IMG/VR virus record: IMGVR_UViG_3300042353_000676 | Span: 1-42,578 of that record | DNA: 42,578 nt | Origin: a virus | Reading direction: 5' to 3' (one strand) | Shown: positions 1-42,578 of the stretch, one piece after another | How positions within the stretch are numbered: the stretch's first letter is position 1 | Layout of the letters: the number at the start of each line of letters is the position of its first letter | Notes under the pieces: model-generated | Seen by the model: only the letters and a program-made list of their open reading frames with translations | Database searches by the model: none | Told to the model about the DNA's origin: nothing | Program-made: the position numbers and the translations under genes

Positions 1-1
1 A

Positions 2-64
2 GACTTGGTAACCGCATACGAAAATCAAACAAACACTAAAATAACTTGGGATACATATGACTAA
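2..64 (+). CDS. Possible 3' end of an upstream gene (partial)
   Basis: This frame is open from the window edge to a TAA at 62-64 and gives 20 residues ending WDTYD. It would overlap the next start (ATG at 57) by 8 bases, in keeping with the tight packing of the genes that follow. Another frame is also open from the edge, to a TAA at 37-39, so the choice of frame is uncertain. No function can be said. Confidence 0.35.
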   Translation, partial: DLVTAYENQTNTKITWDTYD

Positions 65-218
65 AATTATGCCTTGGATAACAGGCACAGCCTGCGCACT
101 TTACATTTACTCATGGACACAAGGTATCCAGTATGAGGCTTGGACACCATTAATCTGGTGTCTAGGATGCTTTGCTAATGACCTACACAACTATTTACAA
201 CAAAAACATGAACATTGA
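57..218 (+). CDS. Small hydrophobic protein, 53 aa, unknown function
   Basis: The frame starts MTKIMPWITG and ends LQQKHEH. Two hydrophobic, Trp-rich stretches (about residues 5-22 and 29-44) could be membrane segments, so it may be a small inner-membrane protein. The ribosome site is weak (GGGA about 7 bases upstream). Its last 11 bases overlap the start of the next gene at 208, an operon-like arrangement. I do not recognise a family. Confidence 0.5.
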   Translation: MTKIMPWITGTACALYIYSWTQGIQYEAWTPLIWCLGCFANDLHNYLQQKHEH

Positions 219-438
219 AGACTTACTAAAACAATCTCAGAAAACTGCAGGTGAAATAGATATTTTACAGTACACAAACTTAATCCTACTAGAAGCTTGC
301 AGGCTTATCAAAGACACACCTACTACCAGTGCATTTACCACTTTTGATCAAGCAGTAGCAGAAACACAGCGAGCAGACTGCTTTAAAGAAGTTTATAACC
401 AAATCGTAAGGAACATCGAAGATGGCAACAACTCCTAA
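208..438 (+). CDS. Hypothetical protein, 76 aa
   Basis: This is a soluble, mostly helical, acidic small protein (starts MNIEDLLKQS, ends NIEDGNNS). The start at 208 is preferred to the upstream in-frame codon at 172 because it gives the usual short overlap with the gene before. Its 3' end overlaps the MazG-like gene by 17 bases, so the three genes at the left edge look co-transcribed. No motif is recognised. Confidence 0.55.
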   Translation: MNIEDLLKQSQKTAGEIDILQYTNLILLEACRLIKDTPTTSAFTTFDQAVAETQRADCFKEVYNQIVRNIEDGNNS

Positions 439-787
439 CTACTCAATTCCTGCATACGCAGCACTTAAGTCTCCTACTCAAGAAGTACAAGCAGCAGAAG
501 TGCCTAAGCCTAACCTACCACCTACAACACTGCGGCAAGCACAGACGAATTGGTTGCTAGACAAACTGCAAGAAGAAGCGGCTGAGGTAATTCAAGCGGT
601 AAGCAAGATCCGTAGGTTTGGTGAAAACTCAAAGCATCCAGAGCGTACAACTACCAATCACCAAGAGCTTGTCACAGAGCTAGAAGATTTTCTTGCAATT
701 CTCGCAGCCTTAGAATATTGCAAGTACATTGACCTTAAACCGCAACAACAAAACATTTTAGCTAAAACTCAAAATCTGCTACGCTAA
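422..787 (+). CDS. MazG-like nucleoside triphosphate pyrophosphohydrolase
   Basis: This 121-aa protein belongs by motif to the all-alpha NTP pyrophosphohydrolases, which hydrolyse (d)NTPs to (d)NMP and pyrophosphate using Mg2+ held by acidic side chains. The visible signature is EEAAE (E52, E55) followed about 30 residues later by ELED (E86, D89), i.e. the ExxE...ExxD metal site. The first 35 residues are a Pro/Ala-rich tail outside the domain. Phage MazG proteins are proposed to clean up or rebalance nucleotide pools, including alarmones; the substrate cannot be told here. AAGGA lies 9-10 bases before the ATG. It is the last gene of the left-hand cluster and is followed by a long regulatory gap. 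Confidence 0.75.
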   Translation: MATTPNYSIPAYAALKSPTQEVQAAEVPKPNLPPTTLRQAQTNWLLDKLQEEAAEVIQAVSKIRRFGENSKHPERTTTNHQELVTELEDFLAILAALEYCKYIDLKPQQQNILAKTQNLLR

Positions 788-922
788 CTTGCACCACAAA
801 ACACATAAGCTTTTAAAGTAACTGACCCTAAACTGGATCAATACACTAGTGTTTGGAGGCTGCTGCCCAATACAAAGCAAAATCTCAGCACTTGTATTCA
901 TCCAGCAAACAATCAAAAAAAC

Positions 923-951
923 TTGTCAAAGTGTCCACAAACTGTTATAAT
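923..951 (+). promoter_or_regulatory. Sigma70-type promoter
   Basis: TTGTCA (923-928) and TATAAT (946-951) are separated by 17 bp. A 13-bp motif copy lies about 88 bp upstream. Confidence 0.7.
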
Positions 952-1006
952 ATTTATAATTTCACAAAAGTTGAAATTGGTATACAAGGGCAATATAAAA
1001 ATGCAC

Positions 1007-1036
1007 TTGTATATGCGTTATCAAATGTGCTATAAT
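1007..1036 (+). promoter_or_regulatory. Sigma70-type promoter with extended -10
   Basis: TTGTAT (1007-1012) and TATAAT (1031-1036) have an 18-bp spacer ending in TGC, which forms an extended -10. The expected start near 1043 places the long hairpin at the 5' end of the transcript. Confidence 0.7.
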
Positions 1037-1059
1037 TTAGTATAACTTGTAGAGTTAGA

Positions 1060-1183
1060 GACTAGGTTGATTTTAAGAATTGATCTAAACTATCTAAACC
1101 CCGTGATGACGAGCCCTGCCGAGGTAAGTTTAGGGTGGTTTGATACTGTTTAGGGTCAATTCAAGAAAATCGCTAACCTAGTC
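1060..1183 (+). ncRNA. Long imperfect hairpin: structured leader or small RNA candidate
   Basis: The two arms pair over about 39 bp in a stepped helix. 1060-1068 (GACTAGGTT) pairs perfectly with 1175-1183. 1069-1074 pairs with 1166-1171 across a 3-nt bulge, and 1078-1083 pairs with 1156-1161. 1084-1090 pairs with 1148-1154, and 1091-1102 pairs with 1134-1145 with small bulges. The apical part (1103-1133) is GC-richer. Two copies of the GTTTAGGG motif form part of the 3' arm. It has no SD-led frame and lies directly behind a good promoter. It could be a structured 5' leader of the downstream gene, an independent RNA, or a DNA-level structure such as an origin. No known riboswitch or ribozyme class was recognised. 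Confidence 0.6.
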
Positions 1184-1233
1184 TAATGCTTATCGACTCA
1201 AACTATATTCTAAAATAATCACATATATTAAAA

Positions 1234-2016
1234 ATGCTATTTAAAAAACAAGAACTACATTCCATTGACTTTTCTGGAACTGAAGGCATGAATCTCGAAG
1301 CCTGGGAAACTTGGGCTGATACAATGAATCTGTCCCACCTTCACACCTGGTTGCTACCTCAATTGGTAGCATGGTATGGATCGTGGACTCTAGTGTACAA
1401 AGATGATGTACTTGACTGTTTAGGGTCAATTAAAGCAAACTGTGTTGACCAGAAGTCTAAGGCATTTTATATGCTGTCAAGAATCAAGCGAAGTTTTTTA
1501 GTAGCACAACAAACTAAAGCTCCTGAATATGCAACCCTGACCCCACTTATTTTAATGGGCTTAAAAAGAATGCAAGGAGTTGATTACGAGTCTTGGAGAA
1601 GTGCTAGTGGACTGCAATATATCCTAGAACCAAGGCTCTTAGAAGCGGTGATGTTAGATGCGCGGGACCTCGAGATTTGCTCGAGCTTAGGGTCAGAGAG
1701 ATTATTAGAGATTCAAGTTCAAGGTTTAACTACTAAGTCAGGTAAAACAGCAGGCAGCATAAAGCCTGCTAAATCTACTTGGAGTTTAACTGGAATACAG
1801 GACACAGAGATTGGACACTTGCCTAAAATTACACAAACAATTTTAGCACAATGTTGGTTAGCTCATCCTGAGTTACGAACACCTTATATGATTTTAGATC
1901 CACAGAACTGGGATGCAATGCCTCAACCTCTAGTATCAAATAATATTTTTAAAGTAGAACAATTAACCAAAAAACAGGTAACAGAGACGGCTAGTTTAAT
2001 GCCGTGGGATTTATGA
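1234..2016 (+). CDS. Hypothetical phage protein, 260 aa
   Basis: This is a Trp-rich, mainly helical, probably soluble protein with no catalytic motif that I recognise. The C-terminal part (about residues 205-232) has a conserved-looking block with AHPELRTPYMILDPQNWD. The ATG at 1234 has no Shine-Dalgarno sequence; an in-frame ATG at 1288 is also poorly placed, so the start is uncertain. The gene carries two copies of the 13-bp motif in its reading frame (1416-1428 and 1683-1695). Its stop codon overlaps the start of the helix-turn-helix gene as ATGA at 2013-2016, so the two are translationally coupled and may act together, for example as a replication or regulatory pair. That pairing is inference. 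Confidence 0.75.
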   Translation: MLFKKQELHSIDFSGTEGMNLEAWETWADTMNLSHLHTWLLPQLVAWYGSWTLVYKDDVLDCLGSIKANCVDQKSKAFYMLSRIKRSFLVAQQTKAPEYATLTPLILMGLKRMQGVDYESWRSASGLQYILEPRLLEAVMLDARDLEICSSLGSERLLEIQVQGLTTKSGKTAGSIKPAKSTWSLTGIQDTEIGHLPKITQTILAQCWLAHPELRTPYMILDPQNWDAMPQPLVSNNIFKVEQLTKKQVTETASLMPWDL

Positions 2017-2366
2017 AGTATACAAAAGAAATTACAGACAAATTGATCGCAGACTATAGAGCAGGAGTAACTGTTGCTGAGATAGCAACTACTCTAGATG
2101 TACCAGAACGTTCAGTAATCGCTAAATTAAGCTCTCTGGGCGTCTATACCAAGAAAAGCTATGTCAACAAGCGTGGTGAGGTGCCAGTTAAAAAATCGGA
2201 GCACATCGAGCGTATTGCTGAGCTGCTGGACGTGGATGAAGAATTGCTGGAATCGCTAGAGAAGGTAAATAAAACGGTACTTAAGCTAATTGAGAACAAA
2301 TTAGCTGAATCTGACCCTAAATTGCACTATACGCGACAAACTGACCACTTATTTGCAGATGTTTGA
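2013..2366 (+). CDS. Helix-turn-helix DNA-binding protein, paralogue 1 (117 aa)
   Basis: A helix-turn-helix is visible at about residues 19-45, with VTVAEIATTLDVPERSVIAK as its core. It is followed by a basic linker (GEVPVKK) and a C-terminal helical segment with ESLEKVNKTVLK. Three other genes in this window (ending at 3663, 4631 and 8258 on the other strand) encode the same layout with clear residue identity. They share YTxExT at the N-terminus, RSVxAKLS, GxxPVKK and ESLxKxN. The start is the ATG at 2013 overlapping the preceding stop, not the GTG at 2004. The last codon and the terminator region carry two copies of the 13-bp motif (2312 and 2364). The likely role is a small regulator binding local repeats; the DNA target is not known. 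Confidence 0.75.
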   Translation: MKYTKEITDKLIADYRAGVTVAEIATTLDVPERSVIAKLSSLGVYTKKSYVNKRGEVPVKKSEHIERIAELLDVDEELLESLEKVNKTVLKLIENKLAESDPKLHYTRQTDHLFADV

Positions 2367-2400
2367 CCCTAAACCGAGCAAATCAGCCTTAAAAACACAA

Positions 2401-2434
2401 AAGCCCACTTAATTTGCGTTAAGTGGGCTTTTTT
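2401..2434 (+). terminator. Intrinsic terminator
   Basis: A perfect 12-bp stem (AAGCCCACTTAA pairing 2401-2412 with 2419-2430) has a 6-nt loop and is followed by a T-run to 2434. It ends the 260-aa/helix-turn-helix operon. The A-rich 5' flank would let it work leftward too. Confidence 0.9.
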
Positions 2435-2507
2435 GCGTCTGTTACCGTGGTGGTTCAAACTGTGTGCGATTGTTACGGTTTAGGGTCAGACACCGTTGTT
2501 TTCACAC

Positions 2508-2537
2508 TTGACAAGATTTAGCACTATGTGGTATAAT
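2508..2537 (+). promoter_or_regulatory. Consensus sigma70 promoter, class with downstream GGCGC
   Basis: TTGACA (2508-2513) and TATAAT (2532-2537) are separated by 18 bp and followed by GGCGCC. Similar CTTGACAAG...TATAATGGGCGC wording recurs at 4255-4290. A 13-bp motif copy lies 19 bp upstream (2476-2488). No gene follows; the first thing downstream is a hairpin. Confidence 0.8.
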
Positions 2538-2556
2538 GGCGCCGAGCACACAAAAC

Positions 2557-2589
2557 AAAACCCCGTCACCATTACGTGTACGGGGTTTT
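2557..2589 (+). terminator. Hairpin directly behind the 2508 promoter (terminator-like)
   Basis: AAAACCCCGT (2557-2566) pairs perfectly with ACGGGGTTTT (2580-2589) around a 13-nt loop, starting only about 13 bases after the expected transcription start. The 3' T-run is part of the stem, so termination may be partial. A second palindrome, GCTGTTGCAACAGC (2600-2613), is followed after 6 bases by a run of six T. Confidence 0.6.
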
Positions 2590-3071
2590 GAAAGCATTTG
2601 CTGTTGCAACAGCGTCGTCTTTTTTAACTCACTCAGGGTTTTTAAGCCACCACAGCTACCTGACCCTAAACTGCAGCATGTCGCTACGTATCCTTTGGTG
2701 GTTAATCCATCGCGATGTTGGTTAGGGGAGAATGCACGTTTCAGTCCTGTCAACCTCTACTCAACGCGAAGCGTCTCGATTGGGTATGCAGGATATCCGT
2801 GACTAACTGTGTTAAGTTTAATGACGTATAACAGGTCAACCGAATAATATTTTACGACTCTACGGTTTAGGGTCGATGTACGTCTTTAAGATAGTGCTAA
2901 GCGCCCTTGCATTAAATCGCTAGTAAGATTCAAACTTACATTACCTGAACGAACAGGCTCTTAGTTAGAAGATAGCTGTATTTGTTACAGGAGTTCTTTC
3001 TCCCCGAGTTCCTACCTTGTTGTTACTCTGAACCAGTTTCTAGTTTTTAACTAACTCATAGAGGAGTCGGC

Positions 3072-3140
3072 ATGGGATATAGGTGTAACATGCTACCTAG
3101 TACTACTACTTTCCTAACACCAGCAAGTGGTACACGCTAG
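3072..3140 (+). CDS. Possible 22-aa peptide
   Basis: The frame starts MGYRCNMLPS behind an excellent ribosome site (AGAGGAG with 5 bases to the ATG). It is the only frame with such a site in the long non-coding stretch. No promoter is obvious close upstream and the peptide is too short for any family call, so it may be chance. Confidence 0.25.
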   Translation: MGYRCNMLPSTTTFLTPASGTR

Positions 3141-3238
3141 GGGTTTCGTCCTGACCCTAAGGTACAGCAGGTTATGAGGTTTGAAGTCTCAATGACCTGC
3201 TGTGAAGTCTTGGGTTTCGCCTAAATTTCATAGGCTCA

Positions 3239-3421
3239 TCAGAGGATTATAAAGGGCTGCAACTTAAGACCTTCAGTCGCAATTAAAAACTTATCCAGTT
3301 CCATGGAGAGCTGGTCTTGGTTTACCCAATCTGTAGGGGGCTGTGGCTCGGGTAATTTATTTTCCACAATTAAGACGTATAGCAGATATATCCCGCTTCC
3401 GCTGTCACCCTTATTCATCAA
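3239..3421 (-). CDS. Hypothetical protein, 60 aa, with own promoter
   Basis: The frame starts MMNKGDSGSG and ends LKLQPFIIL, with a hydrophobic stretch at residues 11-20. A good leftward promoter (3432-3460) lies just upstream, giving a leader of only a few bases and no Shine-Dalgarno sequence. That resembles other predicted leaderless genes of this region. Function is unknown. Confidence 0.45.
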   Translation of the reverse strand: MMNKGDSGSGIYLLYVLIVENKLPEPQPPTDWVNQDQLSMELDKFLIATEGLKLQPFIIL

Positions 3422-3431
3422 TTTATAAGTA

Positions 3432-3460
3432 ATTATACATTATTTAGACAACTACTTCAA
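3432..3460 (-). promoter_or_regulatory. Leftward sigma70-type promoter
   Basis: Read leftward: TTGAAG (3455-3460), a 17-bp spacer and TATAAT (3432-3437). The 60-aa frame starts 10 bp downstream of the -10. Confidence 0.6.
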
Positions 3461-3506
3461 GTAAGAAATTAGACACTCGTTGCAATCAGACTACTCACAA
3501 AACAGA

Positions 3507-3575
3507 CTATTGATAAGTTGAGAGGTTGAGGTGATAATCATTTGCAGACGGACACCAACTTGCATTGGTATTCAT
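3507..3575 (-). CDS. Possible 22-aa peptide
   Basis: The frame starts MNTNASWCPS, with GAAGGG five bases before its ATG, and lies 20 bases behind the predicted start of the 3603 promoter. Promoter, ribosome site and start are well spaced, so translation is plausible. No function can be given. It could equally be chance within a leader. Confidence 0.35.
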   Translation of the reverse strand: MNTNASWCPSANDYHLNLSTYQ

Positions 3576-3602
3576 TAAGCCCTTCCCGACTGTCTAATAT
3601 AT

Positions 3603-3631
3603 ATTATACTTGAAAAACAGTTGAAGATCAA
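3603..3631 (-). promoter_or_regulatory. Leftward sigma70-type promoter near a motif copy
   Basis: Read leftward: TTGATC (3626-3631), a 17-bp spacer and TATAAT (3603-3608). The 13-bp motif copy at 3644-3656 lies 12 bp upstream of the -35. Confidence 0.65.
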
Positions 3632-3662
3632 GTCAATATTTTTTGACCCTCAACTGTTGCAA

Positions 3663-3968
3663 TCAACGCAGGTTTTGGAGGATTGCTTCCAGAACTTCGT
3701 GATTGGCTTTCTCCAAAGAGTCGAAAGTCTCTGGAGCAACACCAACTCGGTTGGCAATTGCGTCAACAAGTTCAGACTTCTTGACACGAGCCACGCCAGA
3801 GCTCTTGCTCTTGGCTTGGTAAACTCCCTCACGAGAGAGTTTGGCAACCACTGAGCGAGTGGTCTTGCCGAACATTGTTGCCAATGTTTCGACAGTAGCG
3901 CCAGCTTTGTAGTTGGCAACGAGCTGAGCTGTTTGCTCAGGTGTGTAATTCACAGTTTTGTCAGTCAT
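3663..3968 (-). CDS. Helix-turn-helix DNA-binding protein, paralogue 2 (101 aa)
   Basis: The protein starts MTDKTVNYTPEQTAQ. The helix-turn-helix lies at about residues 22-48 (ATVETLATMFGKTTRSVVAK). A Ser/Lys linker follows, then a C-terminal helix with DSLEKANHEVLE. It is collinear with the products at 2013, 4631 and 8258, but its linker lacks the GExPVKK form (here GVARVKK) and its codons are GC-richer than those of paralogue 3, so the copies are not recent duplicates. The second of two adjacent ATGs is preferred: AAGGA lies 6 bases upstream, and the N-terminus then matches paralogue 4. A promoter (4012-4040) lies inside the end of the gene upstream. Confidence 0.75.
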   Translation of the reverse strand: MTDKTVNYTPEQTAQLVANYKAGATVETLATMFGKTTRSVVAKLSREGVYQAKSKSSGVARVKKSELVDAIANRVGVAPETFDSLEKANHEVLEAILQNLR

Positions 3969-4011
3969 CATATGTCCTTTATGTTTTGGTTTCTGCGCTG
4001 TTTAAAGATTA

Positions 4012-4040
4012 ATTATACTCTTAAAAGGGAACATCGTCAA
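4012..4040 (-). promoter_or_regulatory. Leftward sigma70-type promoter for paralogue 2
   Basis: Read leftward: TTGACG (4035-4040), a 17-bp spacer and TATAAT (4012-4017). The -35 lies inside the 3' end of the 44-aa gene. Confidence 0.7.
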
Positions 4041-4155
4041 ATTCAAAAAATTCGTCGTGATCGTTGGTACAGATGAAAACTTCCGATAGTTCTGTGCCAG
4101 CAAATTCGCGGAAGTAATCTTCCTGAATTTGTGCATAAAATTCCTGTTCTGTCAT
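4021..4155 (-). CDS. Small acidic protein, 44 aa
   Basis: The protein starts MTEQEFYAQI and ends FFEFDDVPF, with about a third of its residues Asp or Glu. AAAGGG lies 6 bases before this ATG, and a promoter lies 29 bp upstream, so the longer 103-codon version of the frame is not used. Strongly acidic small phage proteins are often DNA mimics or host-protein inhibitors; that is only a suggestion here. Confidence 0.6.
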   Translation of the reverse strand: MTEQEFYAQIQEDYFREFAGTELSEVFICTNDHDEFFEFDDVPF

Positions 4156-4183
4156 CTCAGTCCCTTTCTTGTCGGTATGTAAT

Positions 4184-4213
4184 ATTATACAAAATTTGAA
4201 AAAATTAGACAAC
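4184..4213 (-). promoter_or_regulatory. Leftward sigma70-type promoter for the 44-aa gene
   Basis: Read leftward: TTGTCT (4208-4213), an 18-bp spacer and TATAAT (4184-4189). The SD-led start follows 28 bases after the -10. Confidence 0.7.
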
Positions 4214-4255
4214 TGTGAATTTTTTGACGTTTGCCAACCAAAACTAAAAATATAC

Positions 4256-4285
4256 TTGACAAGACAAGCTTTACCACTATATAAT
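4256..4285 (+). promoter_or_regulatory. Consensus rightward promoter with GGGCGC downstream
   Basis: TTGACA (4256-4261), an 18-bp spacer and TATAAT (4280-4285) are followed by GGGCGCA. A decayed copy of the same module lies just downstream (CTTGACAAGGATTACCACT then GGCGCA, 4315-4339) and lacks the -10. No rightward gene follows; transcription would run into the palindromes at 4355-4437. Confidence 0.75.
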
Positions 4286-4354
4286 GGGCGCACAAGGCAC
4301 CTCAAAGTTTTCCACTTGACAAGGATTACCACTGGCGCAGCATGCTAAGCTAAT

Positions 4355-4500
4355 GTAAGTGAGTACTTACTCCGCAGGCTTTTTCCGAAGTGAGCACTCA
4401 CTTCACGGGGGCTTTTTTTGTAAGTGAGTACTTACTCCGCAGGGGTTTTGGCGCAAGAATCGTGCCAACTTTTGGCGCCGCGAAGTGAGTGCTTACTTCG
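4355..4500 (+). repeat. Palindrome family GAAGTGAG-n-CTYACTTC, four copies
   Basis: Copies are GTAAGTGAGTACTTACTC (4355 and 4420), GAAGTGAGCACTCACTTC (4387-4404, perfect) and CGAAGTGAGTGCTTACTTCG (4481-4500). A fifth, identical to the last, is at 7877-7896, right behind another promoter. Differences between copies mostly keep pairing if G-T wobble is allowed, which suggests an RNA stem rather than only a protein site. Three are followed by G-rich then T-rich sequence, so they may terminate. Confidence 0.7.
4385..4419 (+). terminator. Intrinsic terminator (rightward)
   Basis: The perfect stem GAAGTGAG/CTCACTTC (4387-4404), flanked by CCG/CGG, is followed by GGGGC and seven T (4413-4419). It would end transcripts started at 4256 after about 125 nt. 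Confidence 0.65.
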
Positions 4501-4510
4501 CAAAAAGATA

Positions 4511-4547
4511 ATAAAAAACCGATTATCTGATTATCTCAGATAATCGG
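4511..4547 (-). terminator. Intrinsic terminator (leftward)
   Basis: Read leftward, a perfect 11-bp stem (CCGATTATCTG pairing with CAGATAATCGG) with a 7-nt loop is followed by six T. It closes the leftward unit of paralogue 3. Confidence 0.8.
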
Positions 4548-4630
4548 GGAAAATAGATTACTGGGATTTTAACCCAGATTCCCGATAATAAAAATCGGAT
4601 ATTAAATATTATATGATAATCTATTATTCA

Positions 4631-4951
4631 TTATATTGGCTTTGAATTAGCCAATGCTTCGAAAATCACTTTTAAAGCATTTTTATTTGCTTTAGTTAAT
4701 GATTCAATATCATTTTCGGGTAATCGCAAAATCGCCCCAATAGCATCCGCATGAGTATCTTTTTTAACTGGAGTTTCTCCAGTTTTAGATTTATATTCTT
4801 TTGCAATATAAACCTTTTCACGAGATAATTTAGCGACAATACTCCGCACAGTTTTACCAACATTATCTGCGATAATGTCAACAGATAATCCGCTCTGATA
4901 ATCAGAGATAATCTGAGCTGTTTGCTCAGGGGTGTAGTTAATCGTTTTCAT
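4631..4951 (-). CDS. Helix-turn-helix DNA-binding protein, paralogue 3 (106 aa)
   Basis: The protein starts MKTINYTPEQTAQI. The helix-turn-helix at residues 20-46 contains LSVDIIADNVGKTVRSIVAK. The linker GETPVKKDTHAD and the C-terminal helix ESLTKANKNALK are nearly identical to paralogue 4. The ATG at 4951 has AAAGG 7 bases upstream; the upstream in-frame ATG lacks this. The gene is far more AT-rich than paralogues 2 and 4, with repeated GATTATC words, so protein identity is kept while codons differ. That fits long separation or acquisition from another phage. It lies 10 bp downstream of the 3-TM protein gene (4962) and is probably co-transcribed with it. Confidence 0.75.
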   Translation of the reverse strand: MKTINYTPEQTAQIISDYQSGLSVDIIADNVGKTVRSIVAKLSREKVYIAKEYKSKTGETPVKKDTHADAIGAILRLPENDIESLTKANKNALKVIFEALANSKPI

Positions 4952-4961
4952 TATATACCTT

Positions 4962-5195
4962 TCAAAATGAATTAAACAAACCAAGAATATTAGCTAAAAA
5001 GAAAGTACCATTAAGAACTATTAATGATTTATCTTTTCGATAATATCCAACTAATAACCAAGATAATGAACCTATAATAAAGAAACAATATCCCAAGAAA
5101 AACAATTTACTAGCAACAATAAATGCGCCAATAATAGAAGATATAGTCCCAATCCAAGAAACTATATTAAGTAATTTATTAATATTAAAAATCAT
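4962..5195 (-). CDS. Small membrane protein with three predicted TM segments, 77 aa
   Basis: Three hydrophobic segments are visible: about residues 11-29, 31-52 and 58-75, with Lys/Arg between the second and third. The last contains NGTFFLANILGLF, an Asn-rich transmembrane helix. Size and the 3-TM layout resemble half-transporters of the SemiSWEET/PQ-loop type and small PnuC-like halves, but no PQ motif is present and the family is not certain. Its ATG overlaps the stop of the SprT-like gene (ATGA at 5192-5195), so translation of the two is coupled. The longer 99-codon frame would overlap the protease gene extensively. Confidence 0.65.
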   Translation of the reverse strand: MIFNINKLLNIVSWIGTISSIIGAFIVASKLFFLGYCFFIIGSLSWLLVGYYRKDKSLIVLNGTFFLANILGLFNSF

Positions 5196-5569
5196 CGTGT
5201 AATCTGCATTGAGTGATGAATATCGGGAGATAATCCATATTGTACCATTAACATTTTCCAATTATTACCATGACCACATTTTGCTTCTGATAATCCGAAT
5301 AAATTATAATCAGCTTGGTGGATTATCTCATGAGGTAATATAACATTAACCATATTATTAGCATAATCGGGAGAATATGCAAAGAATTTATAACCTAATT
5401 CGATTATATTAGATTCTTGATGCGCTAATCCTGCAACACGCCATAATCTGCCATTTAATTCTATAATCGGTGGATTATAGCGAGATAATCGGGGATGAAT
5501 CTCGCACAGATTATCCCAAATAATCAAGGTCTGATTATTTAATATATTTAAAAGCTTTTTTCTGTCCAT
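5192..5569 (-). CDS. SprT-like zinc metalloprotease domain protein, 125 aa
   Basis: The visible signature is HEIIH (residues 80-84) followed by CGHGNNWKMLM (third ligand H100). This is the SprT/Spartan-type arrangement in which HExxH and a later His bind zinc and Glu81 is the catalytic base. The domain fills the protein, as in minimal SprT-like proteins. In cells the family includes proteases that degrade proteins cross-linked to DNA; bacterial SprT and phage members are poorly characterised. The start at 5569 is chosen because a promoter (5576-5604) ends 6 bases upstream, so the upstream in-frame ATG at 5584 would not be transcribed. The mRNA is predicted leaderless. It is coupled to the 3-TM gene downstream. 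Confidence 0.75.
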   Translation of the reverse strand: MDRKKLLNILNNQTLIIWDNLCEIHPRLSRYNPPIIELNGRLWRVAGLAHQESNIIELGYKFFAYSPDYANNMVNVILPHEIIHQADYNLFGLSEAKCGHGNNWKMLMVQYGLSPDIHHSMQITR

Positions 5570-5575
5570 AGCCAC

Positions 5576-5604
5576 ATTATACACAGTTCACCAACCCTTG
5601 CAAA
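5576..5604 (-). promoter_or_regulatory. Leftward promoter predicted to give a leaderless mRNA
   Basis: Read leftward: TTTGCA (5599-5604), a 17-bp spacer and TATAAT (5576-5581). The ATG of the SprT-like gene begins at the seventh base after the -10, the usual start point, and no Shine-Dalgarno sequence is possible. Confidence 0.65.
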
Positions 5605-5645
5605 CTATTTTTGAACACACAAGTACACATTCGCCAAAATACAAC

Positions 5646-5692
5646 ATAGGTGTTTACCCCTATTGACGGGGGCTCAAATTATATGCTATAAT
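5646..5692 (+). promoter_or_regulatory. Intergenic cassette 1: palindrome plus rightward promoter
   Basis: ATAGGTGTTTACCCCTAT (5646-5663, one mismatched pair) runs into the -35 TTGACG (5663-5668). An 18-bp spacer and TATAAT (5687-5692) follow, then TTGGCGC. The same module recurs at 6792 and 7818, and its palindrome alone at 8918. The palindrome touching the -35 is a likely repressor or activator site. Confidence 0.75.
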
Positions 5693-5699
5693 TTGGCGC

Positions 5700-5727
5700 A
5701 AAATTGAATACCTGAGTATTCAATTTT
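5700..5727. terminator. 12-bp perfect hairpin at the predicted transcription start (cassette 1)
   Basis: AAAATTGAATAC pairs with GTATTCAATTTT around CTGA, flanked by A on the left and T on the right. It would terminate in both directions: leftward it ends the exonuclease/PQ-loop unit, rightward it would stop the 5663 promoter after about 30 nt. It could also be an operator over the start site. Confidence 0.7.
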
Positions 5728-5745
5728 TATGGGAAACAAAAGTAT

Positions 5746-5994
5746 TCATTTCCTTTTTATTTTATAATAAATAATAATAGATAAAAATACTAAATTAGCA
5801 GAGTAATTAAATAATAATGGTAAATCCATTTTAGGGAATACATATATTATTGTAAATACTTCGCCAATAAACCACATAAACAAAAATCCCCAAGTTAATC
5901 CCTCAGAGGATTTTGTTTTATATGATTCTATTGCTTGCGGTAATCCGCAAAATGCCAACATAATAGAACCAACCCAACCTATATTATCTAACAT
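5746..5994 (-). CDS. PQ-loop / SemiSWEET-like membrane protein, 82 aa
   Basis: Three transmembrane helices are visible at about residues 4-23, 33-53 and 57-77. The first ends in FCGLPQAIESYKTKSSEGLT, carrying the Pro-Gln pair (P19, Q20) and the loop pattern typical of PQ-loop repeats; Asn63 lies in the third helix (NYSANLVF). Length and topology match bacterial SemiSWEETs, which dimerise to move sugars across the inner membrane, but other PQ-loop proteins carry different small molecules, so the substrate is open. The start lies one base after the exonuclease stop (TAA T ATG), so the two genes form one operon. A membrane transporter is unusual cargo for a phage. Confidence 0.7.
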   Translation of the reverse strand: MLDNIGWVGSIMLAFCGLPQAIESYKTKSSEGLTWGFLFMWFIGEVFTIIYVFPKMDLPLLFNYSANLVFLSIIIYYKIKRK

Positions 5995-5995
5995 A

Positions 5996-6691
5996 TTATG
6001 CCTTAAAATTATCTCTTACTTGAAACTTATTCCAATCATATGGAATAATATTATCTTGCCAATTACGCTTTTTGATTATGTGCGTGAGAATAGGTAATTC
6101 AAAATCTCTAGCATCTTCTAATGCAGTATGCGGTTCAATAATAAAATTATTATTAATATATCCGCAAACCATTTCCGCATTAGTTTTAAATGTCATATTA
6201 CCATGTTTAGTAACATTATTAAAACCATGATTATCTAAACAGAATTGTTTATATTTTTTGGTTTTGCAGATATTACCAACAGAGGCTTGCCATAAACAAA
6301 ACTTCTGATTAAAACCTGATAAATTAATACCAGTATTAGCGCATTTATTTAAATCAAAAGCTAGATTATAAGCAGTTAATGTAGGATTATATTTGCCGAT
6401 TGCCTGATTAATCCATGTATTAATGGCATTAACTGACGCAATCATTCTAATGCCATTTTCTAACATGGCAATATATCCCATTTTACGTTTAGTTAATCCC
6501 TCATAACCCCAAATATCATTTGCTTTTTTATCATGGAATAATTCCATTGTATTATAATGCCCATTAACTAAAACAGCGCATTGGTTATAAATGCGACCTT
6601 CACGATCACAAATAACCATTGCAAAATCTGCAACAGTATCGCCCATTGTCGTTTCAGTATCTAGAATACAAAAGTATTGCTTTTTAGCCAT
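5996..6691 (-). CDS. DEDDh-type 3'-5' exonuclease, 231 aa
   Basis: All three Exo motifs of the DnaQ/RNase T fold are present. Exo I is DTET (D11, E13), Exo II AYNLAFDLNKC (D113), and Exo III HTALEDARD (H188, D193). These five residues bind two metal ions and activate water, and the His makes it the DEDDh class. There is no polymerase domain, so it acts alone, as do short exonucleases used for DNA recycling, RNA trimming or repair; the substrate is not evident. Basic residues cluster between Exo II and Exo III. AAGGG lies 4-5 bases before the ATG, with a promoter at 6715-6744. Confidence 0.8.
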   Translation of the reverse strand: MAKKQYFCILDTETTMGDTVADFAMVICDREGRIYNQCAVLVNGHYNTMELFHDKKANDIWGYEGLTKRKMGYIAMLENGIRMIASVNAINTWINQAIGKYNPTLTAYNLAFDLNKCANTGINLSGFNQKFCLWQASVGNICKTKKYKQFCLDNHGFNNVTKHGNMTFKTNAEMVCGYINNNFIIEPHTALEDARDFELPILTHIIKKRNWQDNIIPYDWNKFQVRDNFKA

Positions 6692-6714
6692 ATAGCCCTT
6701 TTTAGTAGAATTCC

Positions 6715-6744
6715 ATTATAGCCGATTTTCGGGTAAAAGTGCAA
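6715..6744 (-). promoter_or_regulatory. Leftward sigma70-type promoter for the exonuclease operon
   Basis: Read leftward: TTGCAC (6739-6744), an 18-bp spacer and TATAAT (6715-6720). Confidence 0.65.
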
Positions 6745-6791
6745 AAAATTGCAACAAATTTATTTTATTTATTTTGTTGTATTTACGCCTA

Positions 6792-6838
6792 AATAAGGGT
6801 TTACCCTATTGACACGGGCTCAATTATACTAGTATAAT
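6792..6838 (+). promoter_or_regulatory. Intergenic cassette 2: palindrome plus rightward promoter
   Basis: An imperfect palindrome, AATAAGGGTTTACCCTATT (6792-6810), overlaps the -35 TTGACA (6809-6814). An 18-bp spacer and TATAAT (6833-6838) follow, then TGGCGC. The layout is the same, to the base, as cassettes 1 and 3. Confidence 0.75.
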
Positions 6839-6844
6839 TGGCGC

Positions 6845-6872
6845 AAAATTGAATACTCAGGTATTCAATTTT
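6845..6872. terminator. 12-bp perfect hairpin of cassette 2
   Basis: AAAATTGAATAC pairs with GTATTCAATTTT around TCAG, followed by a T-run. A loose right half (CCTGAGTATTCAATTTTC) is repeated at 6882-6899 and overlaps the stop codon of the next leftward gene. Confidence 0.7.
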
Positions 6873-6890
6873 TATTGCAAACCTGAGTAT

Positions 6891-7031
6891 TCAATTTTCT
6901 AAATTCTGATAAACAAGCATACGAACCCATGCTTTGCCATAATCTAATTCAATATCTACGATTGACCCATTAGGGCGAATAATATGATATTCAATTCGAT
7001 TATTATTAATAATCTTTTTTATCTTTAGCAT
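6891..7031 (-). CDS. Hypothetical protein, 46 aa
   Basis: The protein starts MLKIKKIINN and ends LVYQNLEN, a basic N-terminus followed by a small beta-rich body. Its start overlaps the stop of the 50-aa gene (TAATG), so it is coupled, and its stop codon lies inside the half-hairpin of cassette 2. Function is unknown. Confidence 0.6.
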   Translation of the reverse strand: MLKIKKIINNNRIEYHIIRPNGSIVDIELDYGKAWVRMLVYQNLEN

Positions 7032-7183
7032 TAATGTATTCTCTTAGTTAATATATCTAAAATCTGTCTTAAGGGTATTTGCATTATGTCTACAATATCA
7101 TAAAGATTATAGCCTTCGGCTAAAAAATCTTTAATTAATGTTTCGGCATAATCAATATTAATGCCCTTGTTTACTTGGTACAT
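7031..7183 (-). CDS. Hypothetical protein, 50 aa
   Basis: The protein starts MYQVNKGINI. It is helical, with AETLIKDFLAEGYNLYDIVD followed by IPLRQILDILTKR. The second helix pair resembles a small helix-turn-helix, too short to call. AAGGGG lies 6-7 bases before the ATG. The start lies within the last 26 bases of the phosphatase gene, giving a tightly packed operon. Confidence 0.6.
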   Translation of the reverse strand: MYQVNKGINIDYAETLIKDFLAEGYNLYDIVDIMQIPLRQILDILTKRIH

Positions 7184-7634
7184 ATACACCCCTTATATTA
7201 AATCTGTCACAAACCGCTTTTAGATAATTTGTATTATCTTCGTAAAATGTAAATTCAGCATCTTTAAATGTAATTAAATTAAAGAATTTAGCTAAACCAT
7301 TAATTTTTAATAAACCGCCAGAGATATTAGAATTCTCAGGTCTTGAAATAATATAATCAGGTTCGCCCAATATCTGATTAATAAATGTATAATCAGGGGT
7401 ATTAAGAACACGGGCAGTAGCAATAATGACATAACACGATTCATCTTTTAAATCCATTTTATATTGTTCGGCTAATGGTAGCAGAGAATCATTCAAGGCT
7501 AAATCTTGATTTTCTCTCCAATAATTTAAATCAATTCTCTCACCATTTTCATCTACAATAGTGCGATATCTATGCAAAGAACAAACGATTGTCCCATCCA
7601 TATCATAAATTGAAACCTTTTTAATTTTAGCCAT
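7158..7634 (-). CDS. HAD-superfamily phosphatase, 158 aa
   Basis: All four HAD motifs are visible. Motif I is DMDGT (D11 nucleophile, D13 acid/base), motif II IATAR (T73), motif III Lys is probably K110 (LLKINGLAKF), and motif IV is YEDN (E132, D133). The enzyme would dephosphorylate a small molecule or nucleic-acid end through a phospho-aspartate. No kinase domain is attached, so it is not the bifunctional T4 Pnkp type, and a nucleotidase or a 3'-phosphatase are both possible. It starts 3 bases after the 41-aa gene's stop and shares its promoter. Confidence 0.75.
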   Translation of the reverse strand: MAKIKKVSIYDMDGTIVCSLHRYRTIVDENGERIDLNYWRENQDLALNDSLLPLAEQYKMDLKDESCYVIIATARVLNTPDYTFINQILGEPDYIISRPENSNISGGLLKINGLAKFFNLITFKDAEFTFYEDNTNYLKAVCDRFNIRGVYVPSKQGH

Positions 7635-7637
7635 TTT

Positions 7638-7763
7638 TTAATCCTTGAAATATTGGTTAATTGCCGATTTGTATTCTGCCATTGTAGCAAATTTTAAACC
7701 ATGACGCAAGCAAAATTTGCGGAATTCTGCAAATTGTTTTAGTGTGTATTGTGTTTTCATCAT
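7638..7763 (-). CDS. Small basic protein, 41 aa
   Basis: The protein starts MMKTQYTLKQ and ends INQYFKD, helical and Lys/Phe-rich. The longer frame that begins at 7874 would cross the promoter cassette, so the ATG at 7763 (or 7760) is used. TATAAT ends 7 bases before the ATG, so the message is predicted leaderless or nearly so. It is the first gene of the operon with the HAD phosphatase. Function is unknown. Confidence 0.55.
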   Translation of the reverse strand: MMKTQYTLKQFAEFRKFCLRHGLKFATMAEYKSAINQYFKD

Positions 7764-7770
7764 AGCCCCA

Positions 7771-7776
7771 ATTATA
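7771..7776 (-). promoter_or_regulatory. Leftward -10 element, leaderless geometry
   Basis: TATAAT read leftward ends 7 bases before the start codon at 7763. The -35 is weak. Confidence 0.5.
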
Positions 7777-7817
7777 CAGCAAAAACCGCCCAAAAACCAT
7801 GTGTGTGAAAATACAAC

Positions 7818-7864
7818 ATAGGTGTTTACACCTATTGACACGGGCTCCAAAATTATGGTATAAT
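7818..7864 (+). promoter_or_regulatory. Intergenic cassette 3: perfect palindrome plus consensus promoter
   Basis: ATAGGTGTTTACACCTAT (7818-7835) is a perfect 8+8 palindrome with TT in the centre. TTGACA (7835-7840), an 18-bp spacer and TATAAT (7859-7864) follow, then TTTTGGCGC. Behind it stand two hairpins of different families, at 7877 and 7911. Confidence 0.8.
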
Positions 7865-7876
7865 TTTGGCGCAAAC

Positions 7877-7928
7877 CGAAGTGAGTGCTTACTTCGCTGC
7901 GGCGCAGACCTGAATACCTGAGTATTCA
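7877..7928. repeat. Two adjacent palindromes of cassette 3
   Basis: CGAAGTGAGTGCTTACTTCG (7877-7896) is identical to the copy at 4481-4500. TGAATAC-CTGA-GTATTCA (7911-7928) is the short form of the hairpins of cassettes 1 and 2. Here both families sit in tandem behind one promoter. Confidence 0.7.
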
Positions 7929-7951
7929 AATCTGTTAGCAAACAAAAGTAT

Positions 7952-8041
7952 TCATTTATCTAGCCAATTTAAAAGTACAATTTTAATTGCAACAAAAACA
8001 ACAAAGCCAATGCAAAAATATAGTGCTTGAATATCTGTCAT
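7952..8041 (-). CDS. Single-TM peptide, 29 aa
   Basis: The peptide starts MTDIQALYFC. A hydrophobic run spans residues 6-26 and it ends NWLDK, giving one membrane helix with charged ends. Its ATG is one base after the stop of the 53-aa gene (TAA A ATG), so it is likely coupled. Small single-helix phage peptides often modulate membrane proteins; no specific role can be assigned. Confidence 0.5.
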   Translation of the reverse strand: MTDIQALYFCIGFVVFVAIKIVLLNWLDK

Positions 8042-8042
8042 T

Positions 8043-8204
8043 TTAATCTACCTCTACATTCACAACAGTTTCATTACGAATTGTCAAATACATTTCAACA
8101 AGTCCCATCGATATCCAAACGCAACCATTACCCTCACGCATAGCATAAGGCACAGAGGGATAGCGTTTAGCCATATATTTTTCAGCAATTTCAAATTTTG
8201 TCAT
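8043..8204 (-). CDS. Hypothetical protein, 53 aa
   Basis: The protein starts MTKFEIAEKY and ends VVNVEVD, a small alpha-beta protein. TATAAT lies exactly 6 bases before the ATG, preceded by TGC (extended -10), so transcription should begin at the A of the ATG. This is the same geometry as the SprT-like gene. No Shine-Dalgarno sequence is present. It is coupled to the 29-aa membrane peptide. Confidence 0.6.
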   Translation of the reverse strand: MTKFEIAEKYMAKRYPSVPYAMREGNGCVWISMGLVEMYLTIRNETVVNVEVD

Positions 8205-8210
8205 AAGTCT

Positions 8211-8216
8211 ATTATA
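8211..8216 (-). promoter_or_regulatory. Leftward extended -10, leaderless geometry
   Basis: TGCTATAAT read leftward is followed by 6 bases and then the ATG at 8204. A weak -35 (TTGCCC) lies 19 bp upstream, inside the hairpin at 8232-8251. Confidence 0.55.
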
Positions 8217-8231
8217 GCATGGAAAGTTAAG

Positions 8232-8251
8232 ATAGGGGCAAAAGCCCCTAT
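8232..8251. terminator. Perfect 8-bp GC-rich hairpin after paralogue 4
   Basis: ATAGGGGC pairs with GCCCCTAT around AAAA. There is no T-run, so it may be a weak terminator or a 3' stabilising stem for the helix-turn-helix mRNA. It overlaps the -35 area of the next leftward unit. Confidence 0.5.
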
Positions 8252-8257
8252 TAGTTG

Positions 8258-8581
8258 TCAGGTCTTTTCAGCCTTGATAAAATCAGCAATTTTCATCAAA
8301 GCAATTTTATTTGCTTTAGTGAGGGATTCTGTATCAGCTTCTGTCAAACCCAATGCCTCACCGATAAAATCAGCGTGTACATCTTTTTTAATCGGTGTCT
8401 CGCCTGATTTCGTTTTGTATGCCTTAGCAACATAAACCTTTTCACGGCTCAATTTTGCAACAACAGAACGAACAGTTTTGCCGAATGTCTCGGCAATGGT
8501 TTCAACGCTAGAACCGCCTTGGTAGTCAGCAATCATTCGAGCAGTTTGCTCGGGCGTGTAGTTCACAGTTTTCGTAGTCAT
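8258..8581 (-). CDS. Helix-turn-helix DNA-binding protein, paralogue 4 (107 aa)
   Basis: The protein starts MTTKTVNYTPEQTAR. The helix-turn-helix at residues 22-48 contains SSVETIAETFGKTVRSVVAK. The linker GETPIKKDVHAD and the C-terminal helix ESLTKANKIALM follow. It is closest to paralogue 3 in protein sequence but GC-richer in codons. AAGGAG lies 10 bases before the ATG, and a promoter (TTGCGT, 17 bp, TATAAT) lies at 8604-8632. The four paralogues sit at four separate points of the early region, which suggests regulators of separate units or a shared set of sites. Confidence 0.75.
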   Translation of the reverse strand: MTTKTVNYTPEQTARMIADYQGGSSVETIAETFGKTVRSVVAKLSREKVYVAKAYKTKSGETPIKKDVHADFIGEALGLTEADTESLTKANKIALMKIADFIKAEKT

Positions 8582-8603
8582 CTTTACTTCTCCTTAAAAA
8601 TCT

Positions 8604-8632
8604 ATTATATCACAAGGGTTTCATTAACGCAA
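8604..8632 (-). promoter_or_regulatory. Leftward sigma70-type promoter for paralogue 4
   Basis: Read leftward: TTGCGT (8627-8632), a 17-bp spacer and TATAAT (8604-8609), inside the coding end of the 31-aa gene. Confidence 0.65.
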
Positions 8633-8705
8633 GCCATATCCACAATGGTGAAAAGGTTATTGCAACAAACAAGCTAGCTTGTAAAAATTCTGTTAAGAAT
8701 TTCAT
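8610..8705 (-). CDS. Single-TM peptide, 31 aa
   Basis: The peptide starts MKFLTEFLQA. Hydrophobic residues 9-28 (ASLFVAITFSPLWIWLALM) form one membrane helix. Its ATG overlaps the stop of the 47-aa gene as ATGA, a coupled pair. It is the second tiny membrane peptide encoded as the downstream partner of a small soluble gene in this region. Confidence 0.5.
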   Translation of the reverse strand: MKFLTEFLQASLFVAITFSPLWIWLALMKPL

Positions 8706-8845
8706 TCTGTAGCCTCACATTCAGCAGAGTAAGCCAAAGCATTTTGTGCGTTAACCATTTCAGCATATGCCTCACGGCTTTTAGTTTCGTAGTAGGCAAC
8801 CAATTTTTCAGCGTATGCTAGGGCGAGGGTTTGTGTGTTAGTCAT
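8702..8845 (-). CDS. Hypothetical Ala-rich protein, 47 aa
   Basis: The protein starts MTNTQTLALA and ends AECEATE. It is a single long amphipathic helix with heptad-like Ala/Leu spacing, so it may self-associate. AAGGAA lies 5 bases before the ATG; a promoter (TTGATT, 18 bp, TATAAT) lies at 8871-8900. It is the first gene at the right end of the leftward region. Function is unknown. Confidence 0.6.
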   Translation of the reverse strand: MTNTQTLALAYAEKLVAYYETKSREAYAEMVNAQNALAYSAECEATE

Positions 8846-8870
8846 AGTGTTCCTTGTCATCATGTATTCT

Positions 8871-8900
8871 ATTATACACGAATAACCTAGAATAAATCAA
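8871..8900 (-). promoter_or_regulatory. Leftward sigma70-type promoter for the 47-aa gene
   Basis: Read leftward: TTGATT (8895-8900), an 18-bp spacer and TATAAT (8871-8876). Confidence 0.6.
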
Positions 8901-8917
8901 GTGTGTGTAAATACAAC

Positions 8918-8935
8918 ATAGGTGTTTATCCCTAT
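8918..8935. repeat. Fourth copy of the cassette palindrome, without a clear promoter
   Basis: ATAGGTGTTTATCCCTAT, with the preceding AATACAAC shared with cassettes 1 and 3. The following TAGACT is a degraded -35 and no -10 follows at the right distance. Several more short inverted repeats (CCCTA/TAGGG at 8930-8944 and the region to 8975) follow, between the leftward block and the late promoter. Confidence 0.6.
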
Positions 8936-9042
8936 AGACTAGGGGCGGTTATTAGACTATGGTTGACCTATAGCTACGGGACCCCCCGACACGGCCTATT
9001 TCAGGAAAATTTCCAAACACCCTAAGGTGCCAAAATCCACAC

Positions 9043-9071
9043 TTGCTAAAGTACCCCTAAACTGGTATAAT
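9043..9071 (+). promoter_or_regulatory. Promoter of the packaging/structural operon, with a 13-bp motif in its spacer
   Basis: TTGCTA (9043-9048) and TATAAT (9066-9071) are 17 bp apart; AAAAAGGA precedes the terminase ATG. The spacer contains CCCTAAACTG (9055-9064), the last ten bases of the 13-bp motif found at 823-3656 (11 of 13 match in total). A protein binding there would block RNA polymerase directly. Confidence 0.75.
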
Positions 9072-9091
9072 CACATAAAAAGGACAATTCT

Positions 9092-9565
9092 ATGACAACT
9101 CACCTACCTGCTGAAACCGTACGTATCTCCCCGGAAGCACTGGAAGTAGCAAATGCCTACCTCCAACTTAACGACGCCCGTGCCGTAGCTCAAGAACTTG
9201 ATCTTGACCCTGAAGTGGTAACTAGTTTATTAGCTAAACGTGAAGTAAAATCATATATTGATTCAGTATTCTTTGATTCAGGATATAACAACAGATTTTT
9301 GATGCGACGTGCCATGGATGCACTAATCAAACAAAAGTTCTCGGAACTAGAAGAATCACAAACTGGAAGCACCAAAGATATTGCTGAACTACTCCAAATG
9401 TCACATAAAATGTCAATGGACTTAATGGATCGCGAGATTCAGCTAGCCAAAGCGCAACAAGCCACAGGCCCACAAAAACAAGTCAACGTACAAATCAATG
9501 ACGCACTAGACGGATCAAAATATTCACAACTAGTGCAGCGTTTAATCACTGGTGAAGGTGTTTAA
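9092..9565 (+). CDS. terS: Terminase small subunit
   Basis: This 157-aa protein opens the packaging module. Residues 14-55 form a helix-turn-helix-like DNA-binding part (ALEVANAYLQ, then ALDLDP-type turn, LLAKREVKSYID). A long helical oligomerisation region follows, and a C-terminal tail that would contact the large subunit. Small subunits recognise the packaging site and regulate the ATPase. The call rests on the fold pattern plus position two genes before the large subunit. AAGGA lies 8-9 bases before the ATG. The stop overlaps the next start (TAATG). Confidence 0.75.
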   Translation: MTTHLPAETVRISPEALEVANAYLQLNDARAVAQELDLDPEVVTSLLAKREVKSYIDSVFFDSGYNNRFLMRRAMDALIKQKFSELEESQTGSTKDIAELLQMSHKMSMDLMDREIQLAKAQQATGPQKQVNVQINDALDGSKYSQLVQRLITGEGV

Positions 9566-10143
9566 TGTTGCCGCAGATTGGAGATGCGGATGTATACGAC
9601 AAAATCAACCCCGAAGACCTTTGGTGTGCAGATAAACTTATTTTAGCCAAACGACTAGGATACTACTGCGGCCCAGCGGGAATAGCCCCTAAACCAGGTA
9701 AGTATATAGTACGCCCCGTAATAAACCTAAAAATGATGGGTGTTGGTGCTCGAATAGAATACTTGGACCGCGACTCGATTCCTGATGGCTATTTTTGGTG
9801 TGAGGTGTTCTCAGGCAGACACCTAAGCTTTGACTACAACTACGGCAAGCAAACGCTAGGAGTTGAAGGGTTTAAAACCAATCCACATCGCCTAGACAGA
9901 TTTTCGCACTGGACTCGTGTTCAGGACACTTTCGAACTACCACCAGTACTGCAAACAGTAGCAGACAAGTACCCTTGGTTTAATTGCGAGGTTATTGGTG
10001 ATAAAGTAATAGAAGTACACTTCCGTTACAATGACGACTTTGCAAACCATACCGCCCAAACTATTGTACCCGTATGGCAAGACGAATTCTATGCTAGTGA
10101 ATGTGGAGATCGTTTAGGTTTTATATTAATAAAAGATGAATAA
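9565..10143 (+). CDS. Conserved-looking phage protein between terminase genes, 192 aa
   Basis: This is a soluble protein rich in Tyr, Trp, Asp and Gly. Notable blocks are DKLILAKRLGYYCGPAGIAP (about residues 23-42), then GKYIVRPVINLKMMGVGARI, and DGYFWCEVFSGRHLSFDY. The repeated beta-strand/Gly pattern suggests an alpha-beta enzyme or a binding fold, but I do not recognise the family and give no function. Position inside the terminase pair, with a TAATG overlap upstream and 3 bases to terL, suggests a role in packaging or late regulation. Confidence 0.65.
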   Translation: MLPQIGDADVYDKINPEDLWCADKLILAKRLGYYCGPAGIAPKPGKYIVRPVINLKMMGVGARIEYLDRDSIPDGYFWCEVFSGRHLSFDYNYGKQTLGVEGFKTNPHRLDRFSHWTRVQDTFELPPVLQTVADKYPWFNCEVIGDKVIEVHFRYNDDFANHTAQTIVPVWQDEFYASECGDRLGFILIKDE

Positions 10144-10146
10144 AAA

Positions 10147-11433
10147 ATGTTAGTAGTCTCACGACCAGATATCAATGTCGACGTTATACAAGAGTTCGAC
10201 CCTCAACAGAGGTTTATTAAGCTACCCATAACAAACTATCTTAAGTTGTTAGATGTATACGATACAATCAATCGCCCACAAGTTGCCCTAATCAACGCAG
10301 TCAACGATCCCAAGTACAGGTTTATCTGTGCCGCACTAGCACGCAGGCTTGGCAAAACTTATATTGCCAATATCATCGGCCAACTAGTTACACTTGTTCC
10401 TGGTAGCAATGTGCTAATCATTTCACCTAACTATAACTTAAGCTCGATCTCATTTGAACTCCAACGCAAACTTATCAAACACTTCGACCTCGAAGTCGCA
10501 CGTGACAACCTCAAAGACAAAATTATCGAACTTTCAAATGGTTCTACCATTCGTATGGGTTCTCTTAGTACCGTTGATAGTACTGTTGGTCGATCATATG
10601 ACTTAATCATATTTGACGAGGCTGCCCTAGGCGAAGGCGGTGAAGCCGCCTTTAATGTGGCACTGCGTCCAACACTGGATAAGCCACAAGCAAAAGCTAT
10701 TTTTATCTCCACACCTCGTGGTCGTAACAATTGGTTTTCACAATTTTGGAATCGTGGATTTGATCCCGGTTTCCCTGAGTGGATCAGCCTACAAGCTGAT
10801 TACACTGAGAATACTCGCATGGCTGAATCAGACGTTGCTGAAGCACGTCGATCAATGTCAAAGTCAGAGTTCGAACAAGAATATTTAGCCTCATTTTCCG
10901 TATTTGAGGGTCAGATTTACACATTACAGGATACAGATGTTATTGACATTCCAGAAGATATTAAAGGCGAGGCGTTTGCTGGATGCGACCCTGGTTACCG
11001 AGACGCTACTGCTTATTGCGCTATCGTGTACGATTGGAACCGCGATTGCTTTTATATTGTCGACGAATACTTAATGTCAGAAAAAACGACAGCAGAGCAT
11101 GCTGCGTCGTTTACTGAAATTAATAACAAACACGGAGTTGAAGTCACGTTTATTGACTCGGCAGCTGCACAGTTTGCAGGTGACCTAGCTTATTTATACA
11201 ACATCTCAACTACCAAAGCCAAAAAAGATGTCTTACCAGGCATCGCGTATGTGCAGACCTTGCTACAACAAGGTCGATTAAAGGTTGCTCCACATTGCAC
11301 TAACGTTCGAGCGATGTTTGACCAGTATCGCTGGGATCAACGCGAGGGGCTCCAACGTGAACGCCCTATGCATGATGATTATAGTCACATGGCTGATGCC
11401 GTTCGTTATGCGCTGTACACCTATACTGTTTAA
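10147..11433 (+). CDS. terL: Terminase large subunit (packaging ATPase and nuclease)
   Basis: The N-terminal ATPase has an arginine-type Walker A, ARRLGKT (residues 65-71), Walker B LIIFDE (D157, E158) and coupling motif STPRG (188-192). The C-terminal RNase H-like nuclease has its acidic triad in AGCDPGY (D281), TFIDSAA (D337) and DDYSHMADAV (D410, D411, D417). The protein pumps DNA into the procapsid and cuts the concatemer. At 428 aa it is on the short side but complete. The start has only a weak ribosome site and may rely on coupling with the gene ending 3 bases upstream. Confidence 0.93.
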   Translation: MLVVSRPDINVDVIQEFDPQQRFIKLPITNYLKLLDVYDTINRPQVALINAVNDPKYRFICAALARRLGKTYIANIIGQLVTLVPGSNVLIISPNYNLSSISFELQRKLIKHFDLEVARDNLKDKIIELSNGSTIRMGSLSTVDSTVGRSYDLIIFDEAALGEGGEAAFNVALRPTLDKPQAKAIFISTPRGRNNWFSQFWNRGFDPGFPEWISLQADYTENTRMAESDVAEARRSMSKSEFEQEYLASFSVFEGQIYTLQDTDVIDIPEDIKGEAFAGCDPGYRDATAYCAIVYDWNRDCFYIVDEYLMSEKTTAEHAASFTEINNKHGVEVTFIDSAAAQFAGDLAYLYNISTTKAKKDVLPGIAYVQTLLQQGRLKVAPHCTNVRAMFDQYRWDQREGLQRERPMHDDYSHMADAVRYALYTYTV

Positions 11434-11453
11434 TGCCACAAAAAATTTGTGCA

Positions 11454-11482
11454 TTGACTTTTTGTTGCTGTTCTGCTATAAT
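11454..11482 (+). promoter_or_regulatory. Internal promoter before the HNH gene
   Basis: TTGACT (11454-11459), a 17-bp spacer ending in TGC and TATAAT (11477-11482). It lies in the 78-bp gap after terL and would boost the head genes. Confidence 0.75.
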
Positions 11483-11511
11483 ACTAGGTAATTGTGGAGT
11501 ACTTTGAAATA

Positions 11512-11949
11512 ATGGCAAAAAACACAAATAAGCGAATCCCTGTAAAGTGGGTTCGTGATAGGGCCAAAGCAGCCTACGAGAAGAAAACAGAGTGTTGCGT
11601 TTGCGGCTCTGCCGCAGACCTAGAACTCCATCACCTACATTCAGTTACTATACTCCTAGATAAATGGTCTGAAGCTAAAGGTTACGATATTTCAACAGAT
11701 GCCGGTATTTTAGCTGTGCGAGATGAGTTTATTGATGAGCACCGAGTAGAGTTATATGACCAAGTTTACACCCTTTGTAATCGTCATCATGTAGCGTTAC
11801 ACAGTGTTTATGGTAAAGCTCCCCGCCCTGGCAGTGAACCCAAACAGGCTCACTGGATAGAAACGCAGCGTGCAAAACATACTGGCGGTACTGTGGATAT
11901 GGTTGTACCCAAAAAGAGCTTTGGTAGTTTTTTCTCAGAGTTCACTTAA
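11512..11949 (+). CDS. HNH endonuclease
   Basis: This 145-aa protein has the zinc-ribbon HNH layout: CCVCG (C28, C31), then ELHHLHS (H40, H41), then LCNRHHVALH (C89, H92, H93, H97). HNH proteins next to the large terminase are standard in HK97-type phages, where they stimulate terminase cutting at cos; a homing nuclease is the alternative. The position between terL and portal favours the packaging role. The ATG at 11512 matches the family's N-terminal length better than the GTG at 11494; the ribosome site (GGAG) is 12 bases away. Confidence 0.85.
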   Translation: MAKNTNKRIPVKWVRDRAKAAYEKKTECCVCGSAADLELHHLHSVTILLDKWSEAKGYDISTDAGILAVRDEFIDEHRVELYDQVYTLCNRHHVALHSVYGKAPRPGSEPKQAHWIETQRAKHTGGTVDMVVPKKSFGSFFSEFT

Positions 11950-11958
11950 GGGAAAACT

Positions 11959-13134
11959 ATGTCAAGATTTACAGACTGGATTGTTACAAAACTTAATCCA
12001 GCACAAACTCGTATCGCTCAAGAAGCAGGTACACAGATTTCAACTGAAAGCAAGATAACATATCGTCAAGCTTTCCAGAGACTAGAGTCAGTTAATCGTA
12101 GTGTCAGTATGCTTGTTAATGCAGCTGGCTCACTTGATTACGACGTAAAAGATAAGATCAATGAAGGCGTTGTAGCCGGAATTCGTCAAAAGTCATTAAA
12201 CACACTTTTGAACTTTCGTCCCAACCCTTATCAAAGCACCCAAGAATTTCGTCAGTCAATCTTTACAGATTTAATCTTAGAAGGTAATGTATTCATACAC
12301 TTTGATGGTGTATTTATGTACCACTTACCAGCACAAAACGTAGAGATTTTAACTGATGTAAAAACATTTATCCGTGGTTATCGTTACAACGGAATGGTTG
12401 ATTTTAAGGAACAGGAAGTCTTTCACTTTCGTGATCTTAATAGCCAGAGTATATATCGCGGCGCTTCGCGCTTAGAAGCAGCCCAACGAAGCATTGCTAC
12501 ACTTTATGCAATGAAAGAGTTTCAAGAGAACTTCTTTGAAAATGGAGCTGTATTCGGTTTAGTTTTAACTAGCGAAAATACGCTTTCACAGATTGCAAAA
12601 GAAAAAACAATTCAATACTGGTTACAGAAATATTCAACTAAACAAGGTGGTAAGCGCCCAGTTATTTTAGACTCGGGACTGAAACCTGCACAAGTATCAA
12701 ATCAAAACTTCAAAGACATGGATTTTGATCAATCAATAAAAACACACAACGAACTAATTATGCAATGTATAGGTATTCCACCTATTTTATTAGCTGGTGG
12801 AAATAATGCTAACATCTCGCCTAATCTACGATTATTTTATTTAGAAACAGTTATGCCAGTTGTTCGCAAGTTTACATCAAGCCTAGAACGATACTTTGGA
12901 TACGATATTGAAGCAGTTACTAGTTCAGTATCAGCAATGCAACCAGAATTAAAAGATATTGCTGCTTACCATTCGACTTTAGTCAATGCAGGCATCATTA
13001 CAGCTAATGAAGCAAGAAAAGAATTACGTTATGAACCAATTACTGGTAATGACGAAATAAGAATACCCGCCAATATTGCGGGTTCGGCTGCTGATCCGTC
13101 GAAAGGTGGTAGGCCCACAGATAATCAGCAATAA
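11959..13134 (+). CDS. Portal protein, HK97 family
   Basis: This 391-aa protein would form the dodecameric ring at one capsid vertex through which DNA passes. Recognisable HK97-portal blocks are NPYQSTQEFRQSIFTDLILEG-type wing sequence (residues about 86-108), YRGASRLEAA (about 169-178), ENFFENGAVFG, and GIPPILLAG in the C-terminal half. The C-terminal tail is Pro/Gly-rich and probably flexible. AAGGGA precedes the ATG at good spacing, and the protease-capsid gene follows after 9 bases. Confidence 0.9.
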   Translation: MSRFTDWIVTKLNPAQTRIAQEAGTQISTESKITYRQAFQRLESVNRSVSMLVNAAGSLDYDVKDKINEGVVAGIRQKSLNTLLNFRPNPYQSTQEFRQSIFTDLILEGNVFIHFDGVFMYHLPAQNVEILTDVKTFIRGYRYNGMVDFKEQEVFHFRDLNSQSIYRGASRLEAAQRSIATLYAMKEFQENFFENGAVFGLVLTSENTLSQIAKEKTIQYWLQKYSTKQGGKRPVILDSGLKPAQVSNQNFKDMDFDQSIKTHNELIMQCIGIPPILLAGGNNANISPNLRLFYLETVMPVVRKFTSSLERYFGYDIEAVTSSVSAMQPELKDIAAYHSTLVNAGIITANEARKELRYEPITGNDEIRIPANIAGSAADPSKGGRPTDNQQ

Positions 13135-13143
13135 AGGGGTAAT

Positions 13144-15111
13144 ATGGTAGATAAAAGTAAAGTACTGTTTTTAAACAGTTCATTTATCAAGAGCGATACC
13201 ACCGACGGAGAGACAACTAGTATAACAATCGAAGGGTACGCAAGTACCGATGACGTTGATAGACAAGGCGATATTGTCCCAGCAAGTGTATGGAAAAAGG
13301 GTATACAAAATTATTTGAAGAATCCAGTAATTTTGGCATATCACAACCATAGCGAGCCAGTTGGTAGGATGGTAGATCACAGAGTTGACGGCAAGGGGTT
13401 ATGGGTTAAAGCCAGAATTTCTTCAGCTGCTGACGAAGTTTTCAATCTTGTAAAAGATGGCATCTTAACGGCATTTAGTATCGGCTTCCGAATCGTAGAT
13501 GCGGAATATGATGCGGCCAAAGAGTTGTTTGTGGTAAAAGAGCTAGAACTGCACGAAATTTCAATTGTGTCGGTACCAGCTAATCAAAATACACTATTTA
13601 GTCTTTCTAAGGCGTTTGATACAGCCGAAGAATTTAAATCTTTCAAACAGCAGTTTGCACCCGAAAGCGATTCAGCTAAAGGGCTAGAATCCTCAACGGA
13701 AGCAATCGGCGAAATTAAAAAGGAATGGGAAATGGATCCTAAACAATTAGAACAAATGTTGGCTGATGCAGCTAACAAAGCGGCTGAGCTCACTGCTAAA
13801 GCCATCGCCGATACACAGGCAAAACAATTGGCTGAAAAAGCCGCTGCTGACAAAGCTGAAGCCGAATTAGATGCACGCGTTAAAGCCGCTGTTGCTTCTA
13901 TCTCTACAGGTGACACAGGTGCTGAGCGCTTGATGGCCGAAGTTGAGAAGCGTTTTGCTACTGCTGATGAATCAACAAAATCAGTCATTGCTGGTTTAGA
14001 AGCTTCTTTGAAAGAAAAAGCTGCTGAAATTGAAGCCATGACAAAGTCAAAAATGTCTTTTGCTGACACAAAAAATCAAGACATTACCTATGCAGAAAAA
14101 GAAAAAGCAATCTTGCTATCTAAGATGACCGGTAAGCCTGTTCAAGAAACACGCACTGGCCGTGCATTGATTGAAAAAGCTGCTACTTATGCTCCTGCTT
14201 CAGTTACTACATCTAATACTAACCACTTACCAAGCGGTATCTGGGAATTAGAAGTTTCTTTAAACATGGAAAATGAGATTCGTCGTCGTTTAGTTGTTGC
14301 TCCTATCTTCCGCAACATTGCTATGCAAACTAACGTAATGACTATGCCAGTTAACCCAGAAGCAGGTACTGCAACTTGGGTTCAAAATACTGGTTTTGGT
14401 GCTTCTACTTCTGCTGGTACTACACAAAACCACACACTCAAAGAAATTACTTTGAATGCATATAAAGTTGCTACTAATGAGTACACTGCATATGAAGAAG
14501 AAGAAGATTCTTTGATCGCTTTGATGCCCGTGATTCGTGATGGTATGATCCGTCGTGTTGCTCGCGCCGTTGACAAGGCTTTCTTGTTAGGTCTTGGTTC
14601 TGGTGCTGATCCTGTTAAAGGAATCTCTAACTGGGCAGGTGCTGGAACAGGTCAAGTCACCTACTCTTTAGCAAGTACTACTGGTGTTACTGTTGCTAAC
14701 TTGCGTAAATTACGTCAAGGTTTAGGTGCTTGGGGTCTTGACCCACAAGAAGTAATTTATATTGTTAATACCGATATTTATTATCAATTGTTGGATGATC
14801 CAATCTTCCAAACAATGAATCAAGTCGGCACACAAGCTACATTATTGACTGGTCAAATTGGTCAAATCGGCGGAAGCCCAGTGTTAGTGTCTGCTGAATA
14901 TGCAACACCTGCAGCAACTGGTACTATTGCTGGTGCTATTGCAATTAACCCAGGTAATTTCTTAGTTGGTAATCAGCGTGGTCTGCGTATCGACACCCAA
15001 GAATTGGTAGAAACACAGCGTCGTGTTATGGTGGCTAGCCTCCGTACAGGTATGACTCAAGTTACTACTAATAATGGTAATGGAGTTGCAAAACTTACTT
15101 ACGTAGCTTAA
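13144..15111 (+). CDS. Prohead protease-scaffold-major capsid fusion protein
   Basis: This is one 655-aa frame with three parts. Residues 1-160 are a herpes-assemblin-type prohead protease, with His in AYHNHSEPVG (H67/H69), Ser in TAFSIGF (S112) and HEISIVSVPAN (E138). Residues 197-330 are an Ala/Lys/Glu-rich coiled coil, the scaffold or delta domain. From about 340 on it is an HK97-fold capsid protein (SGIWELEVSLNMENEIRRRL; spine-helix and P-domain pattern). The protease would release the mature capsid by cutting near residues 310-350. An internal in-frame start at 13732 has its own ribosome site, so a protease-free form is probably also made. A UUCG terminator follows the stop. Confidence 0.9.
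   Translation: MVDKSKVLFLNSSFIKSDTTDGETTSITIEGYASTDDVDRQGDIVPASVWKKGIQNYLKNPVILAYHNHSEPVGRMVDHRVDGKGLWVKARISSAADEVFNLVKDGILTAFSIGFRIVDAEYDAAKELFVVKELELHEISIVSVPANQNTLFSLSKAFDTAEEFKSFKQQFAPESDSAKGLESSTEAIGEIKKEWEMDPKQLEQMLADAANKAAELTAKAIADTQAKQLAEKAAADKAEAELDARVKAAVASISTGDTGAERLMAEVEKRFATADESTKSVIAGLEASLKEKAAEIEAMTKSKMSFADTKNQDITYAEKEKAILLSKMTGKPVQETRTGRALIEKAATYAPASVTTSNTNHLPSGIWELEVSLNMENEIRRRLVVAPIFRNIAMQTNVMTMPVNPEAGTATWVQNTGFGASTSAGTTQNHTLKEITLNAYKVATNEYTAYEEEEDSLIALMPVIRDGMIRRVARAVDKAFLLGLGSGADPVKGISNWAGAGTGQVTYSLASTTGVTVANLRKLRQGLGAWGLDPQEVIYIVNTDIYYQLLDDPIFQTMNQVGTQATLLTGQIGQIGGSPVLVSAEYATPAATGTIAGAIAINPGNFLVGNQRGLRIDTQELVETQRRVMVASLRTGMTQVTTNNGNGVAKLTYVA
13732..15111 (+). CDS. Internal start: scaffold-capsid form without protease (459 aa)
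   Basis: The ATG at 13732 (residue 197, MDPKQLEQML) is in frame and preceded by AAAAAGGA 7 bases upstream, the best ribosome site in the gene's interior. It lies exactly at the junction between protease and scaffold. Independent initiation would supply capsid subunits in excess of protease, as nested genes do in lambda (C/Nu3). The site is seen; its use is inferred. Confidence 0.6.
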   Translation: MDPKQLEQMLADAANKAAELTAKAIADTQAKQLAEKAAADKAEAELDARVKAAVASISTGDTGAERLMAEVEKRFATADESTKSVIAGLEASLKEKAAEIEAMTKSKMSFADTKNQDITYAEKEKAILLSKMTGKPVQETRTGRALIEKAATYAPASVTTSNTNHLPSGIWELEVSLNMENEIRRRLVVAPIFRNIAMQTNVMTMPVNPEAGTATWVQNTGFGASTSAGTTQNHTLKEITLNAYKVATNEYTAYEEEEDSLIALMPVIRDGMIRRVARAVDKAFLLGLGSGADPVKGISNWAGAGTGQVTYSLASTTGVTVANLRKLRQGLGAWGLDPQEVIYIVNTDIYYQLLDDPIFQTMNQVGTQATLLTGQIGQIGGSPVLVSAEYATPAATGTIAGAIAINPGNFLVGNQRGLRIDTQELVETQRRVMVASLRTGMTQVTTNNGNGVAKLTYVA

Positions 15112-15127
15112 TTAGCTAAATAAGTTT

Positions 15128-15154
15128 AACAAGACCCTTCGGGGTCTTGTTTTA
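15128..15154 (+). terminator. Intrinsic terminator with TTCG loop after the capsid gene
   Basis: ACAAGACCC pairs with GGGTCTTGT (9 bp, plus one A-T) around TTCG, followed by TTTTAT. The strong end after the capsid gene limits expression of connector genes. Confidence 0.9.
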
Positions 15155-15179
15155 TAAAGGTATAATGTGCCTTTATAAA
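15151..15179 (+). promoter_or_regulatory. Perfect 10-bp inverted repeat enclosing a TATAAT
   Basis: TTTATAAAGG (15151-15160) and CCTTTATAAA (15170-15179) enclose TATAATGTG. A weak -35 (TTCGGG) lies 17 bp upstream inside the terminator. It could be a regulated restart promoter for the connector genes, or a hairpin that folds after terminator read-through. Confidence 0.5.
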
Positions 15180-15194
15180 ACAAGTGAGGTATTT

Positions 15195-15761
15195 ATGGCA
15201 ATAGATTTAGTAACAAAATCTGAATACAAAACTTACATGGGGATTACCAGCACAAATTCAGACGCAGAAATTGATTTCTTAATACCTAAAGTCAGTGACT
15301 TGGTTAAATCATACTGCCGTCGCACTTTTGTAGATTTCTACAGCGATATAAAGATTGAATATTTTGATGGTGGCTTTAAAGAGCTTTTACTAAAAGAAAG
15401 TCCTCTTGTAACAATTGCATCAGTGCAGTATAGTTCAGATTATGGTAAGACTTATACAACTTTAACAAAATTCACAGACTGGGTTATAAGAGGCGATTCT
15501 GTTGTTAGTATAGGTTACAGTGTATTTCCTGAAGCAATTAACGGATATAAAGTAAGTTACTTTGGTGGTTACGACCCAATTCCAGGTGACTTAAAATTAG
15601 CAGTATTAGACTTAATTGAATACTACTCGCGTAATAACGGTGCTGTACACAGTAGCCGTGACTTAAACCCTAACACTACACAAATCAATTACGTTTCATC
15701 TACAAATTTACCTGCACCAATTAAACGTGTTTTAGATCAATATGTAGCGGACTTTACATGA
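15195..15761 (+). CDS. Head-tail connector, gp6-like (188 aa)
   Basis: The start MAIDLVTKSEYKTYMGI and the following DAEIDFLIPKVSDLVKSYCRR helical hairpin are typical of gp6-type adaptor proteins that dock under the portal ring. The middle is beta-rich, and a C-terminal helix (LKLAVLDLIEYYSRN) follows, as in the family. The ATG at 15195 with GAGGT 5 bases upstream is used, not the in-frame ATG at 15147, which lies in the terminator. The stop overlaps the next start (ATGA). Confidence 0.75.
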   Translation: MAIDLVTKSEYKTYMGITSTNSDAEIDFLIPKVSDLVKSYCRRTFVDFYSDIKIEYFDGGFKELLLKESPLVTIASVQYSSDYGKTYTTLTKFTDWVIRGDSVVSIGYSVFPEAINGYKVSYFGGYDPIPGDLKLAVLDLIEYYSRNNGAVHSSRDLNPNTTQINYVSSTNLPAPIKRVLDQYVADFT

Positions 15762-17173
15762 GTGCAGAAAATTTCATTAAGTTTTTTAGAGATAAGAAAA
15801 AGAGTGGAAATTCTGAGGATGCAGCTGACTACGCTGATTATAGTCGTTACGTAACTACAAATAAAACTTGGTTTAACAAAAACCGAGCAGATCTTGAAGC
15901 ACAAGGTCTTAGCCGAAACGTAGGGGTTGTAGTATCAGAATCTAAAGCAGCCGAACTAGGCGTTAGCCAAGCATTTAAAAATTTACAGCAACAATTTACT
16001 GGAAATAGTGATATTTCAAAACCTATTGTAGACGTTGTAGATGGTAAAACTTTTATACTATTTCCAGAAACGCCATTTAAAGACGGAGTGGAAAGAACTT
16101 TAGATAAGTATCTTGGAGGCGGTACAAGCGCCAAGTTTAAAGAAATGGGTATGGTTAAAGGCCATATCTATGGTATGATGACTGGAGCAGTATTAGGTGC
16201 TAGAGACGAGCTTTATAATTATATGACTAAAGGCGATATGCCTATGATGTCAGAAGATGAAGCAGACTATGCACTAGGATTCTTAGACAATTTAATACTT
16301 CATCTGCAGAAGCTGGATATTGAGTCTGCAGAGTTAAAAACACTTACTAGTCCAGTATTTTTAAAGTATAATAAAAGTGCTACTAATTTTCTTATTGAAC
16401 TACAGTCAGAATCAGACAACGCCGCTAGTGCTAAGTTAGTTCAAAGGTTATCGGGACAAAAAGGCGGAAGCACAGGTATTCGTGCACTAGTAAATCCTCA
16501 GTCCACACAAGCCAAAGCTTTAGCAGGAATACTAGATATATTAAGCAAAGATGCTAATTTTTCTAGTAGTGAAATTTTAGATTTTAAAAGCTCTCCTACA
16601 ATGAGGGATTTAATAGTTGATACACTATTAGAACCTTTAGGAGTTAAACCTAAAAATCCTAAGCAAATTAATAGTCCAAAAATTAAGCTACCTAACGAAA
16701 TAGTTACGGCTTATGTAGACGAAAAGGCAAAGTCTGAGTATAGGAAAAAGTTAAAGAAAACTTTAAGAGAAGCTCAGACAAATAAACAGCAAATTAAAAA
16801 ACAAAAAAATAACATACAACAAGTAAAAGGTGCGATGTTAGCTAAAACCAGTTTACTTAGTTTAACTAATTTAATTAATAGCCAGTTACAGGATGTAATT
16901 AGTGCTAATATGGGTGACGGCTCCGCTAAGAATGTTTTGAACTATAGAACGGGCAGATTTGCTAGTACTGTTAAAGCAGAACACGCAACTATGAGCAGAG
17001 AAGGCATGATTACGGTATTTTATTCTTATATGAAGAACCCTTACGCAACTTTTAGCAATGGTGGTCGTCAATCATCACCAAGAACAAGAGACCCCAAACT
17101 ATTAATCTCTAAATCCATAAGAGAAATTGCTGCACAAGCGGTAGCTAATAATTTAAGGGCAGTATCACTATGA
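15758..17173 (+). CDS. Neck-region protein, 471 aa, unrecognised family
   Basis: By position (after the gp6-like connector, before the tail terminator) it should be a head-closure or neck component. It is much longer than the usual 100-150 aa for such proteins. The N-terminal 300 residues are mostly helical without a known motif, and residues about 305-355 are a Lys/Gln-rich coiled coil. The C-terminal 80 residues (YRTGRFA..., VFYSYMKNPYATFSNGGRQ, RDPKLLISKSIREIA) form a compact block that resembles tail-completion or neck domains. It may be a completion protein with a large N-terminal extension. It overlaps both neighbours by ATGA. Confidence 0.6.
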   Translation: MSAENFIKFFRDKKKSGNSEDAADYADYSRYVTTNKTWFNKNRADLEAQGLSRNVGVVVSESKAAELGVSQAFKNLQQQFTGNSDISKPIVDVVDGKTFILFPETPFKDGVERTLDKYLGGGTSAKFKEMGMVKGHIYGMMTGAVLGARDELYNYMTKGDMPMMSEDEADYALGFLDNLILHLQKLDIESAELKTLTSPVFLKYNKSATNFLIELQSESDNAASAKLVQRLSGQKGGSTGIRALVNPQSTQAKALAGILDILSKDANFSSSEILDFKSSPTMRDLIVDTLLEPLGVKPKNPKQINSPKIKLPNEIVTAYVDEKAKSEYRKKLKKTLREAQTNKQQIKKQKNNIQQVKGAMLAKTSLLSLTNLINSQLQDVISANMGDGSAKNVLNYRTGRFASTVKAEHATMSREGMITVFYSYMKNPYATFSNGGRQSSPRTRDPKLLISKSIREIAAQAVANNLRAVSL

Positions 17174-17607
17174 CAAAAAGAACAAGTATTGTAACAGCGT
17201 TAGCTGAAAAATTTAAAGTAATCGACGGAACTGGTAGGTTTAAAAGTGACTTGTCTGATAATAGCTACCCTAAATTAAAATTCTGGGATGAGATTCAGGA
17301 TTTTCCTGCAGTATACCTTACTCCAGGGTCAGAACTAAGAGAATATCTACCAGGAGATTTTACCTGGGGGCATCTAAACGTCAGTGTCAAAGTTTATGTT
17401 CGTAGCGAAAGCGAAGCGCAACAATTACTTGAAGACTTACTAGACGATTTAGAAAACGTAATAGACGCTAACCGAGTATTAGTATATGATACTACTAATA
17501 ATCTGTCAACTACTGAAATATTAATTCAGTCAATAACAACCGATGAAGGTCTGCTAAGTCCTTATGGCGTCGGTGAAATAAATTTACAGGTGCGTTATGC
17601 ACTCTAA
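17170..17607 (+). CDS. Tail terminator protein (gpU-like), 145 aa
   Basis: The small alpha-beta pattern fits gpU/TrP tail-terminator proteins, which cap the tail tube and stop polymerisation. It has an N-terminal helix (IVTALAEKFKVI), FPAVYLTPGSELREYLPG, a strand WGHLNVSVKVYVRSES, then the acidic helix AQQLLEDLLDDLENVI. Position immediately before the major tail protein supports it. The start overlaps the previous stop. Confidence 0.7.
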   Translation: MTKRTSIVTALAEKFKVIDGTGRFKSDLSDNSYPKLKFWDEIQDFPAVYLTPGSELREYLPGDFTWGHLNVSVKVYVRSESEAQQLLEDLLDDLENVIDANRVLVYDTTNNLSTTEILIQSITTDEGLLSPYGVGEINLQVRYAL

Positions 17608-17679
17608 TTACCAAATAGTACCAATACAGATAAATGTCTAGTAAGCGTACTGCTAGGTTACCAACTAAAAGGAATAACT

Positions 17680-19356
17680 ATGGCAGCAGTTAATTTAATT
17701 CGTAATAGTAGAGTCTTCTTTACTACTAACATTGACAGTTTTGGCCGTGTAAAAATTGGTGCATTAAAAGATGCAGCAAGCGGCATGTCTACAACAAACT
17801 GTTTTGAACTTCAAGTATTGGAAGGCATGAGCTTTTCACAAAATACTACTGTAGATACAGTTACACTAAATGAAGCAGGGGCAGCTCCTGTACGTGGTCA
17901 ACGCAGTTTTAACACTGCACTAGAGCCAGTAGATTTTACTTTCTCTACCTATATTCGACCACATAATAATGGTAGTTTGATTACTGCTGAAGAAGCCTAT
18001 TTATGGAATGCTTTCGGTGGTGCAGCTAACATTGGCGCCGCAGGTGCTGCTTGGACAGCAGGAGCAAGTTCTTCTACTGTTGATTTTACTAATTCTAACA
18101 AGCACCAATTACTGCCTTTTGGCTTAATTATATTGTTTGACAATGCCGGCTACGTTATCGATAACTGCGCACTAGATTCTGCAACTATTGACTTTGGTAT
18201 TGACGCTATTGCGGCAGTGGCCTGGGCTGGTAAAGGTTCCGCAATTCGTGTGTTATCAGATGCACAAGCTAATACTGCTAGTCCAGTTGTTTTCTCAGGA
18301 ACAGATTTTGATAACACGGCCCCTGACCAAGCATTAGCTAAAAATACTACGGCTCGTTATATTACTAACAAGTTAAGTACTTTAGTTGTTAATGATGGTA
18401 TCAATGACTTTGTTGCTGCTGCTGGTGGTGCTGTGACTAGCGTTACAGTTGGTACTGCTGGTTCTGGATATACGTCTGTTCCTACCGTAACTTTTAGTGC
18501 TGCACCTGCTAGCGGTGTAACAACCACTGGTACGGCCGTATTATCTGGTGGAGGTGTTAGTGCTGTAGCAGTTACTACTGGTGGAACTGGATACACAACT
18601 CCAACCGTAACATTCTCTCCTCCTACAGTTGCCGGCGGTGTAACTGCAGTAGGTACTGTAACAGTTAGCGGCGGTGCAATAACTGGTATTGCTATTACAA
18701 CAGCTGGTACTGGATATACTACAGCTCCTACAGCTACTCTTGGCTCTTTAGGTGCAGGTACTGGAGCTGTTCTTGGTGCCGTAACTATTACTGGCTCTAC
18801 TATTACTGGTATCACTATTACTAACGCAGGATATGGTTATACAACAGCTCCCACAATTACTATTTCTGGTGGCGGTGGTTCAGGAGCTGCAGCTACTGCT
18901 GTAATTGCAGCTAATGTTGGTAATGTTTATACAATTGCTTTAACTGGCGGAAATATAACTTTTGCTAATAACTTAACATATCTGACACCTGCTAACTTAG
19001 GTACAGTTAATTTACCAATCACGTACTTTACTGGTACACGCGCTATTACTGGTACTATTAATGCATACTTAAAAACAGGTAGTCTTGAAAGTGGCGGACT
19101 GTTATCTGACTTGATAGCTAATTCAGCAACTACAGTAGACCCTAAGTTTACAATTAATGTACAAATGGGCGGACCTAGTACAAATCCTACTGGTGTTGAA
19201 ATCAAGTTACCTGCGGCTATGTTGCAGATTCCTACAATTAACACAGAGCAAGTTATTTCTACAACAATTAACTTTACAGCTCAAGGCTTTACAGGTACTG
19301 GTTACGACATTACACAGTCTAACGAAGCAAGTATCGTTTACCGCGCAGCAGTTTAA
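17680..19356 (+). CDS. Major tail (tube) protein with four inserted repeats, 558 aa
   Basis: The N-terminal 230 residues and the C-terminal 140 (ending TINFTAQGFTGTGYDIT...) have the beta-rich pattern of a tail-tube subunit. Residues about 250-410 are four tandem repeats with a period of 41 residues, each with a GxGYTxxPT core (Tyr at 264, 305, 346 and 387) and Gly/Thr-rich strands. Such repeats occur in phage surface-exposed decoration domains, so the tube probably carries outward-facing knobs. AAAAGGAA precedes the ATG, and a strong terminator follows the stop, as expected for an abundant protein. The nearest alternative is a fused tail decoration protein. Confidence 0.75.
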   Translation: MAAVNLIRNSRVFFTTNIDSFGRVKIGALKDAASGMSTTNCFELQVLEGMSFSQNTTVDTVTLNEAGAAPVRGQRSFNTALEPVDFTFSTYIRPHNNGSLITAEEAYLWNAFGGAANIGAAGAAWTAGASSSTVDFTNSNKHQLLPFGLIILFDNAGYVIDNCALDSATIDFGIDAIAAVAWAGKGSAIRVLSDAQANTASPVVFSGTDFDNTAPDQALAKNTTARYITNKLSTLVVNDGINDFVAAAGGAVTSVTVGTAGSGYTSVPTVTFSAAPASGVTTTGTAVLSGGGVSAVAVTTGGTGYTTPTVTFSPPTVAGGVTAVGTVTVSGGAITGIAITTAGTGYTTAPTATLGSLGAGTGAVLGAVTITGSTITGITITNAGYGYTTAPTITISGGGGSGAAATAVIAANVGNVYTIALTGGNITFANNLTYLTPANLGTVNLPITYFTGTRAITGTINAYLKTGSLESGGLLSDLIANSATTVDPKFTINVQMGGPSTNPTGVEIKLPAAMLQIPTINTEQVISTTINFTAQGFTGTGYDITQSNEASIVYRAAV

Positions 19357-19375
19357 TTAACAGTTGCACTTTTAT

Positions 19376-19407
19376 AGAGACTGGGCTGATCTCCAGTCTC
19401 TCTTTTT
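19376..19407 (+). terminator. Intrinsic terminator after the major tail protein gene
   Basis: AGAGACTGG pairs with CCAGTCTCT (9 bp) around an 8-nt loop, then a run of five T. Confidence 0.85.
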
Positions 19408-19424
19408 AAACTTATTATTATAAA

Positions 19425-19844
19425 ATGACTACTCTCTCTTTAAAAACACTGCTAGTTCCCTCCAAATCAGTACAGGTAGAATACCCTGGTATGCCTGGTT
19501 TTGTTGTTGACTTAGCATTTTTATCTCGCGAAACACTTTTAAGTATTCGTAAGAAGTCTACTAAAACTAGCTTTAAGAACCGCCAAGCAGCAGAAGAATT
19601 TAATGAAGACTTGTTCTTGCAATTATATGTTGAAAATGCTGTCAAAGGGTGGAAAGGCTTTAAATTAAGTTATCTTGAGCAATTAGCTCCTGTTGATTTA
19701 AAAGGCCAAAACCTAGACGACGAATTAGAATATACTGCTGAAAATGCCTTGTACTTAATGAAGAACTCTAGTAATTTTGACGGTTTTATTAGTGAACAAG
19801 TTTCAGACTTGGGAAACTTTTCGACGACCAACTCCAGCAAGTAA
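19425..19844 (+). CDS. Tail assembly chaperone, short form (gpG-like), 139 aa
   Basis: This has the position and character of lambda gpG: a small acidic protein just before the tape measure gene, ending soon after a slippery heptamer (GGGAAAC, 19811-19817). It would coat the tape measure protein during tail assembly. The ATG at 19425 has no Shine-Dalgarno sequence and follows a terminator by only 17 bases, with an AT-rich lead (TTATTATTATAAA); how it is translated is not clear. Confidence 0.8.
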   Translation: MTTLSLKTLLVPSKSVQVEYPGMPGFVVDLAFLSRETLLSIRKKSTKTSFKNRQAAEEFNEDLFLQLYVENAVKGWKGFKLSYLEQLAPVDLKGQNLDDELEYTAENALYLMKNSSNFDGFISEQVSDLGNFSTTNSSK

Positions 19845-20203
19845 ACGCGCAGTTGGTCAGCTACATTCAAAATATGGGCCTTGGTATGTCCAAAGAGTCG
19901 TATTTTGAAATGTGCGAAATGCTAGGCTCAGAACCTTTAGATTCTGAGATTCCTGTGGAATTTGAAGATTTTCCAATAGAAGTACAACAAGCATTTAATG
20001 CTTATCGAATGCTACGAGATGAGTGGGACACTATGAATGGTAACTACTTAGGCAAGTCTTTGATAGGAATAAAAGATGTTTTAGAAGCAACAGAGATTGA
20101 GCCTTCTGAGCAAAAGTTTATAATCATGCTAGTACGTATGATTGATGCTGTACGTTCAGACGAAATCAATAATAAGAAAAAGATGGAAAAGCCTGCCAGC
20201 TAA
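19425..20203 (+). CDS. Tail assembly chaperone, frameshifted long form (gpGT-like), 259 aa
   Basis: This is a -1 frameshift product, join 19425-19817 and 19817-20203. The heptamer GGGAAAC is split by the zero frame as G GGA AAC, the canonical simultaneous-slippage arrangement; lambda G-T uses the same type of site (GGGAAAG). Eight bases downstream a perfect 8-bp stem (GACCAACT 19826-19833 with AGTTGGTC 19851-19858) can stimulate the shift. The T extension (128 residues, with VQQAFNAYRMLRDEWD and EQKFIIMLVRMID) is helical and has no start codon of its own with a ribosome site. The long form recruits tail-tube subunits to the tape measure in lambda. Confidence 0.85.
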
Positions 20204-20222
20204 AAGTTGGCAGGCTTTTTTA
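20187..20222 (+). terminator. Intrinsic terminator after gpGT
   Basis: AAAAGCCTGCCA (20187-20198) pairs with TGGCAGGCTTTT (20208-20219), extended by G-T and C-G pairs, then T to 20222. The stop codon of the T frame lies in the loop. Confidence 0.9.
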
Positions 20223-20240
20223 CGTTAAAAATTTTTTGGT

Positions 20241-20269
20241 TTGACAAAAGTGTGGTTGCATGTTATAAT
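20241..20269 (+). promoter_or_regulatory. Exact-consensus sigma70 promoter before the tape measure gene
   Basis: TTGACA (20241-20246), a 17-bp spacer and TATAAT (20264-20269). It sits directly behind a terminator, making the tail-fibre half of the operon an independent unit. Confidence 0.85.
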
Positions 20270-20324
20270 GTACACTAGTCAAGCTATTAAAAGTTTTAGC
20301 CACCAACCTTAAAGAGGAACAACG

Positions 20325-23300
20325 ATGGCATCAAATCAAGTTAATATTAATTTAAGTTTACAGGATCAGTCGAATAGTATAAAGAATCGTACTGATGAAG
20401 TTAAAAATTTAAATAAAGAATTACAAAAATCGCAGAACTTAGCCACCGGTACTAAATCCGGCAGTAAAGCAGCTGCAGCCAGCCTTGGCGCAGGTGAAAA
20501 TATAGAATACGGACGTGCTCGTGGATCTATGGGATCTACTGGAGCAAGCGGCCGAGATTTTGCAAACCAAGCACAAGGTCTTGGTGGATTAGTGCGCTTA
20601 TATGCTACCTATGCTGCTAACGTATTCGCAGTAAGTGCAGCATTTAGTGCCTTAAGCAATGCTATGGATACCACTAACATGGTTAAAGGTTTAGATCAGT
20701 TAGGTGCCGCTAGTGGTGTTGCAATGGGAGCGTTAGCTAAACAGTTTACAGAAGCTAGTGGAGGGGCTATCAGCTTACGTGAGTCAATGGAAGCTACTGC
20801 TAAAGCTATTAGTAGCGGTATGACTCAGAAACAATTTTTACAACTTGGTGATGTAGCTAAAAAGGCCTCGCAAGCACTGGGTGTTAATATGAGCGACGCT
20901 GTTAGTCGTTTAACTCGTGGTATTACTAAACTAGAACCAGAACTATTAGACGAATTAGGCTTATTTACAAAAGTAGGTAAATCGTCTGAAGATTACGCAC
21001 GTAGCATAGGTAAAAGTGTAGATAGCTTAACAGATTTTGAAAAGCGCCAAGCTTTTGCTAACGCGGTTTTAAAAGAAGGTATTGATAAATTTAACGAAAT
21101 TGATATCCCTACCAACCCTTATGACAAACTTTTAGCTTCGCTTAAAAACATTGCACAAACTATCTTAGAAGTTTTAAATAAAGCTTTCGTACCTTTAGTA
21201 GACTTATTAAGTGCTAGCCCAGTAGCTTTAACTGCGGGTATAGCTGCGCTTGGCTCAATGATTATCAAGCAAGCAATCCCTAGTATTGTTAATTATAGAA
21301 CTGAACTAAGAAAAACTGCAGAGTTCAGCAAACAAGTAAGTGATGACAAAATTAGTACTGCAGAAAGTATGTTATCAAAGCGTAGAGCTGATATACTTGC
21401 AAAGCAAGATGCTGCCGCTAATGCTAAAGCAGAAGTTATTGACAAATTAGAAGCAAAATTAAAAACACTTAGTGGTGGACGTATTCGCAAAGATATTGCT
21501 AGTATTCTTACGCCTACAGGCGGTATTCAGTCCATCACAGAAAAACAAATTCAGCAAATAGAAGCTGCTGGTAAAGGCTTAACAAAAAATAAGTACATTT
21601 ACGATCAGTTAGCTGACGCTATACGTAAAGCTAAAAAAGCAGAAGATGATTATATTGTTACAGCAGCAAAATTAAGAAAAGAAGAAAATGAACCAGTAGG
21701 AAGAACATCAGCACTAGGAAGATTACAAATAGGTGCAGAAGAGCAACGCAAACGTTCAGCCTCAAGCTCAATTATTAGTAACGCCGCAGACACTGCTAGC
21801 TTGGTAGGGTTTAGAGCTGCCTTTGGTGAAATGGTAGATAGTCTTAAAACTGAAAGATTAGGTACAGTTAGAACTTTATTTACAGGAGTAACTGCAACTG
21901 TAACTGCTGCAACTACAAGACTTATGGGTTTTATAGGTACAATGGGCAATATTGGTATGGCAATAGGCGTATTAGTAGGAGCGTTTCAAGCATTAAACTA
22001 TGTTTTTGGCAATAACGACAAAGAAGTACAAAAATTTAATAAAAATTTAGAACTAGGTGATGACAATACTAGGGCTTTAACTGCTAGTCATGATAAATAT
22101 AAAAACTCACTGTCTACAGCTTCGGTTATAGCTATGGCTACTTCTTTTCAGAACTTATCTGAAAACCTTAAAGAAACCGCTGAAAGTTTTAAACAAGCCA
22201 ATAAAGAAGCTAATCGTTGGGACAATACTGTAGATAGCATTAAAGGCTTTTTTGGACAAAGTATGCAAGATGATTTTGCAAAAAGTCTAGGTAAGCAACT
22301 ATCAAAAGGATTAAAAGGTATTTTAGATCCTTCTATGCAAGAAGACACAAGAGAAAGATTAAAAGATATATTAAATGTTAGTGAGCTTACTGAAGATACT
22401 ATTAAACAGTCTTTAAGTAGCATGAGTACTAGTAGATTGACTGCAGTTGGTGCAGAAATAGCAGATGTATTTGAATATGCTTCTAAAGCAGGGCAAAAAA
22501 CTAGTGCAGTATTATCAGGAGTTAAGGATGGTTTTGTAGGGTTACAAAAAAGCTACACAGACTTGTCTAATACTTTAATACAAAAAGACGCACTCTCAGT
22601 TTTTGGAAAAGATTTAGCCACACAAGGATTTAATTTTGCAGAAGCATTAAAAGACCCTATAGCAAATTTAGCTACATTAAGAGATTTACTAACTGATATT
22701 AGTAAAATTAAATTGCTTGCCCCAGAATCACAAGCAATTATTATGCAAAATCGTGATGCATATATTGCTTTAATAAATACTGCAAAAAGTTATGAATCAC
22801 AACTTACGGAATCAGAAGCTAAAATTGAAAAACTAAGAGCTGGGCAACGTAATCTTGCCGGCTACGGACTAGAGTTTAATCCTAATTCTAGAAGATTAGA
22901 AGCTCCCTCTAATGTCGATAGCCCAGCACTTAGTAAAGCAAAAGGAGCTTCAGCAGAAGCAAAAAGCAAATTAGACGCAACCAGACAAGAAATGCTAGCT
23001 TTAAGCAAGAATTTTGAAGCGGCAGCAAAAGCTTCAATTGAAAAAGGCTTTGAGCTTATTGAAGGCAGTTTTACTCGTAAAATGGCGGAAACAGTTCTGA
23101 GTTCACAAAAGAACTTGCTAGATAAATTGCCTCAAACAGCAGAAACAGCAAAGCTTGGGGCTCGACTTGAAAATCAAAAAATTGACTTACAGATTAGTCA
23201 AATAACTGAAACTCAACGTTTAATTAAGGAAATGGAATTAAGCCGTTTACAAAGTGAAAAGCAATTTATAGAAACTAGAAGAGATGCAGCTTTAGCTCTT

Positions 23301-24995
23301 TTAAAAGACGATAAAAGTGCTCGAGCAGCTGAATCAGTAAAATCAGATACAAGAATATCTGAAATAGATTCTAGAATGAAACTACTTAGCAGTACTAATA
23401 TTAGCAAAAGTATTAAAGCAGGAGATATACAAAAATCACCTGAATCTTTAAAAGCTATGCAAGAACAACAAGGTACTATGGCACAAGTTGCTCAATTACA
23501 AGATCAGAAAAAATCAAATATTCTTGCTGCTGAAGTAACTGGTGTTCAACTTACTTATGATAAGACTAGGAAAACTGTTGAAGATATACTAAAGAACGTA
23601 ACTGCTACTAAAGAAGAAGAAATGAAAAGCCAGGTTTTTAGAAACAGTAGTTTAGCAGATCAACAGGCTATAATAGAGGCATATATTCAACAAGAAGATT
23701 CTCTTAAGCGCGGCCTCAATACTTTAGACAGTTATAAAGAATTAGCTGTTACACTTGTTGTTGAGAAAAAAGCAGAACAAGAAAAATGGTGGGAAATTTA
23801 CGATATAGCTCTAAGAACTGAGGAGAATACTAGAAGACAGCTGCAAACTGCAGACAATCTATTTGTAACTACTACTAAAACGGCAACTGCAGAACGTACT
23901 CGTGAAAATACATTAGCCGTCAGTTTACAAACAATGGATCAAATTATTCAAAGTTTAGAGAGCCAAGTAAACTTAACACGCATACGAAATGAAACCGAAA
24001 ATACTTTAGTTGATATACAAAAAGAAGTTCTGCAAAATCAACTTGACTTAGGGGTAATTACTACAGATAACTATCGCGAACAGCTTTTAACAATTAATAG
24101 AATGCAAACAATGAAAGAGCGTGACATTAAGTTACAGCAGTTACAAAATAGCTTACTTGCAACGCAATTAGACTTAGCAAAACAAGCACTTGATCCTAAA
24201 AATTCTGGTAATATTGACTCTATTAATGCTAAAAGAGAGGCAGCTACTTATGCTTATTTAGCAGAAGTTGAAGGAATAAATAAAGTATACGAAGCAAAAC
24301 AAAAAACCAAAAGTTTAGATGACTATTTAACTGACAGACAACTTAAATACGGAGACATACTTAAAAACAGTTTTGAGGGTATGGCAGATGCTGTTATCGA
24401 ATTTACTAAAACTGGTAAGCTTAACTTTAAAGGTATGATAGACAGTTTTATTGAAGGTTTAATTCGTTACGAAATGCAGCAACAAGCTATAATGATGTCA
24501 GCCGCATTTAAACCAGGATTTATGAATTTCATTGGTAGTATTTTTGGAAACATGGGTAATACAGGTTCTATGACAGGCACTCAGGCAGGATATGTACCTT
24601 CTGCAAAGGGTAACGTATTTGACACAGGGCTTCAAACTTTTGCTAAAGGCGGAATGTTTACTAACTCTGTAGTAGCTTCTCCAACATTATTTAAGTTTGC
24701 ACAAGGTACAGGTTTAATGGGTGAAGCAGGACCAGAAGCCATCATGCCCCTAAAGCGTGATAGTAACGGTAACCTTGGAGTTCGCGCAGGTGGTGGTGGA
24801 AATGTTGATGTAGTTGTTAACAACTATTCTACGGCACAAGCAGAAACTAAAGAAACTGTTGACAGCCGAGGCAACCGTAAAATCGAAGTTGTTATAGGGG
24901 ATATGACTGCAGGTGAAATTTCTAGAAATGGTAGTGCTTCACAAAAAGCAATACGCGGAACTTTCGGACTTCAGCCTCAGTTAATTAGGAGATAA
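20325..24995 (+). CDS. Tail tape measure protein, 1556 aa
   Basis: The longest gene of the window. It has the typical layout: long helical coiled-coil stretches, three hydrophobic segments (about residues 86-112, 297-322 and 532-562), a lambda-type tape-measure C-terminal block near 1332-1390 (SFEGMADAVIEFTKTGKLNF...), and the common GEAGPEAIMPL end motif near 1465. It sets tail length and later helps DNA entry. At roughly 1.5 angstrom per residue, 1556 residues would predict a tail near 230 nm if the whole chain measures length. AGAGGAA precedes the ATG. The stop is followed after 2 bases by the next start. Confidence 0.92.
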   Translation: MASNQVNINLSLQDQSNSIKNRTDEVKNLNKELQKSQNLATGTKSGSKAAAASLGAGENIEYGRARGSMGSTGASGRDFANQAQGLGGLVRLYATYAANVFAVSAAFSALSNAMDTTNMVKGLDQLGAASGVAMGALAKQFTEASGGAISLRESMEATAKAISSGMTQKQFLQLGDVAKKASQALGVNMSDAVSRLTRGITKLEPELLDELGLFTKVGKSSEDYARSIGKSVDSLTDFEKRQAFANAVLKEGIDKFNEIDIPTNPYDKLLASLKNIAQTILEVLNKAFVPLVDLLSASPVALTAGIAALGSMIIKQAIPSIVNYRTELRKTAEFSKQVSDDKISTAESMLSKRRADILAKQDAAANAKAEVIDKLEAKLKTLSGGRIRKDIASILTPTGGIQSITEKQIQQIEAAGKGLTKNKYIYDQLADAIRKAKKAEDDYIVTAAKLRKEENEPVGRTSALGRLQIGAEEQRKRSASSSIISNAADTASLVGFRAAFGEMVDSLKTERLGTVRTLFTGVTATVTAATTRLMGFIGTMGNIGMAIGVLVGAFQALNYVFGNNDKEVQKFNKNLELGDDNTRALTASHDKYKNSLSTASVIAMATSFQNLSENLKETAESFKQANKEANRWDNTVDSIKGFFGQSMQDDFAKSLGKQLSKGLKGILDPSMQEDTRERLKDILNVSELTEDTIKQSLSSMSTSRLTAVGAEIADVFEYASKAGQKTSAVLSGVKDGFVGLQKSYTDLSNTLIQKDALSVFGKDLATQGFNFAEALKDPIANLATLRDLLTDISKIKLLAPESQAIIMQNRDAYIALINTAKSYESQLTESEAKIEKLRAGQRNLAGYGLEFNPNSRRLEAPSNVDSPALSKAKGASAEAKSKLDATRQEMLALSKNFEAAAKASIEKGFELIEGSFTRKMAETVLSSQKNLLDKLPQTAETAKLGARLENQKIDLQISQITETQRLIKEMELSRLQSEKQFIETRRDAALALLKDDKSARAAESVKSDTRISEIDSRMKLLSSTNISKSIKAGDIQKSPESLKAMQEQQGTMAQVAQLQDQKKSNILAAEVTGVQLTYDKTRKTVEDILKNVTATKEEEMKSQVFRNSSLADQQAIIEAYIQQEDSLKRGLNTLDSYKELAVTLVVEKKAEQEKWWEIYDIALRTEENTRRQLQTADNLFVTTTKTATAERTRENTLAVSLQTMDQIIQSLESQVNLTRIRNETENTLVDIQKEVLQNQLDLGVITTDNYREQLLTINRMQTMKERDIKLQQLQNSLLATQLDLAKQALDPKNSGNIDSINAKREAATYAYLAEVEGINKVYEAKQKTKSLDDYLTDRQLKYGDILKNSFEGMADAVIEFTKTGKLNFKGMIDSFIEGLIRYEMQQQAIMMSAAFKPGFMNFIGSIFGNMGNTGSMTGTQAGYVPSAKGNVFDTGLQTFAKGGMFTNSVVASPTLFKFAQGTGLMGEAGPEAIMPLKRDSNGNLGVRAGGGGNVDVVVNNYSTAQAETKETVDSRGNRKIEVVIGDMTAGEISRNGSASQKAIRGTFGLQPQLIRR

Positions 24996-24997
24996 TT

Positions 24998-25363
24998 ATG
25001 GCATATAGCTATATTTGGGAGCCAACACTTCCACAAGTACCTCAAAAAGGTTTTTCAGAATCTATAGGAGCACTTATATTAAGGACTCCTATGGATGCTG
25101 GCCCTGCAAAACAAAGATATCGTGGTCGCAGATCTGATACTATGCAACTAACCTTTATTATGACAAATGTACAAGTAGGAACTTTAGAGACGTGGATTAC
25201 AAATACATTACGCGGTACAGCTAGATTTGGATTTCCACACCCACGCAAAGGTACTGTAGTAGAAGCACGTATAGTACCTCAAGGAGATGGTGCGCTTTTT
25301 AATGCTGCGTACCTTGCCCCAGGTTATTGTAACGTGTCTTTACAGTTTGAAATATTACCATGA
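24998..25363 (+). CDS. Minor tail protein, gpM-like, 121 aa
   Basis: A compact beta-rich protein directly after the tape measure gene. RYRGRRSDTMQLTFIM, then LETWITNTLRGTARFGFPHP and VSLQFEILP at the end, fit gpM/distal-tail family proteins that start the tail tip. AGGAG lies inside the preceding gene's end, and the stop overlaps the next start (ATGA). Confidence 0.7.
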   Translation: MAYSYIWEPTLPQVPQKGFSESIGALILRTPMDAGPAKQRYRGRRSDTMQLTFIMTNVQVGTLETWITNTLRGTARFGFPHPRKGTVVEARIVPQGDGALFNAAYLAPGYCNVSLQFEILP

Positions 25364-25881
25364 GTAGATTAACGACAATGTCACCGGAAGCTATTAAGGC
25401 TATATTTTCGCCTGAAGCTGATAGTGACTTATTATTTTTATTGACTGTGTACGACCCCGCAGATGGAACTACCGTTGTAACCAGACTTGCCGACGGCTTT
25501 ACAAAGCGCATTAGTGAGACTGCAGATGAAGTAATGTATGGTGTAACAAGCCGTAGTCAAGACTTTATGTTTCTACCAATGGAAATTTCACTACCTACTG
25601 AAGAAGAGGCACAAGCTCCAAGATGTTCAATAGTTTTGCGAGATGTTACTAAATATGTAATACCTATAGTTAGAACTATTGTAGGTCCACCTAAAGTAAA
25701 GATGGAACTGGTACTATCAAAAACACCTGACACAGTAGAAGCCACTTTTAACGGTTTTTATATTAGTAGTTTTAGCTACAATGCTGACTCAGTAACAGCT
25801 GATTTATCAATGATCGATTATGAGCGTGAACCGTTCCCAATGCATTCATTTACTCCAGCATATTTTCCAGGGATGTTCTAA
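25360..25881 (+). CDS. DUF1833 tail protein (gpL position), 173 aa
   Basis: The sequence has the pattern of DUF1833 tail proteins. It opens ... FSPEADSDLLFLLTVYDPADGT, contains MEISLPTEEEAQAPRCSIVL, and ends DYEREPFPMHSFTPAYFPGMF. In lambda-like order this slot is gpL, an iron-sulfur tail-tip protein; only one Cys is seen here, so no cluster is expected. It is coupled at both ends (ATGA and TAATG). Confidence 0.75.
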   Translation: MSRLTTMSPEAIKAIFSPEADSDLLFLLTVYDPADGTTVVTRLADGFTKRISETADEVMYGVTSRSQDFMFLPMEISLPTEEEAQAPRCSIVLRDVTKYVIPIVRTIVGPPKVKMELVLSKTPDTVEATFNGFYISSFSYNADSVTADLSMIDYEREPFPMHSFTPAYFPGMF

Positions 25882-28800
25882 TGTGGAATAATAAGTATAT
25901 AGGGATACCTTTCCTAGATAAGGGCAGAGATACAAACGGCATTGATTGCTGGGGATTAGTTCGTCTTGTTTATAAGCAAGAATATAATATAGATCTACCT
26001 AATTTTAGTACTAATTACGAAGCTGACGACGCTGAGCAGATGCGTGATTTGCTCGCCCAGTACAAAGAAGGCTGGGAAAAAATAGATACTCCAACAGAAG
26101 GTTGCATTGTACTATTTAATATTTTAGGTGTAGAATCACATATGGGTATTGCTGTTAGCAGTACTCATTTTTTGCATGCGCGTGATCGTCGCGATAGCGC
26201 AATAGAATCTTTTGAGTCTGTGGGTTGGAAGAACCGTATTACAGGATTTTATAAGTACAGTGAAAACAAAAGTGCAATTTTAAACGTAGTGCCACATCCA
26301 CTACGTACTGAGCGTTTTACCGTACCTATTTTACCAGGAACAACTTTAGATAAGCTAGCCTCCTGGGTTAAATTTGAATATAAGATTGCTGATGAACTAG
26401 CAAGCAAAATTACTATTCTGGTTAACGGTGTTGTAGCAGATCCAACAAAGTGGCATACTACTGCTTTAAAAGACACAGATCGTGTTGAATATCGTGCAGT
26501 ACCTGGAAAAGGCAATACAGGAAGATTAATACTTACTTTAATAGTAGCATATGTTGCGCCATATTTAGCAGGACAAGTGACGGGGTATACGGCTGCTGCT
26601 GCAACCGCGGCTGCTGGCGGAGCGGCTGTAACTACTTCTATGTTAGTAGCTAATGCTGCTACTACTATTGCTTTTACAATTGCAGGCGGAGCATTAATTA
26701 ATGCTATTGCACCTATTCGTCCTCCTGATATTAATAGTCCTGGATCTACTATTCAGCAGTACATGGTTACGGGCGGCGCTAACCAAATACATCCATATGA
26801 CGCTATCCCAGTAGTTTTAGGTAAAATTAAATATACTCCACCACTTGGCGCCGTTAACTATCTTACTTATGAAAATGACACTGAAAGTTACCTGTCAATG
26901 TTGTTACTTTGGGGGTACGGCCCCCTTAACATTGATGCCGCAACTTTAAAAATTGGTAACGTTGCATTAACAGATTATATACTACCAGTACCCCCAGTAA
27001 CTTTAGATAGAAAAACTGCTCCTACTGCACAGCAAATACTAGATTTTAATGCCATCTACGGTCAAGACGTAAAAGTAGTTGCCAGCGGGCTTACTTTAAC
27101 TTGTCCAGGCCAGTATAATGCAGTACTAACAGAAGGTACGTACGGTCCCTTTATAACTGCAAGCAGTGGTCCGCCAACTACTAATACTAGTGGGGCCGTA
27201 GTGCCAGTTAGTCAATTTACTGTTTCATTACATCTTCCACAAGGTTTGCGTAGAATTTTTGCAGAGGGCAAAGAATCTGGAAAAGAAGAATCTGTTTTTG
27301 TAGCTATTGAGATTCAAGTAAAAGACGGGGCCGGGCCTTGGACAACTTGGCAAGATTTTGGACTTGGAGATGGTACAGTTAAAAAAGACGCATTTACAGT
27401 AAATAAAACTTATTATGGATTAAACTCCTATAACGAAGTTCAAGTTAGAGTTCGCAGAAAAACTGGTGCTGATGCTGAGTGGACAAAAGCAGCTAACGGC
27501 TATGCTAAAGCTCAGATCTATGCACAGGTAATATTATTACAAACTACTTTTTTACGTAATATGTTTCCTATTAAGGAACCAGTTAATTGTAGTCTTGCAG
27601 GAACTGCTTTAAAAATTAAAGCAAATGACCAGCTTAATGGACAAATTGAAGGTATTAATGCCGTTGTGCAAACATGGGCACCTTCATGGAACGGTAGCGC
27701 ATGGATAACGAACACAACTAATAACCCTGCAGATTTATTTTTATTTATTCTAAAACATCCCGCTAATCCTCAAAGAGTAAAAGATGTAGACGTTAGTACT
27801 AAAGTAGATTTAACACAAATACAATACTGGCATAGTTATTGCACTACAAAAGGTTTTACTTATAACAGTATATTAGCTTCACAACGTAGCATATTAGAAG
27901 TATTGCGAGATATTTGTGCTGCTGGTAGAGCAAGCCCTGCTATGGTAGACGGTAAGTGGTCAGTAGTAATTGACGAACCTAAGCCCAATATTGTACAACA
28001 CTTTACTCCACATAATAGTTGGGGATTTGAATCATCAAAAGCATTAGTTAAAATGCCAGATGGTTTAAAAGTAACTTATATTGACGAAGATCAAGATTAT
28101 CAACAAGCAGAAGTTATTGTATATAATGCAGGAAAATCTGAAAGTAATGCTGAATTATTTGAAAGTATTCAATTACCTGGAGTTACAAAAAAATCATTAG
28201 TAATTGACCATGCTCGTTGGCATTTTGCGCAAGCAAAATTGCGTCCAGAAGCATACAGATTAAATACAGATATTGAATATTTGGTTTGTAATCGTGGAGA
28301 TCGTGTAAAAGTAAGTCATGACGTACCTATGTGGGGTGGCGGAACTGGCAGAATTAAAAATCGCATAAGCGCCACCGAATTTATTCTAGACGAGCAAGTA
28401 TATATTGATATTTCTAAACGCTATACTATTAGAGTAAGATCGTCAGCGGGAGCTAGTGTTGAGAGAGAAATAGATAAAACCGCATTATCTTCAGGTTACT
28501 ATACTAGTGTTAAAATACTAGTAGCAGCAACTTCTGTACAGATAAATAGTAGTGATCTGTTTATGTTTGGGGAACTAGGACAAGAGTCACAAGATTTACT
28601 TGTATTAAGTATTGAACCTAGCTCAAATAAATCTGCATCAATCACTTTAGTTGATTATGGAGTTAGTAGCTCTTACAACATTTTTACTGATTATACGACT
28701 CTAACAGCAAGTACAGTTTTTGAAACAAAAATTACTTTACCTGGTACAGAACTACGTAATAGTTTTACTTCTACAGACGTACCTAACATTAGTTTAATTG

Positions 28801-29453
28801 TAAGTGACGAGTCTGCCGCTAAATTACTTTCTACTGGTATCTACGAACAAAGAATAAAAATAAGTTATACTAATCCTCAAGAACTACCTAAAGGTACAGA
28901 AATGATTGAATGCAGTTATTACTTGCAGAGTACTAGTACACTTATAAATGCTACTACTTTTAAAGAAAAATATAACTCTGGTTCCATCTACATATCTGGA
29001 GTAGAAAAAGGTCAAGTATATAAAATAAAAGTAAGATACGTAACAACAGATGGCAGAACAGGCCCCTGGTCTACTGAGTTTACTCACACAGTAGGTACTT
29101 TTAGAACTTATTCAACTGTCGATAGTATATACCTTGATCTTAATACTCACTTCTTAGATATAAGCGCCATATCTAATACTCCCATTAATACTGCTTTATT
29201 TAAGCACTATGAGTACAGAGTATATAGAGACAGTGGTACAACAGATTTCTGGGATTTAATTCCAGATAATACAAATCAAATAAAAGTAGTAACGTCAACT
29301 GGTGCAACTCGACAGAGTTTATTAGATTTTACGACCCCACGATTATCAGAAGCAGGAATAAACTACCGAGTAGCCTGCAGAACTGTAGATATTCACGACA
29401 ACTATAGTAGCACTAGTGCGTTGGCGTCTATACTAATTAAAACAATTGTTTAA
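25881..29453 (+). CDS. NlpC/P60 peptidase-tail tip (gpK-gpI-gpJ-like) fusion, 1190 aa
   Basis: Residues 1-125 are an NlpC/P60 domain, with catalytic Cys in GIDCWGLVRL (C23), His in ESHMGIAV (H87) and H99. It would cleave cell-wall peptides during DNA entry. Residues about 130-290 are gpI-like: VKFEYKIADELASK..., then a Gly/Ala hydrophobic segment (about 214-276). From there on the chain is gpJ-like: INSPGSTIQQYMVTGGANQ, PVVLGKIKYTPPLG, attachment-type domains, and FN3-like strands at the C-terminus. In lambda these are three genes (K, I, J). The next gene continues the J-like part. Confidence 0.85.
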   Translation: MWNNKYIGIPFLDKGRDTNGIDCWGLVRLVYKQEYNIDLPNFSTNYEADDAEQMRDLLAQYKEGWEKIDTPTEGCIVLFNILGVESHMGIAVSSTHFLHARDRRDSAIESFESVGWKNRITGFYKYSENKSAILNVVPHPLRTERFTVPILPGTTLDKLASWVKFEYKIADELASKITILVNGVVADPTKWHTTALKDTDRVEYRAVPGKGNTGRLILTLIVAYVAPYLAGQVTGYTAAAATAAAGGAAVTTSMLVANAATTIAFTIAGGALINAIAPIRPPDINSPGSTIQQYMVTGGANQIHPYDAIPVVLGKIKYTPPLGAVNYLTYENDTESYLSMLLLWGYGPLNIDAATLKIGNVALTDYILPVPPVTLDRKTAPTAQQILDFNAIYGQDVKVVASGLTLTCPGQYNAVLTEGTYGPFITASSGPPTTNTSGAVVPVSQFTVSLHLPQGLRRIFAEGKESGKEESVFVAIEIQVKDGAGPWTTWQDFGLGDGTVKKDAFTVNKTYYGLNSYNEVQVRVRRKTGADAEWTKAANGYAKAQIYAQVILLQTTFLRNMFPIKEPVNCSLAGTALKIKANDQLNGQIEGINAVVQTWAPSWNGSAWITNTTNNPADLFLFILKHPANPQRVKDVDVSTKVDLTQIQYWHSYCTTKGFTYNSILASQRSILEVLRDICAAGRASPAMVDGKWSVVIDEPKPNIVQHFTPHNSWGFESSKALVKMPDGLKVTYIDEDQDYQQAEVIVYNAGKSESNAELFESIQLPGVTKKSLVIDHARWHFAQAKLRPEAYRLNTDIEYLVCNRGDRVKVSHDVPMWGGGTGRIKNRISATEFILDEQVYIDISKRYTIRVRSSAGASVEREIDKTALSSGYYTSVKILVAATSVQINSSDLFMFGELGQESQDLLVLSIEPSSNKSASITLVDYGVSSSYNIFTDYTTLTASTVFETKITLPGTELRNSFTSTDVPNISLIVSDESAAKLLSTGIYEQRIKISYTNPQELPKGTEMIECSYYLQSTSTLINATTFKEKYNSGSIYISGVEKGQVYKIKVRYVTTDGRTGPWSTEFTHTVGTFRTYSTVDSIYLDLNTHFLDISAISNTPINTALFKHYEYRVYRDSGTTDFWDLIPDNTNQIKVVTSTGATRQSLLDFTTPRLSEAGINYRVACRTVDIHDNYSSTSALASILIKTIV

Positions 29454-29462
29454 AGGATAAAT

Positions 29463-32249
29463 ATGGCAGCAACTTTATCTGCAGGTGTTAATTCCTTAAT
29501 ATTAAAATTAGACACACCATACGACACGATTAGAACTTCTGACATAAGGGATGATCTAGTAAAAGTAATTGTATGGTGCAGTACTACTATTAACTTTGTT
29601 CCGTCAAATGCTAATAAAGTATTTGACGGATTAAGTTTGTCTATTGTTATTCCAAACCTAACAGCAGGTACGCCTTATTATGTAAGATACGCTTTTATTA
29701 GTGATATCGAACAAGAAGTATTTACTATTTCTAGTCAACTAACTGCTACCCCAACCGCAGCATCTGCACAATCAATTGATATCTCAGGATATAGTGCTTT
29801 TGTAAAAAATAGTGCAGGTACTGCATTTACTCCAACTTCTGTTGCTTTAACGGCAGTACTAAACGGCATTGCTAGCCCAGCGTATACTTGGACAATTACC
29901 AATGGAACGCTGCTTGATGGCGTTTCAACTACAGCTACTGGTACTGCTTCTATAAGCGTAAAACCAGCTACATTGTCAACTACTTCTGTAACTGTTAAAC
30001 TAAGCGTAACAGGTACAGGAATATCTACGCCCCTTGAGAAAACAATTGTTATGGCAGTTGTTAATGATGGACAAAATGCAACCGCGTACGGTTTAGTTGT
30101 TTCAGCAGCAGCTATTCAAAAAAGTAAATTAGGTGTTTTAAATCCAGCAAGTATCGTTGTATACGGATATTTTGCAGTAGGTACAACAACTCCTGCTCTT
30201 TATGCCGGTAGATTTAAAATATATGAAAATGGTAGTGCTACAGCAAGCTATACTTCTGCATCAGATCAATCAAGTTATACTTATACTCCAAGTTCATCAA
30301 ATATTACAAGTCTAAAAGTAGAGCTTTATTTAGCAGGCGGGACAGCTAGTAAGATTGATGAACAATTTATACCTGTAGTTTTTGACGGCACAGATACTGT
30401 TACTGCCGTACTAAGTAACGAAACTGCAACTGTTCCTGCAAATAGTGCAGGTGTAGTAGCTAGTTTTGCAGGCGCAGAAACTACTATGAGTGTGTTTATT
30501 GGCGCCACAGATGATAGTGCTAATTGGACATTTTCAGCTGTAAAATCAAATATTAATTCTACAGCTAGTGGTACCCCCGTTAATCGTACTCAAACCGTAA
30601 CAGCTTTATCTGCTATATCCGGTTATATAGATATTACTGCCAGCAAGGCTGGTTACACAAGTATTACTAAAAGATTTAATGTTAATAAATCTTTAGATGG
30701 AGTAGTAGGGGCATCATCTTTAGTATATGATATAGTAACAAATACTCCTGTAATTGTTAAAGATGCGCCAGATGCTGCTACTACTGGTACATACTCATCT
30801 ATTACTTTTCAAGGCAGAAAATATGATGGTAATGTTACGTCTAACTATGGATGGATAACTGTTACTGCAAATGGTGATGCCCAAGCTACAACTGCAACAG
30901 ATACAGCAAGTGCTGTTATTACACTAACTCCCGCAAGTACTTCTGGAAAATCTAGTTACACGGCAAGAATGTATAATCAAGCAACTGTTAGCGGAGCAAC
31001 ACTACTAGACACACAGTTTGTTACTATTGTATATAAAGGTGCTCCAGGTATTAGTGTTACTTCAGTTACCAATTATTATCTAGCTTCTGCTAGTGCATCT
31101 GGTGTTACTGCAGCTACAGCTGGGTGGACAACAACTTTAGCAACCACAACCGCTACACTAAAATATTTATGGAACTATGAAGCTATAGGATATAGCTCTG
31201 GGTCGCCAACAAACTCAGTTGCTGCAATAATTGGAACGTTTTCTGCAGATGGTGTAGGTATTAGTTCTGTTGTTGAGTATTTTGCAGTGAGTAGTAGTAA
31301 TACTGTGGAACCAACTGTATGGGTAACTACTCCACCTGTTACCACCATAACCAATAAATATCTATGGAACTACGAAACTGTTACATACACCAATAGCAGT
31401 ACTACTAGCACTGCTAAACGAATTATCGGAACACATGGTGAGACAGGTAACTCAGCAATAAACCCAGTTCTTAGTAACGGGTTTCATCCGTTTCCAGCAG
31501 ATAAAGACGGTAATGTTACCTCATATACAAATAGCGGTACTCAACTACGTGTATATGAAGGTGCTAACGAACTTTCGTATGACGGAGTAGGTACTTCAAA
31601 CGGTACGTGGACTTTTAGTACTGGTACACCTAATAATATAGTTGTAGGCAGTATTAGTGATAGTGGTACATTTGCAACTATAGGTCAACATAGTGGAGTA
31701 CTTGCAGGTGCAGATAGTTCTGCAATTACATATACTATAACTGGTAAAAGTTCCACCGGAGTGTCCTTTGCTACTACACAAACACAAACTTTTAGTAAGT
31801 CTAGGGCGGGTCAAAACTCTACTGTTCCTGGATCTTCGGGTGCATCTACTCATAGAGCGTATAAGTCTTTTCCCGCCGCTACTACGTTTGTTACCGCCCC
31901 AACTCAGACAGCAAATGGAGCAGCACCAACTGCTCGTGATGGCAGTCCTGAAGTATGGTCACTTTCACCAGTTTCAATAGCTGATAATTCTGGCAACGCA
32001 CAATTTCAAACAGATGGGGTAACCCCTGCAGGAGGTAGTACTACTACTACCTGGAGTATTCCTTATATAAGTTACTTTAAGGCTGGTACGCTTGAAGCAA
32101 TTCAAACCAATACTGGTAGTTTAACAGTAACTGGTACAATTAAAGTAGGTAGTACTGCCAACGCTAACGGAGATGGTATTTTAATTACTCCAAATAATAT
32201 TATTGTATACAGTGGCGGAGTACCTAGAGTTAAATTAGGTTTATTATAA
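29463..32249 (+). CDS. Second J-like tail protein / central fibre, 928 aa
   Basis: A beta-rich, Ser/Thr/Ala-rich protein. An FN3-like N-terminus (AGTPYYVRYAFIS) is followed by Ig-like blocks. Two related WNYE repeats lie at about residues 525-660 (KYLWNYEAI and KYLWNYETV). A C-terminal segment (GTLEAIQTNTGSLTVTGTIK, then GDGILITPNNIIVYSGG) resembles the end of gpJ-type host-specificity proteins. The J function thus seems split over this gene and the one before. AAAGGA precedes the ATG. The stop overlaps the next start (TAATG). Confidence 0.7.
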   Translation: MAATLSAGVNSLILKLDTPYDTIRTSDIRDDLVKVIVWCSTTINFVPSNANKVFDGLSLSIVIPNLTAGTPYYVRYAFISDIEQEVFTISSQLTATPTAASAQSIDISGYSAFVKNSAGTAFTPTSVALTAVLNGIASPAYTWTITNGTLLDGVSTTATGTASISVKPATLSTTSVTVKLSVTGTGISTPLEKTIVMAVVNDGQNATAYGLVVSAAAIQKSKLGVLNPASIVVYGYFAVGTTTPALYAGRFKIYENGSATASYTSASDQSSYTYTPSSSNITSLKVELYLAGGTASKIDEQFIPVVFDGTDTVTAVLSNETATVPANSAGVVASFAGAETTMSVFIGATDDSANWTFSAVKSNINSTASGTPVNRTQTVTALSAISGYIDITASKAGYTSITKRFNVNKSLDGVVGASSLVYDIVTNTPVIVKDAPDAATTGTYSSITFQGRKYDGNVTSNYGWITVTANGDAQATTATDTASAVITLTPASTSGKSSYTARMYNQATVSGATLLDTQFVTIVYKGAPGISVTSVTNYYLASASASGVTAATAGWTTTLATTTATLKYLWNYEAIGYSSGSPTNSVAAIIGTFSADGVGISSVVEYFAVSSSNTVEPTVWVTTPPVTTITNKYLWNYETVTYTNSSTTSTAKRIIGTHGETGNSAINPVLSNGFHPFPADKDGNVTSYTNSGTQLRVYEGANELSYDGVGTSNGTWTFSTGTPNNIVVGSISDSGTFATIGQHSGVLAGADSSAITYTITGKSSTGVSFATTQTQTFSKSRAGQNSTVPGSSGASTHRAYKSFPAATTFVTAPTQTANGAAPTARDGSPEVWSLSPVSIADNSGNAQFQTDGVTPAGGSTTTTWSIPYISYFKAGTLEAIQTNTGSLTVTGTIKVGSTANANGDGILITPNNIIVYSGGVPRVKLGLL

Positions 32250-32563
32250 TGGCATACGGAATACAAACTTTTAAAAGCGACGGAACTACTATAGTTTTAC
32301 AAAACTCTACTAAAAGTGGGGTTTTTGGAGAAATGTATCAATATATGAAAACAGGCACGGCAGGTAGCAAACCTCCCGTGTCTTTTCCAAAATATACTGG
32401 AAGAACTATTAGACCTATGCAACTATTGCCGGGAGCACATAGCTGGTCAGTAAGTTACCCAAGTGGCGTACCAACTATAACTTTTATCGAAAATGATTAT
32501 ATAGCTGCAGGTATTCCTCAATTTTATTACGATTCTACTGTACTATATATTTTTGTTAAATAA
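32249..32563 (+). CDS. Small tail-tip or fibre protein, 104 aa
   Basis: The protein starts MAYGIQTFKSDGTTIV. It is a small beta-sandwich-like protein with aromatic residues, and a similar opening (MATYGLRAINDESELLID) begins the next, much larger gene. The two probably share a fold that attaches to or decorates the tail tip. Function is inferred from position only. Confidence 0.6.
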   Translation: MAYGIQTFKSDGTTIVLQNSTKSGVFGEMYQYMKTGTAGSKPPVSFPKYTGRTIRPMQLLPGAHSWSVSYPSGVPTITFIENDYIAAGIPQFYYDSTVLYIFVK

Positions 32564-32571
32564 AGGTAAAT

Positions 32572-35500
32572 ATGGCAACCTACGGTCTACGAGCAATCAA
32601 TGACGAATCTGAGCTTTTAATAGATAGCGAATATTTTTCTCCTACATTTACACAAAAACTAGAATTTATTAGTAGTGCTGTATCGGAAGAAGCCGGTACT
32701 AGTTTTTTACATAGCGGATATGTAAAACGTGAGTATAGAACTACAAGTATAACTACTGCAGGTAATTATATAGTTATGTGGACTTTACCTAACAGTACAG
32801 CAGACGTTTGGTATAATTTTGAAAGCTCAACAGTTAATGGTAGCGGCTTTTTAACGTTATATGTTTATGCAAACTCATTAGGCAATGCCCTAACATATAC
32901 ACTCCCTACTGCATATGTGTTTGCAGTTAGTAGTTTGCCGGCAACTTCCGGATATGGACTTCAATTATTTAATTCGGCAGGAGCAAAAACTTATGATAGC
33001 AATAACGTACAATTAGCTCCTTATTATATAAGCGATAGTTTTACTTTTTGGAATGACCCTACAGGTGCTCAAGGTTTAGGTACGCCTATTAGTTTAAGTA
33101 TACCAACTAATCCTATATTTATGTTACCTAACTATACTTCGCTAAGGGTATATAAGGATGCGCCAGCACATCATTTACAATTTGTATACGAGGCTATGTT
33201 TAAACGAGAAGGCAGTAATGTAATAACAAAAGAAGTACAGTCTTACTATTCTAGTGAAGATACTGCGTGGCCTTATACTCAAACAATCTACAATAGTGGA
33301 AATCGAAGCGGACTAGGAATTATTGTTGCTGATGCAGACTTATATGCTGCACCAGGTACTGGTACTGGTACTGGTACAAATCCACAGTATCTATTAACAT
33401 CTAGTGTTCAAAATGCAAATGAAGGGACCAATGTTACCGTAACATTAACTACAGTAAATGTAGCAAACGGGTCTACTTTTGGATATGTTGTTACAGGTAT
33501 AGCAGCTGCAGATTTAAGTGCAGGAAATTTAACAGGCAATCTTATTATTCAAAATAATAATGCTACTGCAAATTTCACTTTTGCTAATGATTTACTGTTA
33601 GAAGGTACAGAAGTATTTACATTATCAATAACTAATACTTCTTTAAGTGTAACAGTTAATGTATTAGATACTTCAACACCTACGCCAGTCTACAATTTTT
33701 CAACTGTCAGCTCTATTAACGAAGGGGTTTCTGGCTCTACAACTTTTAATGCTACTAATGCAAACGGTAAAGTAGTAACATTTGTTATTATAGCACCTGT
33801 AAGCGGTAATACGGTAGATGGTCTTGACGGCACACTTAATACAGGTACTTGGACCGTTCCTTCTAATGCACAATCTTCTATTGCAGTATCATATACTGCA
33901 GCAGGAGACTATTACACAGAAGGTGCAGAAACTTTTAGATTAGCTGCTACAGTAGACGGACTTACAGTAGCTACTAGTAATGATATTACTGTAAATGATA
34001 CCTCTACAACTACTATAACAGCAGGTGCTACCTGGCAAGAGTCAAGTAGTAATAATGTAACTATTACCTCTACTGGTCCTATTGGCGGAACATTATACCT
34101 TACTACAAGTAATTCTTTAGTTACTCCAAGTGTAAGTAGTGTTTATGTAGATAGTGCTGCAGGTCCCTTAAATCCTACAGGATTTTCTACTACTGTATCT
34201 TATACTGCTGGAATAGTTACATCTAATACAGCAGTAGAACTATACGTAAGAACCGGTAGTGCTACAGGGAGAATTGTTGCCCAAAGAACCGTTACTATAA
34301 CAAACGTTGGCGAAACCTATAGTTTTGGTGGAGTTTCTGCACTTGGTGAAGGTGCTACAGGCTCTATTACTTTTAATTATAGTTATGCTGCAAATAAAAC
34401 TATTACGTTTGCAATAATTGCTCCTTCAACAGGAGCTACAGCTGATACTCCAGCAGACGTAACTTTAACTACTACAAGCTTTACGGTTGGTAATACTAAC
34501 GCCTCCGGAAGTACTTCAGTTAGCTTTTCTACAGTAGCAGATTCTAGTACAGAAGGGGCACAAGCTTTTAGAATTTCCGCAACAGTTACTGGTAGTACTA
34601 TACCCCCTAGCGATAACATTACTATTAATGATAGTAGTGTTAGTCCTCCTGCTGCATCAATTACTGTGGCAGACAGTTGGGCAGAGTCTAGCACTATTAG
34701 TGTTACCATAGGAGCAACAAACGCTAATGGAGTAACACTATACTTAACTAGTAGTAATGCACTAGTAACCCCTTCAGTTAGTACCGTTACCCCTAACAGT
34801 GCAAGTTATTCCGCAAATATAAATTATACTACAGGCATAGTAACTACAAATACTAGTGTAACTATATATGTTAGAACTGGTAGCGCAGCCGGAACTATTT
34901 TAGCTTCTAAAGTTATTACAGTTACGAATACAGCAGCTTCCTATAGTTTTAGTGCTGTAGCTTGGCTAAACGAAGGACAGAGCGGGTCAAACGTATTTAA
35001 CTTTAGTAATGCTGCTAACAAGACTATTACATTTGCCTTAGCAGCTCCACCAGCAGGCTATACTGGTGCAACACTAGGTACTGACGTAACTATTTCTACT
35101 ACAACCTATACTGTTGGAAGTTCAAATGCTGCCGGCACAGTAACAGTAAATTATGCTACTGTAGCAGATGCCACAACCGAAGGTGGAGAATATTTTAGAC
35201 TGTCAGCAACTGTAGACGGAACTACTTACTACAGCGAACCTATCTTTATTTACGACACTAGTTTGTCCCCTACACCTACTTTTAGTATTACGCCAAATCT
35301 TAGTAGTTGGAATGATGCTGAAAATCCTTATGTACAAGCAAATTATTTAGGAACTGTTTCTGCAACTAATTATACTGGACAAACGCTTTATTTAACTACG
35401 AATAATGCTTTAGTTACTCCAGGAGTATCACAAGTATTTGTTACTAGTAATAGTTTTTCTACACAGGTAAATTGGGGGGTACAAGAATTTTCTGCAACTA

Positions 35501-36264
35501 CTACTGTTCAGCTACAACTTAGAACAGGAAGTGCTACAGGTACGATTGTAGCTACTGCAAGTGTAAGTGTTGTAAATACTATCCCCCAACCTAGTTACAC
35601 AATAACAGGCATGTCAAGTAGTCTGGGATATAACAGTAGTATGAGTTTTAGTTTTAATGCTACAAATGCTAGTGGTAAAGTTACAACTGCATCACTATTT
35701 CCAGCAACCAGTAGGGCTACAATATCTCCCACAAGTTTTACTATTAACTCCAATTCTTTTACTCAAAGCATGACAATAACTGGAGTACCTCAAGGTAGTG
35801 CTCAGGCACAAACCTCTGGTGTCGTAGCCAGATTTAGTAATCCTGACGGAACATTGAATTCCAGCGCGTTTAATATATTGGCAGAACCAGCACCCACTGC
35901 TGTACCTACCATATTGTCTATAGCTCCTTCATCGTCGGAATATTTCCCCGGAGAAACTGTAGAAGCACTTATAACTTTTAGTGGACCAATAACTGCAGGA
36001 ACTTATGTTAGGGTTTTACTACAAGCAGGAAGCTATGGTAGTGTATGGTATCCAGGCAGCGCTAGCGCAGTAGCACCCCCAGGAAATGGTAATATAGAAA
36101 TATTAGTTGGTGCTACTAGTGGTTATTTTACTGGTTTTGTAAATCAAGGAGTATATCAAGTAAATAATGCCATATTATATGCAGCAATTGTTAATACTAC
36201 AAGCGGTACGGGTACCTATACAAGTGGTCCAGTACAGTCTTTTTTATTCAAAATTAGTACATAA
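32572..36264 (+). CDS. Giant tail adhesin with Calx-beta-like repeats, 1230 aa
   Basis: Residues 1-265 form a head domain similar in its opening to the 104-aa protein before it. A Gly-Thr linker follows (262-272). From about 280 there is a Calx-beta-like module (NEGTNVTVTL ... ANDLLLEGTEVFTLSI). Then come repeating pairs of an A block (YSF..., NEG/GEG, FRLxATV) and a B block (TLYLTTSNALVTPSVS). At least three A-B pairs are visible, ending about residue 1005. A C-terminal Ig-like part follows. Calx-beta domains in bacterial surface proteins bind Ca2+ and mediate adhesion, so a receptor-binding or glycan-adhesion role is likely. A terminator follows. Confidence 0.7.
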   Translation: MATYGLRAINDESELLIDSEYFSPTFTQKLEFISSAVSEEAGTSFLHSGYVKREYRTTSITTAGNYIVMWTLPNSTADVWYNFESSTVNGSGFLTLYVYANSLGNALTYTLPTAYVFAVSSLPATSGYGLQLFNSAGAKTYDSNNVQLAPYYISDSFTFWNDPTGAQGLGTPISLSIPTNPIFMLPNYTSLRVYKDAPAHHLQFVYEAMFKREGSNVITKEVQSYYSSEDTAWPYTQTIYNSGNRSGLGIIVADADLYAAPGTGTGTGTNPQYLLTSSVQNANEGTNVTVTLTTVNVANGSTFGYVVTGIAAADLSAGNLTGNLIIQNNNATANFTFANDLLLEGTEVFTLSITNTSLSVTVNVLDTSTPTPVYNFSTVSSINEGVSGSTTFNATNANGKVVTFVIIAPVSGNTVDGLDGTLNTGTWTVPSNAQSSIAVSYTAAGDYYTEGAETFRLAATVDGLTVATSNDITVNDTSTTTITAGATWQESSSNNVTITSTGPIGGTLYLTTSNSLVTPSVSSVYVDSAAGPLNPTGFSTTVSYTAGIVTSNTAVELYVRTGSATGRIVAQRTVTITNVGETYSFGGVSALGEGATGSITFNYSYAANKTITFAIIAPSTGATADTPADVTLTTTSFTVGNTNASGSTSVSFSTVADSSTEGAQAFRISATVTGSTIPPSDNITINDSSVSPPAASITVADSWAESSTISVTIGATNANGVTLYLTSSNALVTPSVSTVTPNSASYSANINYTTGIVTTNTSVTIYVRTGSAAGTILASKVITVTNTAASYSFSAVAWLNEGQSGSNVFNFSNAANKTITFALAAPPAGYTGATLGTDVTISTTTYTVGSSNAAGTVTVNYATVADATTEGGEYFRLSATVDGTTYYSEPIFIYDTSLSPTPTFSITPNLSSWNDAENPYVQANYLGTVSATNYTGQTLYLTTNNALVTPGVSQVFVTSNSFSTQVNWGVQEFSATTTVQLQLRTGSATGTIVATASVSVVNTIPQPSYTITGMSSSLGYNSSMSFSFNATNASGKVTTASLFPATSRATISPTSFTINSNSFTQSMTITGVPQGSAQAQTSGVVARFSNPDGTLNSSAFNILAEPAPTAVPTILSIAPSSSEYFPGETVEALITFSGPITAGTYVRVLLQAGSYGSVWYPGSASAVAPPGNGNIEILVGATSGYFTGFVNQGVYQVNNAILYAAIVNTTSGTGTYTSGPVQSFLFKIST

Positions 36265-36288
36265 TAACCATAAACCTTCGCAAAAACT

Positions 36289-36323
36289 ATACCCTGTCCA
36301 TTCTTTGGGCAGGGTATTTTTTT
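36289..36323 (+). terminator. Intrinsic terminator after the adhesin gene
   Basis: ATACCCTGTCC pairs with GGGCAGGGTAT (11 bp, one T-G pair) around a 7-nt loop, then T to 36323. Confidence 0.9.
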
Positions 36324-36326
36324 GCA

Positions 36327-36355
36327 TTGACAATACCCCGCCCTTGTGGTATAAT
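36327..36355 (+). promoter_or_regulatory. Exact-consensus sigma70 promoter for the fibre block
   Basis: TTGACA (36327-36332), a 17-bp spacer and TATAAT (36350-36355), three bases behind the terminator T-run. A second TTGACA (36390-36395, in CTTGACAAGCTTT) has no -10 and resembles the decayed early module at 4315. Confidence 0.85.
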
Positions 36356-36407
36356 ATACCAAAATGTCAGAACGTTTCAATATTTTTTCTTGACAAGCTT
36401 TTATCCC

Positions 36408-36437
36408 AATCTAAAGGGCGGACTTGCCGTTTAGATT
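36408..36437 (+). promoter_or_regulatory. Leader hairpin upstream of the TM/coiled-coil gene
   Basis: AATCTAAA pairs perfectly with TTTAGATT, with inner GGC/GCC pairs and a 6-nt loop, in the 5' leader from the 36327 promoter. It may protect the mRNA end. The ribosome site AAGGAG lies 30 bases further on. Confidence 0.5.
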
Positions 36438-36478
36438 ATAATTAAATATACAACCACTGCTAATAAGGAGATCTGATT

Positions 36479-36829
36479 ATGGTGGAGATAGATAACCACA
36501 GCGTCATTCAGACAGTTTCACTAGTTGCGTTAGCAGTTGTTGCTTTCTCAGTTGGAATACAGAAACTGCTAAAAGACTGGAAAAGTACTGGTGCGGAAAC
36601 TAGCATTATTACTTTAATGCACACAGAACTAGAGCGTATGAGCGAACAGAACGGCTTACTAGCAACCGAATTAAATCGCTTACAGCAAGAAATGATTTTA
36701 TTAAACGCACAACTAGCACAGTTGTGCCTTGAGAATCAGCAACTACAAACCGAAGTTGTAGCTTTAACAGAAGAAGTAAATAAATTTAGAGTGTCGGCTA
36801 CACTTGCAGCAGCAAAGAAAGTAAGGTAA
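36479..36829 (+). CDS. N-terminal TM plus coiled-coil protein, 116 aa
   Basis: One membrane helix at about residues 10-30 (VSLVALAVVAFSVGIQKLL) is followed by a long Leu/Gln/Glu heptad coiled coil (about 45-105). The topology would fit an inner-membrane spanin-like or holin-accessory protein, or a tail-associated chaperone. No lysis neighbours are visible, so the role is open. AAGGAG precedes the ATG at ideal spacing. Confidence 0.6.
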   Translation: MVEIDNHSVIQTVSLVALAVVAFSVGIQKLLKDWKSTGAETSIITLMHTELERMSEQNGLLATELNRLQQEMILLNAQLAQLCLENQQLQTEVVALTEEVNKFRVSATLAAAKKVR

Positions 36830-36833
36830 AATA

Positions 36834-37430
36834 ATGGAACCAGCAAAGATTAGTTATAAAATTTACCAAGGCAGTACTTTTGCAGAGACATTGCGCTGGG
36901 AGTCAGAAACAAAACAATATGCTCCAATTACTGCTATTACCAATGCAGCTCCTTGCGTAATTACTACTAGCAGTGCTCACGGTGTCCCATTAAATTGGAG
37001 AGTTCGTGTAACTGGTGTAACTGGCATGAAGGATATCAATACTATTAGTGATGATGCATATTATTTAGTTACGGGTAAGACAGCCAATACATTAACCCTA
37101 AACCAGGTTAATTCAGCAGCTTACGGAGCTTATACATCAGGTGGAGTTGTAGAATATAACACACCAATTCCTATTACTGGTTATTCAGCACAAATGCAAA
37201 TCCGTGAGACACTAGAGTCTACTACAGTCTTACATGAACTAACAACAGCTAACAATGGCATTGTTATAGATACGGTTAACTTTACAATTACATTAAAAAT
37301 TAGTGCTGCTGTAACAGGAACATTTAACTTTGATGCAGCAGTATATTCCTGCGAATTAACAGATAATCAAGGTAACGTAATACCTTTCCTTAGCGGAAGT
37401 ATTAGTTTGGTTAAAGAGGTTACTAGATGA
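36834..37430 (+). CDS. Virion protein with E1-FCCH-like domain, 198 aa
   Basis: Residues about 38-110 match the beta-barrel pattern named after the ubiquitin E1 FCCH domain and common in phage tail proteins: PCVITTSSAHGV, WRVRVTGVTGM, NTLTLNQVNS and YTSGGVVEY. The flanks (IYQGSTFAETLRW, then FDAAVYSCELTDNQGN) form a BppU-N-like or receptor-binding-protein base fold. It probably is a connector between tail tip and fibres. It is coupled to the next gene by ATGA. Confidence 0.7.
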   Translation: MEPAKISYKIYQGSTFAETLRWESETKQYAPITAITNAAPCVITTSSAHGVPLNWRVRVTGVTGMKDINTISDDAYYLVTGKTANTLTLNQVNSAAYGAYTSGGVVEYNTPIPITGYSAQMQIRETLESTTVLHELTTANNGIVIDTVNFTITLKISAAVTGTFNFDAAVYSCELTDNQGNVIPFLSGSISLVKEVTR

Positions 37431-37690
37431 CAACTGAAATAATCGTAACGGAAATTAATAATACAGTTATTATAGAAAAGAAGGAACCTGTTGTTGTTTC
37501 TTCGCAATCACAAACCAAAGTAGTTGTAGGCGGCATGATTGGCCCCACAGCTACAACGTTAAAAGGGTTGTCAGACTTAGACTTAACCCAACTAGCGGCA
37601 GGAAGCTTATTAGTTTACAATGCCGGAAATGAAAAATGGACTGCTACAAACTTGTTGGATCAACAAGTTTTTGAGTCCGGTCAATTTTAA
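37427..37690 (+). CDS. Small fibre-attachment protein, 87 aa
   Basis: The C-terminal half (LKGLSDLDLTQLAAGSLLVYNAGNEKWTATN) has the LSDV...LLYN...W..N pattern that recurs near residue 60-85 of the collagen-like fibre at 39304. This short module seems to be a shared joint domain of the fibre apparatus. Function beyond that is not known. Confidence 0.6.
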   Translation: MTTEIIVTEINNTVIIEKKEPVVVSSQSQTKVVVGGMIGPTATTLKGLSDLDLTQLAAGSLLVYNAGNEKWTATNLLDQQVFESGQF

Positions 37691-37701
37691 AGGATACAAA
37701 C

Positions 37702-39255
37702 ATGGCTTCTATTTTAAGAATTAAACGTAGCGAGTTAAGCGGTAACCCAGCCGTACTCGGTGCAGGTGAACTAGCTTACTCAGCTTTACCAAATACTGGG
37801 TCAAACGGTGGTGATCGTTTATACATTGGTACAGGTACTGAAAGTGCTGGCAATGCTGTAAATCACGTTGTAATCGGTGGTAAATACTTTACTGATACAA
37901 TTGATGCAGCAACTAACTTAAACACAGCAAATACTTTAGTAAAGCGTAGTAGTGCTGGCGTAGCTTATTTAAATATTATAGGTAGCGTATCAGGCGATAT
38001 TACTGGTAATACTTCTGGCACTCATACTGGAAATGTGGTTGGTGATACTTCTGGCACTCATACTGGAAATGTGGTTGGTGATACTTCTGGCACTCATACT
38101 GGTGCTGTGATTGGTGATACTTCTGGTACTCATACTGGTGCTGTGGTTGGTAATTCCGCAACAGCTAGTAAATGGTTAACTGCTCGTACAGTTACTTTTG
38201 CTACAGTTGGTCAAACCATTTCCGATGCAACAGGTAGTTTTAGTATAGATGGTAGTAGTAATCCAACTACACAAATTACATTACGAGATGTCAACGGAAC
38301 AGCTAATGCAAACGGCACTCAGTACGGGTCAACTACATCAATCCCTGTTATAACAGTTAACGCAAAAGGTTTAGTAACCAGTGTATCAACTGCTAATGTT
38401 GCTACTACATTAAGTATTATTGGTAGTAGTGGTTCAGTAGGTTCAGTAAATCTATTAGACGAGACACTTACTATTGCTGCTGCTACCGGTGTTACTACCG
38501 CCTTTGACAACGCTACAAATACACTTACAATTGGATTGTCAGGTTCAGCAACTTTTTCAAGTTTGACCTTAACAGGAACACTAGGTGCAAACGCAATTAC
38601 ATCGGCTACTACTATTACAGCAACTGGTAATATTGCAGGCTTCGATCTTCAAGTTAACGGCAATGCAGTAGTTGAAGGAAATTTAACAGTTAAAGGTACT
38701 ACTACTACTGTAAATTCTACAACAGTTACAATTGCTGATAAAAACTTACAACTAGCTCCAGATGCAAACTCTGATGTTTTAGCTGATAGTGGAGGTTTAT
38801 TAGTTGGTGTTAATAATAGTGGCACAGGATTTATTGCTCCTTCATTACTTTATACTCAAAGTAATGATCGCTGGACTTTAAACAAAGCTTTAGTAGTTAG
38901 TACAGTTTACGGTGCTTTAAGTGGTAATGCAACAACAGCTAGTACATGGGCAACTGCTCGCAACTTATCGTTAACTGGTGATGCAGCCGCTACATTAACA
39001 AGTGTTGATGGTTCGGCAACAGTTTCAGCAGCTTTAACATTAGCTACAGTTAATTCAAATGTTGGTAGCTACGGAGACTCAGTAACAGTGCCTAGCTTTA
39101 CGGTTAATGCTAAGGGTTTGATTACTGCAGCAAGTACTAATGCAATTCCTTTGGCTACAATAAGTGTTAAAGGTTTAGCTAGTTTTGACTCTACACAGTT
39201 TTCAGTCACTTCGGGTGCAGTAAGTATCTATCAAGTTGACGGCGGAGCGTATTAA
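37702..39255 (+). CDS. Tail fibre protein, 517 aa
   Basis: The opening (ILRIKRSELSGNPAVLGAGELAYS) is the usual virion-attachment start of fibre proteins and is similar in design to the next gene. Residues about 102-149 contain four 12-residue repeats (GDTSGTHTGNVV), exact at the DNA level over 36 bp. The rest is a Ser/Thr/Ala-rich beta-helical shaft with VNGNAVVEGNLTVKGTTTTV, typical of trimeric fibres. AAAGGA precedes the ATG. Confidence 0.75.
   Translation: MASILRIKRSELSGNPAVLGAGELAYSALPNTGSNGGDRLYIGTGTESAGNAVNHVVIGGKYFTDTIDAATNLNTANTLVKRSSAGVAYLNIIGSVSGDITGNTSGTHTGNVVGDTSGTHTGNVVGDTSGTHTGAVIGDTSGTHTGAVVGNSATASKWLTARTVTFATVGQTISDATGSFSIDGSSNPTTQITLRDVNGTANANGTQYGSTTSIPVITVNAKGLVTSVSTANVATTLSIIGSSGSVGSVNLLDETLTIAAATGVTTAFDNATNTLTIGLSGSATFSSLTLTGTLGANAITSATTITATGNIAGFDLQVNGNAVVEGNLTVKGTTTTVNSTTVTIADKNLQLAPDANSDVLADSGGLLVGVNNSGTGFIAPSLLYTQSNDRWTLNKALVVSTVYGALSGNATTASTWATARNLSLTGDAAATLTSVDGSATVSAALTLATVNSNVGSYGDSVTVPSFTVNAKGLITAASTNAIPLATISVKGLASFDSTQFSVTSGAVSIYQVDGGAY
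38005..38148 (+). repeat. Four tandem 36-bp repeats in the fibre gene
   Basis: Units begin at 38005, 38041, 38077 and 38113 with only a few base differences, in frame, encoding GDTSGTHTGNVV-type units. They allow length change by slippage without frameshift. Confidence 0.85.
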
Positions 39256-39259
39256 TAAA

Positions 39260-39293
39260 AGGGAAACTTCTATAAGTTTCCCTATTCCTTTTT
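39260..39293 (+). terminator. Hairpin between the two fibre genes (terminator-like)
   Basis: AGGGAAACTT (39260-39269) pairs perfectly with AAGTTTCCCT (39274-39283) around CTAT. The T-run begins five bases later, so termination is probably partial. An AGGG ribosome site for the next gene follows. Confidence 0.65.
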
Positions 39294-39303
39294 AGGGCTA
39301 ACT

Positions 39304-42300
39304 ATGGCAACAAATAAGATTATTCTTAAGAAATCATCGGTAGTAGGTAAAGTTCCTGTTACAAGTGATCTCGAGTATGGCGAGTTAGCCATTAATTATG
39401 CTGATGGCAGAATTTACTTTAAAGCATCTGATAATTCAGTAAAGTTTTTTAAAGACTTAGCTAGTATTAGCTTAGATAATTTATCAGACGTAACAGTCTC
39501 AAGCCCTGTCAATGGACAGGCACTATTATATAACGGCAGTAACTGGGTTAATGGTAATCCAGGCGGTACTGCCTTTAATGCTAATACCAGATACTATACT
39601 GGTAATAACAGTACTACTACATATATAGTTACACCAGGTATAACTGCTGAAAGTTTCTTAGTATTTGTAGGCGGTATTGCACAAGATGCCAATACCGATT
39701 TCTCGGTAGCTGGTGGATACATTACTTTTGTTAGTGCACCTCCTACTGGTCTAAAAATCGTTATCAAAGAACTAACAGGACACTTGGTTGGCACAGGAAT
39801 ACAAGGTCCAAAAGGTGATCCAGGCGATCCTGGTATTAATCCTGCTGCTATTACTGGCAGTTTAATACCTGCAACAGATCAAACATATGACTTAGGTTCT
39901 TCTTCGAAACGTTGGAGAACTGTTTACGTTGCTGCTAATACAATTGACCTAGGCGGTGTACCGCTCTCAACTTCAGGCGGATTCTTAGTAGTTGATGGAC
40001 AAAGTATTGGCTACGGAGCAACTGGACCAACAGGTCCTACAGGACCCGCAGGTGTATCAGGCGTTCAAGGTGACGCCTCTACGGAACCAGGACCACAAGG
40101 TGGTGATGGACCAACAGGACCCGCTGGTGTAGCTGGAGTAGACGGACCACAAGGTCCACAAGGCCCCACAGGCGATCAAGGTATCCAAGGTATTCAAGGC
40201 GAAGTAGGTCCCACAGGTCCTCAAGGTATTCAAGGTGTACAAGGTGTACAAGGTATTCAGGGCGTAACAGGTCCTACAGGTCCTACAGGTGCACAAGGTA
40301 TACAAGGTGTTACAGGCCCAACAGGTGCTCAAGGTATTCAAGGTATCCAAGGCGTTACAGGTCCAACAGGTGCTCAAGGTATTCAAGGCGAAGTAGGACC
40401 AACAGGTCCTCAAGGTATTCAAGGTATCCAGGGTATACAAGGTATCCAAGGTGAAGTAGGTCCAACAGGTATACAGGGTATACAAGGTGTTACAGGTCCA
40501 ACAGGTGCTCAAGGTATTCAAGGCATTGTAGGACCTACTGGCGATCAAGGTATTCAGGGTATTCAAGGTATCCAAGGCGTCACAGGCCCTACAGGTGCTC
40601 AAGGTATTCAAGGCGTTACAGGTCCTACAGGGTCTCAAGGTATACAAGGCGAAGTAGGCCCTACAGGTGCTCAAGGTATTCAAGGTACGCAAGGTGATAC
40701 CGGCCCAACAGGTGCACAAGGTATTCAGGGCGTTACAGGTCCTACAGGTGCGCAAGGCATACAAGGTATTCAGGGTGTTACAGGCCCTACAGGTGACCAA
40801 GGCATACAAGGCATCCAAGGTATTCAAGGTGTTACTGGTCCTACAGGCGCTCAAGGTATTCAAGGTATTGTAGGTCCTACAGGTTCACAGGGCGTACAAG
40901 GTATTCAAGGCGAAGTAGGCCCCACAGGTGACCAAGGCATCCAAGGTGTAACAGGTCCTACAGGTGCTCAAGGTATTCAAGGCGAAGTAGGTCCTACAGG
41001 TGCACAAGGTATCCAAGGTATTCAAGGTATTCAAGGCGTTACAGGTCCTACAGGTGCTCAAGGTATTCAAGGCGAAGTAGGTCCTACAGGTGCACAAGGT
41101 ATCCAAGGTATTCAAGGCGTTACAGGTCCTACTGGTGACCAAGGCATCCAAGGTATTCAAGGTATTCAAGGCGTTACAGGTCCTACAGGTGCTACAGGAC
41201 TCGGATTTGCAATTGCAAAAACTTACGCAAGCGTAGCTGCACTAACAGCGGATACGGCCCCTACAGGAATTGTTGCAGGTCAGTTTGCCGTAATTAATAC
41301 TGGCAATGTAGAAAATCCAGAAGATTCTAGACTGTATTTATGGAATGGCACAAGCTATACATATACAATTGATCTTAGCGGAGCAAGCGGACTACAAGGA
41401 CAAACAGGTTCACAAGGTATTCAAGGTGTTACAGGACCAACAGGTGCTCAAGGTACTAACGGCGTTATAGGCGTTGATGGTGCTACAGGACCTACAGGTG
41501 CACAAGGTATCCAAGGCGTCACAGGTCCTACAGGTGCTCAAGGTACTAACGGCGTTATAGGCGTTGATGGTGCTACAGGACCTACAGGTTCACAAGGAAT
41601 TCAAGGCGTTACAGGTCCAACAGGTGCTCAAGGCGTTGACGGCGTTATCGGTGTTGATGGTGCTACAGGTCCTACAGGTGCGCAAGGTATTCAAGGCATC
41701 CAGGGTATTCAAGGTATTCAGGGTATTGTAGGACCTACAGGTGCTCAAGGTACTAACGGCGTTATAGGCGTTGATGGTGCTACAGGTCCTACAGGTGCTC
41801 AAGGAATTCAAGGTATTGTAGGACCTACAGGTTCACAAGGACCTACTGGAGCTCAAGGTACTAACGGTGTTATCGGAGTTGATGGTGCTACAGGGCCTAC
41901 AGGTTCACAGGGTATTCAAGGTATACAAGGTATACAAGGTATACAAGGCGTTGCAGGCCCAACAGGTGCTCAAGGTACTAACGGTGTTATCGGAGTTGAT
42001 GGTGCTACAGGGCCTACAGGCTCACAGGGTATTCAAGGTATTGTGGGTCCTACAGGTCCTACAGGCTCACAAGGTCCTACAGGCGCTCAAGGTACTAACG
42101 GTGTTATCGGTGTTGACGGGGCTACTGGTCCTACAGGTGCTCAAGGTATACAAGGCGTTGCAGGTCCCACAGGTTCTCAAGGTACACAAGGTATTCAAGG
42201 TGTTCAAGGTAACGCAGGACCCACAGGTGCTCAAGGTACACAAGGTATTGTGGGACCTACAGGTGCTGATTCTACAGTAGCAGGTCCTACAGGTTCCGCA

Positions 42301-42578
42301 GGTCCAACAGGTACTAGTGGTTCTCAAGGTATTCAAGGTGATATGGGACCTACAGGTCCTCAAGGTATTCAAGGTGTACAGGGTGTACAAGGTACTACAG
42401 GTGCTGCATCAACAGTACCAGGACCAACAGGTTCATTAGGCCCAACAGGTTCTACAGGACCACAAGGTCCATCTGGTACTGGCTTTCCTTTTATAATGAC
42501 CACTCAGTCATTTACTGGTGATGGTAGTGCAGCAGCATTTACTGTTAATAGTGGTTATACACTAGACAGTATATTAGT
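39304..42578 (+). CDS. Collagen-like tail fibre (partial, runs off the right edge)
   Basis: The frame is open from the ATG at 39304 to the window end (1091 codons, no stop). The N-terminus ([24 protein letters not shown]) is a virion-attachment fold. LSDV/LLYN joint and [16 protein letters not shown] motifs follow. From 40021 it becomes Gly-X-Y repeats, with GPT, GAQ, GIQ and GVI units. A globular break lies at about 41206-41390 ([17 protein letters not shown]..., [14 protein letters not shown]). The repeats resume to about 42466, and a new globular head begins ([19 protein letters not shown]). Such triple helices form long flexible fibres. Y positions are often Thr or Gln. Confidence 0.9.
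40021..42466 (+). repeat. Collagen-like Gly-X-Y coding repeat, about 250 triplets
   Basis: 9-bp units with strongly repeated blocks (GGTATTCAAGGT; a [16 protein letters not shown] block recurring from about 41451) cover 40021-41205 and 41389-42466. Because the repeats are in register, the opposite strand also lacks stops over long stretches; those frames are artefacts. Confidence 0.9.

Follow-up and report, generated by a model that had tools for sequence, protein, structure and literature searches.

RESULTS

A palindromic site between small phage operons

The window, the whole stretch of DNA that was analyzed, is a 42.6-kb viral record. Its terminase finds its best match among T5-like phages (TerL, ~49% identity), and tape-measure, tail, and capsid genes come after the terminase on the plus strand. 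A block of short minus-strand operons occupies 3.6 to 9.0 kb and encodes helix-turn-helix (HTH) proteins, a SprT-like protein, a PQ-loop protein, a polynucleotide-kinase-like protein, and an open reading frame (ORF) that is named DnaQ-like from a DTETT motif and had no Pfam match. No lysogeny genes were seen in the window. We found no close isolate relatives: the cassette DNA was unmatched in 50,697 phage records, and tblastn with the HTH proteins gave no match in the 50,697 isolate phage records.

The first-pass annotation of this DNA had described a perfect palindrome at 7818 with near copies at 5646, 6792, and 8918. We confirmed that ATAGGTGTTTACACCTAT occupies 7818 to 7835. Its two 8-base arms are symmetric, and "perfect" applies to them alone, as the two middle bases, TT, break the symmetry. 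The copies at 5646 to 5663 and 8918 to 8935 are one and two bases off, respectively. The copy at 6792, ATAAGGGTTTACCCTAT (6793 to 6809), is looser and one base shorter, and it was absent from an ungapped search allowing up to 3 mismatches. At this threshold there were 5 matches in the window (0.06 expected), and 0 of 100 shuffled sequences reached 5. The palindrome is real and far beyond chance. The overlap reported for its edge also holds: at 5646, 6792, and 7818, the final T doubles as the first T of TTGAC. Site 8918 has TAGAC in place of TTGAC. All four sites sit in gaps between operons, and the one at 8918 shortly precedes gene 9092, the first on the plus strand and, from its position, presumably terS. 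The original observation was right and, if anything, understated. The sites and the block beside the last of them are as follows.

5647..5662, plus strand: putative operator core TAGGTGTTTACCCCTA (motif search)
6793..6808, plus strand: putative degraded operator ATAAGGGTTTACCCTA, one base short (read from the sequence)
7819..7834, plus strand: putative operator core TAGGTGTTTACACCTA, symmetric variant (motif and family searches)
8919..8934, plus strand: putative operator core TAGGTGTTTATCCCTA, upstream of terS; right flank TAGAC (motif search)
8942..8963, plus strand: late-promoter-like conserved block GGGGCGGTTATTAGACTATGGT, after the terS operator (conservation)

A further conserved block, CCCCCCGACACGGCCTATTTCAGGAAAATTTCC...CCCTAAGGTGCC, at 8980 to 9035, separates the terS operator from the first late gene; it is possibly a packaging site or a leader.

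Two-fold symmetry of the site in relatives

We scanned IMG/VR with a degenerate pattern, which yielded 86 loci. A set of 80 contigs was fetched independently via the HTH protein, and 80 more distant contigs were added later. To avoid circularity, the HTH-fetched loci were searched by their flanks only (ATACAACA, then 10 to 22 bases, then TTGAC). The distance between ATACAACA and TTGAC was exactly 16 bp in 115 of 118 distinct contexts from HTH-bearing viral contigs. Nearly all of these 16-bp cores are variants of TAGGKRNW·WNYMCCTA, and the 7818 copy is one such variant. The outer TAGG/CCTA is almost invariant, and each half alike has K (T or G) at position 5 and R (G or A) at position 6. Inverted half-sites at a fixed spacing, with one base preference shared by both halves, are the pattern of a homodimer operator. 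In records of 54 to 128 kb, the sites are limited to a single block of ~5 to 8 kb beside the terminase and HTH genes. We conclude that the site belongs to a large unrecognized family in widespread uncultured T5-like freshwater phages. Some pattern matches (for example, in loci L004, L018, L022, L044, and L050) fall outside this context and look coincidental.

The two halves vary mostly independently, with no covariation of the inner bases. At 5:12 the most frequent combination, T/C, is a mismatch, and at position 5 the halves show a weak tendency to match (P, ~0.01). The first-pass annotation had named uncompensated substitutions that break the symmetry in relatives as a result that would refute its reading. 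Uncompensated asymmetry proved common, with positions 5:12 and 6:11 each non-complementary in ~50% of sites, yet this fits a dimer that reads a degenerate half-site. Because the halves vary independently within one degenerate half-site, the site is best read as an operator contacted by two like subunits and not as a hairpin.

This bears on whether the dyad acts in RNA. The dyad, followed by TGTTGTATTTTT, might end leftward transcripts arriving from the next cassette, as the leftward strand folds into ATAGGTG-UAAA-CACCUAU before a T-rich tract and was flagged as terminator-like (7835 to 7818). Related dyads in L212 to L222 also occupy hairpin positions. However, 57 of 117 sites lack complementary bases at 5:12, half have G-T at 6:11, and the GAAAATA connector provides no T tract on the leftward strand. 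A terminator also leaves the free orientation of the core and the phasing of the -10 boxes (both described below) without a role. We consider a terminator very improbable, and we rejected an RNA-hairpin reading of the dyad, since the stem pairs are not kept by compensatory changes.

In L212 to L222, a more distant phage group, the similar dyad type is TAAGGGTTTACCCTTA, beside GGCGCC, at what is elsewhere the stem-loop position; in the same group, TAGGGGGAAACCCCTA comes after the HTH stop codon. In L200, L205, and L211, TTGACCCTAA overlaps the -35 of a TTGACC-17-TATAAT promoter, which in L200 and L205 heads a similar short gene.

The full site together with TTGACA had one match among 84,980 cellular (bacterial and archaeal) genomes, and the sites are phage-only. 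A host regulator exploited by the phage would suit the host σ70 type of the promoters, but motif plus TTGACA is essentially absent from these cellular genomes. On this search for the site with its -35, we reject a host operator; binding by a host regulator seems extremely unlikely.

Free orientation of the core

The center of the core (TTT or AAA) gives it a direction. At fixed flanks, 55 cores point one way and 45 the other. L125 and L023 differ at 7 of 131 flank positions, and their cores differ at 5 positions as they stand and at 1 once one core is inverted. Over all pairs of opposite orientation, the mean number of core differences was 4.74 as is versus 1.87 inverted. The share of opposite-orientation pairs climbs with divergence, from 11 to 15% at low divergence to ~47%, where it saturates. 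On the tree of the adjacent HTH gene, orientation changed 12 times (shuffled-label mean, 13.8; range, 9 to 18), giving no phylogenetic signal of orientation on that tree. We read this tolerance of orientation change, indirectly, as suggesting that the site works alike both ways. An orientation-free core lets functional two-fold symmetry be inferred from metagenomes alone, and it offers a natural readout of the inversion rate of short palindromes.

Both core orientations, the 8-2-8 layout, and the interchangeable flanks also recall the crossover site of a serine recombinase, with a central TT, that would shuffle or invert cassettes. However, in 11 records of up to 128 kb, some of them incomplete, a domain search that recovered its positive controls detected neither a resolvase (PF00239) nor a tyrosine recombinase (PF00589). 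Moreover, the flip is limited to the 16-bp core and does not extend to the DNA between sites, which fits the spacer inversion known to arise when short inverted repeats prompt template switching (PMC8604942). We rejected a serine or tyrosine recombinase site for want of an enzyme in the 11 records, and site-specific cassette exchange has next to no credibility in our view.

Helical phasing of divergent promoters

The site is positioned between divergent σ70-type promoters. The promoters and one connector in the window are listed below.

2508..2537, plus strand: GGCGC-type promoter without operator (promoter scan)
4256..4285, plus strand: GGCGC-type promoter without operator (promoter scan)
5663..5692, plus strand: promoter TTGACG-18-TATAAT, then GGCGC (promoter scan)
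6809..6838, plus strand: promoter TTGACA-18-TATAAT, then GGCGC (promoter scan)
7835..7864, plus strand: promoter TTGACA-18-TATAAT, then GGCGC (promoter scan)
5576..5604, minus strand: gene-side promoter TTTGCA-17-TATAAT; -10 starts 65 nt from operator; heads the SprT-like/HTH 4631 operon
7771..7800, minus strand: gene-side divergent promoter ATGGTT-18-TATAAT; -10 starts 42 nt from operator
7801..7818, minus strand: connector TGTTGTATTTTCACACAC, operator to gene-side -35
8871..8900, minus strand: gene-side promoter TTGATT-18-TATAAT; -10 starts 42 nt from operator; heads the HTH 8258-8581 operon

The plus-strand promoters at 5663, 6809, and 7835 are near-perfect, TTGAC[AG]-18-TATAAT. Three kinds of connector flank the core: the abutting -35 TTGAC; TGTTGTATTTTTGCACAC, beyond which gene promoters lie; and GAAAATAATT. 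A dyad almost never has the same kind twice, and connectors and hairpins are interchangeable among sites. In L032, L033, and L053 (also L055), tandem TGGCACGATTCTTGC boxes lie beside the dyad, after the connector and ~10 to 60 nt; they look like sigma-54 (-24/-12) promoters.

Among dissimilar promoters, the -10 offsets from the site were 23, 32 to 33, 42 to 43, and 54 to 56 bp, in steps of ~10.5 bp; a few gene families had offsets of 59 to 61 and 65 to 66 bp. For 22 dissimilar promoter groups (28 to 70 bp), partly non-independent because they share connectors, the periodicity vector was 0.82 near 10.5 to 11 bp, a value that 0 of 3,000 random sets reached. Helical phasing to the -10 is a hallmark of class I and class II activators, and steps of ~10.5 bp imply a bound protein that always faces RNA polymerase from the same side of the helix. 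The -35 boxes on the gene side are weak, 29 of 66 agreeing with TTGACA at no more than 2 of 6 positions, and the abutting promoters are near-consensus.

We infer that the palindrome is probably the operator of a phage-encoded regulator, homodimeric or symmetrically paired and likely an SREKVY-type HTH protein, that acts as a CI-like dual switch. Each subunit would read the half-site 5′-TAGG-K-R. The bound dimer would lie between the two divergent σ70 promoters and touch RNA polymerase from a fixed helix face, a contact suggested by the -10 boxes of unrelated promoters at ~23, 33, 43, and 55 bp. It may activate the gene-side promoters, often poor in -35, from dyad centers near -53, -63, and -74, and activation by the dyad-bound protein is the sign that we favor there. 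At the abutting promoter, where the dyad center falls at ~-44.5 and overlaps the -35, the regulator would compete with RNA polymerase or replace it. It counts against this explanation that the plus-strand promoters match consensus and occur without the site, and so need no activator. The whole looks like the binding site of a regulator with two identical subunits, by which the phage would switch one small gene block together with the neighboring late-gene promoter.

A pure repressor operator would use the same elements differently. Strong early promoters on both sides would be active as soon as the DNA enters, until the HTH protein builds up and shuts both, which would make the site the early-to-late switch of the phage. 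The near-consensus abutting promoters, whose -35 the site overlaps, are as this predicts, and HTH genes within the gene-side operons fit negative autoregulation. However, a protein that merely blocked the path at -62 to -75 would need no helical phasing to the -10, and the -35 boxes on the gene side are often poor. We regard both pure repression and the early-to-late switch built on it as possible but unlikely.

The dimeric regulator of the first-pass annotation is well supported insofar as it calls for a two-fold site, given the 16-bp length, shared half-site, free orientation, and phasing. That it controls all cassettes together was too strong a claim. The GGCGC promoters at 2508 and 4256 have no site, the 6792 site is degraded, and a site abuts only 78 of 354 distinct GGCGC promoters of relatives.

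An inverted repeat over the -10 box

GGCGC promoters (18-bp spacer) number 4 to 7 per block-spanning record, all on one strand and only in the block. In 230 of the 354 distinct promoters, the -10 lies inside a perfect inverted repeat with arms of at least 7 bp (~3 expected). Where the left arm is present, TATAAT always goes with ATTATA (159:0) and TAAAAT with ATTTTA (54:0). The arm lengths of the inverted repeats agree (rho, 0.99). In the window, three such repeats lie over the -10.

5675..5695, plus strand: inverted repeat CAAATTATA..TATAATTTG over the -10
6821..6840, plus strand: inverted repeat CAATTATACT/AGTATAATTG over the -10
7847..7869, plus strand: inverted repeat CCAAAATTAT..ATAATTTTGG over the -10

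TTGACA-18-TATAAT-GGCGC and the hairpin occur in one unit, and the first 45 nt have a minimum free energy of -11.3 (shuffled, -6.7). Template switching can homogenize repeat arms (PMC8604942, PMC8794818) and could yield the -10 repeats without any function. Their fixed placing over the -10 asks for an explanation.

Jointly, the 16-bp core might be flipped by template switching while the separate -10 hairpin acts as DNA, a combination that we consider improbable. If it is true, a flip would point the stronger half-site at the other divergent promoter and so reset which of the two the regulator favors; the GGCGC -10 hairpin could be, for example, a promoter controlled by supercoiling or single-strandedness.

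HTH paralogues as candidate regulators

The window encodes four HTH paralogues.

2004..2366, plus strand: HTH paralogue, SSLGVY class, embedded in TGACCCTAA repeats
3663..3971, minus strand: HTH paralogue, SREGVY class; promoter without operator
4631..4951, minus strand: HTH paralogue, SREKVY class; second candidate regulator
8258..8581, minus strand: HTH protein, D5-like/GcrA-like, SREKVY class; leading candidate regulator

Of 13 long records, 12 carry the HTH family. Several of its paralogues form a cluster around the sites, and some long records encode a D5-like protein of ~250 amino acids elsewhere. A dyad lies within 700 bp upstream of 69 of 116 SREKVY-class HTH genes, compared to 228 of 919 other ORFs (P, 2e-13), and upstream of 0 of 13 genes of the SSLGVY class at the same distance. 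Each of the two SREKVY genes in the window belongs to an operon whose promoter borders a dyad, at 5646 or 8918. The SREKVY-type paralogues at 4631 to 4951 and 8258 to 8581 are thus plausibly the regulators; since they are encoded behind dyad promoters, they would be autoregulated. The local HTH paralogues had been put forward in the first-pass annotation as the obvious candidates, and by linkage they are still the best ones, present in 12 of the 13 long records and in two operons behind a dyad. Linkage of HTH genes and sites may be mere synteny.

The paralogues match phrog_323 (D5-like) in 16 of 20 members, which places them in the D5-like family, and the family also matches phrog_1725. Among sequence relatives whose structure and function are both known, the nearest is the GcrA DNA-binding domain, a weak match (E, 0.14). 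Against Pfam GcrA, 14 of 20 members matched at E values of 0.1 or lower (best, 0.0014), with no confident match. An AlphaFold model, with good local confidence (pLDDT) and a tentative overall arrangement (pTM), places a three-helix HTH at the N terminus and a helical bundle at the C terminus; a fold search against the PDB returned nothing at an E value of 0.001 or better. Upstream of distant HTH genes, a de novo search for enriched 8-mers brought out no clean motif.

The region from 823 to 3161, around the HTH gene at 2004 to 2366, holds nine TGACCCTAA elements distributed over the two strands, and similar clusters lie at the orthologues of this gene in six other records. TGACCCTAA may be what this paralogue binds; TTAGGGTCA is similar to the half-site TAGGG. 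We rejected a genome-wide role for TGACCCTAA as stoperators, as the scattered copies are mostly in-frame Asp-Pro-Lys codons.

Comparison with known systems

The operators of λ CI combine a consensus and a non-consensus half and serve the divergent PR/PRM pair. The site described here likewise has dimer-type half-sites, one better conserved, between divergent promoters, and it lies near -42/-44 on one side. Unlike in λ, each promoter pair has a single 16-bp site, whose core is free in orientation and whose spacing varies by unit turns. CRP activates from class I and class II centers at -41.5, -61.5, -71.5, and -82.5. The centers here (~-44, -53, -63, and -74 to -85) are also discrete and helically phased, but sequence and protein are unrelated, ~-53 is used, and we infer the sign.

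PeSLs, as described in the work of Arbiol (2010) and Comeau (2014) cited in PMC4503421, are mobile promoter/stem-loop cassettes of T4-like phages. On that description, the cassettes here resemble them as intergenic units between small variable genes that join, in one unit, a stem-loop and a strong promoter of early type by sequence. They differ from the PeSLs so described in belonging to T5-like phages, in adding an operator and a covarying -10 inverted repeat, and in having promoters that face away from the adjacent genes. The stoperators of the mycobacteriophage L5 repressor are asymmetric, monomer-bound, orientation-dependent, and genome-wide (PMC9283540). They share with the site the repetition of a phage regulator site in short intergenic gaps; in contrast, the site is two-fold and confined to one block, with neither an orientation tied to transcription nor a genome-wide spread. 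GcrA is a σ70 cofactor that reads methylated promoter DNA (PMC7403470). The HTH paralogues resemble GcrA and the D5-like regulators of T5 in their matches to phrog_323 and, weakly, to the GcrA DNA-binding domain; unlike GcrA sites, the dyad has no GANTC. We conclude that an orientation-free core, unit-turn spacing, and promoter/hairpin cassettes make this an unusual operator variant.

In T5-like phages, the switching of transcription classes with host σ70 polymerase has been described as unknown (PMC7472727). With a defined operator, a defined arrangement of promoters, and candidate proteins that are short, the system lends itself to plasmid assays that do not require the uncultured phage.

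Two further features lie elsewhere in the window. The segment from 4553 to 4623 on the minus strand is tRNA-like (Rfam RF00005, 37.7 bits; cutoff, 29) and was not reported by ARAGORN. Near the contig end, 40057 to 42400 is a long coding region of collagen-like G-x-y repeats.
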